A DNA stretch of 54,528 nucleotides. Origin: Flammeovirgaceae bacterium BBD 1991-12. GTDB lineage: Bacteria; Bacteroidota; Bacteroidia; Cytophagales; Cyclobacteriaceae. The translations under genes and the position numbers were made by a program. Positions 1-54,528 of this stretch are shown here, in pieces. Positions within the stretch are counted from its first letter, which is position 1, and each line of letters opens with the position of its first letter. The DNA is taken from contig LYSV01000078.1 of NCBI GenBank assembly GCA_001657315.1, positions 1 to 54,528 of the forward strand, read 5' to 3'. Under the pieces are notes generated by a model. It searched no databases. It saw only the letters and a program-made list of their open reading frames with translations, and was not told where the DNA came from.

Positions 1-1
1 A

Positions 2-295
2 TTTTATCAGAAGCAAAATGAAAAGGTAAAAAGTAAAATTCAGTATGTCCTGGAATTGATTAAACAAGTTGACAGGGTCCCTGAAAAGTTTCTTAAACAC
101 CTGGAAGGAACGAATGGATTATATGAAATCAGAGTAGAATACCAATCGAACATTTATCGAATATTCTGTTGTTTTGATAAAGGAAAATTAGTGGTTCTTT
201 TCAATGGTTTCCATAAAAAGTCGCAAAAGACCCCTGATTCAGAACTAGACAAGGCAAAAAAGTTGATGAAAGCATATTTTGATGCTAAAAAATAG
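2..295 (+). CDS. RelE/HigB-like toxin, 5' truncated by window
   Basis: The reading frame is open from base 2, so the true start lies before the window and the TTG at 56 is not the start. The visible protein resembles the toxin of type II toxin-antitoxin loci of the RelE/HigB (Gp49-like) class, which cleave mRNA or block translation until neutralised. Supporting signs are the motif KHLEGTNGLYEIRVE, a following strand SNIYRIFCCFD, and a basic tail (FHKKSQKTP). A second copy with the same motifs lies at 10715-11066. The stop at 293-295 is followed 4 bases later by the antitoxin start, and this toxin-first order is typical of HigBA. The toxin call is secure at family level; the target is not known. 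Confidence 0.85.
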   Translation, partial: FYQKQNEKVKSKIQYVLELIKQVDRVPEKFLKHLEGTNGLYEIRVEYQSNIYRIFCCFDKGKLVVLFNGFHKKSQKTPDSELDKAKKLMKAYFDAKK

Positions 296-299
296 GATC

Positions 300-599
300 A
301 TGAAAGATTACAAGAACATTAAAACGTTTGATGAACTCATCGAGTTGGAACATGGAAAAGTGGGAACTGAAAGCAGAAACAAGTACGAAGAATCCGCGCA
401 AATGTTTATCATTAGTGAAATGCTAAAAGAGGCAAGAAAAGAGGCTAATCTGACACAGGAACAACTGGCAAAGAAAGCCGGGACCAAAAAGAGCTATATT
501 TCCAAACTGGAAAATGCAAAAGGTAATATTCAGTTATCGACTTTGATAAGAATTTTTGAGCAGGGACTTGGGAAGCGGATTGGTCTTACCTTTTTATGA
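300..599 (+). CDS. HTH antitoxin (HigA/XRE-like)
   Basis: This is the presumed antitoxin partner of the preceding toxin. The C-terminal half is a helix-turn-helix of the XRE/Cro type (about residues 45-90: LTQEQLAKKAGTKKSYISKL), which would bind the toxin and repress the operon. The N-terminal half (DELIELEHGKVGTESRNKYE) is the segment usually found in HigA-like antitoxins paired with Gp49-like toxins. ATG 300 is preferred because it follows the toxin stop directly; an in-frame ATG at 279 would overlap the toxin. A paralogue with the same architecture is at 11047-11352. Confidence 0.85.
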   Translation: MKDYKNIKTFDELIELEHGKVGTESRNKYEESAQMFIISEMLKEARKEANLTQEQLAKKAGTKKSYISKLENAKGNIQLSTLIRIFEQGLGKRIGLTFL

Positions 600-1194
600 A
601 ATGGATGTTAATATAGAGCTAATGAATCCATAAAACCAGCAAGAACAAGTCGGATTAAAGAGGATGATTCAACTTGAAAAATGAGGCCGTATTCACGATA
701 TAATAAAAAGGCGAGAATTAATAACCGGAGGAAATTCAACGCAGGAAGCAGAAGAGTTTCATGGGAATTCAGTCCCAGCGGATACCCTCGAAAAGTTGTA
801 CCCCTATCTCTTGTCATTAAGAGACTTTCGAAAGCTTGTAGGCAAGGCTTGACCAAAGATCAAAGGGACAAATATATTGACGCAATGGTGTAGCCAACAA
901 GCTGACCCGACTGGTCGCTATGGATTTCAATTCTGGAATCCTGATAGTTGGGAAGTCGGTATCTCCTTGAAAATGAAATTTGACGTGTTTGGTATCTTGT
1001 GGAATACCAGTTAAGTTGATTCTTCTCGGGTAGTTGAGGAGTATGCAAATTGTACCCACCCCGTTCGCTGCCGGATGGATAAGTCCAGTATTGCGACAGC
1101 TTCAAAAATAAAACACTCTTTACAGGCCAACAGACCCTTTTCGAAATGGCCGGATTCTTGAAACAACCTTGCAGGAATGTTTTAAAAGTGTCCC
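600..1194 (+). other. gene-free stretch, probable decayed sequence
   Basis: No convincing gene is visible. Short open frames on both strands lack recognisable motifs and overlap one another. A short peptide-like segment (frame starting near 710, reading TQEAEEFHGNSVPADTLEK) ends at a stop near 850 and could be debris of a lost gene, but I cannot assign it. The block ends in the permease remnant that starts at 1195, consistent with general decay here. Confidence 0.5.
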
Positions 1195-1613
1195 ATGCCC
1201 CTGTTTCAATCGCGCCTCTTCTTTAGGATCATCTACAAAAACCGTGAGATCTATGTATTGAAGATCATTACACTGGCTGTAGCCTTTGCCTGTTCCACCC
1301 TTATTATCCTGTTCCCTCTAACAAACTCCGGCAGATCGCCATACACAAAATATGTGGTGCTTCCGTATTTCATATCACCCGTTTGCTGGCAAGGGAATTT
1401 ACGCATCAACTGCTCATGGCTGTCCTGATCTTTGGTCCCTTTACCTACATTATCCTGAAGGAACTATTAAGGAACTTTGTTTACGCCACAGATTTTACCT
1501 GGTCCGACCCTCTCTATCCTCTTGTTTATTGTATTTTGGTGATTATGCTTCTGTGCAGCTTCCAGGCGATGAGTCTGAACCGGGCGGATCTGTCAACTGC
1601 GTTGAAGGAATGA
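1195..1613 (+). pseudogene. FtsX/MacB-type ABC permease remnant with internal deletion
   Basis: Two pieces of one permease are joined out of frame. The 5' piece (1195 to about 1320, frame 1) reads FFRIIYKNREIYVLKIITL and LACSTLIILF-like membrane sequence, the first transmembrane segment of the phylum's FtsX-type exporters. The 3' piece (about 1347-1613, frame 3) begins KICGASVFHITRLLAREF, matching the KVxGAS...RLL signature before the last transmembrane helices, and ends SLNRADLSTALKE at a stop. The several hundred residues that normally separate these parts, including the extracytoplasmic domain, are missing. An intact member of the same family is at 37872-40271. The gene is non-functional as seen. 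Confidence 0.8.
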
Positions 1614-1652
1614 CGTTATTGAATATTTACTATATTTATAGAAAACAGGCAA

Positions 1653-1898
1653 ATGAGTACAGCGGAATTTAACTTATTACGTGAGGAGTTGGTGCAATGG
1701 GTTAGTTCATTGAATGATTCAAGTCTTTTGAACTTGCTGAACTCAATCAAACTGTCCAGAACCAAGTCCGATAAAGATTGGTGGGATGATCTTACAGAAG
1801 AGCAAAAAACAAACATTCAAATGGGGTTGAGGGATCTTAACGAGGGAAGAACCATGCCTTCTGAAGAATTCATGAAGCAACTTAAGGGTAATGAGTGA
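1653..1898 (+). CDS. antitoxin of ParDE-like module
   Basis: An 81-residue acidic, helical protein overlapping the downstream ParE-like toxin by 8 bases. The layout (small acidic protein first, toxin second, overlapping ends) and the C-terminal stretch KTNIQMGLRDLNEGRTMPSEE are typical of antitoxins of the addiction-module/ParD-like type found in Bacteroidota. The N-terminal part would form the dimer and the C-terminal part would wrap the toxin. It would act in the cytoplasm as a toxin inhibitor and probably an autorepressor. The family is inferred mainly from position and composition. Confidence 0.75.
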   Translation: MSTAEFNLLREELVQWVSSLNDSSLLNLLNSIKLSRTKSDKDWWDDLTEEQKTNIQMGLRDLNEGRTMPSEEFMKQLKGNE

Positions 1899-2187
1899 AC
1901 CTCTCCCGGTCCGATGGACCACCCGATCCCTGAGAAATGCCCAAAATATCCGTAGCTATTTGATCACCAGATTTTCTGAGAAGGAAGCTTTAAATTTTGA
2001 AAAGCTCCTGGAAGGATTCGAGCAAACAGTTTCATGGTTTCCCGAGCTATACCCCGCTTCACGGAAGCATCCTGATCTTCGAAAAGCTGTTTTGCATAGA
2101 TATACTTCCTTATTTTATTCGTTCCGGAATAATGAAATAGTGGTTGTAGCCATGCAAGACAACAGGCAGCAAAAACCTGGGGAATAG
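1891..2187 (+). CDS. ParE/RelE-family toxin
   Basis: A 98-residue basic protein with the ParE/RelE fold pattern: WTTRSLRNAQNIRSYL at the N-terminus (first strand and helix), FPELYPASRKHPDLRKAVL in the middle, and a terminal strand pair YTSLFYSFRNNEIVVVAMQDNRQ. The R-x-x-V/L...Y-x-x-x-Y-x-F layout is characteristic of ParE-like toxins, which target DNA gyrase or, in RelE relatives, ribosome-bound mRNA. It is translationally coupled to the antitoxin (8-base overlap). Its length is normal for the family. The molecular target cannot be told from sequence. Confidence 0.85.
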   Translation: MSEPLPVRWTTRSLRNAQNIRSYLITRFSEKEALNFEKLLEGFEQTVSWFPELYPASRKHPDLRKAVLHRYTSLFYSFRNNEIVVVAMQDNRQQKPGE

Positions 2188-2260
2188 GCTGCTCTTTCAT
2201 TCAACATTGCATAACTACCAGTTGGAATGATAACTATATTTTAAAATGGAATATTTTTTG

Positions 2261-2290
2261 TTGATTAATTAGGAATCCTTACTATATTTG
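2261..2290 (+). promoter_or_regulatory. Bacteroidota promoter with embedded 13-bp operator, before yggS
   Basis: A TTG -33 element (2261-2263), a 19-base spacer and a perfect TAnnTTTG -7 element (TATATTTG, 2283-2290). The spacer contains the near-palindrome TTAGGAATCCTTA (2269-2281). The same element in the same register occurs before the gene at 33375, with variants at 33629 and 35885. A protein bound in the spacer would block RNA polymerase, so repression is the simplest reading. Confidence 0.7.
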
Positions 2291-2341
2291 AAATGTCAAG
2301 GTTTGCAACCGATCTGTATATGTTCATAAACCGCACATAGC

Positions 2342-3076
2342 ATGCACCAAAGCATATTGAATAACCTGAAGACCATTCATAAACGGATCAACAACGCCTG
2401 TAAGGTCAACGAACGCAACCCCGGAGAGGTACGGCTTCTGCTGGCCACAAAAACAGTTTCTGTGGACAAAATCAAAACGGCGCTGCAGGCTGGTGAAGGA
2501 CTGATCGGGGAGAACAAGGTACAGGAGCTGAAGCAAAAGTCTGATGCTTTACGGGATGTACCCCACGAATCGCATTTCATAGGGCATTTACAGACGAATA
2601 AAGTAAAGGAAGTGCTTAAATATGTTTCCTGTGTGCAATCACTGGACCGGTTGAGGCTGGCCGAAAAACTGGATCAGCGTTTACAGTTCGAGGGCAGGAG
2701 CCTTGACGTGCTGGTACAGGTAAATACCTCAGGAGAACAAAGCAAATTTGGCTTACATCCGAACGAGATCATGAAGTTTGTCGAACAAGTTGCCACTCTT
2801 GATACACTGAAGATCAAAGGCCTGATGACAATAGGATTATTCAGTGCTGAGCTGGAAAAGGTTAGGCAATGCTTTCGGTTGCTTGGCAGGCTCAGGCAGC
2901 GTATTGAGGCCGCAGCATTTCCCAACGTAGAAATGAAAGAACTCTCTATGGGCATGAGCGGCGACCTGGAGACAGCGATCGCTGAGGGCGCTACCATAGT
3001 ACGGGTAGGGACCGCCATTTTTGGAGAAAGGCCCTATGCCGACAGCTATTACTGGAACGAACACAAAACTGTATAA
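2342..3076 (+). CDS. yggS: YggS/PLPHP-family pyridoxal phosphate-binding protein
   Basis: This 244-residue protein belongs to the YggS/PROSC family, a single-domain alanine-racemase-like TIM barrel that holds pyridoxal 5'-phosphate and buffers cellular PLP and amino-acid pools; no catalytic reaction is established. Visible marks are the PLP lysine in LLLATKTVS (Lys37), the IGENKVQEL segment, HFIGHLQTNKV (about 78-88), QVNTSGEQSKFG, and the phosphate-binding end ELSMGMSGDLETAIAEG with VRVGTAIFG. Length is normal. The stop shares a base with the next ATG (TAATG), so it is coupled to the glutamine amidotransferase. Its promoter carries the shared operator, linking it to the 33.3-36.5 kb cluster. 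Confidence 0.95.
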   Translation: MHQSILNNLKTIHKRINNACKVNERNPGEVRLLLATKTVSVDKIKTALQAGEGLIGENKVQELKQKSDALRDVPHESHFIGHLQTNKVKEVLKYVSCVQSLDRLRLAEKLDQRLQFEGRSLDVLVQVNTSGEQSKFGLHPNEIMKFVEQVATLDTLKIKGLMTIGLFSAELEKVRQCFRLLGRLRQRIEAAAFPNVEMKELSMGMSGDLETAIAEGATIVRVGTAIFGERPYADSYYWNEHKTV

Positions 3077-3789
3077 TGAAAGTACTGAATGTTCACTTTT
3101 TCCAGCATGTCCCTTTTGAAGATCCGGGTTGCATACCTGACTGGGCTCTTCAGAACAGACATGATCTGAAGATCACAAAATGGTATGAAGATCCAATGCT
3201 GCCGGATGTTGATGCTATCGACTGGCTGATCGTAATGGGTGGCCCTATGAGCGTTCATGATGAGGAAAAATACGGCTGGCTAAGAGCGGAAAAATCGCTG
3301 ATCCGTGAGGCCATTGACGCCGGCAAGACGGTCATAGGCATTTGCTTTGGGGCTCAGTTGGTGGCACAGGCCCTGGGAGCCAATGTTTATCCCAACCCAC
3401 AGAAGGAGATCGGCTGGTTCAATGTTTCCATGACAGAAAGGGGAGCTGAAAATCCTCTTCTGGATGGTTTCGATAGTGAGTTCAGGGTTTTTCACTGGCA
3501 TGGTGACATCTTTGATCTGCCGGACGAGGCAGTGCATTTGTTGCAATCTCAAGGATGCAGGCATCAGGCATTCCTGTATGGGAATCATGTTTTGGCGTTG
3601 CAATTCCATTTTGAAGTAACGGACCGCTCCCTGCAAGCCATGGTGGAGCATGGGAAAGAGAAGCTGGTGGAGGACCGCTACGTTCAGTCGCAGGAAGTGA
3701 TTATGGAAGGCCGGTCATGGATCAGGGAAAATAATAACAGGATGTTTTCCATTCTCAGCAGGATGCAGGAGGTGGGCTTATTTATCTGA
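3076..3789 (+). CDS. class I glutamine amidotransferase-like protein
   Basis: A 237-residue stand-alone GATase1 domain like the GMP-synthase-type amidotransferases often annotated as GuaA-like or YfeJ-like. The nucleophile elbow GICFGAQ carries Cys90, and LQFHFEV carries His178 and Glu180, completing the Cys-His-Glu triad; the oxyanion segment IVMGGPMSV is also present. Such proteins release ammonia from glutamine or hydrolyse gamma-glutamyl compounds, and the acceptor here is unknown. The gene is translationally coupled to yggS (one-base overlap) and probably shares its operator-controlled promoter. The protein is cytoplasmic, with no signal peptide. Confidence 0.85.
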   Translation: MKVLNVHFFQHVPFEDPGCIPDWALQNRHDLKITKWYEDPMLPDVDAIDWLIVMGGPMSVHDEEKYGWLRAEKSLIREAIDAGKTVIGICFGAQLVAQALGANVYPNPQKEIGWFNVSMTERGAENPLLDGFDSEFRVFHWHGDIFDLPDEAVHLLQSQGCRHQAFLYGNHVLALQFHFEVTDRSLQAMVEHGKEKLVEDRYVQSQEVIMEGRSWIRENNNRMFSILSRMQEVGLFI

Positions 3790-3812
3790 GTTATTTCGGT
3801 GGATGTTATGTG

Positions 3813-3905
3813 TCAACTCACCCTCGTTCAAACTTTGTTTGAACATTTCCCTCTCTAAGCTTAGAGAGGGGATATTCCACCGAAGGTGGAATGGGGGTGA
3901 GTTGA
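3813..3905. repeat. palindromic dispersed repeat, copy 1
   Basis: A 93-bp element bounded by perfect 11-bp inverted ends, TCAACTCACCC (3813-3823) and GGGTGAGTTGA (3895-3905). Inside are three hairpins: GTTCAAACTTTGTTTGAAC (3826-3844), a perfect 22-bp palindrome at 3849-3870, and ATTCCACCGAAGGTGGAAT (3874-3892). An inverted, partly matching copy lies at 33131-33212. It resembles MITE- or REP-like elements and could end transcription of the amidotransferase operon. Confidence 0.8.
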
Positions 3906-3965
3906 AATACCGGAAACCTGAAAAATCACAAAGTATTGGACATAAGTTACATCGTAAAAGTACGT

Positions 3966-4287
3966 AGCAGGTAGGCTGGCGGCGCCCTCTCGGAGGTTAC
4001 GAAGTCCGTCCACAGGACTCTCCACGGGATTCTGTGAATGTGAGCCTTCCATAGCTGTGCATCGGACAGGCCGTCCCACCCACAGGGTTCACCGAATGTA
4101 CTCCATTCACGTTCCCGAGAAGGAGATCGCCTGCCTTTGCCGGAGCGGCTACGTGCAGGCAAGCTTCACGCTTCCGCTAAGGCCAACTCACACGTTCGCG
4201 ATGGCGATAAACAGTGTGCCATTGGTAGAAGTGAGTATACCTACTTATGGCCACTTTGGTAAAGACCGGTGTTACTCAGGCTCTACC
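3966..4287. other. structured, GC-richer non-coding block
   Basis: No credible protein is seen here, although short frames are open on both strands. The block is visibly richer in G and C than its flanks and dense in short inverted repeats: a nested hairpin at 4129-4160 (GCCTGC...GCAGGC with inner GCCG-GAG-CGGC), GAATG/CATTC near 4094-4108, ATGGC/GCCAT near 4200-4225, and GAGTA/TACTC near 4232-4279. It could be a structured RNA, a group II intron remnant or a decayed mobile element, and I cannot decide between them. From 4288 to the next gene nothing notable is seen. Confidence 0.4.
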
Positions 4288-4357
4288 TAACGATAAATAT
4301 TTAATTTTACCTTTCACTCAGATTTATCAGGTATAACCCAAAAAGTATAGCCAACCC

Positions 4358-4936
4358 ATGTATCCCAACCTGCTCGAGAGCCTTTCCAAACACATTGCTC
4401 TGACGCCCGAGGAGCAGGAACTGGTCTGTGCTGCTTTCAAACTGCGATCCGTGGTAAAAAAGGAGTGCCTGCTTAGGCCGGGGCAGGTTTTTCATCATGC
4501 TACGTTTGTCAGAAAGGGATGTTTTACCATGCATACCTTTGACAAGAACGGGAAGGCCTCCGTGGTTCAGATTGCGGTGGAAGGCTGGTGGGTGGGCGAT
4601 ATTTACAGCTTCCTTACACAAAAACCTTCTGAATACTTTGTAGAGGCCATTGAGTCCGCGGAGGTCCTTCAGATCCATCACGAGAAGCTGGAGGAACTGT
4701 ACACAAGGGTGCCTAAAATGGAGCGTTATTTCCGGATATTGGTGCAGAATGCCTACATCACTTTCCAGAACCGTGTGGTTTCCTCCATGCGCCAAACGGC
4801 GCAGGAGCGTTACATGGAATTTCAACAGACCCGGCCCGGTCTGGAGCAAAGGATCCCGCTGTATACCATAGCCTCCTACCTGGGTATACGGCCGGAATTT
4901 CTCAGCAGGATACGGAAAAGAATGGCCGGAAGATAA
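4358..4936 (+). CDS. Crp/Fnr-family transcriptional regulator
   Basis: A 192-residue regulator with an N-terminal cyclic-nucleotide-binding-like beta-barrel (about residues 25-115; GQVFHHATFVRKGCFTMHT and VVQIAVEGWWVGD) and a C-terminal winged helix whose recognition region reads IASYLGIRPEFLSRIRKR. The barrel lacks an obvious cAMP-binding arginine motif, as usual for the short Bacteroidota Crp/Fnr subgroup, whose ligands are mostly unknown. No cysteine cluster for an Fe-S sensor is seen. The following gene, a DUF1330 protein, starts about 90 bases downstream in the same direction and is a plausible target. Similar regulators occur at 17153 and 36670. Confidence 0.9.
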   Translation: MYPNLLESLSKHIALTPEEQELVCAAFKLRSVVKKECLLRPGQVFHHATFVRKGCFTMHTFDKNGKASVVQIAVEGWWVGDIYSFLTQKPSEYFVEAIESAEVLQIHHEKLEELYTRVPKMERYFRILVQNAYITFQNRVVSSMRQTAQERYMEFQQTRPGLEQRIPLYTIASYLGIRPEFLSRIRKRMAGR

Positions 4937-5022
4937 CGATCTTGAACTGGTTCATTTTTTTTGGTAAAAATCCCCCTGAATTTTACCTCAAAAGATGTTC
5001 AACACAAAAAAAGGAGGTAAAA

Positions 5023-5313
5023 ATGTCTGCATACTGTTTATTTGATAACCTTGAGGTCCATGACCCTGAAAAACTGGAGGAATATAAAAGTAAGGTGCTT
5101 CCGGTCGTTGAGAAATACCACGGGAAATATGTAGTACTGGGTGGAAAGACAGAGGTGGTAGAAGGCCGGTGGCAGCCTGTACACCTGGTCATGATCGAGT
5201 TTCCGGATGTGGAACTCGCGCGACAGTGGTACTATTCTGAGGAGTACCGAGAGCTGAAAGCCTTGCGTTTGTCTGCCGTGGTTTCCAATGGTGCTATTGT
5301 GGAAGGGCTTTGA
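5023..5313 (+). CDS. DUF1330 family protein
   Basis: A 96-residue protein of the DUF1330 ferredoxin-like (dimeric alpha-beta barrel) fold: an N-terminal strand CLFDNLEVHDPEKLEEYKSKV, then GGKTEVVEGRW, then MIEFPDVELARQWYYSEEYRELKALR, the standard family pattern. The biochemical role of the family is not established. ATG 5023 is chosen because an unusually good ribosome-binding site (AAGGAGG, 5011-5017) precedes it by a few bases; the frame stays open upstream to 4942 without homology. It probably follows the Crp/Fnr gene in one transcript or is controlled by it. Confidence 0.88.
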   Translation: MSAYCLFDNLEVHDPEKLEEYKSKVLPVVEKYHGKYVVLGGKTEVVEGRWQPVHLVMIEFPDVELARQWYYSEEYRELKALRLSAVVSNGAIVEGL

Positions 5314-5496
5314 CGGGATAGTTTAGGATTATCTCCCGAAGTCACGAAGGTCGGAAAGGTCCTGTACAAGCTAAAAATCAGATGATGTACGACGTGTCCC
5401 ATTCATCATCGCAATTGCTTCCCATTGCGGTAGTTGTGGTGGTGGAGGGATCAGCGTCACACAGTGACACATGAATGATCAGAAAACTTTTGAATT

Positions 5497-5904
5497 ATGG
5501 AACTACAACTCAAGGAGGGCTCAATCCCTCAAAAAGTCTATCAAACCCTAAGGGTTACGTGTGGGCTGTCGGCCAAAGACGATGAGTCCGCAGAGATCGG
5601 TTTAAGGAATTCCATCCATTCCATCATGGTAGTCCATGGGGAGGAGATCATCGGTATGGGCCGGATCATCGGTGATGGGGGTTGCTTTTGCCAGGTGGTC
5701 GATATTTGCGTATTACCGGAATTCCAGGGAAAAGGCATCGGCAAAATGATCATGGGCAATATTACTGAATACATTGATAAACACCTGCCTGCTTCATGCT
5801 ATGTGAGCCTTATCGCTGATGGGGATGCTTCTTATCTGTATGAAAAATTCAGGTTCAGGGATACGCTGCCAGTGTCGAGGGGGATGTATTATATGGGTGG
5901 CTGA
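5497..5904 (+). CDS. GNAT-family N-acetyltransferase
   Basis: A 135-residue single-domain GNAT. The acetyl-CoA pyrophosphate loop is clear in VLPEFQGKGIGKMIM (about residues 72-86), preceded by the strand VVDICVLP and followed by SLIADGDASYLYEKFRF, the usual C-terminal helix with the YEKFGF-like signature. It transfers acetyl from acetyl-CoA to an amine; the substrate is unknown. The start ATG 5497 gives a normal-length protein. It is not obviously part of an operon: 183 bases separate it from the DUF1330 gene and 324 from the next. Confidence 0.9.
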   Translation: MELQLKEGSIPQKVYQTLRVTCGLSAKDDESAEIGLRNSIHSIMVVHGEEIIGMGRIIGDGGCFCQVVDICVLPEFQGKGIGKMIMGNITEYIDKHLPASCYVSLIADGDASYLYEKFRFRDTLPVSRGMYYMGG

Positions 5905-6228
5905 AGGGGTACTATACCTGAAAGTCTTTGATACCATCGGCCCTGAAAGAAGTCTGTCCAGGGTGAGGACAGTTTCTCTATGATCCCTGGAGATCAATCT
6001 GTTACTGTTCCAAAAAAACTCAGGTCGCCATATAGGGTACTCTCCGGCTTTCTACCCCAACCTTGGTTGTTACCATCCACTTCCCTGGGTTTCTGTCTCA
6101 GTATTTTTTCATACCTCGAATTACCATCGACCAGGCAGTAACATTTTTACAGGCAGATCGTCTTTGTTCTGATTTTAACCCCCAATGAAGGGTGAGTTAA
6201 AGAGTTTGACCTTCAAAAAAATCAGAAT
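5905..6228. other. intergenic, no gene seen
   Basis: This stretch between the acetyltransferase and the CPBP protease holds no supported gene, tRNA or clear repeat. I did not find a full TTG-N19-TAnnTTTG promoter, though the downstream gene must be transcribed from within it. Confidence 0.5.
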
Positions 6229-7059
6229 ATGTTTAAAGTAAAGGACCAATCTCCGTTTGTTATTGCTCTTATCACGCTCCTTGTAGTAGGAAGCATCATG
6301 TTAATTCCGTTGGATGGTATACTCACCAGTGAATACTTTTCGGAGTTCCAAATTGAATATATAGGATTAACGCTGAAGATGTCAACACTCTTGCTCCTTG
6401 CCGTGATCGCTGTTTATAAACTGAAGTCGTTTTCCGGCTTATCTTCAAAGTACAAATGGTCTTTCAGATACCTGAATCTTATTCCGGTCTACCTTTTCCT
6501 GCTGGGTATATTTACGTTTATCAGCAAAGACCTGAGTCAGATCAATGTTTATGATCTGTTGCTGCTGCTTATGGCCTGCCTGACGGTGGGTTTTGCGGAA
6601 GAGTTCATATTCCGGGGCTTTTTGCAACCGGTATTCCTGAAAAGATACATTACGCATAAACGGGGGATCTTCCTTGGAGTATTGCTGCCCGCTGTGTCCT
6701 TTGGTTTGGCGCATCTCTTCAATCTGGCCGTGAATGATAACGTACCCCAGGTGATTGGCCAGGTAATATATGCTACGTTCATCGGGTTCTTTTTTGGAGT
6801 GACCCTGTTAAAAACCAACAAATTGATCCCCCTGGCAATCACCCACGGGCTTATCAATTTTTTCTTTTTGATCAGCTCCCTCCCCGGCCTGGAGATAAAC
6901 GCGGATACCGCGGTGGATACAACAGCGGAAGCAACCCTCTCCGGACAAATTTCGGAAGCCGCCGCACCGATACTCATATTTCTGCCGTTGCTCATCACCG
7001 GACTTATCCTGTTGAGGAAAATCGAAAAGGAAAAAGTTATGGAGAAATTCGCGGATTGA
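6229..7059 (+). CDS. CPBP-family intramembrane metalloprotease (CAAX-type)
   Basis: A 276-residue integral membrane protein with about seven to eight hydrophobic segments and the three CPBP/Abi motifs: EEFIFRGFLQP (EExxxR, about residues 124-134), GLAHLFNLA (second motif His), and AITHGLINFFF (third motif HxxxN). These residues form the glutamyl/metal active site of Rce1-like proteases. Bacterial members are proposed to cleave membrane peptides or confer bacteriocin immunity; the substrate here is unknown. It appears to be monocistronic. Confidence 0.92.
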   Translation: MFKVKDQSPFVIALITLLVVGSIMLIPLDGILTSEYFSEFQIEYIGLTLKMSTLLLLAVIAVYKLKSFSGLSSKYKWSFRYLNLIPVYLFLLGIFTFISKDLSQINVYDLLLLLMACLTVGFAEEFIFRGFLQPVFLKRYITHKRGIFLGVLLPAVSFGLAHLFNLAVNDNVPQVIGQVIYATFIGFFFGVTLLKTNKLIPLAITHGLINFFFLISSLPGLEINADTAVDTTAEATLSGQISEAAAPILIFLPLLITGLILLRKIEKEKVMEKFAD

Positions 7060-7126
7060 TGCATGTGAATCGTATGACGTTGTTTTAATAGGTGTTCAGC
7101 AGGTTTTTTAGACTTGGCGGTTTGAG

Positions 7127-7166
7127 AAAATCAGGAGAGGGGTTTGGTTTTGTAAGAGGTTGGGGC
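7127..7166 (+). repeat. 40-bp imperfect direct repeat, left copy
   Basis: This 40-base segment matches 8697-8736 at 29 of 40 positions without gaps, sharing AAAATCA, TTTGGTTTT and TTGGGGC at identical spacing. The two copies flank the HipA-like kinase and HipS-like genes. They could be boundaries of an inserted cassette or relics of duplicated coding sequence; in one frame both read F-G-F then W-G. Confidence 0.45.
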
Positions 7167-7242
7167 TTTTTTTTGAGAAAAAATATCGTGCATATAAAGC
7201 GTTTGGTGTATTTTGACGATTTGCTATTCGGTTGGTCGAAAC

Positions 7243-8229
7243 ATGAAATATTTAGGCAAGGTAAAGATTATCAATCATTCAGGATTTAAACCGGAATTCA
7301 GCCGATCGATAGAGACATTAAGGAAAAAGTATTACTTCATAGAGGATGATTACTCGATTACCGGGGATGCGCCAAAAGACTTCATTAGACTCTATGAATA
7401 TGGTGAAGCAAGAAAATCCAACAAGCTAAACTGGCCACTATACATTGCAAAAACCGGGCATAAATGGTATCCAAATGAATCAATTTGTGAGCATTTGATG
7501 ACCAGAATAGGAGAATGTTTTGGTTTGAATATGGCAGAATCAAAACTTGCTGTTGGTAACGAGCAGTTAAGATTTTTAAGTAAATACTTTCTTGGGCGCG
7601 ATCAACAACTCATTCACGGTGCTGAAATATATGCTGGTTTTTTGTCAGATGAAAAATTCGTAGAACAGATTGAAAAAGAAGGTAGGTCAAGGGACTTCTT
7701 TACGATCAGATTTACCAAAAGAGCTCTGAGGTACTTCTTTGAGGATCAAATCGATCAAATATTCAATGATTTTATCAAAATGGTTTTGTTTGATGCAATT
7801 GTTGGGAATAATGATCGTCATTTTTATAACTGGGGAGTAATAAGACATGTGAAAGGAAAACATGAGCCCTGTTTTAGCCCAATTTATGATACAGCAAGAG
7901 GACTGTATTGGAATCTGAATGAAGAAAATTTACCTTTGCCGACCGATTTGAACAGGGTTGAAAGGTATTCCGAGAATAGCAAACCAAAACTGGGTTGGGA
8001 ACAGGAATCCGATATTAACCATTTTAAATTAATTGAGTTAATCTATATCTTCCGTGAAGATTATTCAATCAACCCGGAGACTTTCAGGATGATTAATGAA
8101 AAGAATTTAAATAATTGTTTTGACGTTTTGTATACAGAGTTCAATGATCTGTTTTCTGATCAAAGAAAAGAATTGATAAGGATCTGCCTGGAAAATCGTT
8201 TCAGAAAACTGGAAAAGATCGTATCTTGA
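7243..8229 (+). CDS. HipA-like serine/threonine kinase lacking the N-terminal domain
   Basis: A 328-residue protein with the HipA-type kinase core. The catalytic loop is AIVGNNDRHFYNWGV (about residues 188-202; Asp in NDRH and the metal-binding Asn), and the DFG-equivalent lies in SPIYDTARGL. An ATP-lysine candidate is in WPLYIAKTG. HipA kinases phosphorylate targets such as aminoacyl-tRNA synthetases and cause growth arrest. The HipA N-terminal subdomain is absent and is encoded separately just downstream (8233-8625), a kinase-first order opposite to known HipBST. No hipB gene adjoins it. ATG 7243 is preferred over a TTG at 7213. Confidence 0.82.
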   Translation: MKYLGKVKIINHSGFKPEFSRSIETLRKKYYFIEDDYSITGDAPKDFIRLYEYGEARKSNKLNWPLYIAKTGHKWYPNESICEHLMTRIGECFGLNMAESKLAVGNEQLRFLSKYFLGRDQQLIHGAEIYAGFLSDEKFVEQIEKEGRSRDFFTIRFTKRALRYFFEDQIDQIFNDFIKMVLFDAIVGNNDRHFYNWGVIRHVKGKHEPCFSPIYDTARGLYWNLNEENLPLPTDLNRVERYSENSKPKLGWEQESDINHFKLIELIYIFREDYSINPETFRMINEKNLNNCFDVLYTEFNDLFSDQRKELIRICLENRFRKLEKIVS

Positions 8230-8232
8230 ATT

Positions 8233-8625
8233 ATGCTCGATAAACTGAAAAAAATATTGTCGACTCCGGAATGGTTAGAAAACTTAGTAACACCTAAGGA
8301 TAAGAGGGCTTCATTCATACTGACCTATGACAAACTGGTTATCGGGTTTCTCAATGTTGCAGATGGGAAATGGGAATTCAGCTATTCAGAAGACTTCAAA
8401 AAACAGGACGAATTAAAACCGATCGTTGATTTTCCGGATAAGAACAGGATTTATACTTCTACTGATCTATGGCCATTCTTTGCTTCGAGGATACCAAGCC
8501 TCAGTCGTCCTTCTATAAAAGAGATTTTAGATAAGAGTGAAATTGACTCAAATGATCTGGTCGAGTTGCTCAAGTTGTTTGGTCAGAAAACAATTTCAAA
8601 TCCTTTTCATCTTCAGGCGGCATGA
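8233..8625 (+). CDS. HipS-like protein (detached HipA N-terminal domain)
   Basis: This 130-residue protein starts 3 bases after the kinase stop, so the two are surely co-expressed. The segment IGFLNVADGKWEFSYSEDF followed by LWPFFASRIPSLSRPSIKE resembles the N-terminal subdomain 1 of HipA (G-x-L...F-x-Y then LPxFFxxLLPEG), which in HipBST is the separate antitoxin HipS. Here it would bind and silence the kinase. The C-terminal helix-rich tail (DLVELLKLFGQKTISNPFHL) is longer than the HipA_N core. The function is inferred from similarity and pairing. Confidence 0.7.
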   Translation: MLDKLKKILSTPEWLENLVTPKDKRASFILTYDKLVIGFLNVADGKWEFSYSEDFKKQDELKPIVDFPDKNRIYTSTDLWPFFASRIPSLSRPSIKEILDKSEIDSNDLVELLKLFGQKTISNPFHLQAA

Positions 8626-8696
8626 TTAAAACCGTTGCGCTTTAGTAATTTTAACTACGCGTTACAGCCGTCTTTTTCATGCTTTGTGAATTTAGT

Positions 8697-8736
8697 AAAA
8701 TCAAAGAATCAGTTTGGTTTTATGAGCGATTGGGGC
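8697..8736 (+). repeat. 40-bp imperfect direct repeat, right copy
   Basis: Partner of 7127-7166, located just after the HipS-like gene; see that entry for the match. Together the copies bracket the two-gene kinase cassette. Confidence 0.45.
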
Positions 8737-8810
8737 GACTTTGGCAGGGAAGAGTGGTATCCCTGGTAAATCCCCGTGCCTTACCAGATACCTTACTTCA
8801 TTAGTATAGA

Positions 8811-9983
8811 ATGGAATTCCCCGTTATCATAATAATTATTGTCCTGTTAATGGCTCTAACGAGGGTTGTTACCGTCGTAATTCATGAAATGGGGCATGCA
8901 CTGGCTGGTTTGGTTCTCTTAAGCGGCGTAATCTCTATTTATATAGGTTCCTATGGTGATCCTAAAAAGGGAGTACATTTTGGCATCGGACGATTGAAGA
9001 TCCATTTCAGGTATAACCCCCTTTTATGGAATCATGGTGTATGTGTTTCCAATTCCACACAGACATCACTTCTGCGAAGCTATATTTTCACTTTAGCCGG
9101 ACCACTGGCATCTTTGCTTACAGCAATTACTTGTCTTTACTTGCTAATAAGTCCGGATTCACATGGTTCTGTAAAATTGATTGCGGTATTCCTGCTTTTT
9201 TCATCTCTTCAGGATTTCTTTCAAAATATCCGTCCCAGTGAAAATCCGATATTACTGTATGATGGATCACTGACTTACAATGACGGGCAGACTTTAAAAC
9301 TTCTCAGGAGCTATAAAAATGCCTACAAGGAGTTAGTTACACTGAACCATTTTCACACTAACGGACAGGTAAAAAAGGGAATAGAATTTTTTGAAGATGT
9401 CTATTCAAGAAAGAAGGAGCCAAATCTGCTACGTATGGGTATGTCCTTATACATGGAAGATGAAAATTACAGTAAGACCATAGCTTTGTTTGATCAGCTT
9501 AAGGTTATGACCAACCTCACTTCTGATGATTATTGCAGGCATGCATTGGCCCATTCCCATTCTGATGATCATTCAAAAGCATTGGAGTTATACAATGAGT
9601 CTTTGAAAATGGATCCAACGAACTTTTATGCACTGAATAATCGTGGATACACACTTAATATATTTGGACATTACGAAAATGCAATAAAGGACTTTAATAG
9701 AGCGATAGAACTTGATCCAAAATCTTCACATGCTTACAATAACCGTGGTTTGTCAAAGATTAAAATGGGGAATGAAACAGAAGGACTGGGTGATATAAAA
9801 ATATCTATGGAGATGGATGATAAAAATTCGTATGCATATAAAAACCTGGGCATATATCATAAGGATAGGGGAGAATTGGAGAAGGCTATGGAATTTTTTC
9901 TGAAAGCAAAAAATATGGACCCAAAAACACATGACTTAAGTGACTTGATACTTGAGATGGAAAGCCAGATAAAAGGCATGTGA
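8811..9983 (+). CDS. M50-like membrane metallopeptidase fused to TPR repeats
   Basis: The N-terminal part (about residues 1-160) has three to four hydrophobic helices, the first carrying the zinc motif HEMGH (residues 25-29), typical of site-2-protease-like M50 peptidases; SYIFTLAGPLASLL matches the NxxAGPxxN-like region, though the canonical second-motif NPDG is not obvious. From about residue 180 the protein consists of tetratricopeptide repeats (YSKTIALFDQLKV, HSKALELYNESLKMDPTN, YENAIKDFNRAIELDPKS, LEKAMEFFLKAKNMDPKT). The TPRs probably recruit a substrate or partner in the cytoplasm. Neighbours give no clue. Active-site completeness is uncertain. Confidence 0.75.
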   Translation: MEFPVIIIIIVLLMALTRVVTVVIHEMGHALAGLVLLSGVISIYIGSYGDPKKGVHFGIGRLKIHFRYNPLLWNHGVCVSNSTQTSLLRSYIFTLAGPLASLLTAITCLYLLISPDSHGSVKLIAVFLLFSSLQDFFQNIRPSENPILLYDGSLTYNDGQTLKLLRSYKNAYKELVTLNHFHTNGQVKKGIEFFEDVYSRKKEPNLLRMGMSLYMEDENYSKTIALFDQLKVMTNLTSDDYCRHALAHSHSDDHSKALELYNESLKMDPTNFYALNNRGYTLNIFGHYENAIKDFNRAIELDPKSSHAYNNRGLSKIKMGNETEGLGDIKISMEMDDKNSYAYKNLGIYHKDRGELEKAMEFFLKAKNMDPKTHDLSDLILEMESQIKGM

Positions 9984-10175
9984 TGTCAAATAAGGATTAT
10001 ATCCATCTAAAACACGTAGGTTTACTACACACCTTATATCATTGAGTCCGTGCAACTGAAAGAGATAAATACCCGACTTCAGCAATAATTTCGACAATTG
10101 AATTCAAAGAAAATGAGGTTATTCGGATAACCGGAACTGATATGTCAATAATAAATCACGCATCACCGTTAGCCA

Positions 10176-10609
10176 ATGGAATTATCAATACGAACTGTCG
10201 AAATCAAAGACTCAGCACCCATAGCGAAGCTCTCAGGTCAATTAGGCTATGCATCCAACATTCATTCGGTTCAAGACCGACTGACCGAAATCATAAAAAG
10301 CAGGGATCACTGCGTTTTTATAGTTGAGGATAATGAAAAAACAGTGGGCTGGATCCATGGATTCTATGCATTGAAGGTCGAGTCAGATCCTTTTATAGAG
10401 ATTGGAGGCCTGGTGGTAGATGAAAACTACCGGAAAAAGGGGACCGGAAAAAACTGGTAGACAGGATCATCCAATGGGCTGAATCGGGTAAATGTAAAAA
10501 AGTGAGGGTGAGGTGCAACAGTATCCGAAAAGAAAGCCATTTATTCTATGAGAATATGGGATTTGCCCTGAACAAGGAACAGAAAGTATTTGACATGCAA
10601 CTGGGTTGA
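10176..10609 (+). pseudogene. GNAT acetyltransferase broken by a one-base frameshift
   Basis: The first frame encodes a normal GNAT N-terminus through the strand IGGLVVDENYRKKGTGK and then stops at 10458-10460. The lost continuation is intact in another frame: KLVDRIIQWAESGKCKKVRVR, then FYENMGFALNKEQ, ending at 10609. Adding one A to the six-A run at 10448-10453 would restore a single protein of about 144 residues with the acetyl-CoA loop reading RKKGTGKKLV. Either a recent inactivating mutation or a sequencing/assembly error in the homopolymer explains it. Confidence 0.85.
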
Positions 10610-10714
10610 ATGTTGTAGATCATATTTTTTGATAACCTATTTGTGCCAACCACCATTTTCCCTGTAGAACCATTAATCTTTGACTTTGGTTGTCTGATCA
10701 GGTAACTTCGCTTA

Positions 10715-11066
10715 ATGCAAGAAAAGTACCTCAGAGATATTTATGTCTATGGAACTGATTTTTGGGACTTTTACAACTCACAAAATAAGAAGGTTCAGGA
10801 TAAAATAGATTGGGTAATAGGCTTGATTCGAACCCTTAAAATGATTCCTGAACGATTTTTCAAACATTTAGAGGGGACTGATGGGTTGTTTGAGATCAGG
10901 ATTAAAGTAGGCAGTAATATCTACAGGGTTTTTTTGCTTTTTTGACGAGGGTAACTTAGTGATTGTCTTGAATGGATTTCAGAAGAAGTCTCAGAAAACC
11001 CCTAAAAATGAAATTAAAAAAGCTGAACGTTTAAAGAAACAGTACTATGAAGACAAAAGAAAATAA
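10715..11066 (+). pseudogene. RelE/HigB-like toxin, frameshifted in a T run
   Basis: Paralogue of the toxin at the window start (shared KHLEGTDGLFEIRI, SNIYRVF and FQKKSQKTP). The frame from ATG 10715 runs to [10 protein letters not shown] and stops; the rest ([21 protein letters not shown]...YYEDKRK) continues in another frame to 11066. Seven Ts at 10929-10935 where six would keep the frame account for the break. The repaired protein would be about 116 residues and its end overlaps the antitoxin start by 20 bases. Possible readings are a dead toxin with a surviving antitoxin, a phase-variable run, or a sequence error. Confidence 0.88.
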
Positions 11067-11352
11067 ACTGGTATCATGGGATGATCATATTGATAAAAAG
11101 CATGGAAAGCCCGGAACACCTTCTCGTGATAAATATGAGGAAGAATTTGAGGCTTTTAAAATTGGTGTTTTGATCCAGGAGGCAAGAAAACGCAAAAACC
11201 TAACTCAGGAGGAACTTGCCGAGAGAGTTGGAACCACAAAAAACTACATCTCGAGAATTGAAAATAACGCAAGTGATATCCGACTGTCAACGCTTATGAG
11301 AATTATCAGGGAAGGACTCGGAGGGCATTTAAAACTTAGTCTTGACATATAA
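11047..11352 (+). CDS. HTH antitoxin (HigA/XRE-like), paralogue of 300-599
   Basis: A 101-residue antitoxin with the same layout as the first locus: N-terminal [21 protein letters not shown] segment and a C-terminal XRE helix-turn-helix ([20 protein letters not shown], about residues 55-75). It remains intact although its toxin is frameshifted, as expected because toxin loss is tolerated while the antitoxin may still silence related toxins or repress the operon. It might cross-neutralise the intact toxin at the window start; this is inference from similarity. Confidence 0.85.
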
Positions 11353-11423
11353 ACACGAAAGTATAACAAACTATCCCCCCTCTGGCGCCTCTGTGCATGG
11401 TTCTGATACCTCTGCACTAAACG

Positions 11424-11705
11424 CTATGCAGCCCCGTCCCCACTCCCCTTCATCTCCTCATGCGCCCCCTCGAAGAATTTGATCAGAAAGTACATACTTT
11501 CCGCAATCTCAGAGAATTCATACGGCAGGCCCGTCGACTCGATGTACATAAGGTAAATGCCCCACACCTCATGCAGGTGTTTTTGATAGGCTCTCGGGCA
11601 GCGAAAATCAAATAACCTTTCCAGGCTGTTGATCACCTCTTCGGTGGGTTTGCGGAAATCAGGTGACTGGTCGGGTTCTTGTTCTGTGATATTTGGGTGG
11701 TTCAT
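11424..11705 (-). CDS. small hypothetical protein, divergent from HTH gene
   Basis: A 93-residue acidic protein on the minus strand that I do not recognise. It is mostly helical in appearance (PTEEVINSLERLFDFR, then YLMYIESTGLPYEFSEIAE, then YFLIKFFEGAHEEMKG) and has no signal peptide or membrane segment. Its start faces the 36-bp palindrome at 11735-11770 and the divergent HTH gene at 11795, so both may be controlled from that operator. Coding status is supported by position and a coherent amino-acid pattern rather than homology. Confidence 0.55.
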   Translation of the reverse strand: MNHPNITEQEPDQSPDFRKPTEEVINSLERLFDFRCPRAYQKHLHEVWGIYLMYIESTGLPYEFSEIAESMYFLIKFFEGAHEEMKGSGDGAA

Positions 11706-11734
11706 GGGGATTTTTTTAAAAATGATAGGTAAAT

Positions 11735-11770
11735 ATACAAAGGGTAGTCTATATAGACTACCCTTTGTAT
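11735..11770. promoter_or_regulatory. 36-bp perfect palindrome in a divergent intergenic region
   Basis: Each 18-base half (ATACAAAGGGTAGTCTAT on the left) is matched exactly by its reverse complement, with the centre between 11752 and 11753. It lies 25 bases before the HTH gene and 30 bases before the divergent small gene. It is most simply an operator for the HTH protein; a cruciform or bidirectional terminator is less likely because neither flanking gene ends here. Confidence 0.75.
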
Positions 11771-11794
11771 TAAAAATTCTCGTTGATTGCTTCC

Positions 11795-12028
11795 ATGTTA
11801 GATAGAGAGGAATTTAAAAACAGAATAGGCCAAAAGATTAGGGAGGTTAGAGAAAGTAAAGGTATATCACAAAAGGACTTTGAGTTTTTGGAATTTGGCA
11901 TAGAAAGACAGATGCTTTCCAAAATTGAAAGAGGACTAAGGTACCCTGAATTATACACTTTGTACAGAATAGCGAAAACATTGAATGTCAGTCTGAGTGA
12001 ATTACTGAAGGGTGTCGACAACGATTGA
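11795..12028 (+). CDS. small XRE-family HTH regulator
   Basis: A 77-residue protein that is essentially one XRE helix-turn-helix (IGQKIREVRESKGISQKDF, then MLSKIERGLRYPELYTLYRIAKTLNVSLSELL). ATG 11795 is chosen; a TTG at 11783 would add only four residues. Such single-domain regulators usually control their own promoter and a neighbour, and the perfect palindrome at 11735-11770 just upstream fits that. No toxin partner is seen downstream, so it may be an orphan regulator or a C1-type repressor relic. Confidence 0.85.
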   Translation: MLDREEFKNRIGQKIREVRESKGISQKDFEFLEFGIERQMLSKIERGLRYPELYTLYRIAKTLNVSLSELLKGVDND

Positions 12029-12482
12029 CCACTTAAACATAAAGATCATTATAATTGATCATTAAGAATGCCAAAGACATTATGGAGTGTCCGCAAATAG
12101 GGTTGCTCTGTTTTGGTTCATTTGCAAAAAAAGCCTCGATGTTGGCAGAACATTGAAAACTTAATATATTTATCGCACAGAATCAACACATATTTAACCT
12201 GACCTGTAACTACCCGAAAACCTTTGAGAAAATGAATAACCGCACAACAAACCCCCAATACACATGTATACATAAGGCAGATTTGAGGTAAAGCGTCCCT
12301 GTGCGAACGCACAGCGCACGCCCGCCACTCTCCACAGTACTTGCTATTACCCCTTGCCCATACCGCAAGGTAGCTTTTACAATACTTTATACTGAACCCG
12401 GATCATCAGAACCCATGAAAAAATATAACTTATTCAATTCGGAATTACCCAAAAATAATACAGAAACCTACATTCCTTGTAC
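12029..12482. other. intergenic, no gene seen
   Basis: No supported gene. The only structure noticed is a small hairpin, TGTGCGAACGCACA, near 12299-12312. Short frames on both strands lack motifs. The stretch leads into the 21-bp tandem repeat that starts at 12483. Confidence 0.5.
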
Positions 12483-12734
12483 AGGATCACTAAGTAGTGG
12501 TACAGAATCATTTTGCGCCACAGAAAAATGACCAGGAGGCATGAAAAGATCATACTGCGGCACTGGAATACCACAGTGCAGCATGAAGGAATGGCAGGTA
12601 CGCATCAGAATATCACGCTGCAGGATGGGAATATCATTTTGTGGCTGAAAGAAACCCCGGAGAGGCATAATTATTTCACAATGCAGCACCCGGAAATCGC
12701 TTTGCAGCATGAAGGGATGAGGGATATGTGCGTT
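12483..12734. repeat. degenerate 21-bp tandem repeat, 12 units
   Basis: Twelve consecutive 21-base units start at 12483, 12504, 12525 and so on to 12714, with no length change. Clear units include AATATCACGCTGCAG plus GATGGG (12609) and GAAATCGCTTTGCAG plus CATGAA (12693); the consensus is roughly (G/A)AAATCA(C/T)NNTGCAGCATGAA. In the plus frame this is a heptapeptide near N-I-T-L-Q-H-E; unit 1 contains a TAG, and ATG 12513 opens a 92-codon frame across the rest. The minus strand is also open. Whether either is translated is unclear; decayed repeat DNA is the safer reading. Confidence 0.75.
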
Positions 12735-12819
12735 TGGGTCGGCAATCGGCAAATCTTAAAGAAAATCAGAAAGAAAAACAGGAAACAATAAACAACAAAC
12801 CATAAACAAACAATCAATT

Positions 12820-13467
12820 ATGAACAACACATTAGAAGGACGACTACTCTTTGCACAAAATGCAATCACCAATGCCATCAACTACACCGAGGTGAAAAAC
12901 TTGCTGACGGAGTTTGGCTATACGGACAAGCGGCTGCAGGAAGGCCGGCAGTTGTATGAAAAGGCCAATGAGCTACAGGTAAAACAGCAGAAGGAGTATG
13001 GCGATCAGTTTGCCGCCACGGATGCACTGAATGCCGCCAAGGCCTCGGCTAACCGGCAGTATGTCAACCACCTGAAGCTGGCCCGCATAGCCCTGTCAAA
13101 GGACCGCGGCGCGGAAGAAAGTCTTCAGCTTCGTGGTGACCGCAAGCGCACCCTGTCCGGCTGGCTCAAGCAGTCCAGGGCCTTTTATGCCAACGCACTG
13201 GCCAGCGATGAGGTGCTTGCCGCTTTGGGTAGATTTGGCATCACTTCGGAGAAGCTAACGGCCGTACAGCAGGAGGTATCCGGAGTAGAGCAGGCCCTAA
13301 ACCGCCAGCTGCAGGAAAAAGGCGAGGCCCAGGCCGCCACCCAGGAGCGCGACGAAGCCTTTGACGCCCTGCAGGAGTGGATGAGCGACTTTATAGCCGT
13401 GGCCCGTATCGCCCTGGAAGGGCAGCCTCAGTATCTGGAGGTGCTTGGTGTGGTACAGCCGGGGTAG
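12820..13467 (+). CDS. helical hypothetical protein
   Basis: A 215-residue protein rich in Ala, Gln, Glu and Leu with an almost entirely helical pattern and no signal peptide or membrane segment. Two related halves seem present: LARIALSKDRGAEESLQLRG near residues 87-106 and VARIALEGQPQYLEVLGVV at the C-terminus, suggesting an internal duplication of a helical bundle. I recognise it only as a Bacteroidota hypothetical family of unknown function. It follows the 21-bp repeat by 85 bases. Its higher GC content compared with the following gene is noticeable. Confidence 0.75.
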   Translation: MNNTLEGRLLFAQNAITNAINYTEVKNLLTEFGYTDKRLQEGRQLYEKANELQVKQQKEYGDQFAATDALNAAKASANRQYVNHLKLARIALSKDRGAEESLQLRGDRKRTLSGWLKQSRAFYANALASDEVLAALGRFGITSEKLTAVQQEVSGVEQALNRQLQEKGEAQAATQERDEAFDALQEWMSDFIAVARIALEGQPQYLEVLGVVQPG

Positions 13468-13623
13468 GGAGTTTGAAGGACCTGGCCCTTGTGTGGTGGG
13501 GCCGGGTTTTTGGAAGATTGTAGTAACTTTAAATTAAGTAGTTGTATGTTAATTGCAAGGATTTGCAGTCTTCGACATCATACATCGCTGTAATTATTGT
13601 AAGCCAAACGAAAAAGGATTCTT

Positions 13624-14874
13624 ATGATTCCAGAAGACTTCAAAGAACATCCGGTACATGATAAATTACAACAATTGTCTCAACGGCTAAATGAGGATGA
13701 GATTAAGGAGGAGGTTGATATTGATAGCTATTCTCTTTATGAATCTGCACATCAATATATAGTTGATCGGTTGAGATTAACAATTCCTATTTTAGTTCAG
13801 GAAAATGAATTGAATTTACTGTCAAATGAAATTGAAGCAGGTCTACAACAAATTAATAATTTCATTGGAACTCGCAATACAGGAAATCTAAATAGTGCAG
13901 ACAACAATTTTTATTCGGCCTTAAACCGAACCAGAAACCTGCCTCTTCCTTTTGCCAAGAACGATTTCAACTACTCAAAAGCTATTGCAGATTTTCAAGA
14001 ATTAATAAAGAGCAAGTATGAAGCCATAGACCTTGAGAATACTAACTTGAAAAATGAAATTGAAGAGCTTAAAGAAGATTTGAAGGTCAAAACCAATGAA
14101 TTCAAAAGTAATTTAGAAGCCAAACAGGAAGAATTAAACGTTCTTAGCAAGGCGCTGGAAGAAAAAGAGAACGATATAGAATCATTGACAGAAGAGTACC
14201 AAACGAAACATGATAATATAAGCATCAAATTAGAGAAAACTTTCGAGGAAGATAGACAAGAATATAGAAATGAAATTGATGAACAGAAAAAGACATATAG
14301 ATTAGAGATAGATGATTTAAAAGAAGCAATCAATACTGATACGTCCGATTTGGTAAAAAGGCTCCAGCAAAAATTGGATGAGGCCAAAAAGATTGTGAGT
14401 GTCGTCGGAAATATTGGAGTGACAGGAAACTTTCAAAGAATAGCAAACGATCATAAAAAGACAGCGGATCATTGGAGGATAATCGCAATAATATTCATGA
14501 CGGTACTTTCGGGACTATTGGTTTACACAATATGGGATATCAGTCATGGTGATGATTTTGACTGGGTGAAATCTTTAATAAGAATCATTGCGGCGGCAGC
14601 ACTTTCTTATCCTGCGACTTATGCTTCAAGAGAGTCGAATAAGCACAGAAAATTGGAGGCATTTAATAGGAGGAATGAGCTTGAGTTGGCTTCTATTGAA
14701 CCTTTTATAGAGCTATTGCCGGAGGAAAAGAAACAGGAGATCAAAGAAAAACTGGCAGAAAAATATTTTGGTAATAATGACCCTCAACAAGAGGGAACAG
14801 ACTCCAGTCAGGATTTATCGGTTGCTGGATTTGAAAAGGTTATCAAAGCAGTTTCAACTTTGTTGAATAAATGA
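13624..14874 (+). CDS. coiled-coil membrane protein of unknown function
   Basis: A 416-residue protein. Residues about 1-125 are a soluble helical domain; about 130-265 form a long charged coiled coil (ENTNLKNEIEELKEDLK, QEELNVLSKALEEKEND); about 295-345 hold two membrane segments (IIAIIFMTVLSGLLVYTIW and IRIIAAAALSYPATYA) separated by a short loop; and a cytoplasmic tail with ELASIEPFIELLPEEKKQE ends the protein. Base composition is more AT-rich than the preceding gene. A coiled-coil sensor linked to a two-helix membrane unit is an arrangement also used by abortive-infection effectors, but no specific family is recognised. Confidence 0.75.
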   Translation: MIPEDFKEHPVHDKLQQLSQRLNEDEIKEEVDIDSYSLYESAHQYIVDRLRLTIPILVQENELNLLSNEIEAGLQQINNFIGTRNTGNLNSADNNFYSALNRTRNLPLPFAKNDFNYSKAIADFQELIKSKYEAIDLENTNLKNEIEELKEDLKVKTNEFKSNLEAKQEELNVLSKALEEKENDIESLTEEYQTKHDNISIKLEKTFEEDRQEYRNEIDEQKKTYRLEIDDLKEAINTDTSDLVKRLQQKLDEAKKIVSVVGNIGVTGNFQRIANDHKKTADHWRIIAIIFMTVLSGLLVYTIWDISHGDDFDWVKSLIRIIAAAALSYPATYASRESNKHRKLEAFNRRNELELASIEPFIELLPEEKKQEIKEKLAEKYFGNNDPQQEGTDSSQDLSVAGFEKVIKAVSTLLNK

Positions 14875-14985
14875 ATGTTTGGACTAGGATTGTGGCAGTG
14901 AGACGGCTTCTTTGATAGTATCAATTCTTCCGCTTAAACATTACTTTTAAGCATATTGATTTCTATTTCTGTCATTTTGAGCTAA

Positions 14986-16014
14986 GTGAGATACCTTTAT
15001 TTAATTATACTATTTATTACCTGCTTCTCCAACCTCGGTGCACAAGACAAAAACAACCTGGATCACCCGGAGCATTTGGCAAAGTGGTTGACACACAAAG
15101 CCGGCAATGAACGGGAAAAAGTGGATGCCATATTCTTTTGGATCACTGAAAATATTGAATACGACATAGAAACATACCATAAGGTAGAGAGAAGATATCC
15201 TGAATTTAACATTGCCCCTACCTATGACACAGCCGGGTATCTTAAAAGATACAATGATGAAGTAGCAAAAATAGTTCTCAACAAAAGGAAGGCCATTTGT
15301 GACGGATATTCCAGACTGTTCAAATCCCTTTGCGATTATTCAGGAATACAATGTGAGGTGGTCACAGGAATGGCCAAAATACCGCTTGAAACCAAACCGT
15401 CTCCACATGCATGGAATGCAGTCAGGCTAAATAACAAATGGCAACTGGTGGATGCTACATGGGCCAGTGGCAGTTTAAGCCTGTCAGAGGATTCCTTTAC
15501 AAGGAAACTAGACACGCTTTATTATCTGACCCCGCCGGAGGTTCTCATTATTGATCACTTCCCGGATGATCAAAAGTGGACATTGCTGGAAAGAGAATAC
15601 ACCTATGATCAGTTTTTAAATCATCCTGCACAAAGTACACACATGTATGCCAAAGGGTTAATGGATTATCATCCTAAGAGCAAATTGATTACTCCCGGCA
15701 GTGATGGATTAATTGAATTATCATATGAATTCAAAAGCTCATTTCCTCCATACGATATTACAATAATAGAAAGAGACATCCGGTCAAAATATGATCATCT
15801 GGATATTACGGTTTCAGCAGTGAATTATGACAGTATAATGAATGTATACCCGGATTTTGGGCAGCGAATCCCAAAAATTGAAATAGTCCGGACTGATGTT
15901 GCCGGGAATAGATTGACTTTTTTTGTAAAGCCCTTGACAAAAAACCTGAAGGGATTGCTGGTGTACATTGGCAGTAGTCTTCCATGTCTTGAATATGATG
16001 TAGACATCGAGTAA
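14986..16014 (+). CDS. secreted transglutaminase-like protein
   Basis: A 342-residue protein starting at GTG 14986, with a signal peptide (LYLIILFITCFSNLGAQ). The transglutaminase-like core follows: KAICDGYSRLFKSLC supplies the catalytic Cys, SPHAWNAV the His, and LVDATW the Asp, the standard Cys-His-Asp triad. WITENIEYDIETYH upstream is the usual first motif. Bacterial members are cysteine proteases or peptidases acting in the periplasm; the substrate is unknown. The C-terminal third is a beta-rich domain of unknown role. It appears monocistronic. Confidence 0.88.
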   Translation: MRYLYLIILFITCFSNLGAQDKNNLDHPEHLAKWLTHKAGNEREKVDAIFFWITENIEYDIETYHKVERRYPEFNIAPTYDTAGYLKRYNDEVAKIVLNKRKAICDGYSRLFKSLCDYSGIQCEVVTGMAKIPLETKPSPHAWNAVRLNNKWQLVDATWASGSLSLSEDSFTRKLDTLYYLTPPEVLIIDHFPDDQKWTLLEREYTYDQFLNHPAQSTHMYAKGLMDYHPKSKLITPGSDGLIELSYEFKSSFPPYDITIIERDIRSKYDHLDITVSAVNYDSIMNVYPDFGQRIPKIEIVRTDVAGNRLTFFVKPLTKNLKGLLVYIGSSLPCLEYDVDIE

Positions 16015-16144
16015 AGGCATATGTGTTAAAAAGACCACATATTTGCCTCCCTCCTTAAAAAAATATTCAGCATCTTGGGGAAAGGTTGCGGGCCCGCTAT
16101 AGGTAGAAAACACGCACAACACGGACACTTTGATCAAAACAGCT

Positions 16145-16969
16145 ATGGCATCGGCTTACTATCTGCTGGATACATTTTCCGAAGAAAAATTTAAAGGGAA
16201 TCCGACACCCATTTGCTTTCTGGACGGCGTATTGGATAAGCAAACCATGTGTGCCCTGGCCAAAGAGTTTTCTGCGCCGGTGACTGCCTTTGTAGCACCT
16301 GCTAAGGATGATCACACTTTTCCCATCAGATATTTTACCGTAACCGGTGAAATCCCTGCCTGCGGTCATGCTACCATAGGCGCTGCATTTGTACTGTTCA
16401 ATATTCTGGGGAAAAAGCATATTGTATTTGAAACCAAAGAAAAGATCCGGCTTAAGGCAAGAAAAGAAGGCGACATCACATATATCGGGTATCCCAAATT
16501 TGAACGGACTGATTTTGATATCCCGATGGAGTTGCTGGAGGCATTGGGCATAGAGAATAGTAAAACACACTTCTTTTGTAGGGAATTGGAATCATTGTTT
16601 ATTGAATTAAACGACGAACGTGAAGTCAGCCAGGTACAACCTGATTTCAACAGACTGACCCAAAGCACCGGCAAAGTGAAGGAAGTGGTAATAATGAGCA
16701 GATCAGATGGTCAGCACTATGATTTTGTGCTGCGCTCCTTTTGTCCATGGATAGGCATTGATGAAGACCCGGTTACCGGTTCTGTACATTCGGTATTGGG
16801 CCACTTCTGGAAAGACATAACCCAAAAGGACGATCTGATTGCCTGGCAGGCTTCTCCAAGAGGGGGAAAGGTCTTTATTCGAGCCTTACAAAACGGGGTG
16901 GAAATTGGGGGGAGTTCATCTGTAATCATTGAGGGAGAACTGAAGTGGGCACAGGATGTGGTAGGTTAG
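16145..16969 (+). CDS. PhzF-family isomerase/epimerase-like protein
   Basis: A 274-residue member of the PhzF family with the duplicated diaminopimelate-epimerase-like fold. The N-terminal lobe has YYLLDTFSEEKFKGNP, the core FTVTGEIPACGHATIGAAF carries the family signature around the catalytic region, and the C-terminal lobe has DEDPVTGSVHSVLGHFW and ASPRGGKVFI. The catalytic acid expected in the N-terminal lobe (Glu in GNPTPI...FSAPVTAF) is not certain: the usual SET is replaced by SAP here. Start ATG 16145 is chosen; TTG 16130 is possible. The substrate is unknown. Confidence 0.9.
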   Translation: MASAYYLLDTFSEEKFKGNPTPICFLDGVLDKQTMCALAKEFSAPVTAFVAPAKDDHTFPIRYFTVTGEIPACGHATIGAAFVLFNILGKKHIVFETKEKIRLKARKEGDITYIGYPKFERTDFDIPMELLEALGIENSKTHFFCRELESLFIELNDEREVSQVQPDFNRLTQSTGKVKEVVIMSRSDGQHYDFVLRSFCPWIGIDEDPVTGSVHSVLGHFWKDITQKDDLIAWQASPRGGKVFIRALQNGVEIGGSSSVIIEGELKWAQDVVG

Positions 16970-17152
16970 TATAGTGACCCTACCGCCTGAATCAGAACAA
17001 CCAACTCCGTGAGAAAACTTTTACTCATGTTTTTACATTCTATTGGTAAATCCATGCCCCAGGTCAATAAGGCTAAAAGCCGGTATAACTTCGATCCGTT
17101 ATCTTTGATCCAAAATCGGTTAAACAGTGCCATTCCCGGAGACAATCAGAAA

Positions 17153-17731
17153 ATGGAAGCATTAAAAAAGTGTATCTCAGATCAGATCATGATCAATAGA
17201 GTTGCTTTGGAGAGCATTACATCCGCCTTTAAACCCGTTGAAATCAAAAAAGGGCAATACTTTCTCAGGTCCGGAAGTATATGTAATAAAATGGCCTTTA
17301 TCGATGTCGGTTATTTGAGGATGTATGACATTGCCGATGGAAAAGAAATTACCTTCTGGATCGGTACCAGCGGAAAGTTCATCACCTCATTGTCCAGCTT
17401 TGTTTTTCAGACCACTAACTTTTGGAACATTCAGGCAGTGACGGACTGCAGGCTCCTCGTAATAGACAGAGAAAAGCATTTTGAGCTATGCCGCATACAA
17501 CCCAAATGGCTTGAATTTGATAACCTGATATTGGCGCACGCCTTCGCTCTGCTGGAACGCAGTATGTTCACCCAATTGCATACCACTGCACAGCAGCGGT
17601 TTGAAGCCTTACTTAATGATGAACCGGCACTTTTCAACAATGTGCCCCTTCAATACATAGCATCAATGCTGGGGATCACACCGGAATCATTGAGCAGATT
17701 GAGAAAAAACCTGGTCAATTCAACTTCTTAA
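17153..17731 (+). CDS. Crp/Fnr-family transcriptional regulator
   Basis: A short (192-residue) Crp/Fnr-type regulator: beta-barrel sensor domain (KPVEIKKGQYFLRSGSICN, then FIDVGYLRMYD and FWIGTSGKFITSLSSF) and a C-terminal winged helix ending YIASMLGITPESLSRLRK. The frame is open back to GTG 17009, but ATG 17153 fits the family start (MEALKKCISDQI), and a perfect -7 element TATCTTTG at 17100-17107 lies inside the longer frame, so the longer version is unlikely. No sensing cysteines are evident and the ligand is unknown. Confidence 0.88.
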   Translation: MEALKKCISDQIMINRVALESITSAFKPVEIKKGQYFLRSGSICNKMAFIDVGYLRMYDIADGKEITFWIGTSGKFITSLSSFVFQTTNFWNIQAVTDCRLLVIDREKHFELCRIQPKWLEFDNLILAHAFALLERSMFTQLHTTAQQRFEALLNDEPALFNNVPLQYIASMLGITPESLSRLRKNLVNSTS

Positions 17732-17792
17732 CATTTATCAAGAGAGAAGTGCCTGAGGGTGATGAGTTTTGTAGAAAATCAAGCTCAGGTCT

Positions 17793-18635
17793 ATGAATCA
17801 GTTACAAAATTCGCTCCTCATCAACGCTGTATTTTCCGGTATATCGGGTAGTACTTTGCTTATTTTTAATCAACGGGTCGATGAATTATTTAACACCAAT
17901 AATCCAATGGTTTTTAAGATCATTGGCATTGTACTGGTCTTCTTTACCGGCACTATAGTCTATGAAATTTTTAAGCAGCGGCCTTTGGCAGTATGGTGGA
18001 TCATTATTCAGGATTTTCTTTGGGTGCTGGGAAGTACAATCCTTGTAATATTCAGACTCTTTGGAATTTCAAATACGGGCAACATCATAATCATGCTCGT
18101 GGCTTTTGTTGTTTTATTAATGGGTATTAATCAATCGAAGGCGTTGGCTCAAATTGATACCGGCCTGCAAAAGGGGATGAAGCAGTTTAGATTCGACAGG
18201 ATCGTAAACGCAACAAAGCCAGAGGTTTGGAGGGTCATATCAGATGTTGCCAACTACCATAGAGTAGCGCCAAATATTGATGATGTAAAAATAATTTCGG
18301 GCGAGGGTAAAGGCATGGTTCGTAGATGCAGTCATGGAAAAGACAGCTGGACAGAAACCTGTTCCGTATGGGAAGAGGAAAGAGTGTATTCGTTCGAGAT
18401 CAACACATCGGCACCCGACTACCCGTACCCATTCAAAAGCCTTAAAGGAACATGGCTGGTGGAGGAAATCGATAATGACAACACCAGGATAGTTATGCTT
18501 TTCGATTTTCAATACAAACGAAAGTTCCAGAACTGGTTGCTGCACCCCTTGCTCAAAAGTAAATTCACCAAAATTGTAGAGGAGCTTTTGGATAACTGGC
18601 AGGAGGAACTTAAAAAAACAACTAATGGAACCTGA
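17793..18635 (+). CDS. membrane protein with C-terminal SRPBCC domain
   Basis: A 280-residue protein made of two parts. The first about 125 residues form four membrane helices (SLLINAVFSGISGSTLLIF, FKIIGIVLVFFTGTIVYEIF, VWWIIIQDFLWVLGSTILVIF, IIIMLVAFVVLLMGI). The remainder is an SRPBCC/polyketide-cyclase-like domain (FDRIVNATKPEVWRVISDVANYH, then GEGKGMVRRC, and a long C-terminal helix ending WLLHPLLKSKFTKIVEELLDNW). SRPBCC domains bind hydrophobic ligands in a deep cavity, and here the domain would sit at the cytoplasmic face of the membrane. No enzyme role can be assigned. Confidence 0.85.
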   Translation: MNQLQNSLLINAVFSGISGSTLLIFNQRVDELFNTNNPMVFKIIGIVLVFFTGTIVYEIFKQRPLAVWWIIIQDFLWVLGSTILVIFRLFGISNTGNIIIMLVAFVVLLMGINQSKALAQIDTGLQKGMKQFRFDRIVNATKPEVWRVISDVANYHRVAPNIDDVKIISGEGKGMVRRCSHGKDSWTETCSVWEEERVYSFEINTSAPDYPYPFKSLKGTWLVEEIDNDNTRIVMLFDFQYKRKFQNWLLHPLLKSKFTKIVEELLDNWQEELKKTTNGT

Positions 18636-18781
18636 GAAGTAAAAATGGTAAGGGCGAAAAATGAAACTAACATTTTAATGCTCCTTTTCTGTTGATAGCC
18701 TGCCTGCTGTAGTCTGCACCCTTGTTGACCGGTTGATGAAATGATGATTGAAAATCCGCACGGACAGTTTTTGATGAACAA

Positions 18782-18931
18782 ATGAATAGAACGCAAAACG
18801 ATATGTCATCGGATCAACTCCTTATCTCCAGAGCACTTGCCGGGGATAAGTAGTCACTGGAAAAACTGGCCAAAAAACACCTTATCGCATACAGAGGTCA
18901 TTGCAATGCGCAAAAGTATTGGGTACATTAG
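18782..18931 (+). pseudogene. ECF sigma factor N-terminal fragment
   Basis: The frame from ATG 18782 reads DQLLISRALAGDK, then a TAG stop (18851-18853) where Gln is usual, then SLEKLAKKHL, after which similarity fades and a stop follows at 18929. The pattern (L)LIxRALAGDKxSLEKLxKKH is the start of region 2 of ECF sigma-70 factors. The rest of the gene is missing, so this is a truncated, inactivated relic. It lies directly before the LytTR gene, which may have replaced the lost portion. Confidence 0.65.
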
Positions 18932-18972
18932 GATCCTATCGGGTTTAGCGCTACAGTTCAAATTTGCATGTA

Positions 18973-19824
18973 ATGAGACAAATTTTAAATACACCCCATC
19001 CCATTGGTTTTGGATGGGCTTATGCGCTCATTCCAGCGCTGGCTGTGGTCTTCATCCTCACTGTATTAGCCCCTTATGGATTTGCTGAATTGTCCTACGA
19101 GAAGAGATTTCTGAGAGCCATACCATTTGGGGTGATCACAGCGCTTTCTGCCCCGCTTAATTTGCTGATAGCAAAGGTGGTTTTCCCCAAATCCATCGAT
19201 GAAACCAAATGGACGATTGGACGCGAATTCATTTACAATATATATGACGTTATGCTCATCGGCTTTTGGAACTCAACTTTCCTATACGTAATCGGCAGAT
19301 CCGGAACATCTTTCATTGAGCTTCTTGTGCGTATTGAATCTCACACTTTAATGATTGGTGTTATCCCGGTTGTAATGCTCATTGGATTTAAGAATAATGA
19401 AGCCCTCAGGAAACAATTATTCCGGGCCGGGCAGATCAATGACGAATTGAAATCAGCCGTGAAGTTAGAAATGGATCAGGATCCTGTTTCATTATACTCG
19501 GAGAACGGAAAGCTGGAGATCAGGCTTGTGGTGGACAAAATATTCTTCTTTAGATCATCGGGCAATTACCTTGAAGTCTTTTACAAGGATGAAAAAGGTA
19601 AAGAAGGCAAGCATCTCATTCGTAACAGGCTTAAGATCGTTGCTGATCTCTTGCCTAAGGAAAAGTTCTTTCATTGCCATAAGAGCTATATCATTAACAT
19701 CCGTAAAATCACCAGGGTGGAGGGCAATGCCCGTGACTTAAGATTGTCATTGGTGGATTCCTCCCATGTGATCCCGGTTTCCCGATCCAGGTCAGCTGAA
19801 TTATTGACCATTCTAAGGAGGTGA
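18973..19824 (+). CDS. membrane-anchored LytTR DNA-binding regulator
   Basis: A 283-residue protein with four membrane segments in the first about 150 residues (YALIPALAVVFILTVLAPY, FGVITALSAPLNLLIA, IYDVMLIGFWNSTFLYVIG, LMIGVIPVVMLIGF) and a C-terminal LytTR domain (about residues 185-283: VDKIFFFRSSGNYLEVFY, FFHCHKSYIINIRKI, VIPVSRSR). LytTR domains bind DNA direct repeats; membrane-bound versions in Bacteroidota act as one-component sensors. Start ATG 18973 gives MRQILNTPHP. No histidine-kinase partner is adjacent. The signal sensed is unknown. Confidence 0.92.
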   Translation: MRQILNTPHPIGFGWAYALIPALAVVFILTVLAPYGFAELSYEKRFLRAIPFGVITALSAPLNLLIAKVVFPKSIDETKWTIGREFIYNIYDVMLIGFWNSTFLYVIGRSGTSFIELLVRIESHTLMIGVIPVVMLIGFKNNEALRKQLFRAGQINDELKSAVKLEMDQDPVSLYSENGKLEIRLVVDKIFFFRSSGNYLEVFYKDEKGKEGKHLIRNRLKIVADLLPKEKFFHCHKSYIINIRKITRVEGNARDLRLSLVDSSHVIPVSRSRSAELLTILRR

Positions 19825-19987
19825 CAAACGCTATTACTGTTGTCAATACGAGTGTTTATGATTTTTTCGAAAATATGGGCTTTACGATTGTTATGGCCCA
19901 TTGATACCTCCTGGAGGCCATGTCATACCAAAAGTGCTGTTTGTCAAGACGTTTAGTGGTGGGGTACGAATACTTGTTAACAAGTCA

Positions 19988-21220
19988 ATGACAGATTCAA
20001 TCTCAAATACAAAAACAGGATCACGGATCATGGTATTGGATGTCACCAGGGGATTTGCCATACTGGGCATCCTGTTAATGAATATCCAAAGCTTTTCAAT
20101 GATAGGGCAGGCTTATATGAATCCCACTGCTTACGGAGATCTTACCGGGCTGAACAAGTGGACCTGGATCGTTAGCCATGTTATTGCTGACCAGAAGTTC
20201 ATGAGCATTTTCTCTATGTTGTTTGGAGCTTCCATCATCATGATCACAAAGGGGGCAGAACAAAAAAATCAATCCTCCCTCAGGGTTCACTACTCCCGGA
20301 ATTTTTGGTTGCTGATCATTGGATTGTTTCATGCTTACCTGGTGTGGCATGGCGATATACTAACTCCTTATGCGATTTGTGCCTTCTTGCTTTACCCGCT
20401 GAGGAAATTAGCGGTGAATAAATTACTAATTGCAGGTGTTTTTGTCTTTTCAATAAGTAGCATAGGAGATTTGTGGATGGGTTTTTCCCTGGTTAACTGG
20501 CCGGAGGAAGCAGTTCAAAAGCTTTCCGGGAGTTGGGATCCCAGCCATGAACAAATTGACAGGGAGGTGAACGCTTTTTTGGGCGATTTTAGCAGCCAGC
20601 TTATGCAAAGGGCAAAAATAGCCAGGATGATGCAAACGACTTTTTTCCTGACCCACTACCTGTGGCGTATTTCAGGTTTAATGCTCATTGGGATGGCCTT
20701 GTTCAAATCCGGATTCCTAACAGGTAAATTGCAGGCCAGAGTTTACCGGCGAGTGCTCGTGTATGTGGGATTAACAGGAATATCTTTGGTCATATTTGGG
20801 GTGATCAGGAATTTCAGGGCGGACTGGTCGCTGGAATACTCTATGTTCCTGGGAGGTCAATACAATTACTGGGGTAGTCTGGGCATGGCACTCGCCTACA
20901 TTTCCGGTTTGAACCTTATCTGTCACTATGGTCGGTTGAAGCCGCTGACCGGAGGGCTGGCAGCAATAGGCAGAACAGCTTTAAGCAATTACATAATGCA
21001 GTCCTTCATTTGCACCTCAATTTTTTACGGGTTTGGTATTGGACTGTTCGGCCAGGTGGAGAGAGTATACCAGTTGTTGATCACGTTTGGAATATGGCTG
21101 CTTCAATTTCACTTTAGCCGGATTTGGATTAAATATTTCAGGTATGGACCATTTGAGTGGGTATGGAGAAGTCTTACATATGGCAAAATCCACAGACCGA
21201 ATAGCCGGTACCCGGAATAA
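19988..21220 (+). CDS. DUF418 family membrane protein
   Basis: A 410-residue polytopic membrane protein. The N-terminus SRIMVLDVTRGFAILGILLMNI is the hallmark of the DUF418/YeiB family, and the DUF418 C-terminal block is evident in GGLAAIGRTALSNYIMQSF and LLQFHFSRIWIKYFRYGPFEWVWRSLTY. About ten hydrophobic helices are visible. The family is related to acyltransferase-3 membrane proteins and is thought to handle small molecules or lipids, but function is not settled. ATG 19988 is preferred; the frame is open upstream to 19901 with no family similarity. Confidence 0.93.
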   Translation: MTDSISNTKTGSRIMVLDVTRGFAILGILLMNIQSFSMIGQAYMNPTAYGDLTGLNKWTWIVSHVIADQKFMSIFSMLFGASIIMITKGAEQKNQSSLRVHYSRNFWLLIIGLFHAYLVWHGDILTPYAICAFLLYPLRKLAVNKLLIAGVFVFSISSIGDLWMGFSLVNWPEEAVQKLSGSWDPSHEQIDREVNAFLGDFSSQLMQRAKIARMMQTTFFLTHYLWRISGLMLIGMALFKSGFLTGKLQARVYRRVLVYVGLTGISLVIFGVIRNFRADWSLEYSMFLGGQYNYWGSLGMALAYISGLNLICHYGRLKPLTGGLAAIGRTALSNYIMQSFICTSIFYGFGIGLFGQVERVYQLLITFGIWLLQFHFSRIWIKYFRYGPFEWVWRSLTYGKIHRPNSRYPE

Positions 21221-21686
21221 TTTTCCCTTCCCCAAGTCCCCCTAAGCAACGCTTAGCTTCAGGTAGCGGAGTCACTTCGTAGTCCCGCTTCCAGCTTTCA
21301 TCGTAAGCGTTTGAAAATAGAATGATGTATATTCGGTTCCTGTAAGCCAACACGAACACCCATGAACAAAAAGATCTTCACAGAAAAGCAGGTTGATATT
21401 TCCGCTTTCCTTCCCTCTATGGCTGTCAGGAATGACGTTAAACGAGGTTTTTTCGTTTTTACTGGTGTAGCCAAACAGTAGTATTGTTGAGGTCGGCATA
21501 ACCTGATTAGCAAAACGGGTAAAATATTATAGAATTACTTGTATAAGCTTAGAGGCTGTGGTGTCAGATCATGCGTTAATTAGTTCAGTACACCAATTCA
21601 ACAATTGACTACATCTCATTTTACTTCAGGCATGCGCTGTAGTACATTCATACCTGTACTTGCAAAAGGGCAGTGCACAGGACACG
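21221..21686. other. intergenic, no gene seen
   Basis: No supported gene. A small hairpin CTAAGCAACGCTTAG lies at 21242-21256 shortly after the DUF418 stop, without a T run, and could be a weak terminator. Overlapping minus-strand frames around 21270-21513 show no motif. No complete promoter was recognised. Confidence 0.5.
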
Positions 21687-23372
21687 ATGACAACCACAAC
21701 GCAAAGTTATAAGCTGATCAACATACTGCTCCTGATTTTCTTAGGAGCTGGAATTAGTTCTACAGGACAGGTACCCGAAAAGAAGCTTAATAGCCTCTTT
21801 TCCGATTGGGACCAACCGGACACACCTGGTGGTGCTGTAGGAGTGATCAAAGAGGGGCAATTGATCTTTGCGCGTGGGTACGGACTGGCGGACCTGGAAC
21901 ATGATATTCCAATCACCCCATCTTCTGTTTTCTATATCGGATCTACCGGAAAGCAGTTTACAGCTTTTTGCATTTTGTTACTGGCAGAGCGGCGGAAACT
22001 GGATCTTGATGATGAGATCCATCAATACCTGCCGGATTTCCCTAGGTACGGGGCCGCTATCACCATCCGTCATTTGATCGATCATACCAGCGGTATCAGG
22101 GACTACTCTTCTCTATGGGACCTCCAGGGAACAGGTTACCTCGAACACATTTCAGCAGAAGAAACGTACCGGATGTTGCAAAATCAAAGCGCCCTTAATT
22201 TTACTCCAGGTGACGAGTATCTGTACAACAATTCCGGCTATTTCCTGATGTCCGAAATAGTCGAAAAAGCTTCCGGTATGTCGCTGAAGAAGTTTGCGTA
22301 TAAAAACATCTTTAAACCACTGAGTATGGATCACACCCTTTTCCTCGATGATAACCGGGATATTATAAAAAACCGGGTGTTCGGCTACGAGAAGAATGAT
22401 AAAGGAGGTTTTAATAACCTGATAAGACGGTTTGAGCTGGTGGGCTCGGGAGGCGTTTACAGCAGCATTGAAGATCTGTACCTGTGGGATCAGAATTTCT
22501 ATAACAACAAGCTAGGCAAAGGTGGTCAGTCCATTGTAAACGAAATGTATTCCAGCGGATATCTTAACAATGGCACGAAAACAGGAAGTGCCACGGGACT
22601 GGTAATGGGCAAATACAAGGGATTAAGACAGATACTTCATGGTGGTTCCCACGGTGGGTTTAAGGCCCAGTTATTGAGATTCCCCGAGCAGAATTTTTCT
22701 GTGGTCATTCTGGCCAACCGCTCCGACGCCAATGTAGATACAAGGGCCTACCAGGTGGCTGACCTGTTCCTGAGCGATCTGTATATAGCTGAACAGAGTA
22801 AGACCATAGCGGATCAAACTTTTCAGCAGGTCGGTCAGGAAGAATTAAGTGAAATAGTAGGTGATTATATAAACAGGAAGAGTGGTATCATCAGGAAAAT
22901 TATTGTTGAAAATGGCACACCCTATTACTACAGAAGAGCCTCCCGTAAGGATAAACTAAGCGCGATTGGTGAGAATGAATTCCAACTGATTGACCTACCC
23001 TCCAAAACCGTTGTGAAATTTGGTAAAGATAAAAATGGCGTTACTACTCTGTCCTATTACGCAAATGACATATACAGATCAACACTACATAGATACCGTC
23101 CTGAAAAATATACCAATGAAGAGCTGGCCCTTTTTGAAGGGAAGTATTACTGTGCTGATATTGAGAGTACCTACGAATTGAAAATGGATGAAAGTGATCT
23201 TTTACTTATCGTGAACCACAAAAAGATCGCTCCATTGACTGCTGTCACAACCGATGTACTGTCCGGGGGCTCCTTTGGAACGTTTTTCTTTGAGCGGGAT
23301 AAGGATAAAAAGATCACCGGGTTTGAGCTAAACTCTCGCAGGGTGAGAAATGTAAGGTTTTCGAAACAGTGA
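21687..23372 (+). CDS. secreted serine hydrolase (class C beta-lactamase/PBP-like) with C-terminal domain
   Basis: A 561-residue protein with a signal peptide (LINILLLIFLGAGISSTGQ). The hydrolase domain shows the nucleophile motif STGK (Ser86, Lys89), YNN in YLYNNSGYF, and the third box HGGSHGG, the serine beta-lactamase-fold triad. After about residue 370 a beta-rich C-terminal domain of the kind common in D-aminopeptidase-like proteins follows (ELALFEGKYYCADIESTYEL). Likely an extracytoplasmic peptidase or esterase rather than a resistance enzyme. ATG 21687 is chosen because it starts the signal peptide; a TTG at 21660 is weaker. Confidence 0.92.
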   Translation: MTTTTQSYKLINILLLIFLGAGISSTGQVPEKKLNSLFSDWDQPDTPGGAVGVIKEGQLIFARGYGLADLEHDIPITPSSVFYIGSTGKQFTAFCILLLAERRKLDLDDEIHQYLPDFPRYGAAITIRHLIDHTSGIRDYSSLWDLQGTGYLEHISAEETYRMLQNQSALNFTPGDEYLYNNSGYFLMSEIVEKASGMSLKKFAYKNIFKPLSMDHTLFLDDNRDIIKNRVFGYEKNDKGGFNNLIRRFELVGSGGVYSSIEDLYLWDQNFYNNKLGKGGQSIVNEMYSSGYLNNGTKTGSATGLVMGKYKGLRQILHGGSHGGFKAQLLRFPEQNFSVVILANRSDANVDTRAYQVADLFLSDLYIAEQSKTIADQTFQQVGQEELSEIVGDYINRKSGIIRKIIVENGTPYYYRRASRKDKLSAIGENEFQLIDLPSKTVVKFGKDKNGVTTLSYYANDIYRSTLHRYRPEKYTNEELALFEGKYYCADIESTYELKMDESDLLLIVNHKKIAPLTAVTTDVLSGGSFGTFFFERDKDKKITGFELNSRRVRNVRFSKQ

Positions 23373-23631
23373 AGCAGTTGGCTAATGTCGCTGACTTCCT
23401 ATGGATTCTTAGCTGGCCGAATTGCGTTCCAGGGTGTGTGCTGATTTCTTTTGTAGTGTAGTAACAAAAGGGCACGGGAAAGGGAAACGTGGCATGATTT
23501 TAATAAACATTGGCTTTTGAATCCTCTTCGAAAAGTCAGAGCAGTTCAAAAGAGTGGATGCAAAAAGTGTAAACCACTACATTTGCACTATATCACTTCT
23601 CAAAAAGCATCAGATCATATAAACCCCTGTC

Positions 23632-25476
23632 GTGCAAATCTACCAGGACAACATTCGGAAATATGAAGCAGAGATCCGTGAACTGACAAAAGTTTTAAAG
23701 CGGCTTTCCATACTCAGGTTGGTTACTTTTCTGTTTTCAATTATCCTGATCACAATTCTGGCCAATGAAAGGCTATTGATCCCCCTTTTGATAGTCACGC
23801 CAATTTGTATGCTGGGTTTTGGCTTTGTGGTTAGCCGCCACAGAAAAATTAACAGCGTCAAGCAGCACACTACCTTTTTGAAAGAGATCAATGAGGCGGA
23901 GATCCTGCGGTTGGAGAATAAGCTGACAGGGTTTGCAGATGGGGAGACATTTGTTAACCGCGATCATCCCTATGTCGCCGATCTGGATGTTTTCGGTGCA
24001 CATTCACTCTTTCAATTGCTAAACAGAACCACTACAGAGTCAGGCCGGCTGAAGCTGGCAGAATGGTTATCCGGGCCTGTACTCAAGGCGGCGATCTCTA
24101 AAAGACAGGAGGCTGTTAAGGAGCTGACTCCAAAACTGGATTGGAGACAGGATTTTCAGGCGGCGGGCATGCCATTTGCTAATCCCGGAAGTGACTATGA
24201 TAAACTACTGACCTGGGTAGAAAAGCCTGCACGATTATTTCCGAGGCATAAAAGGTACCTTTTCATATGTATTCTGCTGGTGACTCTGTCTACCCTGGCG
24301 GCATTTTCATACTTCTTCCATCTTTTAACCGAGGAGTGGTACGTCCATTTGATTCGCCTGATCCTGATCCTGGTGGTCAATTTCCTTGTCTTAAGAAGAT
24401 TGAGACCTATCGCTGACGATATTCTGGAAAACTCACAGGACAATACCAAAATACTGGGAGGCTATCGATCGCTGATTACCAGGATCGAATCCGGTACATT
24501 TCAGGCGGATAAGCTTAGCCGGCTCCGGTCGGCTTTCAGTGAGGACGGCTATTCCGCGGTAAGCGAGATAGGCAGATTGAAAAGGATACTGGAAGTATTT
24601 CAGCTCAGAGGGATAAAAATAAAGGGGAAACATACAGGCAGCCACTTTTTTTATCATGTTTTCAACCTTTTTTGGCTTTTTGATGTATACTGGATCATCC
24701 TGACGGAAAAATGGAAACAAAAAAACCGTTCCCATCTGAGGGACTGGGCCACTGCAGTAGGTGAGTTTGAGGTGTTGAGTAGCATGGCAGGCTTTTCATA
24801 TTCCAATCCATCGTTTACCTTTCCTGAAATAAGGGAAGAACCATACAGGATGCACTTTGAAACTCTCGGGCATCCTCTGATCCACAAGAAAAACAGAGTA
24901 TGCAATAGCTTTGATTTAAAGGGTAAAGGAGCAATTGCCATGATCACGGGTTCGAACATGGCCGGAAAAAGTACCTTTTTGAGAACAGTAGGCATCAATA
25001 TGGTCCTTGCGTTCATGGGTGCACCCTGTTGTGCAGCATCAGGTCAGGTGTCAGTCATGAAAATATTCAGCAGCATGCGTACTCAGGATAATCTGGAGGA
25101 GGGTGTTTCATCCTTTTACGCCGAGCTGAAAAGGGTAGAGCAATTGCTTACGCTGATCAAAAGCGGACAGGCTGTATTCTTTCTTTTGGATGAGATGTTC
25201 AAGGGTACCAATTCAAAGGACCGGCATGTTGGCGGCTTTTCGCTTATAAAGCAACTAAGCAAGCTCAATGCTTTTGGGATGATCTCAACCCATGATCTTG
25301 AGCTGGCCAGACTGACAGGTAATCATAATATAGCCGCTAACTTCAGCTTTAACAGCGAAATTCAGGATGGGGAAATGCTTTTTAACTACGAGCTTGCCCA
25401 TGGACTGTGCAGGGATTTCAACGCCAGCGAACTCATGAGAAGAAGTGGTATTGATGTTCTTTCCAATATTGAGTAG
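23632..25476 (+). CDS. membrane-embedded MutS-family ATPase
   Basis: A 614-residue protein starting at GTG 23632. The C-terminal third is the MutS domain V ATPase: Walker A GSNMAGKST (about residues 437-445), FSSMRTQDNLEEGVSSFYAEL, Walker B FLLDEMFKGTNSKDR, and the His switch STHDLELA. Before it lies a partial lever/clamp region and two pairs of membrane helices (LVTFLFSIILITILA; LLIPLLIVTPICMLGFGFVV; LFICILLVTLSTLAAFSYFF; LIRLILILVVNFLVL). The mismatch-recognition domain is absent, so this is not a repair MutS. Function of these membrane MutS-like proteins is unknown. Confidence 0.9.
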   Translation: MQIYQDNIRKYEAEIRELTKVLKRLSILRLVTFLFSIILITILANERLLIPLLIVTPICMLGFGFVVSRHRKINSVKQHTTFLKEINEAEILRLENKLTGFADGETFVNRDHPYVADLDVFGAHSLFQLLNRTTTESGRLKLAEWLSGPVLKAAISKRQEAVKELTPKLDWRQDFQAAGMPFANPGSDYDKLLTWVEKPARLFPRHKRYLFICILLVTLSTLAAFSYFFHLLTEEWYVHLIRLILILVVNFLVLRRLRPIADDILENSQDNTKILGGYRSLITRIESGTFQADKLSRLRSAFSEDGYSAVSEIGRLKRILEVFQLRGIKIKGKHTGSHFFYHVFNLFWLFDVYWIILTEKWKQKNRSHLRDWATAVGEFEVLSSMAGFSYSNPSFTFPEIREEPYRMHFETLGHPLIHKKNRVCNSFDLKGKGAIAMITGSNMAGKSTFLRTVGINMVLAFMGAPCCAASGQVSVMKIFSSMRTQDNLEEGVSSFYAELKRVEQLLTLIKSGQAVFFLLDEMFKGTNSKDRHVGGFSLIKQLSKLNAFGMISTHDLELARLTGNHNIAANFSFNSEIQDGEMLFNYELAHGLCRDFNASELMRRSGIDVLSNIE

Positions 25477-25712
25477 AACAGGTTTGGATATGGTACTCGC
25501 AGAGAATATGCGTTCCGTAGCAGTTTTTAAAGTCTTTTGTTAAGGGTGGGAGTTCCTTCTGGGTTTGTTTACAAGAAAAGATTGTAGCACAGATATGTTC
25601 GAAAGTACCATGTAAGTCAGTAGACATATATTAAACCGGATCGTTGCCCCACGTTTTAAAGCGGTGTTCAATGCATCCTGTTGGGTATGATGTAGTCTTT
25701 CAATTGCTCAAA

Positions 25713-25807
25713 TACCCGATCGGGTACAAAATAGATGAAAATAAACTTTTTGTACCCTTAAGGGTACACACTTGGGATTAATGATTATATTTATACCCGA
25801 ACGGGTA
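25713..25807. promoter_or_regulatory. three-site operator array for hipB-like regulator
   Basis: Three 14-bp palindromes of form TACCC-N4-GGGTA: TACCCGATCGGGTA (25713-25726), TACCCTTAAGGGTA (25753-25766) and TACCCGAACGGGTA (25794-25807). Starts are 40 and 41 bases apart, about four helical turns, so all lie on one DNA face. The last ends 13 bases before the hipB-like start. This fits cooperative autorepression by the HTH protein. The rest of the gap from 25477 shows nothing else notable. Confidence 0.85.
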
Positions 25808-25820
25808 AATTTATTTGACA

Positions 25821-26072
25821 ATGGAAAACCAGGAACTTATAAGGTCGCAGCTTTCCTTAAGTGATTTTGTAAGAAAGCGAAGAAAGGAACTGGGGCTGAC
25901 GCAACCGATTTTGGCTGACAAAGCCGGTGTGGGATTACGATTTATACGCGAACTTGAACGTAATAAGCCCACCTTGCAAATGGATAAAGTAAATCAGGTA
26001 CTTCTGTTATTCGGATATGAACTGGGCCCCGTCCCAATAAACCGTAAAAAGTTGATCAATGAGAGAAGCTAA
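25821..26072 (+). CDS. hipB: HipB-like HTH antitoxin/repressor
   Basis: An 83-residue XRE helix-turn-helix protein (LSDFVRKRRKELGLTQPILADKAGVGLRFIRELERNKPTL broken into its two helices at about residues 12-50) with a short C-terminal tail, typical of HipB. HipB represses the hip operon and, in three-part systems, augments neutralisation of the kinase. ATG 25821 is chosen over a TTG at 25815. It overlaps the next gene by 14 bases, and three palindromic operators stand immediately upstream. The order HTH, N-terminal domain, kinase matches HipBST. Confidence 0.88.
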   Translation: MENQELIRSQLSLSDFVRKRRKELGLTQPILADKAGVGLRFIRELERNKPTLQMDKVNQVLLLFGYELGPVPINRKKLINERS

Positions 26073-26391
26073 GGTCTTTATGCATAATGATTGGGCAGGT
26101 AATTTGACTGAAGATGAAGAGGGTTACCATTTCCAATACAGAATTGACTACCTGAATAGTGAAGAACCCGAACCCATCAGCTTAACACTCCCGTTACAGA
26201 AACAATCGTTTCACGACCGCGTGCTATTTCCTTTTTTTGACGGACTGATCCCGGAAGGCTGGCTACTTGATATTGCGGAGAGAAACTGGAAATTAAATGT
26301 AAGGGATAGAATGGGACTGTTGTTAAAGACTTGTCATGATTGTATCGGGGCTGTAAGTATTGTACCAATTGAAGAGAGAACCAATGCATAA
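26059..26391 (+). CDS. hipS: HipS-like antitoxin (HipA N-terminal domain)
   Basis: A 110-residue protein equal to subdomain 1 of HipA: an opening VFMHNDWAGNLTEDEEGYHF (the x-V-xxx-xxAGxL pattern), SLTLPLQKQSF, then LFPFFDGLIPEGWLLDIAER, the FFxxLLPEG signature, and IGAVSIVP at the end. In HipBST this separate piece is the antitoxin that blocks the kinase HipT. Overlaps of 14 bases upstream and 8 downstream imply strict co-translation. The family assignment is strong; the inhibitory role is by analogy. Confidence 0.87.
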   Translation: MREAKVFMHNDWAGNLTEDEEGYHFQYRIDYLNSEEPEPISLTLPLQKQSFHDRVLFPFFDGLIPEGWLLDIAERNWKLNVRDRMGLLLKTCHDCIGAVSIVPIEERTNA

Positions 26392-27340
26392 AAATCGGTG
26401 CCTTTACTGTTATAACGAACTACCCGGAGATGGAACCGAATTTCATCAGCACTGTAGTAAAAAAATATTTGGCACCTCAATTCCGCCCATATTGGAGTAT
26501 ACAAGTGACCAAATGCTTGAATTGGCAGAGAAAGTGATACAAAGCCAGTCTACCATTACAGGAGTGCAGGCCAAGATATCTCTAGGTTTAATCAACCTTT
26601 CAGAAAAAGATATTCCACAAAAATTAACAATAATGGGAGTTTGGGGTGGATACATATTGAAACCACCCAGTGAATACTATCCTAACCTGCCGGAATTGGA
26701 AGATCTGACAATGCATCTTGCAGAAATTGCCGGAATGGAGACCGTACCACATTCATTGATCAGGCTGACATCGGGAGAATTGTCCTACCTGACCCGACGT
26801 ATTGATAGAAAAGGAAAGCAAAAATTCCATATGGAAGATATGTGTCAGCTTACGGAAAGGCTTACAGAAGCCAAGTATCATGGTTCCTATGAACAGATCG
26901 GCAAAGCCATTATCCAACATTCCACTAACCCGGGACTTGATATTATCAACTTTTTTGAACAAGTCGTTTTTAGTTTCCTCACCGGAAATAATGATATGCA
27001 CCTGAAAAATTTCTCTCTTTTCAAAGATCCTAAGACAGGGTATAAACTTAGCCCATCTTATGATATGGTAGCCTCAGAACTGGTTGTAGAAGGAGATGAT
27101 GAAGAGTTGGCATTAAACCTGAATGGGAAGAAAAAGAAAATAAAGCGTGAAGACTTTGAAAATACAATGGACCGTTTCGAAATAGATCAAAGAGCATTTG
27201 ATAACATATTCAGTCGCTTCAGGAAAGCTCTCCCTGAATGGCATGATTTCATAGAGATAAGTTTTCTTCCTTCGAAAATGAAAGATGAATACCATTCTAT
27301 GATCGACGAAAAAGCCAAACAAATTAGACTGAGCCAGTGA
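26384..27340 (+). CDS. hipT: HipT-like serine/threonine kinase toxin with N-terminal zinc-ribbon-like motif
   Basis: A 318-residue HipA-family kinase lacking subdomain 1. The P-loop-like segment STITGVQAKISLGL contains the regulatory Ser/Thr region; the catalytic loop is FLTGNNDMHLKNFSLF (Asp and metal-binding Asn), and SPSYDMVAS holds the DFG-equivalent Asp. Residues 6-20 show CLYCYNEL...FHQHCSKK, a CxxC...HxxC metal-binding pattern often seen in Bacteroidota HipT-like proteins. HipT of E. coli phosphorylates TrpS; the target here is unknown. ATG 26384 overlaps hipS by 8 bases; the frame also opens at TTG 26360. Confidence 0.88.
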   Translation: MHKNRCLYCYNELPGDGTEFHQHCSKKIFGTSIPPILEYTSDQMLELAEKVIQSQSTITGVQAKISLGLINLSEKDIPQKLTIMGVWGGYILKPPSEYYPNLPELEDLTMHLAEIAGMETVPHSLIRLTSGELSYLTRRIDRKGKQKFHMEDMCQLTERLTEAKYHGSYEQIGKAIIQHSTNPGLDIINFFEQVVFSFLTGNNDMHLKNFSLFKDPKTGYKLSPSYDMVASELVVEGDDEELALNLNGKKKKIKREDFENTMDRFEIDQRAFDNIFSRFRKALPEWHDFIEISFLPSKMKDEYHSMIDEKAKQIRLSQ

Positions 27341-27475
27341 TGAGCTGGCACACAATAATGTAATTAAGCTTACGGCAGGCATGTGCCATAAATTTCAATG
27401 TGCAAAACCAAATAGGAATCAGGAGTGGTTCCACAACTCTAACCCGTTCGATAAACGGCTATTTCCTCAAATCTT

Positions 27476-27517
27476 TTTCGGATAAATTTGTCCGAAATAG
27501 TTTTTCCTCTATCTTTG
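27476..27517 (+). promoter_or_regulatory. promoter with inverted repeat before Rrf2/NsrR-like gene
   Basis: A perfect inverted repeat TTTCGGA-N8-TCCGAAA (27476-27497) overlaps the -33 TTG (27488-27490) of a promoter whose -7 element TATCTTTG (27510-27517) lies exactly 19 bases downstream. The repeat centre itself also contains TAAATTTG, another -7 match. A protein bound here would block polymerase. The adjacent Fe-S regulator is the obvious candidate. No separate promoter is evident before 28019, so the nitric-oxide operon probably reads through from here. Confidence 0.65.
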
Positions 27518-27538
27518 TCCCGAAGATAACCACCGGTA

Positions 27539-27973
27539 ATGTTTTCAAAAGCCTGCGAATACGGTATCAGAGCGGCGCTCTACATCGCCCAGAAGTCCCT
27601 GGAGAACAACAGAGTGAGCCTGAAGGATATTGCGCGTGAGATTGATTCTCCTGAAGCATTTACCGCCAAGATCCTGCAACAGTTGGCCAGAAACCAGGTG
27701 GTTACTTCCACCAAGGGTCCGTACGGAGGTTTTGAGCTGGACAGGCGGCGGATGGAGAGCGTCATGTTAAGCGATGTCGTTGACGCCATTGACGGCGACT
27801 CGATCTACAGGGGGTGTGGATTAGGCCTCAGAGAATGCAATGAAAAGCAACCTTGTCCCGTTCATGATAAGTTTGTAACGATCCGTGATGATCTGAAACA
27901 GATGCTGGAAACCACCAGCCTGTATGAGCTGGCCACGGGACTGGAAGTAGGACTAACATACCTGAAAAGATGA
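27539..27973 (+). CDS. Rrf2-family Fe-S regulator (NsrR-like)
   Basis: A 144-residue Rrf2 protein: winged helix with MFSKACEYGIRAALYIAQKS and LKDIAREIDSPEAFTAKILQQL, then TKGPYGGFEL (wing), then three cysteines at 93, 100 and 106 (CGLGLREC...C) in the spacing used by Rrf2 proteins to hold an Fe-S cluster. NsrR members lose repression when nitric oxide destroys the cluster. It precedes, and likely controls, genes for a heme-copper reductase, truncated haemoglobin and RIC protein, all nitric-oxide defence functions. IscR or RirA-like roles are less likely given the neighbours. Confidence 0.88.
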   Translation: MFSKACEYGIRAALYIAQKSLENNRVSLKDIAREIDSPEAFTAKILQQLARNQVVTSTKGPYGGFELDRRRMESVMLSDVVDAIDGDSIYRGCGLGLRECNEKQPCPVHDKFVTIRDDLKQMLETTSLYELATGLEVGLTYLKR

Positions 27974-28018
27974 AAAAATTTGAACTTATTTAGGATAAAA
28001 AGGTCTTAAAATCGTAAA

Positions 28019-29848
28019 ATGAAAAAACTTCTTTTAAAAACCCTGCTCCTCCTGCTATTGGTGCCGACCGTGGCAATAGCTCATGACGAGAGCCTGAGTA
28101 CATCCGGCTGGCTTACCCGCCCAGGAGTGGTAGGGACCATCATTCTTACCCTGATTGTTACAACGGTTGCTGTCCTCATCGTTGTGGCAAGACTGAACAG
28201 CTACCTGGGAGCCCTGCATAGAAAGCAGACCATAAGAGATAACATGGCTTTCCAGGAAGAGCTGATAACACTGCGCAAGGAAGAAATTGACAAGATCCTG
28301 GAACGGAGAAAGACGGCGCTGCAGTACAAACTAGAGGGAGATGAATTGAGTGGTGAGGGGCTTGTTGTGGATGAAAAAGGGCTGATCCATAAGGTGACCA
28401 GGGAAATCGCCAATCCTTTTTTTGACGAGAAAAAGCGGACGGACCTGAGCCTTGATACGCCCCATCCGCTGAAAAAAGTGATTACCTGGTACCTCGGTGC
28501 AGCAGTGTTTTGGTTGGTGTTCGGTACACTGGTAGGGCAGTACGTGGGGATGAAGTTTGTCTGGCCGGACATGGACAGCCTTTCATGGCTCTCATTCGGA
28601 CGGCTACGACCGGTACATACCAACACCGTGTTTTGGGGGTGGGCCTCCATGGCCATGATAGGGCTTGCCGGTTTTGTGATCACACGCACTTCCAACGTTG
28701 AGCTTTTCAGCTACCGGCGGGCCTGGTATGCCTGGGTGCTGATCAACCTGTCCGTGCTGTTGGGGAATATACTTTTAATGGCCGGGGTCAATAACGGTGG
28801 GGGAGAGTACAGGGAGTACATCTGGCCTGTTATGATGCTGTTTGCTCTGGGGCTGATCATTACCTTTAGCAATTTTTACAGGACTGTGGCCCGGCGCCGG
28901 ATCTCCGAGATCTATATTTCCAACTGGTTTATACTGGCGGCCTTGCTTTGGACCATTGTGCTGGCTATTATTGGCTATTTGCCCAATTTTCAGGACGGCC
29001 TTGGAGAGACTGTCGTACAGGGCTATTATATGCATCAGGCGGTGGGTATGTGGTTCATGACCTTCACCCTGGGCCTGATCTACTACTATCTGCCTTCTTC
29101 CCTGAACAAGCCTATTTACTCCTACTCACTGGGAGTGCTGGCTTTCTGGACACAAATGCTGTTTTATACGCTTATTGGCACACATCACTTTGTTTTCAGC
29201 CCCTTGCCGTGGTGGCTGCAGACTGTGGCAATTGTATTTAGTGCAGGTATGTTCATTCCGGTAATAGCCGGTACTACAAATTTTCTCATGACCATGAAGG
29301 GCAGCTGGAGCCATATTTCCAAAAGCTATGTGTTGCCGTTTTTCCTGGTAGGAGTGGTGTTTTACTTTGTCGGCTCTACTCAGGGAAGCTTTCAGGTATT
29401 TCGTTTTACCAACTACATCTGGCATTTCACGGATTTCAACGTGGCACATTCGCACATGACCATGTATGGTATCATCACCTTCATACTTTGGGCCTGCATT
29501 TACACCCTTTTACCTAAACTAACCGGTAGGGAACCCTCTCAGGTGCTGGTAGGAGCCCATTTCTGGACGGCCTTTCTGGGGTTGTTCACCTATATGATCT
29601 CCATGATGGCAGGAGGAACGCTTAAGGGCCTGAACTGGATAGATGGTTACTCCTTCATCAACTCCGTAATACTGATGCAGCCGTATTGGGTCTGGCGGGC
29701 CATTGGAGGTTCTCTGATGTTCATATCCCATCTCCTGTTTGCGATAAACTTTTATACCATGGTAAGAAAAGAGAGACCATTAACGGTTGTGCCCCCCTCT
29801 TCAAAGGATGCAACCATAAAAAGACAACGCAGTGTTCAACTTTCATAA
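28019..29848 (+). CDS. cbb3-like heme-copper oxidoreductase subunit I, probable NO reductase
   Basis: A 609-residue membrane protein of the C-type heme-copper family (CcoN/NorB relatives). Ligand histidines are visible: His200 (RPVHTNT, low-spin haem), His339 (YYMHQAVG, metal B), His389-His390 (GTHH, metal B), His477 and His479 (VAHSHM, haems). Tyr383, equivalent to the cbb3 cross-linked Tyr, is kept, but the STxEG site of CcoN reads STQG (Gln455). An extra 150-residue N-terminal part has a signal-like helix, a membrane helix and a charged coil. The setting with truncated haemoglobin, RIC and an NsrR-like regulator favours nitric oxide reduction; an oxygen-reducing cbb3 variant remains possible. 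Confidence 0.82.
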   Translation: MKKLLLKTLLLLLLVPTVAIAHDESLSTSGWLTRPGVVGTIILTLIVTTVAVLIVVARLNSYLGALHRKQTIRDNMAFQEELITLRKEEIDKILERRKTALQYKLEGDELSGEGLVVDEKGLIHKVTREIANPFFDEKKRTDLSLDTPHPLKKVITWYLGAAVFWLVFGTLVGQYVGMKFVWPDMDSLSWLSFGRLRPVHTNTVFWGWASMAMIGLAGFVITRTSNVELFSYRRAWYAWVLINLSVLLGNILLMAGVNNGGGEYREYIWPVMMLFALGLIITFSNFYRTVARRRISEIYISNWFILAALLWTIVLAIIGYLPNFQDGLGETVVQGYYMHQAVGMWFMTFTLGLIYYYLPSSLNKPIYSYSLGVLAFWTQMLFYTLIGTHHFVFSPLPWWLQTVAIVFSAGMFIPVIAGTTNFLMTMKGSWSHISKSYVLPFFLVGVVFYFVGSTQGSFQVFRFTNYIWHFTDFNVAHSHMTMYGIITFILWACIYTLLPKLTGREPSQVLVGAHFWTAFLGLFTYMISMMAGGTLKGLNWIDGYSFINSVILMQPYWVWRAIGGSLMFISHLLFAINFYTMVRKERPLTVVPPSSKDATIKRQRSVQLS

Positions 29849-30842
29849 GGATCATAGGAGCCTGATCGGTACGGCATTCACAGGGTTTACCTTGCTTAGC
29901 ATAGTGATCGCGGTACTTCCGGCTTATCAGATGCAGGGCGTGAAACCACTTCCCGGTCAGCTGGCATTTTCGGATGCTGAGCTGGCAGGGCTTAGTGTGT
30001 ATATTGCTGAAGGTTGTGTAGCCTGCCATACGCAACAGGTAAGGAGTATTGAAATGGACAAGATATGGGGAGACCGTCCGTCCATGCCATCGGATTACTA
30101 CTACAGTAAGCAACGGATGGATTTCTGGCGCCAGTCGCCTTCCATTTTGGGTAGTGAACGGACAGGGCCTGACCTGACCAATGTTGGCAACAGGCAACCC
30201 GGCAGGGAGTGGCATCTTTTACATCTCTACAACCCAAGATCAGTGGTGGGTGAGTCCATCATGCCAGCTTATCCATGGCTATTTGAAGAAAAAGCTGCCA
30301 GTGGCATAGCAGACGAAGACGTAATTGTCCAGGTGACGAAAAAATCTTTTGACAAACGGGATAAAAAGGTAGTGGCAAAACCTGAGGCCCTTCAGTTGGT
30401 GGCTTACCTGCAATCGCTCAGGCAAACGTCACTATCACCTGAGGTATCAACGGGTTTCATACCCTCGGTAAGAAAGGAATCCCACGAACAGGACAACGAC
30501 GAGGGAGCAATGCTGCCTGATGGAGAAGCACTCTATCTGAATACCTGTTCAGCATGCCATCAGTCTGACGGCAAGGGTGTGGAAGGGGCATTCCCTTCCC
30601 TGGCCGGTAGCACAGTAATCAATGACAAAGACCCGGAAATATTGATAAGGATCATTTTGCAGGGATATGATGCAAGGAGTGAATATGGGCAAATGCCGGG
30701 ATTTGCAGATCAACTGAGTGACGAAGAGGTAGCTGCTATTGCCAATCATGAAAGAACAAGCTGGGGCAATAGTGCTCCTGCTGTTTCGGAAGAGATGGTG
30801 AGGGAAATAAGAGAATGGGTGGCAAAGGAAACCACCGAATAG
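29832..30842 (+). CDS. di-haem cytochrome c, CcoO-like fused to CcoP-like domain
   Basis: A 336-residue protein from GTG 29832, overlapping the oxidoreductase by 17 bases. One N-terminal membrane anchor (IGTAFTGFTLLSIVIAVLPAY) is followed by a CcoO-type domain with GCVACHTQQVR (haem Cys62, Cys65, His66) and MPAYPWLF (probable axial Met144), then a second cytochrome c domain with CSACHQSDGKG (Cys239, Cys242, His243) and MPGFADQLSDEEVAAIA. It would pass electrons in the periplasm to the subunit I reductase. Ordinary cbb3 systems have separate CcoO and CcoP; the fusion marks a compact variant complex. Confidence 0.9.
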   Translation: MFNFHKDHRSLIGTAFTGFTLLSIVIAVLPAYQMQGVKPLPGQLAFSDAELAGLSVYIAEGCVACHTQQVRSIEMDKIWGDRPSMPSDYYYSKQRMDFWRQSPSILGSERTGPDLTNVGNRQPGREWHLLHLYNPRSVVGESIMPAYPWLFEEKAASGIADEDVIVQVTKKSFDKRDKKVVAKPEALQLVAYLQSLRQTSLSPEVSTGFIPSVRKESHEQDNDEGAMLPDGEALYLNTCSACHQSDGKGVEGAFPSLAGSTVINDKDPEILIRIILQGYDARSEYGQMPGFADQLSDEEVAAIANHERTSWGNSAPAVSEEMVREIREWVAKETTE

Positions 30843-30851
30843 ATCAAGAAA

Positions 30852-31121
30852 ATGAAGAGAATAATGACGTTAACCGGCCTGCTGATACTTATTGCTGTGC
30901 AAAATGTGTTTTCCTGCGCGGTATGTAAAAAAAATCAGCCGGCAGGACTTGAGGGAATAACCCATGGTGCCGGTCCTGAAGGAACCATAGACTACATTAT
31001 CTCATGGTCCGCTGTGATCATTGTGGGAGTAACCCTTTTTCTAAGTATAAAATACCTGGTGAAACCCCGGGAAAGCAATGCAGATCATATCAAAAACATT
31101 ATACTGAATGATAGCCTCTGA
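30852..31121 (+). CDS. small membrane protein with N-terminal Cys motif, reductase-associated
   Basis: An 89-residue protein with a signal-like helix (MTLTGLLILIAVQNVFS), a CAVCKKNQP motif at the presumed mature N-terminus, a glycine-rich stretch and one C-terminal membrane helix (WSAVIIVGVTLFLSIKYLV). It lies 9 bases after the cytochrome gene and overlaps the next by 14 bases. It is probably an assembly factor or small subunit of the reductase. The CxxC pair could bind copper or act as a redox couple, but it lacks the His of a haem motif. Family not recognised. Confidence 0.75.
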   Translation: MKRIMTLTGLLILIAVQNVFSCAVCKKNQPAGLEGITHGAGPEGTIDYIISWSAVIIVGVTLFLSIKYLVKPRESNADHIKNIILNDSL

Positions 31122-31548
31122 AAATGCAAAAGACCGACGCATCATCAAAGTATTCCTGGATGATGAGAACCATCCGTTCGGTGAGTTTACTCCACCGGTG
31201 AAGTTCGTCCTGGATACCACCAGAATACCCGATGGAAAGCACCGGTTGAAGATCGTAGCCAGGTCCTCCAAAGGAGTGGAAGGTATAAAGGTCATCCCCT
31301 TTGAGGTACGGAACGGGCCGGAGATCTCGGTGGTGGGTATGAAGGAGAACGAGGTGGTGGATACACGGGTACCCCTCACCATAAATGCCTATGGAAGTGA
31401 AACGGATGATCATTTTGTGATCAGAGGCTCTGAAACGCCCAAGGCCGTGGCAGCGTGGGTATGGGCGCTGCTGATCTCATTCATTGCCTTCGGCATGTTC
31501 TATTTGATCATGTACTGGACCCCCGACCTTTATCAATCCTTTTTTTAA
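31108..31548 (+). CDS. Ig-like single-pass membrane protein, reductase-associated
   Basis: A 146-residue protein with an extracytoplasmic-type beta-rich domain resembling an Ig-like fold (RRIIKVFLDDENHPFG, then DTTRIPDGKHRLKIVARSS, which is a typical bacterial Ig-like phrase) and a C-terminal helix (AAWVWALLISFIAFGMFYLIMYW). It has no N-terminal signal peptide, so topology is unclear. It overlaps the preceding gene by 14 bases and stops 2 bases before the haemoglobin gene. A role as accessory subunit of the NO reductase-like complex is inferred from position only. Confidence 0.75.
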   Translation: MIASENAKDRRIIKVFLDDENHPFGEFTPPVKFVLDTTRIPDGKHRLKIVARSSKGVEGIKVIPFEVRNGPEISVVGMKENEVVDTRVPLTINAYGSETDDHFVIRGSETPKAVAAWVWALLISFIAFGMFYLIMYWTPDLYQSFF

Positions 31549-31550
31549 TT

Positions 31551-31937
31551 ATGCGAACAATTAAAGACACTACCGATATCAAACATCTGGTGGATACCTT
31601 CTATGGGAAGGTGAGAAATGATGACCTGCTGGCGGATGTTTTCAATACTGTTATTCAGGATAACTGGCCGGAACATCTGGAAAAGATGTACCGTTTCTGG
31701 CAAACGATATTGCTGAAAGAACGCACCTATTACGGAAGTCCTTTTTTACCCCATGCCCGGCTGCCCGTAGAAAAAAAACATTTTGATCGTTGGCTCGAGT
31801 TGTTTTGCGAAACGGTAAATACCCATTTTAAGGGTGAGAAAGCCCGGGAGGCAAAATGGAGGGCATACAAAATGGCGGAAATGTTCCAGTTGAAGATAGA
31901 ATATTCCAGAAAGAACCCTATTCCTCCGTTGCTGTGA
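31551..31937 (+). CDS. group III truncated haemoglobin
   Basis: A 128-residue globin of the group III (P-type) 2-on-2 class: LVDTFYGKVRNDDLLADVF at helices A-B, YRFWQTILLKERTYYGSPF at CD-E, HARLPVEKKHFDRWLELF with the proximal His in KKHFDRW, and a C-terminal MFQLKIEYSRKNP-like tail. Such globins bind oxygen and nitric oxide and can oxidise NO to nitrate. Lying between reductase and RIC genes, it supports an NO-defence role. ATG 31551 is preferred although the frame runs back to 31455. It overlaps the next gene by 4 bases. Confidence 0.93.
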   Translation: MRTIKDTTDIKHLVDTFYGKVRNDDLLADVFNTVIQDNWPEHLEKMYRFWQTILLKERTYYGSPFLPHARLPVEKKHFDRWLELFCETVNTHFKGEKAREAKWRAYKMAEMFQLKIEYSRKNPIPPLL

Positions 31938-32374
31938 CTTTGACGGTAAAACATCCGGTATCCATGGTGGCCGTGTTTCTTTGGATCGGTTTTGTAGCGG
32001 CCATCAGCTTTATGGAAGCGTGGTTAAAGTTCAGGGCGCCGGGCGTCACACTACCCGTAGGGCTGGCCATTGGCCGGCTGGTGTTCCATACATTGAACAG
32101 GGTGGAATGGGTGCTTGCAACAGCGATTTTGATGGACCTCATACTCTCTGTGGGTAATACGTTTTCCCCCAGGAATCGGCTATACTTCGTAGCGCTCGGT
32201 ATACTTCTGATTCAGTCGGTGTGGTTGCTTCCCGTACTGGATGCCCGGGCGGAGTTGCATATACGGGGAGAGGCTGTATCTCCCTCCAGTAGCCATTTCT
32301 ATTATGTAGGCGTGGAAATGGTTAAAGTCAGTTGCCTGCTCATTTTTGGTATAACCCTCTTTAAAAAACAATAA
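31934..32374 (+). CDS. four-helix membrane protein in NO operon
   Basis: A 146-residue hydrophobic protein starting at GTG 31934, whose GTGA overlap with the haemoglobin stop indicates coupled translation. Four membrane helices are evident: SMVAVFLWIGFVAAISFMEAW, FHTLNRVEWVLATAILMDLI, LYFVALGILLIQSVWLLPVL and VEMVKVSCLLIFGITLF. Conserved-looking polar residues inside the membrane (Glu in SFMEAWLKF, His in FHTLNRVEW) resemble haem-binding small membrane proteins. I recognise it only as a recurrent companion of NO-response genes in this phylum, with unknown function. Confidence 0.78.
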   Translation: MTLTVKHPVSMVAVFLWIGFVAAISFMEAWLKFRAPGVTLPVGLAIGRLVFHTLNRVEWVLATAILMDLILSVGNTFSPRNRLYFVALGILLIQSVWLLPVLDARAELHIRGEAVSPSSSHFYYVGVEMVKVSCLLIFGITLFKKQ

Positions 32375-33102
32375 TGAAAAATATGATCAATAAAAGCGTA
32401 GGAGAAATTGTGGCTGATGATTACCGTCTGGCCGAAATATTCAGGTCCCATGGCATAGATTACTGTTGCAATGGTAACATACCGCTGGCACAGGCCTGTC
32501 AAAATAAGAACGTTGAACCCGAAACGGTGGTAGCCGAGATAGAGGAAATGAAAACCAGGGCCGTATCAACGGATATGGACTATCAGTCGTGGCCCATCGA
32601 TCTGCTGGCGGACTATATTGAGAAAAAACATCACCGGTATGTGGAGGAAAAGATTCCCGAGATCAGGCAACTGCTCGAAAAGATCTGTGAAGTGCACGGA
32701 GAAAACCATCCCGAATTGCTGGAAATAACCAAACTGTTCAATACCGCTGGTGGCGAACTGGCGAAGCATATGAAAAAGGAAGAGCTTGTACTGTTTCCCT
32801 TTATTCGTAAAATGATGAATGCCAAAGCTGTTGGTGAGGCACTTACTACACCATTTTTCGGAGAAGTGCAAAACCCTTTGCAAACCATGATCCATGAGCA
32901 TGACAATGAGGGAGAAAGGTTCCGCAAGATCAGCCGGCTAAGCAATGGGTACACTCCGCCGGAAGATGCCTGTGTTACCTTCCAGCTGACCTATCAGGCG
33001 CTAAAGGAGTTTGAGGAAGACCTGCATCTTCACGTTCATCTGGAAAATAACATTCTGTTTCCCAAAACCCTCAGGCTGGAAGAGGAACTGAAGCAAAGAT
33101 GA
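32374..33102 (+). CDS. ric: RIC/ScdA/YtfE di-iron protein, Fe-S cluster repair
   Basis: A 242-residue protein sharing one base with the preceding stop. The N-terminal ScdA domain contains IFRSHGIDYCCNGN (Cys-Cys), and the C-terminal hemerythrin-like bundle has the di-iron ligands in IEKKHHRYVEEK, GGELAKHMKKEELVLFP, MIHEHDNEGERF and HLHVHLENNILFP. RIC proteins restore iron-sulfur clusters damaged by nitric oxide or peroxide, either by donating iron or by removing NO. It is the last gene of the operon. Length and motif order are normal for the family. Confidence 0.95.
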   Translation: MKNMINKSVGEIVADDYRLAEIFRSHGIDYCCNGNIPLAQACQNKNVEPETVVAEIEEMKTRAVSTDMDYQSWPIDLLADYIEKKHHRYVEEKIPEIRQLLEKICEVHGENHPELLEITKLFNTAGGELAKHMKKEELVLFPFIRKMMNAKAVGEALTTPFFGEVQNPLQTMIHEHDNEGERFRKISRLSNGYTPPEDACVTFQLTYQALKEFEEDLHLHVHLENNILFPKTLRLEEELKQR

Positions 33103-33130
33103 CGTGCTGCATCCATTTCTATCCACTCCA

Positions 33131-33212
33131 TTCTACCCTTGGGTAGAACATTTCCCTCCTAAGCTTAGAGAGGGAAATGTTCAAACGCAGGTTTGAACGA
33201 GGGTGAGTTGAC
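33131..33212. repeat. palindromic dispersed repeat, copy 2 (inverted)
   Basis: Reverse-strand relative of 3813-3905. From 33146 to 33182 there is a near-perfect palindrome around CTAAGCTTAG with arms GAACATTTCCCTC and its complement, then a TTCAAACGCAGGTTTGAA hairpin, and the end GGGTGAGTTGA at 33201-33211. The left side carries a different hairpin, TTCTACCCTTGGGTAGAA (33131-33148). The element lies 28 bases after the RIC gene and could also end its transcript. Confidence 0.75.
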
Positions 33213-33302
33213 GGACCCAGTCTCCAATGCAGACATCATCCAAAATGTGTACACGAAATGACAATAGAATCCGGGATCCGTAAAGAAAATTCTCCTGATC
33301 CA

Positions 33303-33332
33303 TTGTAAAGTTAGGAATCCTTACTATATTTG
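33303..33332 (+). promoter_or_regulatory. promoter with embedded operator before the 33.4 kb cluster
   Basis: TTG (33303-33305), 19-base spacer, TATATTTG (33325-33332). The spacer contains TTAGGAATCCTTA (33311-33323) placed exactly as in the yggS promoter at 2261-2290; a 22-base identity runs through the operator and -7 element. The first gene starts 42 bases downstream. Confidence 0.75.
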
Positions 33333-33374
33333 TCTTGAAATTAAATCACAATCACAAAATCAAATTAAAAACAA

Positions 33375-33608
33375 ATGAAAAAGTCAGTTTTTTATCATGC
33401 AGGATGTCCTGTTTGCGTGAGCGCTGAGCAGGACATCATCGATCTCATCGGAGCTTCGAACGTAGAAGTGATCCATCTGGGAGAGCAAAAGGCCAAAATA
33501 GCCTCAGCGGAGGAAATAGGGGTTAAATCCGTTCCTGCACTCGTCACCCCTGGTGGAAATGTATTGCATATCAATTTTGGAGCCTCTATGGAAGATGTGA
33601 AAGCATAA
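33375..33608 (+). CDS. small thioredoxin/glutaredoxin-like protein (CPVC)
   Basis: A 77-residue thioredoxin-fold protein with the active-site motif CPVC (FYHAGCPVCVSAEQ, about residues 11-14) and the cis-proline segment KSVPALVTPGG. It is shorter than standard thioredoxin and resembles small glutaredoxin-like or NrdH-like reductases. It would reduce disulfides or carry thiol/metal cargo in the cytoplasm. Its promoter bears the shared operator, and it leads a cluster running to a MarR regulator. The partner reductase is not encoded nearby. Confidence 0.88.
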   Translation: MKKSVFYHAGCPVCVSAEQDIIDLIGASNVEVIHLGEQKAKIASAEEIGVKSVPALVTPGGNVLHINFGASMEDVKA

Positions 33609-33628
33609 AAAATTTTTAATGTTAATTG

Positions 33629-33641
33629 TTAGGAATCCTTA
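33629..33641. promoter_or_regulatory. shared operator, third copy
   Basis: TTAGGAATCCTTA identical to the two promoter copies, but here only 4 bases before ATG 33646 and without a good -7 TAnnTTTG. It may act as an internal control site or be a leftover of a duplicated promoter. Confidence 0.55.
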
Positions 33642-33645
33642 CTTT

Positions 33646-34383
33646 ATGAAAATGAAAAACCTGTTTATTCAAATGGTAGCCATCACAATGGCTACCACTT
33701 CATTCGCTCAGGGAGAGAATGAAGACCCATCATTTGCCGGATCTCCGGACCTGATGATTGAGAGTACTTCTGTCACGTACGATAGCGAACTGGAACAGCT
33801 TGTGTTTACTATTACTGTTAAAGGCGAGGCAGGATCGTCCATTCCGAAGGCCGCCGGACAGATGGATGGTGCACCGGTGCTGGGTTACGTGTTCCCCACT
33901 ACACTGAAGTCGACCGATGTTGGCTTTAATGACACCGAGGGCATCGTGGCCATGGCACTGACCTCACATCCCGACTTTGACGATACGCCTCTATGGGATG
34001 AGAATAATGACAGGGATTATGCCAATGACGGTGTGGTCTGGCATGCCCATTGGGTAGTTCTCACCGGTAATGAGACCATTGCCGGAGGGCTGGCGGTTAA
34101 ACAGTTTAATACTGACGATGAGAGTGTGGTGCTTCCTCCGACCAATCCGGGCATGCCCATGTACATGGATTCTCCCGGTTATTCCGTGGTCACGAAAGGA
34201 AACAGGATCATGGTGATCATCCCAAAGTTCCGGATACGTGGAAAGACCGACTTCAGGTTTGATGCAGTCACCGCCTATATGCAGGTGAATACCTCCAGGC
34301 CCGATTATCCCTTGCTCGGAGTTTACAGGGTATACAGTATAGCCTCTGGAGATCTGTCTCTTCCCTTCTCAGTAACTCATTAA
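33646..34383 (+). CDS. secreted protein of an unrecognised family, paralogue 1
   Basis: A protein of 245 residues with a cleavable-looking signal peptide (FIQMVAITMATTSFAQG). The mature part is beta-rich with a striking conserved core shared with the next gene: DGAPVLGYVFPTTL, then ALTSHPDFDDTPLWDEN, then NDGVVWHAHWVVL and GGLAVKQF. The many His, Asp and Trp residues in HPDFDD and VWHAHW suggest a metal or ligand site. I do not recognise the family and assign no function. Starts at 33619, 33646 and 33652 are all possible; 33652 gives the cleanest signal peptide. It sits directly after the third operator copy. Confidence 0.8.
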   Translation: MKMKNLFIQMVAITMATTSFAQGENEDPSFAGSPDLMIESTSVTYDSELEQLVFTITVKGEAGSSIPKAAGQMDGAPVLGYVFPTTLKSTDVGFNDTEGIVAMALTSHPDFDDTPLWDENNDRDYANDGVVWHAHWVVLTGNETIAGGLAVKQFNTDDESVVLPPTNPGMPMYMDSPGYSVVTKGNRIMVIIPKFRIRGKTDFRFDAVTAYMQVNTSRPDYPLLGVYRVYSIASGDLSLPFSVTH

Positions 34384-34394
34384 CGCATTATTCG

Positions 34395-35147
34395 ATGATC
34401 ATGAGACAATTCATATCGTTCCCGCTGATGCTGTTGCTGGTATCGGGGATCTTTTGTATCCATGCCTGTTCAGAAGATGACAATGAAGCAGGGCCGGAGC
34501 TTGTCTCCAATGCTGACTTCACTATCATCGAAACCGGAGCTACTATAAACAGAGAGCTGGATCAGGTAGTAATGTCGATCCGGGTAGCGGGCCGGGCTGG
34601 GAATACCTACCCCACACCCGCCGGGCAGTTGGATGGTGCCCCGGTACTTGGGTATGTGTTCCCGACTACCTTGTCACCTGCAGATGTCGGATTCGGTGAG
34701 ACAGAAGGCATACTGGCCATGGCGCTGACTTCGCATCCTGATTTTGACGATACACCTCTTTGGGATGAAAATCAGGATCAGGACTATCTGAATGATGGAC
34801 GGGTATGGCATGTACACTGGGTGTTACTGGTCGATGACAACAGAGTGGCCGGGGGACTTTCCGTAAAACAGTTTGATCCTAATGATGATTCGATCGTTAT
34901 GCCACCTACCCATCCTGACATGCCGATATATCTTGATTCCCCCGGATTTCAAGTAGTGACGAGAGGAGAGCACATCAGGGTAGTAATACCCCTGGACCGT
35001 ATCAATCACAAGGACAGTTTTCGATTCGATGCGGTTACAGTATTCATGGAGGTGAATACTTCGGATGATGCTCTGCCCATGCTGGGTGTCTATCAGGTCT
35101 ATGATATGGCTTCCGATGATCTATCGCTGCCATTTCAGACCAATTGA
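34395..35147 (+). CDS. lipoprotein of the same unrecognised family, paralogue 2
   Basis: A 250-residue paralogue of the preceding protein, 11 bases downstream. It has a lipoprotein signal peptide (LMLLLVSGIFCIHACSED; lipid attachment at the Cys of HAC), whereas its sister has an ordinary signal peptide, so one copy is tethered and the other is free. The conserved core is retained: DGAPVLGYVFPTTL, SHPDFDDTPLWDEN, NDGRVWHVHWVLL, GGLSVKQFDPND and RFDAVTVFMEVNTS. Tandem duplication is clear. Function is unknown. Confidence 0.82.
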   Translation: MIMRQFISFPLMLLLVSGIFCIHACSEDDNEAGPELVSNADFTIIETGATINRELDQVVMSIRVAGRAGNTYPTPAGQLDGAPVLGYVFPTTLSPADVGFGETEGILAMALTSHPDFDDTPLWDENQDQDYLNDGRVWHVHWVLLVDDNRVAGGLSVKQFDPNDDSIVMPPTHPDMPIYLDSPGFQVVTRGEHIRVVIPLDRINHKDSFRFDAVTVFMEVNTSDDALPMLGVYQVYDMASDDLSLPFQTN

Positions 35148-35191
35148 TGGAAGTGCCGGTAGTTTGTTAATAACGTTAATCTGTATTAAAA

Positions 35192-35431
35192 ATGGACAAA
35201 TGGTTAAACAGCCTTGTTACTCCGGACCCGCAAACGGGTTTTGAGCTGGCTATCAAACTGGCCCGGATGGGAGTAAGATATACCCAGCCGGATGAAGAAA
35301 AGCTAAAACAGGGACGAAAGCAGTATGACGACCATGCAGGCTTTCTGATTGCCGCCTCCCAGGTGGTATCCATCCACTTTCAAACGGTGGCAAGGGCCAA
35401 TAATTACTGGACAAAAAATGATAAAAAATGA
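35192..35431 (+). CDS. small hypothetical protein
   Basis: A 79-residue cytoplasmic protein, helical in pattern (DPQTGFELAIKLARMGVRY, then EEKLKQGRKQYDDHAGFLIA), not recognised. Its stop overlaps the ATG of the DUF2024 gene by 4 bases (ATGA), strong evidence for translation and co-expression. It has no cysteines and no membrane segment. Confidence 0.72.
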   Translation: MDKWLNSLVTPDPQTGFELAIKLARMGVRYTQPDEEKLKQGRKQYDDHAGFLIAASQVVSIHFQTVARANNYWTKNDKK

Positions 35432-35691
35432 AAATATCAGTTTGGGATACCTATGTAAAACGATCTGACGGCAGGATCATGCACTTTGACATACTGGTGC
35501 CTGATCATGTTACCGACAAAATGAGAATTTTCGATTATGGTCGACAGCACCTCGACAGTAAGCCTTTTGAAACGGAAGGGCTCAAAGCCACAAGATGTAA
35601 CTTTTGCCATGTAGAGGAAGCCTCTTCGACTGTGGTAGAAGATATCGGGAAAAGAGGTTACTCCGTTGTGGAACTGGCAAATTGTGACTAA
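35428..35691 (+). CDS. DUF2024 family protein
   Basis: An 87-residue protein matching the DUF2024 family of Bacteroidota: MKISVWDTYVKRSDGRIMHFD at the start and a C-terminal CNFCHVEEAS motif with GYSVVELANCD at the end. Structural genomics shows the family as a small alpha-beta fold without a known activity. The CxxCH pair resembles a metal or haem-type motif, but the protein has no signal peptide, so covalent haem attachment is unlikely; zinc or thiol chemistry is plausible. It is translationally coupled to the preceding small gene. Confidence 0.88.
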   Translation: MKISVWDTYVKRSDGRIMHFDILVPDHVTDKMRIFDYGRQHLDSKPFETEGLKATRCNFCHVEEASSTVVEDIGKRGYSVVELANCD

Positions 35692-35884
35692 CGTGCCTCA
35701 GGATATGATCCTATGGCCGGTACGATGAGAGTTTAGAGGCGGGTGAAACTGCCCGCCTTCCATAGCTCTGTAGCGGAATCGCCGGACGCTGTGAGCGGAT
35801 ATTTCTTAATCTTAAGAATTACCTGGGCCATGAAAATTCCGGAATGACATAAAAAGAAGGATAAAAAAAGCACAGAAAAATTAA

Positions 35885-35897
35885 TTAGGAATACTAA
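35885..35897. promoter_or_regulatory. shared operator variant before MarR gene
   Basis: TTAGGAATACTAA, with perfect outer arms TTAG/CTAA and the same centre as the other three sites. A partial -7 element (TAACTTTA) overlaps its right end. It stands 26 bases before ATG 35923, as expected for autoregulation by the MarR protein. Confidence 0.6.
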
Positions 35898-35922
35898 CTT
35901 TAAAGATGGGACAAATGCATAA

Positions 35923-36543
35923 ATGGTGATGGCAAACAGTGTTTTTAATACAAGCTTGCAGCAAACGGATACGGTAAGCAAGATAGTGGTGGGGTTGGAA
36001 AGGATCTCTGAGGCGATACGGGTTCTTTTGTGGGAACATGCCAAGCACCATGGGCTCAGTCCTATACAGATCCAGCTTTTGATCTTTATTCGATATCACA
36101 GTGAAGCACTTTGCAACGTCAGCCATCTCGCCCGGGAATTTAACATGACAAAACCCACGGTCAGCGATGCCATTAAAGCGCTGGAAAAGAAAGAACTCAT
36201 TACCAAAAAACCGGGACTATCCGATGCCAGGAGCTATTCTATTGCCTTATCTGAAAGTGGGCGACGACTGGTTCAGTCATTGGAGGGATTTACGGCGCCT
36301 CTTGAAAAGGCTCTTTTAGATTTTAAGTCAGACGAACAGAATGATCTGCTTAAGAGCATTACAAAACTGATCTATAAACTTCACAAGTCGGGTATTATAA
36401 GTGTTCAGCGGACTTGTTATGGCTGTAGATTTTACGAAAAAAAGGGAAGGGATCACTACTGTCATTTATTAAAAAAAGATCTCACAGACGGCGAAATCCG
36501 GCTGGATTGTCCTGAATATGAGGAAAAGGGAGATAAGACATGA
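35923..36543 (+). CDS. MarR-family regulator with C-terminal four-cysteine motif
   Basis: A 206-residue regulator. Residues about 20-155 form a MarR winged helix (LSPIQIQLLIFIRYHS, then LAREFNMTKPTVSDAIKALE, then wing KKPGLSDARSYSIAL). The C-terminal extension carries Cys165-x2-Cys168-x11-Cys180-x15-Cys196 (CYGCRF...HYCHLL...LDCPEYE), a likely zinc or iron-sulfur site absent from ordinary MarR proteins. The variant operator upstream suggests autoregulation and makes it the best candidate to bind the other three sites. The sensed signal, perhaps redox, metal or NO, is inference. Confidence 0.85.
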   Translation: MVMANSVFNTSLQQTDTVSKIVVGLERISEAIRVLLWEHAKHHGLSPIQIQLLIFIRYHSEALCNVSHLAREFNMTKPTVSDAIKALEKKELITKKPGLSDARSYSIALSESGRRLVQSLEGFTAPLEKALLDFKSDEQNDLLKSITKLIYKLHKSGIISVQRTCYGCRFYEKKGRDHYCHLLKKDLTDGEIRLDCPEYEEKGDKT

Positions 36544-36669
36544 ACCTTGAGCAATGATCCACGTCCTGTATAACTATGGTACTCAATTCATCAATAGATT
36601 CACGGGGCCTGTGGAATTTTTAGGGTTGCACATTGTAACTATTGTTTCTGATAACCTTCCTGATCTGCA

Positions 36670-37254
36670 ATGACAGATCTTGCCGCAATACGAGCAGCCC
36701 TTGAGCGCTATGGTACCATGACCGATGAGGTATGGACAGAGTTCAGCCGGCATCTGGTTTCCAGGAAGTTTGAAAAAGATGAGCACCTTACCTACCGGGG
36801 CAGGGTAGAGAATTATCTGTATTTTCTTGTGAAGGGAACGGCCCGATCCTATTTTCTGAGGGAGGGTAAGGAATATACATATGACTTTTTCTTTCCTGGC
36901 TCATTATTCACTGCATTTACTTCTTTTATTACCAGAATGCCTTCACAGGTTGGTATCCAGGCTTTGGATGCCTGCACGGCATTTAAAATACATCATAGGT
37001 TTATTTACACGCTTTATGATCACTATCACAGTGCTGAGCGATTCGGTCGTATTGTGGCAGAGCAACAATTTATGAACCGCAGTCGAAAGGAGATGGGTAT
37101 CCTGTCCATGACCGCTGAACAGCGATACACGGAACTCTTTGAACGGGACCCTGATCTGGTCAGCAAAATATCAGTGAAACACCTTTCAACCTATCTGGGT
37201 ATACATCCGGAAAGCCTCAGTCGGATCCGGAATAAGGTCTCCGGACGAAACTAA
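36670..37254 (+). CDS. Crp/Fnr-family transcriptional regulator
   Basis: A 194-residue short Crp/Fnr regulator: beta-barrel (FEKDEHLTYRGRVENYLYFLVKGTAR, then YTYDFFFPGSLFTAFTSF) and C-terminal winged helix (ISVKHLSTYLGIHPESLSRIRNK). No cysteines for an Fe-S sensor, no recognisable cAMP pocket. The DoxX-like gene 81 bases downstream is a likely target, an arrangement often seen in Bacteroidota. It differs in sequence from the regulators at 4358 and 17153. Confidence 0.9.
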   Translation: MTDLAAIRAALERYGTMTDEVWTEFSRHLVSRKFEKDEHLTYRGRVENYLYFLVKGTARSYFLREGKEYTYDFFFPGSLFTAFTSFITRMPSQVGIQALDACTAFKIHHRFIYTLYDHYHSAERFGRIVAEQQFMNRSRKEMGILSMTAEQRYTELFERDPDLVSKISVKHLSTYLGIHPESLSRIRNKVSGRN

Positions 37255-37335
37255 CCTACATCATTTCGGGCTATTGGCCGGTCATGTTCCTTTGTGGCGG
37301 TAGACTAAAAAAATGTCTCCATAAACCAATGTATC

Positions 37336-37809
37336 ATGAAACCTCTATTCGTTTTAACAGGCACATTTATATTATTGACGATAATCATACGCCTTTACAG
37401 GAAACAATTTGATCACGCCGCGGCGGCCCGGATAGCGCTGTCTGTGATGCTGCTTTTTACAGCCCTTGGTCATTTTCTTTTCGCAGAAGGTATGTCCAAA
37501 ATGATTCCTGCTTTTGTACCGCTAAAGCAGGAAATGGTTTATCTGACGGGAATATTGGAAATTATTGCAGCTGTAGGCTTGCAGATCAAAAAACTGCGGG
37601 TACTGACCGGACGTCTGCTTATTCTGTTCTTCCTGATCGTTTTGCCGGCTAATGTTAATGCAACGATAATGGAGATCAACTACCAGACCGGAGCACACGA
37701 TGGTCCGGGGCCTGATTATCTGTGGTTCCGTGTACCGTTGCAGTTTGTATTCATAGGCTGGACCTATTTCTGCTCTTTTTATCACAACAAACCCCACCAA
37801 ACTGACTAA
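37336..37809 (+). CDS. DoxX-like membrane protein
   Basis: A 157-residue membrane protein with four helices (LFVLTGTFILLTIIIRLY, ARIALSVMLLFTALGHFLF, MVYLTGILEIIAAVGLQI, RLLILFFLIVLPANVNATI) and the DoxX-like phrases ALGHFLFAEGMSKMIPAFVP and GILEIIAAVGL. DoxX relatives are linked to quinone or thiosulfate metabolism in archaea, but bacterial ones are mostly uncharacterised. It lies just downstream of a Crp/Fnr regulator in the same direction. The call is firm at superfamily level only. Confidence 0.82.
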   Translation: MKPLFVLTGTFILLTIIIRLYRKQFDHAAAARIALSVMLLFTALGHFLFAEGMSKMIPAFVPLKQEMVYLTGILEIIAAVGLQIKKLRVLTGRLLILFFLIVLPANVNATIMEINYQTGAHDGPGPDYLWFRVPLQFVFIGWTYFCSFYHNKPHQTD

Positions 37810-37871
37810 CGGATTTTCGTTTGTTGGAGAACGAGTGCAAAGACGGACCTGCCTGTCAATTACCTTGTAGG

Positions 37872-40271
37872 TTATTCGTACCTCAGAGCATTCACAGGGT
37901 TCCCCATAGAAGCCCTTAAAGTGTGATATCCCACAGTGACCAATGCCACAATGAGGGTCACAACACCGCCCAGCAGGAATATCAGTACGTTGATACTGAT
38001 CCGAAAGGCAAAGTTGTCGAGCCAGCTTTCCAGCACAAACCATGTAACGGGGCATGCGATAATAAAGGCGATGATGATCAGCACCGTAAAATTCTTTGAA
38101 AGCAGAAAGGTGATCTGACCTACAGAGGCTCCCAGCACTTTTCTTATACCCACTTCCTTGATCTTGCGCTCGGTAGTGATGGAGGCCAGGCCGAAAAGGC
38201 CCATGCAGGCAATGAGTATGGCCAGCACTGCCATGATGGTGACTACGTCACTCATCTGTCTGTCGGATTGATAAAGGTTGGCAAAATGTTCATCGAGAAA
38301 GGTATATTCAAACGGCCATTCCGTCACGTGCTGCTCCCATATCTCCCTTACCTCAGCAACGGCCGCCGGGATGTCATCGCCAGCGATCTTCACGGACATT
38401 TCATCATAACCCCATTGGGAATGTACCACCATGGAAAGTGTATTTACGCGGTGATGAAGGGAGTTGAAGTTAAAGTTCTCCGTTACCCCGATGATCATTC
38501 CCAGTGAATCATCCGGATACCAGCTATGCGCAGCGGCGGTTCCTACAGGATCTTCCAGGCCAAGCTCCCTGGCCAGCGCCTCATTGATAACAAACGCCAG
38601 TCCGTCATCGGTGCTGTAATCCCTGGAGAAGCCACGCCCTTCCTTCAACTCAATGTCATAGACCTCAAGATAATCGAAATCCACATGCACGTTGGAAGGG
38701 GTCATGTTATAGATCCCCGTATCCGTTTTTACCTTGAAACCCCATTGGTGGAAATTGTTGCCTATTCTTTGACCTGACGCCGTCACACCTGTTACGAATC
38801 TGCTTCTTTTTAGCTCCGTTTTCAGTGTTTCAAACTTATTATTGGCCTGCCGGTTCATATCGATCAGCATCATCTGGTCGGTGGTAAAGCCTATATCCAT
38901 ATTTTTCATGAAGTTCAACTGCTGCACCACAATGAGTGTGCTCACGATCATGGCCAGTGCCAGCCCAAACTGCAGGATCACCAGTCCGCTTCGAAAAAGA
39001 GACTTGCCACCACCGGTACCGCTGCCCTTCAGAACATTTACTATCTTAAAGGCAGTCATATACAGGGAGGGGTAAAGCCCGGCCAAAAGACCCAGCGCCA
39101 GCGAAATAAGGACGGTCAGCCCGATGGAAACAGGATGGTTGATGAAGTACAGCATGGACAGTTGCCTCCCGATTACATCATTAAGCCACGGAACAAAGGC
39201 CAGATTCAGCAGGACTGCCAGCACCAAAGCGAAAATGGCCAGCAGTATGGATTCAAAAATGAACTGATTGAACAGTTGTGTCTTCTGCGCACCTACAACT
39301 TTTCTCACGCCTATTTCCTTCCAGCGGTGGGAGGACCGTGCCGTGGTAAGGTTCATGAAATTAACACTGGCTATGATCAGGATAAAGATACCTACCAGGG
39401 TGAATACCTCCAGATAACTTCCGTTGAATTTCCTGTAGTTGTTATAGTCGTGCTCAATATCCATGGAACCGAGGTGTACGTCAGTCAGTTCCTGCAAAAA
39501 CAATGTATAGTAATCTATCACCTCTTCGTCTTCCATGTGACGGATCATAAAGTCGTCAAACTTTGCTTCCAGCGCACCTACATCCACGCCCCTTTCCAGC
39601 AGTAAATAGGTATTCAGGAAGTTGGAACCCCACCTGTCATTGAACTCAGGATTTTCACGCGTGACATCTGCCATGGAGAAAAGTCCGTTAAACTGCAGGT
39701 GCGAGCCCTCCGGCACATCTTCCAGCACACCCGTGATCTTCAGCGAGCGGTCACCTATGGTTATTGTATTCCCATAGGCATCTTCCGGGGCATCAAAAAA
39801 ACGAAGCGCTGTTTCCTCGGTGAGCAGTATGCTATTGGGTTCATCCAGCGCTGTCTCACGATCACCCTGTAGCAACGCAAAGTCAAACATTTCCAAAAAG
39901 GTACTGTCAACCATGAATAGATCCTCTACGATCAGCTGCTTTTCCTCTTTGGTGAACAACCGCTTGCCACGACTCCAGAATCGTGTAAAGTTGATCACTT
40001 CCGGAAAATCATTAAGCATAGCAGGCCCCATACCGGGCATGGATAGCGCCACCTTCTGTTCTTTGGTACCACTGAAGTTCTGCACTTCATCGAGGCGGTA
40101 GATCTGAGCTTTTTGGGTATGAAAACCGTCAAAACTCAGCTCGTCAGTCACAAACAGGTAAATAACCATGCAGGCCGCCATACCGATGGCAAGGCTGAAG
40201 ATATTGATAATCGCGTACAACGGGTTTTTGACAAGGTTGCGGAAAGCTGTCAGAAGATAATTGCGTAGCAT
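37872..40271 (-). CDS. FtsX/MacB-type ABC transporter permease
   Basis: A 799-residue permease with two FtsX halves. It begins MLRNYLLTAFRNLVKNPLYAIINIFSLAIG, the standard first helix with the MacB-type periplasmic domain after it; KEIGVRKVVGAQKTQLFNQF and KEVGIRKVLGASVGQITFLL are the two cytoplasmic coupling motifs, each followed by three helices; the end is MGNPVNALRYE. Such proteins, with a separate ATPase, export peptides, lipids or other compounds; no ATPase gene adjoins it here. The frame opens 30 codons earlier at 40361, but ATG at 40271 matches the family start. It is convergent with the DoxX-like gene. Confidence 0.94.
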   Translation of the reverse strand: MLRNYLLTAFRNLVKNPLYAIINIFSLAIGMAACMVIYLFVTDELSFDGFHTQKAQIYRLDEVQNFSGTKEQKVALSMPGMGPAMLNDFPEVINFTRFWSRGKRLFTKEEKQLIVEDLFMVDSTFLEMFDFALLQGDRETALDEPNSILLTEETALRFFDAPEDAYGNTITIGDRSLKITGVLEDVPEGSHLQFNGLFSMADVTRENPEFNDRWGSNFLNTYLLLERGVDVGALEAKFDDFMIRHMEDEEVIDYYTLFLQELTDVHLGSMDIEHDYNNYRKFNGSYLEVFTLVGIFILIIASVNFMNLTTARSSHRWKEIGVRKVVGAQKTQLFNQFIFESILLAIFALVLAVLLNLAFVPWLNDVIGRQLSMLYFINHPVSIGLTVLISLALGLLAGLYPSLYMTAFKIVNVLKGSGTGGGKSLFRSGLVILQFGLALAMIVSTLIVVQQLNFMKNMDIGFTTDQMMLIDMNRQANNKFETLKTELKRSRFVTGVTASGQRIGNNFHQWGFKVKTDTGIYNMTPSNVHVDFDYLEVYDIELKEGRGFSRDYSTDDGLAFVINEALARELGLEDPVGTAAAHSWYPDDSLGMIIGVTENFNFNSLHHRVNTLSMVVHSQWGYDEMSVKIAGDDIPAAVAEVREIWEQHVTEWPFEYTFLDEHFANLYQSDRQMSDVVTIMAVLAILIACMGLFGLASITTERKIKEVGIRKVLGASVGQITFLLSKNFTVLIIIAFIIACPVTWFVLESWLDNFAFRISINVLIFLLGGVVTLIVALVTVGYHTLRASMGNPVNALRYE

Positions 40272-40632
40272 AGGGTAGCGTTTACAGGAATACTTTGAGT
40301 TTGTATGATGGTTACGGAAATACTGAAGAAAAGAACAGACACCGTATGCGCCGGTCATCAAAGGTTTAATATACTAAAATCTGTTGTTATACAATACGAT
40401 GACCAGATCGTCATAGTGAAAAAGGCATAGATTTCAGAGTCCTGGCACCACTCTTGTTTTCCTCTATCCTTCATTTCAATTAAAGCTGTCATTTTGCTGT
40501 CTCACCCCACACAACTGGTCAGTGATGTAGGAACGTTTGATAAGATCATCCCCCGGAGTGATGAGGATCAATGTACTATTCAACTTCTGAACGTAGATTG
40601 CTGGTATCAATGCCATTAATACCTGAAGGGAT
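40272..40632. other. intergenic, no gene seen
   Basis: Divergent upstream region of the permease and the nitroreductase. No supported gene. An inverted pair GGTAT-N11-ATACC lies near 40602-40622 close to the nitroreductase start and might be a regulatory site; no full promoter consensus was identified. Confidence 0.4.
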
Positions 40633-41661
40633 ATGTTAAGAAGTGATGCCGTTCCTGTTTACCTGCCGGGAGCCGTGCTCAGGCCCGTGGAAAGAGAGAT
40701 ATTGTATCTGGCCTCGTTGGCACCCAGCGGACACAATACACAACCATGGTTTGTGAAATACATAGAACCTTTCCACTGGATCGTATGCAGTGACAGAACC
40801 AGATGGTTGCCGGTGCTGGATCCGAACCAGAGGGAAACGATTTTATCCATCGGAGCGTTCCTCCAAAACCTGAGGTATGCCGCCCGGCATTTTGGCTATT
40901 CGTGTGCGATGGATCTGTCCGCCCGTTCCAATCAGGACGAAAACATAGCTATTGTTCAGCTCAAGCCAACTGCCAACCTCACTTCATATGATATCTCCGG
41001 AATAAAAAACAGAAGAACAGTACGCTCCGGGTATTTGGATGATCCGTTGAGGAAAGCAGATGTCAATTACCTGATCAATGGAGAAAAAGCCTTCGTTCAT
41101 TTTATACCATGCGGTAGCCGGGAGTACAAATGGCTTGAGCGCTATACCCTTGAAGCCAATCGGATTCAGATGCTCAGAGGTCCGATCATGGAAGAGCTGT
41201 CAGCGTGGGTGAGATTCTCCTCAAAAGAGATCGAAAGGCATCATGACGGTTTTACTGTTGATAGTATGGAGATCAACGGGTTTGAAGGCTGGTATGCCCG
41301 GCATTTTTTAGACAAGGCCGATGTGCTGAAGAGCAGTTTCGCAGAAAAAAGCATTGATAAGGTCAGTGATCAGGTTTCACATTCAGGAGGCTGGATGCTG
41401 ATCACCAGCACGGACGAATCCGTAAAAAAACTGTTGGAGGCCGGTATGCGGATGCAAAGGCTTTTCCTTAAGGTAAGAGAAAAAGGGATAGCCATGCACC
41501 CCATGACCCAGATACTGGAGGAGCCTGCCCTTCATCAGTCTGCTCACCGTTTCATAAAGGTCGGTCACCATATCCAGTTTATACTACGCGTGGGCTATCT
41601 GAAAAAGTATCCGCCACCCGTTTCTCCAAGAAGACCGGTAGAGACATTCATCAAAGCTTAA
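40633..41661 (+). CDS. nitroreductase-family protein (Acg-like)
   Basis: A 342-residue protein with a duplicated nitroreductase fold. The first half contains ILYLASLAPSGHNTQPWFVKY, the FMN-binding signature, and NQRETILSIGAFLQNLRYAA; the second half has RRTVRSGYLDDP and the C-terminal QILEEPALHQ...FILRVGY pattern of the Acg group. Acg relatives in actinobacteria form a pseudo-dimer with a lid closing the flavin pocket and may store flavin; reductase activity is not assured. It appears monocistronic. GHH-type cofactor details cannot be confirmed. Confidence 0.88.
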   Translation: MLRSDAVPVYLPGAVLRPVEREILYLASLAPSGHNTQPWFVKYIEPFHWIVCSDRTRWLPVLDPNQRETILSIGAFLQNLRYAARHFGYSCAMDLSARSNQDENIAIVQLKPTANLTSYDISGIKNRRTVRSGYLDDPLRKADVNYLINGEKAFVHFIPCGSREYKWLERYTLEANRIQMLRGPIMEELSAWVRFSSKEIERHHDGFTVDSMEINGFEGWYARHFLDKADVLKSSFAEKSIDKVSDQVSHSGGWMLITSTDESVKKLLEAGMRMQRLFLKVREKGIAMHPMTQILEEPALHQSAHRFIKVGHHIQFILRVGYLKKYPPPVSPRRPVETFIKA

Positions 41662-41870
41662 GGAACCCTCACTGCATGCCTCCCGCATGTGAGAAGGTTG
41701 CCTGGCGTACATAGCCTTAGCTAGTTAATACCTTTCCCATACATTCTAATCCATTTTCCATAGGTCTGCGCCTGTCAGGTTGGCGTATTGTATATGCGAG
41801 ATGACAGGGGATGTACTCGTACGATCCAATCTCCCTGAAAATGTTTTAGTCAATTTAACCTATCGGTAAT

Positions 41871-42962
41871 ATGTGTAATTCTTGTATGCCCAGGATACCG
41901 GCAGACATGGCGAAAGCAGAAGCTTTTGCCAGCCAGATGATCAATATCCTGAATTCAGGCTCCCTAAGTACCATGATCTCCATTGGCCATAGAACAGGAC
42001 TGTTTGATGCATTGGACAGTGTGGGCACGGCTACTTTAGAAGAGATTGCAAAGGGTGCCAGTCTCAACGAACGTTACGTAAAGGAATGGCTAGGTGCCAT
42101 GGTAAGTGGAAAGATCATTGAATATGATCCTTCAGCAAGGACCTATCACCTGCCTTCGGAAAATGCGATCTTCCTGACACGAAGGTCCCGGGAAAAAAAT
42201 ATGGCGGCCATAGCTTCCATGCTTCCTGTATGGTCACGTGTCGAAGACAGAATAGTAGAATGCTTTAAGCATGGTGGTGGTGTAGGCTACGATGAATATG
42301 GTCGGTTTCATGAAGTAATGGGTGAGATCAGCCATGCAAATGTCGGCTGCAACCTGGTGGATAACATCCTTCCGGACAGACCCGGTTTGCTGGACAAACT
42401 GGAAAAGGGGATAAGGGTGCTGGACATAGGATGCGGGGATGGTCAGGTGCTCTTAAAGCTGGCCGAAAGATTCCCGGGCAGCCTGTTCATCGGGGTGGAG
42501 CTCTGCGAAGGTCCGGTCAGCACTGCCAGGCAACAGGCCGGACATCAGGCTTTGGATAATGTCCGCTTTGAGAACGCAGACCTGCTGAGCTACCAGCCTG
42601 TGGACCGGTTTGATCTGATCACAGCTTTTGATGTAATACATGATCTGGCCTTTCCTGACAAGGTATTGAGCCGATGCCACCAGTGGCTCAAGGACGATGG
42701 TGAGTTCCTTATGATGGACGTGAATGCCTCCAGCCATCTGGAAAACAATCTAGAGCATCCTTTTGCACCCTTCCTCTACACTGCCTCCACATTGCATTGT
42801 ATGACGGTTTCACTCGCCCAGGGTGGCATGGGACTAGGTACAGTCTGGGGTGTGGAAAAGGCATCGGAAATGCTCATGGAGGCTGGTTTCGAACTTTCGG
42901 AGGTAAAAACCTATGAACACGACCCGCTAAACAACTACTATTTCTGTTCCAGACAGGAATGA
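41871..42962 (+). CDS. SAM-dependent class I methyltransferase with N-terminal winged helix
   Basis: A 363-residue protein. The N-terminal about 110 residues form a winged-helix dimerisation domain (MISIGHRTGLFDALD, ATLEEIAKGASLNERYVKEWLGAMV). The Rossmann domain begins at about 182 with motif I VLDIGCGDGQVLLKLAERFPG, then FIGVELCEG, FENADLLSY and FDLITAFDVIHDL. This layout matches O-methyltransferase-like and S-adenosylmethionine transferases of the group often called ubiquinone-biosynthesis-like. The substrate is unknown. The extreme N-terminal MCNSCMP is cysteine-rich. The following lipoprotein gene is 48 bases downstream. Confidence 0.88.
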   Translation: MCNSCMPRIPADMAKAEAFASQMINILNSGSLSTMISIGHRTGLFDALDSVGTATLEEIAKGASLNERYVKEWLGAMVSGKIIEYDPSARTYHLPSENAIFLTRRSREKNMAAIASMLPVWSRVEDRIVECFKHGGGVGYDEYGRFHEVMGEISHANVGCNLVDNILPDRPGLLDKLEKGIRVLDIGCGDGQVLLKLAERFPGSLFIGVELCEGPVSTARQQAGHQALDNVRFENADLLSYQPVDRFDLITAFDVIHDLAFPDKVLSRCHQWLKDDGEFLMMDVNASSHLENNLEHPFAPFLYTASTLHCMTVSLAQGGMGLGTVWGVEKASEMLMEAGFELSEVKTYEHDPLNNYYFCSRQE

Positions 42963-43010
42963 TCCAAACCCATTACCATCATTTTTTAAAAACCTTAAAA
43001 TTTCTGCGAT

Positions 43011-43550
43011 ATGAAAACTGTAATTGTGAAAACTGTTTTGTTCCTTTTTTTATTTGCCAGTGTAACAGGCTGCAATGATGACGATGATTCAAAGGAATTA
43101 CTGACGTTGCGTGCGGTAGGAGCCGTAGTAGGTCAGCCGATTGAAACTACCATTGAAGGAGTCGGGATAAAGGTCTCAGGTAATGCCTTCCATCTGAACC
43201 TTTTTGACTACCAAACCGGAGAATTTCTGGGAAGTGTTAAGGATATCAATGTGGATACCGAGGTATTTGACGATGGAAGTATGAAAGGTGAGAATTACAC
43301 CATATTCACCTTTTCCGATGACAACAGTACCCTGGTGCTGCACAACTTCATAGACATGACACCTGTGAACGAGGTCACGCTGGCAGCGGTGATCCAACCC
43401 AAAAACACCATTTCCAACATCATTGGAGGAACGGGCAGGTTTGCCGGTGTTACCGGCGGTTCCACTCTGGAGGCTACCCTGGATATCACCGGGCTGGCCC
43501 TTGGTAGTGTCGCTTTTGATTGTACCTATGGTATGACCGTAAACAGATAG
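43011..43550 (+). CDS. lipoprotein with dirigent/AOC-barrel-like domain
   Basis: A 179-residue lipoprotein (signal LFLFLFASVTGC, lipid Cys about 21, then an acidic NDDDDS linker). The mature part is a beta-barrel pattern, and IIGGTGRFAGVTGGSTLEATL is the phrase seen in allene-oxide-cyclase/dirigent-like barrels, which bind small hydrophobic ligands. No catalytic residues can be assigned. It follows the methyltransferase closely and may share its transcript. Confidence in the fold is moderate, and in the lipoprotein call high. Confidence 0.78.
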   Translation: MKTVIVKTVLFLFLFASVTGCNDDDDSKELLTLRAVGAVVGQPIETTIEGVGIKVSGNAFHLNLFDYQTGEFLGSVKDINVDTEVFDDGSMKGENYTIFTFSDDNSTLVLHNFIDMTPVNEVTLAAVIQPKNTISNIIGGTGRFAGVTGGSTLEATLDITGLALGSVAFDCTYGMTVNR

Positions 43551-43722
43551 CCTTATTGTTCTGAATTTGATCTTAACTGTGTTCTGCGGCAATTAGAGGA
43601 ACTTCCGCCGGTCAGAAAAGCCAGTAGTGGACGGGCATTGGGATCATTGTCCGTGGCTTTGCAGCCGGCGGAATACTCCGGTTTCCCTTAAAAAATACAG
43701 GATCCGATCATAAACAACTTAA

Positions 43723-45093
43723 GTGATTGCGATGAAGAAGAAATGGCTGAAAATTATTGTGGGAATTGTTCTGGTCTTACTGGCCTCTGCAGGATGGTTG
43801 GCCTCATTTGTACACAACGAATTTGCTAAACTGGAAAGTGATGACCCTGTGGTGTGGGAATCTGTCATCCGGGAATTCGAGCAAGAGGATAAAATCAATG
43901 GTTCCCCTAAAAAAGCTGTAGTATTTGCAGGCAGCTCAAGCATCAGGTTCTGGTGGACATTGAAAGAGGACATGGCGCCAATCCCGGTGATTCGCCGCGG
44001 TTTTGGTGGCGCCAAGCTGAGAGATGTGATCCATTATACTGACAGGATCATATTTCCCTACCGCCCCCGGGCTGTAGTATTGTTTGCAGGTACCAATGAT
44101 ATCACAGGACGGCCCAATGACAAGACAGCATGGCAGGTGGCACGGGACTTTAGCGAATTGGTAGTGAAAATTCAACAGGAGATGCCTTGGGTAGCCGTCT
44201 ACTACATTCCCATAACACCATCTGTGGCACGACCGGAAGTCTGGCCAGAGGCAAACCGGGCTAACCGTCTCATCCGGAAGTATGCTCAGTCTTCTACGAA
44301 CGTTACCTTCATTGATTGTACATCGCTCTTTTTGGATGATACAGGAAAGGTAAAAGATGATCTGATCTGGTGGGATGGAGTACACCTGAGCAAAAAGGGG
44401 TACCGACTTTGGGCGAGTGTTATCAGGGCCAGGCTAATGGAAGATCTGGGGTATAGTGCTCATGAGAAGGAAACATCCTGCTCGGATAAGGGAAAATCCG
44501 TTAGATTAGATACTCGTTCAAAACAGAGTAACATGAACCCGTTTCCCGAAATGACCTCGGCAAGGCTGATACTGGGACAACTGCAAGCCAGAGATATTCC
44601 CAGGATCATTCAATATGCCGGCAACCGGAGAATTGCTGATATGACCTTGAACATCCCACATCCCTATGAAGAAAAGGACGCTATTTTCTGGATCAATGCA
44701 TCCAATCAGGGATTTGCAAACAATACCCAGATCAACTTCAGGATCGGATTGAAGGAAAACAATGAGTTCATGGGAGGGGTGGGGTTAAGGATAGAGTCAC
44801 AGTTTGACAGGGGAGAGCTGGGATACTGGATAGCTGAACCCTTCTGGAACAGAGGTTTTGCGACAGAGGCCGTAAGCATGGTGCTGAAATATGGTTTTGA
44901 AACACAGGAACTCAATAAAATATTTGCAACTCACCTTGTGGACAATCCCGCTTCCGGGAAGGTCATGCTAAAAAACGGGATGATCAGAGAAGCAGATCTA
45001 GTGGAGCATCTCAAAAAGGACGGAAAATACTTTAGTCTGGTGCAATACAGATTGACCAAAACGGAATACAAACAACGGATGGTTACGGGTTAA
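43723..45093 (+). CDS. SGNH hydrolase fused to GNAT acetyltransferase
   Basis: A 456-residue protein in two parts. Residues about 8-30 are a membrane anchor; about 60-250 are an SGNH/GDSL hydrolase (FAGSSSIRFW block I with the Ser, FRGFGGAK-like block II, FAGTNDITG block III, and WWDGVHLSKKGY block V with Asp and His). Residues about 275-456 form a RimJ/RimL-type GNAT (ARLILGQLQARDIPRI, GYWIAEPFWNRGFATEAVSM, HLVDNPASGKVMLKNGM). The anchor predicts an outside hydrolase, but acetyl-CoA is inside, so the fusion is topologically odd. An internal ATG at 44533 could start a separate GNAT. Confidence 0.85.
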   Translation: MIAMKKKWLKIIVGIVLVLLASAGWLASFVHNEFAKLESDDPVVWESVIREFEQEDKINGSPKKAVVFAGSSSIRFWWTLKEDMAPIPVIRRGFGGAKLRDVIHYTDRIIFPYRPRAVVLFAGTNDITGRPNDKTAWQVARDFSELVVKIQQEMPWVAVYYIPITPSVARPEVWPEANRANRLIRKYAQSSTNVTFIDCTSLFLDDTGKVKDDLIWWDGVHLSKKGYRLWASVIRARLMEDLGYSAHEKETSCSDKGKSVRLDTRSKQSNMNPFPEMTSARLILGQLQARDIPRIIQYAGNRRIADMTLNIPHPYEEKDAIFWINASNQGFANNTQINFRIGLKENNEFMGGVGLRIESQFDRGELGYWIAEPFWNRGFATEAVSMVLKYGFETQELNKIFATHLVDNPASGKVMLKNGMIREADLVEHLKKDGKYFSLVQYRLTKTEYKQRMVTG

Positions 45094-45244
45094 CTGTTGA
45101 TGGTAAAAAGGCATTGATTGTCAACAGATAACAGTTAACCACCAATAGCTCAAATTAACTATTGCCTGAACAGCAAAAACTCAGGTACGGGTGAACTTAA
45201 TGCATCCAATAATTTAATACACCTAACAGGTACAATACATTGCC

Positions 45245-46528
45245 ATGAAAATATCAACCTTCATCATAATTATTATCCAACTACTGACCGTTTCCTGTTC
45301 CTTATCTCCGGAACGGAGTACCAGGCAGATACTGCGTCAGCCGGCAGAGTTTGAGTCTCAGCAGGCAATATGGGTTATATGGCCTCCTGCGGATCATAAA
45401 CGCGGTGAATCTGTGCAGGAGGTAACCATATCCATCATTGATGCGCTCATAGATGACCTGAATGTAATTGTTACCTGTGCCACTGAAAAACTTCACGGCC
45501 AGGCCACGCAGGTACTGAACGCCAGGTTTCCGGAGGCACAAAACCTTACGATATGGAAAGTACCTTCAGTGGAGATATGGACAAGGGACATGGGGCCGGT
45601 CTTTGTGGAAACGAGCGATGGAAAACAGGCTGTTGCCGACTTCAACTTTGATGCATGGGGCTATTCAGACACCCTGGATGCTGATACCAAAACGGAAGAA
45701 ATGTATGATGTGAGGGTAGCGAAGCTTTTGAGGCTGCCCGTTGTTTCCAGTCCGATGATAAGCGAAGGGGGTAACCGCGAGGTGAACGGGAAAGGGACAC
45801 TCATGGTCACCGCATCCGTAGAGGAGGGGAGAAATCCGGGTATGTCCAGAGCGGCCATGGAAAAGGAATATCAACGGCTGCTGGGGGTCAGAAAAACCAT
45901 CTGGCTGAAACAGGGGCTTCAGGAGGATGATCATACATTCCTTGGCCCCCTGGAGACTTCGGAAGGTGTAAAGGCATACACAGTGGTGACCACCAACGGT
46001 CATATCGATGAATTTGCACGTTTTGTGAACGACTCTACCGTGTTGCTGGCAGCAGTAGACAGCAGTGACCTTGACGATCCCATAGCAATGGAAAACCACC
46101 GGCGAATGGAGGAAAACTACCAGATATTACAGCGTGCTACTGACCAGGACGGCAGATCCCTGCATATCGTGAGAATGCCGTTACCGAAGACCATGCTCAC
46201 CACTATGGCCCCTGGTGATCCGGTGTACGAATATATTAAAACCCTGGATTACAAGGATGGTAGCACTTTCCCTGAAGGAGATACCATCACAGTAGTGGCG
46301 GCAGGCAGCTATCTGAATTTCCTCATTACAGATTCTGTCGTCATTGGTCAGAAATACTGGCGCGACGGACTAAGTGAAGAAATAAAGTTCAGGGACAAAA
46401 AAGCGGCCGCCATACTACGATCCGTATTCCCTCATCGTAAAGTGATCCTGTTGGATGCCATGGCTGTAAACCTGGGTGGCGGCGGAATCCATTGTATCAC
46501 CATGCAACAGCCTGCCTTGAGCGACTGA
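45245..46528 (+). CDS. agmatine deiminase-family lipoprotein
   Basis: A 427-residue protein with a lipoprotein signal (IIIIIQLLTVSC). The body is a pentein-fold guanidine-modifying enzyme of the agmatine deiminase/PAD-porph family: VEIWTRDMGPVF, SEGGNREVNGKGTL, TNGHIDEFARFV and the catalytic Cys in LGGGGIHCITMQQP. Agmatine deiminase yields N-carbamoylputrescine; peptidyl-arginine deiminases make citrulline. A lipid anchor implies action outside the cytoplasm, so an external arginine-containing substrate is plausible. The next two genes (possible acetyltransferase, APC permease) point to use of amine products. Confidence 0.9.
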   Translation: MKISTFIIIIIQLLTVSCSLSPERSTRQILRQPAEFESQQAIWVIWPPADHKRGESVQEVTISIIDALIDDLNVIVTCATEKLHGQATQVLNARFPEAQNLTIWKVPSVEIWTRDMGPVFVETSDGKQAVADFNFDAWGYSDTLDADTKTEEMYDVRVAKLLRLPVVSSPMISEGGNREVNGKGTLMVTASVEEGRNPGMSRAAMEKEYQRLLGVRKTIWLKQGLQEDDHTFLGPLETSEGVKAYTVVTTNGHIDEFARFVNDSTVLLAAVDSSDLDDPIAMENHRRMEENYQILQRATDQDGRSLHIVRMPLPKTMLTTMAPGDPVYEYIKTLDYKDGSTFPEGDTITVVAAGSYLNFLITDSVVIGQKYWRDGLSEEIKFRDKKAAAILRSVFPHRKVILLDAMAVNLGGGGIHCITMQQPALSD

Positions 46529-46651
46529 TAAACAATAATTGATCATTACGAACTGAGCTAAGGAGGTAAGTCAGGACACCACCCTCCTGCATCGCTGTGC
46601 CTTTTTCCCGGGCGCAATCAATACCTGTATTCTTTCAAATAGACAAAAAAT

Positions 46652-47602
46652 ATGAACATGACTTTAAAATTGCCATGGTGTGAGTATCCTACGTCTGCAG
46701 ATACCACGCTGCATGGATTATTTGATCTCACCGAAGATCTGCCGGTAGTGGATTTTACTTCTGGTTCTGAATATCGCAATGACCGCTTCAAACCGGTGCG
46801 GGTCCGAACACTGGATACCACTCAGACCCTGGAAACAGCCCGGGTCGTGGCCAGATCCTTTGCCATTAATGAGCCCATGAACAGACACATCCGGCCTTCG
46901 AAACAGGTACCGGAAAGCATCACCAAAGTAACATACCGGGATGCATGGGGAAATGACCCTTTTGGTCCCTGGACTACCGAAAATATCTTTTTTTGGTTCG
47001 TACGCCTGCTCCTTCTGGGCAATCCTTCTGATCCATTGGACAGAATAGACAGGAATGAAGACTTGCTTGACCATTCCTTTGCCATGGTTAACGATGGTCG
47101 TATCACAGGAGGTTGCTTTAACATAACCCTACCGTACGAAGATGAAGCTCCGAGGGAAAAGGACCCTTTTCTTGAGGCCATATTTTCACATTACGGCCCG
47201 ATCGTGAACTTTCTTCAAATGGCAGAACAGAAGGCCATGGATGCGCTGAAGAAAAAATACCCTGCCTTTCGGAAAGCCCTTAAACTGGGAAAGGTCGGTA
47301 GTATTTATATGATCGCCAGGTCCAATGAATTGTCATCAGAGCACACCTTCGGGCTTTTTGCTACTTCATGTGAGCATTTCAGAGAGCAGGGATATGAGTA
47401 CATTATCATTTCGGCTACCAACCAATGGACCGGTGCGGCCTGTGAAGTGCTGAGCGGTGTGCGTGTTTATTTTTCTCCCTTCAGGAACCTGAAAAGAATA
47501 GCCACGGAGTACGAAGCCGCAGAAAATGAACCGTACTCGCAAGACGGCTTTATTGCCGGGAAAGACAGCGGAGTGATGATCTATACCATGAAACTACGAT
47601 GA
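46652..47602 (+). CDS. hypothetical protein, possibly GNAT-like
   Basis: A 316-residue cytoplasmic protein. The C-terminal half resembles an acetyltransferase core (KVGSIYMIARSNELSSEHTF, then FATSCEHFREQGYEYIIISA and TGAACEVLSGVRVYFSPF), but the acetyl-CoA loop Q/RxxGxG/A is not evident. The N-terminal half includes RVRTLDTTQTLETARVVARSF, also GNAT-like. The gene overlaps the following APC permease (ATGA) and follows the deiminase gene by 123 bases. A role in modifying an amine or amino acid taken up by the permease is possible but unproven. Confidence 0.65.
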   Translation: MNMTLKLPWCEYPTSADTTLHGLFDLTEDLPVVDFTSGSEYRNDRFKPVRVRTLDTTQTLETARVVARSFAINEPMNRHIRPSKQVPESITKVTYRDAWGNDPFGPWTTENIFFWFVRLLLLGNPSDPLDRIDRNEDLLDHSFAMVNDGRITGGCFNITLPYEDEAPREKDPFLEAIFSHYGPIVNFLQMAEQKAMDALKKKYPAFRKALKLGKVGSIYMIARSNELSSEHTFGLFATSCEHFREQGYEYIIISATNQWTGAACEVLSGVRVYFSPFRNLKRIATEYEAAENEPYSQDGFIAGKDSGVMIYTMKLR

Positions 47603-48984
47603 TGAAGCCTTCAGGAAATTCAAAGGATCAGCTAAAGAGGGTTTTAACATTACCCTCTTTGATAGCCGTGGCCGTAGGAGTGGTGGTGGCTCAGGTAGTG
47701 TTTGTCGGCATTCTTCAGGGAGTAGGTATAGGTGGGGCTGGCTTTCTGGTAGCTCTGATCATCGCATTCGTTCTTACGCTTTTCTATGTCTTTACATTTT
47801 CCGAGCTGGCGCTCATGCTACCAAAAGCCGGGAGTATCAGTACCTATACCGAGGTTTCCATGGGACATTTCATGGCAATCATAGCCACTGTGGCGGGGTA
47901 TTTTGCTCCTGCCATGTTTGCCTTGCCGGCTGAATTGTTCCTACTGGAATCTGTTCTTGATACCCTTTATCCGGGTTCGTTTGATCACATAGGTCTGATC
48001 CTGCTAATGGGACTGGCTGTTCTGAACCTGCTCGGTGTTGATATCTTCTCCAAAATGCAGAATCTGCTTGCCTGCACCATGGTCGTAGCCTTGCTGGTGA
48101 CAGGCGTTACAGGTTTGATCCATCCGGACCAGTCAGGAGGATCAATGCCCGCTCTTGCAGAAGAACTCCAGCAACTGGATATAAGCGCCGGAACCCTTGT
48201 CGTACTGGCGCTCTGGTCCTTCATGGCGCTTGAATTTGTATGCCCGTTGATAGAGGAGACCAAAGATCCTGAGAAAAATATTCCTCGTTCCATGATCATA
48301 GCTGCCGTGGCCCTTTTGATCATTTATTTGCTCGTGGCAATGGCTGGCTATTTGGTAGTGCCTGCGGAAGAATTGGCCGGCTCGGATATTCCTCATTATA
48401 GGCTGGTACAGACCCTTTTTGGGGATGCCGGCAAGCAGATGGTAGCTGTTCTCGCGATCACCGCTACATGCAGCACCATCAACACGGTACTGGCCACCCT
48501 GCCGCGGATGTTGTTGGGCATGGCCCATAACGGACAGGTACCAAAACTTTTCAGACAGGTCCATCCGCGTACGAAGACGCCGCAGGCAGGGATCTTTCTG
48601 GTTACTTTGCTCATCCTTGTTCCTGCCTTGCTGTTCAGAGATTCTCAGGATATCATACTGACCCTGATGATATCAGCGGCCACCATCTGGCTTTTGGCTT
48701 ATATTGTCGCACATGTTGACCTCATGATACTTAGAAGAAGATACCCGGTCTTAACCCGCCCTTTCAGGTCGCCGTGGTATCCATTCCCACAGGTAATCGG
48801 CATCATCAGTATGGTATTTATGGTCATCCATAATTCGCCATCGCCGGAAATGACCATACAGGTTTATGTGAATGCCGGCGTACTGGTGCTGATAGTCAGT
48901 GTATATGCCTGGTTTTGGGTGAAATATAAAATGAAGAAGAGATTATTTGAGCCAGAGTCTATAGGAAAGGTGCTTAGGGATTAA
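47599..48984 (+). CDS. APC-family amino acid/amine permease
   Basis: A 461-residue transporter with about twelve membrane helices. The N-terminus LPSLIAVAVGVVVAQVVFVGI is the first APC helix with its unwound glycine segment, followed by FTFSELALMLPKAGSISTYTE, the family SxLaxxxPxaGgxY motif. ALEFVCPLIEETKDPEKNIPRSM is the helix 6 to loop signature of APC transporters. The substrate may be an amino acid or polyamine; the linked agmatine deiminase-like gene favours an arginine-derived compound, by context only. ATG 47599 overlaps the upstream stop. Confidence 0.92.
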   Translation: MMKPSGNSKDQLKRVLTLPSLIAVAVGVVVAQVVFVGILQGVGIGGAGFLVALIIAFVLTLFYVFTFSELALMLPKAGSISTYTEVSMGHFMAIIATVAGYFAPAMFALPAELFLLESVLDTLYPGSFDHIGLILLMGLAVLNLLGVDIFSKMQNLLACTMVVALLVTGVTGLIHPDQSGGSMPALAEELQQLDISAGTLVVLALWSFMALEFVCPLIEETKDPEKNIPRSMIIAAVALLIIYLLVAMAGYLVVPAEELAGSDIPHYRLVQTLFGDAGKQMVAVLAITATCSTINTVLATLPRMLLGMAHNGQVPKLFRQVHPRTKTPQAGIFLVTLLILVPALLFRDSQDIILTLMISAATIWLLAYIVAHVDLMILRRRYPVLTRPFRSPWYPFPQVIGIISMVFMVIHNSPSPEMTIQVYVNAGVLVLIVSVYAWFWVKYKMKKRLFEPESIGKVLRD

Positions 48985-49270
48985 GGCTGTGGGAGGTGGA
49001 TACCTGTAAGCAGGCTGTAGAAGGTCAGGGAATGCCTGATTTATTAATAACCCAACCTTTCTTTACAGGGTGAGAAGTTGCCACAAAGATGCTTTAGGTG
49101 CAGAGAAATTGTGCTTTTAAAAAGAGCGAATCCGATAATTAACTCCCTTGCGTCTTAGCGTCTCTGCGGTGACATTTAAGGTCAGTTTCACCATTGATCC
49201 GGTAAGTAGAAAAGGATCTCGTGTGTGATAAGTTATCCACCGTTAGCCTGTTTAGGTTATCTTTATCAGT

Positions 49271-50278
49271 ATGAACCGTCTGGTTTTCATTTGTCTGACT
49301 TCTTTCTCGCTTTTCAGCTGCCATAAAAAACAGGAGGCATGGGATCGGACTAAACTAGATAAGGCCGTCAGCTATGCACAGGAAGCAGGAACGTATGCCC
49401 TCATCATTAAAACCCATGGGGAAATTGTTACCTCGTATGGTGATATTGACAGGGTTAGCCGAGTGCATTCCATCCGAAAAGCTATTCTGAGTGCGTTGAT
49501 ATTTCAGCATCTGGATAAAATAGATCCCAATGCGACTCTCAAAGACCTGAATATTCAGGATTCACCGATTCCCCTGACGGATCTGCAGAGAACGGCAAAG
49601 GTGATCCACTTGCTGAAAAGCACTTCAGGTATCAATCATCCCACCGGCTCGCAAATTGGTTCTATGCAGGCAGACAGGGACCGTTTGCTTGGTACGGAAC
49701 CCAATCTTCCGGGTAGCAAATGGGCCTACAATAACTGGGATTATAATGTGTTAACTACCATACTGGAACAGGAAACAGGTATGACCACTTCAGAGGCTTT
49801 TGAGAAAGGTATTGCCACACCTCTGAATATGGACGGTTCTGAGGTGATCTATCGTGCAGATACCACACTTTCCCAACACGCCAAAGCAGGATTCAGACTG
49901 TCGACAAGAGATATGGCAAAGTTTGGTCAGCTTTTTCTTAATGAGGGTACCTGGAACGAACATCAATTGATCCCCAGAGAATGGATTAGAAGGATAACTT
50001 CAGATTTTACAGTAACAGGAAGACCGGGCAACGAAAGGTATGGCCATGGTTATCTTTGGTGGATACCTTTGGAAAGCTATGCAGGGGGTCTCCCGAAAGG
50101 CAGTTATCTGGCCACCGGAGCATGGGGGCAGAGAATCCTGGTCATTCCTGAATGGGATACGGTAATTGCTCATAAGACCATGACGGAAGTACCTGCAGAG
50201 CAAAGAACTCCTGTGAGTGCTAAAGAATTTGAGCAGTTGGTACGATTGATAGCTGAAAGCTCAATATTTAAACATTGA
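49271..50278 (+). CDS. serine hydrolase lipoprotein (class C beta-lactamase/PBP-like)
   Basis: A 335-residue lipoprotein (signal LVFICLTSFSLFSC, then HKKQE). The serine-hydrolase motifs are HSIRKAI (S-x-x-K), YNNWDYNVL (Y-x-N) and the third box near TGAWGQRILV, where the usual H/K-T-G is TGAWGQ. STRDMAKFGQLFL is the typical central region. Likely a D-alanyl esterase or peptidase acting outside the cytoplasm, not a confirmed beta-lactamase. It ends close to, and convergent with, the minus-strand peptidase gene (16 bases between). Confidence 0.9.
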   Translation: MNRLVFICLTSFSLFSCHKKQEAWDRTKLDKAVSYAQEAGTYALIIKTHGEIVTSYGDIDRVSRVHSIRKAILSALIFQHLDKIDPNATLKDLNIQDSPIPLTDLQRTAKVIHLLKSTSGINHPTGSQIGSMQADRDRLLGTEPNLPGSKWAYNNWDYNVLTTILEQETGMTTSEAFEKGIATPLNMDGSEVIYRADTTLSQHAKAGFRLSTRDMAKFGQLFLNEGTWNEHQLIPREWIRRITSDFTVTGRPGNERYGHGYLWWIPLESYAGGLPKGSYLATGAWGQRILVIPEWDTVIAHKTMTEVPAEQRTPVSAKEFEQLVRLIAESSIFKH

Positions 50279-50293
50279 ACATTGAACTTATAT

Positions 50294-51022
50294 TTAGTAT
50301 CTTTCCATAGCCTCCAGCAACTCCTGATCCGTCATGTAGTACTTATCCATCCAGTGTCCGTGCCTTTCGTAGAAAGCCCGGCAGCTCGGGTCATAGCGTA
50401 CATAGTATGCATACTGATATATCTGACTTCCCAATCCGTGATATACGGGCATCAGATCAGTACTGCGCTCGTGGGTAGCCTGAAAGGCATCATTTCTCAG
50501 GTAGTTCAGACCCCATTTCCCGATCTGGAAAAGGTTGAGTTGATGATAGTAGACCACATGGCCCAGCTCATGTGCCAGAATACCCACCTGAGCATCAAAT
50601 GGAAGAGCACGTAGCAAAATGGGATTAGTGGAATTCCTGTTGTCGTTCAGCAAAATGCGGTAGCGGCGGTTTTTTCCGGGGCCGAACAGCGACCATATAT
50701 CAAAGTTGGACTCCATGGGAACACCATCATTCGTCAGTACCATATCGATGTGCACGTCTTTGAGCTGTGGAAAAGCGGTGTATGCAATGGCTGCTGCTAC
50801 CTCAAATCCTTTAGGAAGGCCCTTGTTGTCACCAATGATAGCTTTCAGGCTGTCCAGGTCGTACTCACCATTGGCAAGTGTATCAGCGAAGGCATAGGGT
50901 TCAATATCCGGCCGTTTTTGTTCCGGATCCACATGTTGCAACAGTACGGTTATCACCAGCACAATAGCAAGTAATAGAGCTACTGAGATGATGAGCAGAA
51001 AATACTTCAGGATCCGTTTCAT
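50294..51022 (-). CDS. membrane-anchored HELGH metallopeptidase-like protein
   Basis: A 242-residue protein with one N-terminal membrane anchor (YFLLIISVALLLAIVLVITVLLQ) and an outside domain containing the zinc motif AHELGHVVYYHQ (about residue 153). A downstream acidic region, HERSTDLMPVYHG, could supply the third metal ligand as in gluzincins (HExxH...E/D). FPQLKDVHIDMVL fits the upstream strand. The substrate is unknown and the family is not recognised beyond the zincin motif. ATG at 51022 is preferred; the frame extends 7 codons further. Confidence 0.8.
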   Translation of the reverse strand: MKRILKYFLLIISVALLLAIVLVITVLLQHVDPEQKRPDIEPYAFADTLANGEYDLDSLKAIIGDNKGLPKGFEVAAAIAYTAFPQLKDVHIDMVLTNDGVPMESNFDIWSLFGPGKNRRYRILLNDNRNSTNPILLRALPFDAQVGILAHELGHVVYYHQLNLFQIGKWGLNYLRNDAFQATHERSTDLMPVYHGLGSQIYQYAYYVRYDPSCRAFYERHGHWMDKYYMTDQELLEAMERY

Positions 51023-51286
51023 AGGTGATATTATGTCTCCCATTAATAGTGGGTTTCTCTACCGGGGTCAATTTAAATCAACATGTTAAATTTTTAATTA
51101 CGTAAGAGAATAATATAAAACGGGTTCCACTTTTCTCCTCTATCCGGTCTGCGGACCCATAGCTAGTAAAAAGCGGCGGTAAAACCAAATATTTTGTTTA
51201 AGTTACGTTACCGGTTCCTGGTAATCTACAGGGCTGTTGAAAGGCTTGTTCCCCGGCTTTATTCATAAAACAAAAAATAAGTCACT

Positions 51287-51796
51287 ATGTACCGGATACT
51301 GCTGATCCCAGTCTTTTTCCCTTTTGTAAATCCAGTGCAGTCTCAGACCGACGGTGCCTGTAAGGGAGGAAGTTTTGAGATTGTCAAACCCTTTCTGGGA
51401 GCGTGGAAAGAATATACGGTTACCAACAATGATGAGAAACTTATAGGTACCCTTCAATCCACGGTCGACCTGGGCGGATGCACCATTTCCCAGAGGTTTG
51501 TGAGTCACGACTCCTCTTTTTTCTATCTTTCCTTCGGATATATAGAACCCTCTTCTCAGATCTGGGAGGAAACCTACGTGTTTAGCAATGGAAGTATTTC
51601 CAGGTATCAATGGCTAATAGAAGGAGGAGATGTATTGATGCGCAGAACGGGCGGCACACGAAAGATAGAATATATGCATCAGCTAAGGCTAACCAATATT
51701 ACTACAGATAGGTACGATGTTATTGAGGAGCATTCGCATAACGCAGGTAAAACGTGGGAGCAAAAAGAGCTCACCCGGGTGAAAAGAATAAAATGA
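51287..51796 (+). CDS. secreted hypothetical protein, DUF1579-like
   Basis: A 169-residue protein with a signal peptide (YRILLIPVFFPFVNPVQSQ) and a beta-rich body starting FLGAWKEYTVTNNDEKLIG and including TVDLGGCTISQRF and FGYIEPSSQIWEETYVF, which resembles the lipocalin-like DUF1579 pattern (a G-x-W start and repeated strands). Function is unknown. The two cysteines (CKGGSF and GGCTIS) could form a disulfide. It is 131 bases from the following DinB-like gene in the same direction. Confidence 0.65.
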   Translation: MYRILLIPVFFPFVNPVQSQTDGACKGGSFEIVKPFLGAWKEYTVTNNDEKLIGTLQSTVDLGGCTISQRFVSHDSSFFYLSFGYIEPSSQIWEETYVFSNGSISRYQWLIEGGDVLMRRTGGTRKIEYMHQLRLTNITTDRYDVIEEHSHNAGKTWEQKELTRVKRIK

Positions 51797-51927
51797 TCAG
51801 GCAGGAGGCTGAAGTATTCAGTCGAGTGAGAAGATGAATCAACCATGCCCGGAGCATCATCCCGCGGAGAGAAAGCGTGTTATACAGGAAAAGCTGTTAC
51901 TGGTCAGGTATTGTAAACAAAAAAATC

Positions 51928-52503
51928 ATGGAAGAGAACTATCTGGAGAGCGTCAAAAAACAATTCCAATATTACAAACTCCTCGGGGAGAAGACTTTCG
52001 ATCAGCTTACGGAGGCAGAACTATTCTGGCAGTACAATCCGGAAAGCAATTCGATAGCCATTATTGTGAATCACCTGTCAGGGAACATGAGATCACGATG
52101 GACAGACTTCCTGACCTCTGACGGAGAGAAGGAATGGCGTAACAGGGATCAGGAGTTTGAAGCGGTGATCAGATCCAAAGATGAACTTTTGAAAAGATGG
52201 AATGAAGGCTGGCAATGTCTGTTCGAAGCATTGGACTTGGTTAACCGGGATAATTTTAATACGGAAGTATATATCCGCAATCAGGGGCATACTGTAGTGG
52301 AAGCCATTAATCGTCAGCTTGCGCATTATTCCTATCACGTAGGTCAGCTCGTTTATATAGGCCGGATGATCCGGGCGTCAGCCTGGCGCAGCCTGTCCAT
52401 TCCGAAAGGAGGATCGCAGACATTCAATAAGGAGAAATTCTCCCGCGAAAAACACAAAGAGCACTTTACGGACGAGTTTTTGGGTGAAGAAGACAAGGAA
52501 TGA
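51928..52503 (+). CDS. DinB-like protein (DUF1572)
   Basis: A 191-residue four-helix DinB-like protein. The metal-binding histidines are in IAIIVNHLSGNM (first His), and in INRQLAHYSYHVGQLVYIG (second and third His, H-x3-H pattern), the DUF1572 signature; TDFLTSDGEKEWRNRD is also characteristic. Members include thiol-dependent S-transferases with bacillithiol or mycothiol in other phyla, but this subgroup is uncharacterised. ATG 51928 is preferred; the frame opens at TTG 51877 without family similarity. It is cytoplasmic. Confidence 0.9.
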   Translation: MEENYLESVKKQFQYYKLLGEKTFDQLTEAELFWQYNPESNSIAIIVNHLSGNMRSRWTDFLTSDGEKEWRNRDQEFEAVIRSKDELLKRWNEGWQCLFEALDLVNRDNFNTEVYIRNQGHTVVEAINRQLAHYSYHVGQLVYIGRMIRASAWRSLSIPKGGSQTFNKEKFSREKHKEHFTDEFLGEEDKE

Positions 52504-52634
52504 GGGATTTATAGATTTGGGGATGACACATAAAATTCTCAGGACTTACTACTCATTACTCAGGACTCACTACCAAACATCCCATCCCGGGATTACATTT
52601 CCACCTCCCGTTTCGACATTTAATTACAAGACGA

Positions 52635-52666
52635 TTGCTTGTAGTTATTGAAAATATCTAATTTTG
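52635..52666 (+). promoter_or_regulatory. promoter before aspartate aminotransferase
   Basis: A perfect -7 element TAATTTTG at 52659-52666 with TTG at 52635-52637 (21-base spacer). Transcription would start after about 52672, beyond the ATG at 52668, which therefore cannot be the real start; the ATG at 52686 is the better start. Confidence 0.55.
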
Positions 52667-52685
52667 AATGAATAACAACATTAAA

Positions 52686-53897
52686 ATGAACGAAACACTG
52701 ACCTTCCCTCTTTCTGAAAGAGTGACCAGCATGGCTGAATCTGCAACACTGGCCATGGCGGCAAAAGCAAGAGAATTCAAATCCAGAGGCATCGATGTGA
52801 TCAGCCTGAGCCTGGGCGAACCCGATTTTAAGACACCTGAACATATTCAGGAAGGTGCCAAAAAGGCTATTGATGAAGGTAAATACTTCGCCTACCCGCC
52901 CGTTCCCGGTTATCAGGATTTCAGGGAAGCCATAGCCAAAAAGCTAAGGGAGGAAAACAATATCCCCTGTGAGGCAGCCCACATTGTGGTCTCCAACGGC
53001 GCAAAGCAGTCCATAGCCAATGTGATGCAGGCGCTGATCAATCCGGGAGATGAAGTAGTGGTCTTTTCTCCCTATTGGGTGAGCTATACGGCTCTTGTAG
53101 AATTGGCAGGAGGTACACCGGTATTTGTAGAAGGATCCATCGATAATGATTTTAAGGCCACCGCAAAGCAACTGGCAGAGGCGATTACTTCCAAAACCAA
53201 AGCAGTGATCTTTTCTTCTCCATGTAATCCCACCGGCTCCGTCTTTCTGAAGGAAGAGCTGGAAGCTATAGCAGAAGTGATCAAGGCGCAGGACAATGTT
53301 ATGATCATTGCCGATGAGATCTATGAGCACATAAACTACACCGGAGAGAGCGTGAGCCTGGCATCACTTCCCGGTATGCTGGAAAAGACAATCACAGTCA
53401 ATGGTTTTGCCAAAGGATTTGCTATGACCGGCTGGAGGGTTGGCTACATAGCCGCTCCCGAATGGCTGGCGAAAGCATGTACCAAAATACAGGGACAGTT
53501 TACCTCAGCCAACTGCTCCATCGCCCAGAGAGCAGCATTAACCGCTATTACTTCTGATCTTACTCCTACGTATGAAATGGCAAAAGCCTACAGGAGCCGG
53601 AGGGGTATGGTCTATGAGTTGTTGCAGCAGATCCCCGGAGTAAGGGTTAATCTTCCTCAAGGCGCCTTTTATTTTTTCCCCGATGTAAGCAGCTATTTTG
53701 GTAAGTCGAATGGTGAAACAACGATCAGCGACTCGAATGACTTCTGTATGTATATTCTTGAGAAAGCCCACGTTTCGCTGGTGCCGGGTGCTGCTTTTGG
53801 TGATCCCAACTGCATAAGGCTTTCCTATGCCGCTTCTGAGGAGGATCTGAAAGAGGCCGTAAAACGGATCAAAACCGTATTATCCGAGTTGTCATAG
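52686..53897 (+). CDS. class I pyridoxal phosphate aminotransferase (aspartate-type)
   Basis: A 403-residue enzyme of the AspC family (type Ib). Motifs in order: LSERVTSMAESATLAMAAKA, SLSLGEPDFKTP, YPPVPGYQDFREAIA, VSNGAKQSIANVMQA, SPCNPTGSVF, IADEIYEHINY (PLP Asp and Tyr), and NGFAKGFAMTGWRVGY with the PLP-binding Lys, where the usual S-K is A-K. It transfers an amino group between aspartate or a related amino acid and 2-oxoglutarate. Start ATG 52686 follows from the promoter position and family alignment. The kinase gene begins 8 bases downstream. Confidence 0.94.
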   Translation: MNETLTFPLSERVTSMAESATLAMAAKAREFKSRGIDVISLSLGEPDFKTPEHIQEGAKKAIDEGKYFAYPPVPGYQDFREAIAKKLREENNIPCEAAHIVVSNGAKQSIANVMQALINPGDEVVVFSPYWVSYTALVELAGGTPVFVEGSIDNDFKATAKQLAEAITSKTKAVIFSSPCNPTGSVFLKEELEAIAEVIKAQDNVMIIADEIYEHINYTGESVSLASLPGMLEKTITVNGFAKGFAMTGWRVGYIAAPEWLAKACTKIQGQFTSANCSIAQRAALTAITSDLTPTYEMAKAYRSRRGMVYELLQQIPGVRVNLPQGAFYFFPDVSSYFGKSNGETTISDSNDFCMYILEKAHVSLVPGAAFGDPNCIRLSYAASEEDLKEAVKRIKTVLSELS

Positions 53898-53905
53898 GCC
53901 ATCCA

Positions 53906-54528
53906 GTGACAATCGAGGAGATATTCGCATCCTTTGGCAGATTAAAAGCACTGATCATCGGCGATGTGATGATGGATGCCTACATCCGGGGAGATGTGGA
54001 GCGTATTTCCCCGGAGGCTCCTGTGCCGGTAGTGAGAGTCCAAAAGCGGGATTATCGTCTGGGAGGTGCCGCCAATGTAGCGCTGAACGTTCAGGCACTG
54101 GGTGCAGAACCACTCCTGTGCGCCGTGATCGGTAACGACACCCCTGGGAAGCACTTTACCGAAAGGTTGGAACAAAGACATATCTCTGGAGCAGGTATAG
54201 TGGTCAGTGATCAGAGGCCTACAACAGTCAAAACCCGGGTGATCAGTGGGCACCAGCACGTGGTCAGGGTGGATGAGGAGACAGACGAACTGTTATCTGA
54301 GCACGAAGAAAGTGAGCTTTGGAAGCGCATAGCACCAATATTACCCGGTGCCGATGTGGTGATCTTTGAAGATTATGACAAAGGTGTCATTTCAAAAAGA
54401 CTCATTGAAAAAACAGTTGCGCTGGCTGTCAGCCATAAGATACCCATAGTGGTGGACCCTAAAAAGCGAAATTTCCTCAACTATCATGGAGTAACTCTTT
54501 TTAAGCCCAATCTCAAAGAGCTTCGTGA
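53906..54528 (+). CDS. heptose-7-phosphate kinase, PfkB family, 3' truncated by window
   Basis: The frame opens at GTG 53906 and is still open at the window end. The protein is a PfkB-type sugar kinase of the HldE/RfaE N-terminal-domain class: ALIIGDVMMDAYIRGDVERISPEAP broken by RGD...ISPEAPVPVVRV is the substrate signature, LGGAANVALNVQALGA the nucleotide-fold signature, and FEDYDKGVIS, VVDPKKRNF and FKPNLKEL follow. It phosphorylates D-glycero-D-manno-heptose 7-phosphate for LPS core heptose. The C-terminal half, including the catalytic GxGD, lies beyond the window. It probably shares a transcript with the aminotransferase. Confidence 0.88.
   Translation, partial: MTIEEIFASFGRLKALIIGDVMMDAYIRGDVERISPEAPVPVVRVQKRDYRLGGAANVALNVQALGAEPLLCAVIGNDTPGKHFTERLEQRHISGAGIVVSDQRPTTVKTRVISGHQHVVRVDEETDELLSEHEESELWKRIAPILPGADVVIFEDYDKGVISKRLIEKTVALAVSHKIPIVVDPKKRNFLNYHGVTLFKPNLKELR

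Follow-up and report, generated by a model that had tools for sequence, protein, structure and literature searches.

The window, the whole 54,528-nucleotide stretch of contig LYSV01000078.1 analyzed here, carries on its forward strand a compact module that begins with TrxL (33375-33608), a 77-aa thioredoxin-like protein with CPVC that resembles PDB 2k8s (E 1.5e-24). It is followed by Sec1 (33646-34383), a predicted secreted protein that is all-beta in its structure model, its paralogue Sec2 (34395-35147; 56% identical, with a lipoprotein-like signal as judged by eye), the hexameric tyrosine-coordinated heme protein HTHP (35192-35431; PF11534 103.7 bits, cut-off 25), a DUF2024 protein with CNFCH (35428-35691; PF09630 94.7 bits, cut-off 27; PDB 2hfq E 9.2e-15), and a MarR-family regulator (35923-36543). 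HTHP had appeared as just a "small protein" in a sequence-only reading of the same DNA, which had also placed the secreted paralogues in an unrecognized family. The latter description stands, as no known fold or family was matched: Sec1 had no match in Pfam, NCBIfam, PDB sequences, or PDB folds, and two Foldseek searches with AlphaFold models of the family (pLDDT 73.2 and 78.9) gave nothing at E<=0.001. A likeness to dopamine beta-hydroxylase, weak in the first Foldseek search and absent from the best 50 matches listed for the second, was rejected. Upstream on the same strand lie context genes (27539-33102) for an Rrf2 regulator (27539-27973), a CcoN-like oxidase, a FixO-cytochrome c fusion, a truncated globin (31551-31937), and RIC/ScdA (32374-33102; TIGR03652 248 bits, cut-off 204.7). 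At the start of the window, also on the forward strand, an accessory YggS-family PLP-binding protein (2342-3076; TIGR00044 195.6 bits, cut-off 106.25) precedes a class I glutamine amidotransferase-like protein (3076-3789; PF00117 71.4 bits, cut-off 22.8), the gene for which overlaps the yggS stop and the product of which is PRK07053/PRK08250-like with scores under both cut-offs.

The regulator matches the MarR domain models PF12802 (48.1 bits, cut-off 27) and PF01047 (44.4 bits, cut-off 24.6). It had been credited with four cysteines; there are five in total, the first at residue 64, and the other four form a C-terminal C-x2-C-x11-C-x15-C tail. These four were invariant in 10/10 aligned MarR sequences, an alignment that omitted a second Lelliottia MarR (L170), annotated at 111 aa and ending after two tail cysteines. 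The TrxL reading frame beside L170 looks broken. MarR proteins that share this tail are found next to TrxL or Sec among Bacteroidota, Deinococcota, and Pseudomonadota, and one is carried on an IncHI2A plasmid of Enterobacter.

The four 13-bp sites that the sequence-only reading proposed as a shared operator are all present, at 2269-2281, 33311-33323, 33629-33641, and 35885-35897. The first two are, as claimed, equally placed within a 19-base spacer: TTG-N19-TATATTTG starts at 2261 in the yggS promoter (2261-2290) and at 33303 in the promoter of the TrxL operon (33303-33332). Housekeeping promoters of Bacteroidota have the consensus TTG at -33 and TAnnTTTG at -7, with which both promoters agree. 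Operator 1 (TTAGGAATCCTTA) lies 1 base 5' of the -7 box, and from the operator through that box the two promoters are identical over 22 bases. The sole further TTG-N19-TAnnTTTG on either strand of the window is at 27488, 51 nt 5' of the Rrf2 gene. Operator 4 (TTAGGAATACTAA; 35885-35902, forward strand) overlaps a -7-like box, TAACTTTA, of marR. Operator 3, on the same strand in the TrxL-Sec1 intergenic region, has no -7 box; it starts 21 nt 3' of the TrxL stop codon and 17 nt 5' of the likely Sec1 ATG and is therefore probably transcribed. None of the 38 sites homologous to it had a TAnnTTTG box within the next 20 nt. The extended operator appears to be about TAGTTAGGA-N-TCCTAACTA, with the 13-bp sites as its core.

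A chance origin of the sites had been called unlikely, and the numbers agree: TTAGGAWTNCTWA has 4 matches in the window against 0.07 expected, and 0/100 shuffles reached 4. With three mismatches allowed, the motif was not enriched in the window (25 matches vs. 20.4; 23/100 shuffles equaled it), so the informative form is the tight motif only. A scan of the whole genome for TTAGGAWTNCTWA found 7 matches in 8.59 Mb, the pattern read backwards as a control giving 4, and 4/7 fall on the 54.5 kb contig of the window. We rejected a wider regulon in this genome, as the other three tight matches lack promoter context: those on contigs C57 and C216 are inside ORFs, and that on C30 (L087), which is not directly followed by TAnnTTTG, starts 81 nt 5' of an ORF. 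Within the window, no tight operator was found before the context genes.

In related loci, the operator was found before TrxL in 70/77 cases, before Sec in 38/50, and before marR in 72/80, so that the regulator, here through site 4, commonly has a palindromic operator in its own promoter; TrxL was present in 77 of the 80 MarR loci, and DUF2024 rarely had a site of its own (4/52). For these counts, TTAGGA-N3-CT[AT]A was accepted from 250 bp upstream to 40 bp downstream of mechanically assigned gene starts, and weaker sites were scored as misses. Five relatives (G001, G002, G009, G011, and G014) have marR without its own site and behind another gene. Random scatter, named beforehand as an outcome that would speak against a regulon, was rejected: the 145 kb of module contain 191 sites, compared with 3 in the 790 kb around, and the operator preceded 0/779 other genes; one of the three (L117) is probably the operator of a TrxL gene missed by ORF calling. 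We also examined, along with two earlier loci, the regions around nine non-cluster matches among the matches listed: five were inside ORFs (L079, L081, L082, L084, and L086), one was ~375 nt 5' of an ORF (L083), L080 was the HTHP site described below, L087 was the C30 match, and L085 had a strict site just 5' of an ORF, though its genome (G032) is without this MarR.

The full promoter-operator pattern occurs in 6/241 genomes, with 0 matches for the reversed control, and all 6 fall among the 20/241 with this MarR (p = 1.5e-7 assuming independence, which is untrue of relatives). Ten of the remaining 14 MarR loci have a site, 9 of the form TTAGGA-N3-CTWA; three have none (L244, L246, and L249), and L242 ends at a contig edge. 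In 88 flavobacterial genomes, a loosened promoter pattern was outdone by its reversed control (8 sites vs. 17), so only the tight pattern discriminates; 6 of the 8 sites precede TrxL, and 2 are inside ORFs (L202 and L203). In genome G010, an HTHP-TrxB pair that is not on the marR contig bears the operator plus TAAATTTG, and in G087 a protoglobin gene heads the module behind the same promoter. Conservation before marR and TrxL and co-occurrence with MarR thus extend the shared operator beyond the window. The sequences directly show the sites along with their place in the promoters, conservation, and co-occurrence with MarR, and it is very probable that the 13-bp sites are an operator and the protein encoded at 35923-36543 its cognate MarR.

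The sites could instead be RNA hairpins or promoter variants. The flavobacterial TrxL-Sec copy does pair with a downstream arm: of 54 regions, each from a TrxL locus that has GTTAGGA and in which the following gene is not marR, 26 had at least 10/11 pairs, compared with 1.1% in shuffles. A separate shuffle test covered 65 loci with a site 25-150 nt before marR; both tests preserve single-base composition, not dinucleotide composition. In the TrxL promoters, however, the site is upstream of the -7 box and so not transcribed from that promoter: the arrangement operator-N-TAnnTTTG was found for 64/70 TrxL operators examined. The -7 box fits in 64 of these 70 promoters. At -33, 33 of the promoters have the triplet TTT, and only 11 have TTG. 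No such stable hairpin was seen in the window leader behind site 4 or in the region of site 3, and site presence tracks MarR across genomes. We therefore consider a hairpin or promoter-variant origin highly unlikely and treat the sites as a putative MarR operator.

The claim that the yggS operon belongs to the regulon is supported as well, on a weaker and partly independent basis. The YggS of the window is a second copy, 41% identical to the other (G000:C27). YggS relatives lie <=4 kb from MarR in 4/97 loci (L154, L199, L200, and L201; L202 and L203 were omitted from the count), in Lelliottia YggS and a related amidotransferase are near TrxL-DUF2024-MarR, and accessory YggS and HTHP are both found in the same 3/38 genomes. 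Were the site at 2269 a chance match, yggS would fall outside the regulon, and this would agree with its distance of 31 kb from the module and with the closest YggS copies, in G001 (63% identical) and G010 (57%, split over two frames), having no operator in the available stretches, the G001 contig starting ~365 nt before the match. The HTHP of G001 likewise has no operator in the available stretch. A chance match would nevertheless have to account for the 22 bases shared with the TrxL promoter, in a pattern without control matches in 241 genomes, as well as for the YggS neighbors of MarR in the four loci and Lelliottia and for the shared occurrence with HTHP; we find it quite unlikely and retain yggS as a candidate member.

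Over 119 loci, recurrent neighbors included HTHP (6), YggS (6), GntR-aminotransferase (MocR-type) regulators (6, four confirmed by Pfam), Rrf2 (5), MOSC proteins (4), Hmp-like proteins (4, a figure that takes in L174, whose annotation is PDR/VanB oxidoreductase, and L142, with a match of 23%), RIC (3), protoglobin (3), and catalase (2); each is rare, some loci are closely related (L169 and L249), and the query proteins came from the same loci and count themselves. The set includes loci picked by likeness to Sec, TrxL, or DUF2024 and omits L202 and L203. Enrichment of RIC with MarR was not clear (6/10 vs. 8/28, p = 0.08), and their co-occurrence is suggestive only. The presence of Rrf2, RIC, globins, and catalase suggests reactive nitrogen or oxygen species as the signal, which we propose tentatively, at just under even confidence. 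The thiol, metal, or nitrosative stress response of the sequence-only reading would fit these neighbors, nitrosative or oxidative stress more than metal. A real regulon with another signal, be it a metal (Zn, Cu), heme, a reactive aldehyde, or PLP imbalance, has a substantial minority chance: the C-x2-C...C...C tail is a potential Zn-binding site, both HTHP and the globins carry heme, and PLP neighbors recur, with YggS and the MocR-type regulators at 6/119 each and PtsJ in Lelliottia. Set against this are the same Rrf2, RIC, globin, and catalase neighbors, the lack of a metal transporter or heme synthesis gene among the named recurrent neighbors, a list not aimed at them, and the score of MarR with the NCBIfam AdcR zinc regulator model (23.2, cut-off 175).

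As an overall explanation, we infer that a MarR-operator circuit of the module plus the yggS operon, with a cysteine-sensed signal, is probably at work. MarR would control itself and the TrxL-Sec1-Sec2-HTHP-DUF2024 operon, joined in this genome by the distant accessory yggS-amidotransferase operon. As the operator lies in the spacer or over the -7 box, binding of a MarR dimer most likely represses by blocking RNA polymerase. The four C-terminal cysteines, whether they form a thiol switch or hold Fe-S or Zn, would most likely detect reactive nitrogen or oxygen species and thereby release the repressor. A more specific version, in which the module responds to NO and hydroxylamine-type reactive nitrogen through a MarR of a new class based on Fe-S or thiols, seems rather unlikely. 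Hydroxylamine traps pyridoxal phosphate, which would explain the recurring PLP proteins (YggS, MocR-type) and MOSC proteins; Thaumarchaeota are ammonia oxidizers. The Escherichia coli MOSC proteins YcbX and YiiM are described as reducing an N-hydroxylated base (PMC3831636), and a published table lists 29 for DUF2024 in Thaumarchaeota, with 30 genomes given in the heading (PMC6393860).

Our literature search, with subscription journals mostly outside its coverage, found no description of the operator or regulon and only one table row on DUF2024. For HTHP, peroxide electrocatalysis is reported (PMC4813847), and the titles and abstracts searched gave no physiological role or regulation. What emerges is an apparently undescribed small gene circuit, common to many related bacteria, that gives the orphan DUF2024, HTHP, CPVC TrxL, and secreted families a candidate regulator together with an operator and a class of signals open to testing, and that connects an accessory YggS, a PLP-homeostasis protein, with a stress regulon. 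With the same-tail MarR beside TrxL or Sec in several phyla, one set of binding and induction tests would be informative about a stress module of wide distribution.

The solved relatives of TrxL and DUF2024, PDB 2k8s and 2hfq, are titled only "Thioredoxin" and "Hypothetical protein"; both presumably come from Nitrosomonas. With SlyA/MarR-type repressors, the proposed system has in common the winged-helix MarR domain and a short palindrome over the promoter, and its half-site resembles the SlyA site, TTAGCAAGCTAA. Unlike that of SlyA, the MarR operator is odd-length with a conserved outer TAG...CTA, and the protein has a four-cysteine tail and scores 25.9 bits with the NCBIfam SlyA model (cut-off 120). 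OhrR and MgrA are MarR repressors that sense peroxides through thiols; unlike OhrR, our MarR is without the N-terminal cysteine, and the OhrR model gives 21.5 bits (cut-off 200). The nitric oxide regulon of the Rrf2 protein NsrR keeps the company of RIC, Hmp, and globins. The module has similar company and cysteines likely to sense, but differs in protein family (PF02082 18.9 bits, cut-off 30) and operator, with an Rrf2 protein separately present.

The sequence-only reading had placed copies of TTAGGAATCCTTA at 2269, 33311 and 33629, with a variant TTAGGAATACTAA at 35885. All were found (sites 1–4), and they are precisely the four matches in the window to the tight family TTAGGAWTNCTWA, against 0.07 expected from shuffles, in keeping with its claim that four occurrences are improbable by chance. 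When three mismatches were allowed, the motif showed no enrichment in the window. The entire 8.59 Mb genome contains seven TTAGGAWTNCTWA matches, compared with four for the reversed control, and the three beyond the window lie inside ORFs or have no promoter context. Sites 1 and 2 both sit in the proposed 19-base spacer, within TTG-N19-TATATTTG promoters; beside them, TTG-N19-TAnnTTTG has a single further match in the window, at 27488, 5' of an Rrf2 gene.

Site 1 precedes yggS (TIGR00044, PLP homeostasis) and a class I amidotransferase-like gene. Behind site 2 stands an operon-like run, with TrxL (77 aa, CPVC, PDB 2k8s-like) at its 5' end, the secreted paralogues Sec1 and Sec2 (56% identical to each other and assigned to no family, with no fold match found by structure comparison), HTHP (a hexameric tyrosine-coordinated heme protein, PF11534) and a DUF2024 protein, the last before site 4; marR, encoding the proposed regulator, lies behind site 4, 3' of DUF2024. 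The YggS of the window is the second copy in its genome, the other being 41% identical. Copies at least 57% identical occur in just 3 of 38 genomes (this one, G001 and G010, where the copy is divided over two frames), and the same three are the HTHP-bearing ones.

Of the 37 other genomes first drawn, 9 carry a strong MarR orthologue, and in each of these nine the cluster contains TTAG-N5-CTWA, which takes the forms TTAGTAATACTAA/TTAGTATTTCTAA in G011. The marR gene has a good site of its own in three (G010, G016 and G034) and a degenerate one in G013; none was found in the remaining five, where marR lies 3' of another gene. Among 80 loci from named genomes, the best 80 of 551 confirmed relatives, MarR was present in 80, TrxL in 77, DUF2024 in 52 and Sec in 50, and an operator stood at most 250 bp 5' of the gene in 72/80, 70/77, 4/52 and 38/50 cases, respectively. 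Random scatter of the motif would have spoken against a regulon; the sites cluster, with 191 in 145 kb of module and 3 in 790 kb outside, and none of 779 other genes has an operator. The conserved stretch reaches past the core, to about TAGTTAGGA-N-TCCTWACTA.

Of 70 TrxL promoters, 64 have TAnnTTTG a single base past the operator, and in 65 of 74 site rows for marR the operator continues directly into TAACTTWG. This position, abutting or overlapping the promoter box, argues for repression. Across 241 genomes of the order, the full promoter-operator TTAGGANTCCTWACTANNNTTG has 7 sites, distributed over 6 genomes (reversed control, 0), and all six fall among the 20 with MarR at E ≤ 1e-25 (hypergeometric P = 1.5e-7, relatedness ignored). 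The remaining 14 MarR loci have a site in 10 cases (L238 in variant form only) and none in 3, and 1 ends at a contig edge. A similar pattern, run over 392 genomes of the phylum, matched 8 times, in 7 genomes, and its control had 0 matches. Of the sites from the two scans, 11 were read: nine precede TrxL, one a protoglobin and one yggS. A loosened pattern gave 8 sites in 88 flavobacterial genomes, six preceding TrxL and two inside ORFs, against 17 for its reversed control, and the argument thus rests on the tight pattern. In G010, the operator and TAAATTTG occur at an HTHP-TrxB pair on a contig distinct from that of marR, which speaks for action in trans, whereas the lack of a site at HTHP or yggS of G001 and at yggS of G010, in the available stretches, counts against it.

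Two of the operator positions are associated with hairpins. The operator copy that lies between TrxL and Sec in flavobacteria forms an RNA-like stem of about 11 bp with a downstream arm, at least 10 of 11 positions pairing in 26 of 54 intergenic regions among L088–L167, against 1.1% of shuffles. The stems show wobbles and two two-sided changes (L150 and L151) and are present even where the palindrome is broken (L104 and L119); this copy may be a DNA operator turned mRNA element. A second hairpin, terminator-like, precedes the marR start (z below -2 in 59 of 65 among L088–L167). It begins about four bases past the marR operator, keeps its shape while varying in sequence, and has a T-rich tail in 50 of 65; it may end the upstream operon within the marR leader. 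Neither hairpin was found at the corresponding places of the window. Separately, a hairpin-rich repeat (AACTCACCCTCGTTCAAAC ... CTAAGCTTAGAGAGG), read by eye, has two opposite-orientation copies in the window, at 3822–3905 and 33135–33215, and is probably a dispersed repeat.

We counted neighbouring genes at 119 loci (query coverage of one half or more, E ≤ 1e-8): Rof or Rof-like proteins (11), HTHP, YggS and GntR-aminotransferase regulators (6 each), Rrf2 and DapA-like proteins (5 each, the latter labelled by eye), MOSC, Hmp-like and TrxB (4 each), RIC, protoglobin and AhpD-like (3 each) and catalase and amidotransferase (2 each). An unbroken row of genes in Hymenobacter volaticus comprises hmpA, Rrf2, catalase, Sec, HTHP, protoglobin, DUF2024, a small protein and MarR. 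In genome G182 the set is HTHP, a GntR-aminotransferase regulator, TrxL, Sec, MarR and catalase; at L246 (1209–6302) this set occupies one stretch, without the operator. RIC and Rrf2 adjoin the module at L133 and L135, and YggS lies within 4 kb of MarR at L154, L199, L200 and L201. Taken together, the neighbours point towards radical chemistry of nitrogen or oxygen, with PLP as a side aspect, the links being singly rare and the relatives not independent. Immediately 5' of the module in the window runs a series (27539–33102) of Rrf2, a divergent CcoN-like oxidase (252.9 bits against a ccoN cut-off of 583), a FixO-cytochrome c fusion, a truncated globin and RIC. The series resembles a cluster for nitric oxide or low oxygen and may include an atypical NO reductase. 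At nine loci (L040, L042–L044, L168, L169, L197, L249 and L250) a protein of about 82–95 aa, by eye like the Rho modulator Rof, precedes marR; three examples scanned (L040, L168 and L169) had no Pfam match.

All 10 MarR proteins in an alignment spanning Bacteroidota, an Ignavibacteriae MAG, Deinococcus and Pseudomonadota share four invariant tail cysteines; their genes adjoin TrxL or Sec, and a shortened copy from Lelliottia was omitted. The likeliest sensor would be this tail, as an Fe-S cluster, Zn site or thiol switch. A literature search with the operator sequences found no paper, and the titles and abstract openings retrieved with combined regulon terms contained nothing relevant; those on HTHP dealt mostly with electrochemistry and materials, and for DUF2024 a single paper came up. 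The regulon is therefore treated as undescribed within the literature that could be searched. A four-cysteine MarR of Lelliottia faces TrxL-DUF2024-Rof, and within 5 kb of it are YggS (47% identical to that of the window), PtsJ and an amidotransferase (36%). On an Enterobacter hormaechei IncHI2A plasmid (L172, 5323–6582), a four-cysteine MarR is divergent from TrxL and a Rho-binding antiterminator follows, with the palindrome AGTATCGAATCGATACT between marR and trxL; a TrxL relative is encoded in 56 plasmid records from Enterobacter. The divergent marR/trxL region of Enterobacter and Lelliottia has a different palindrome, AGTATCGAATCGATACT-like, and the operator sequence seems to have been altered while the gene pairing stayed.
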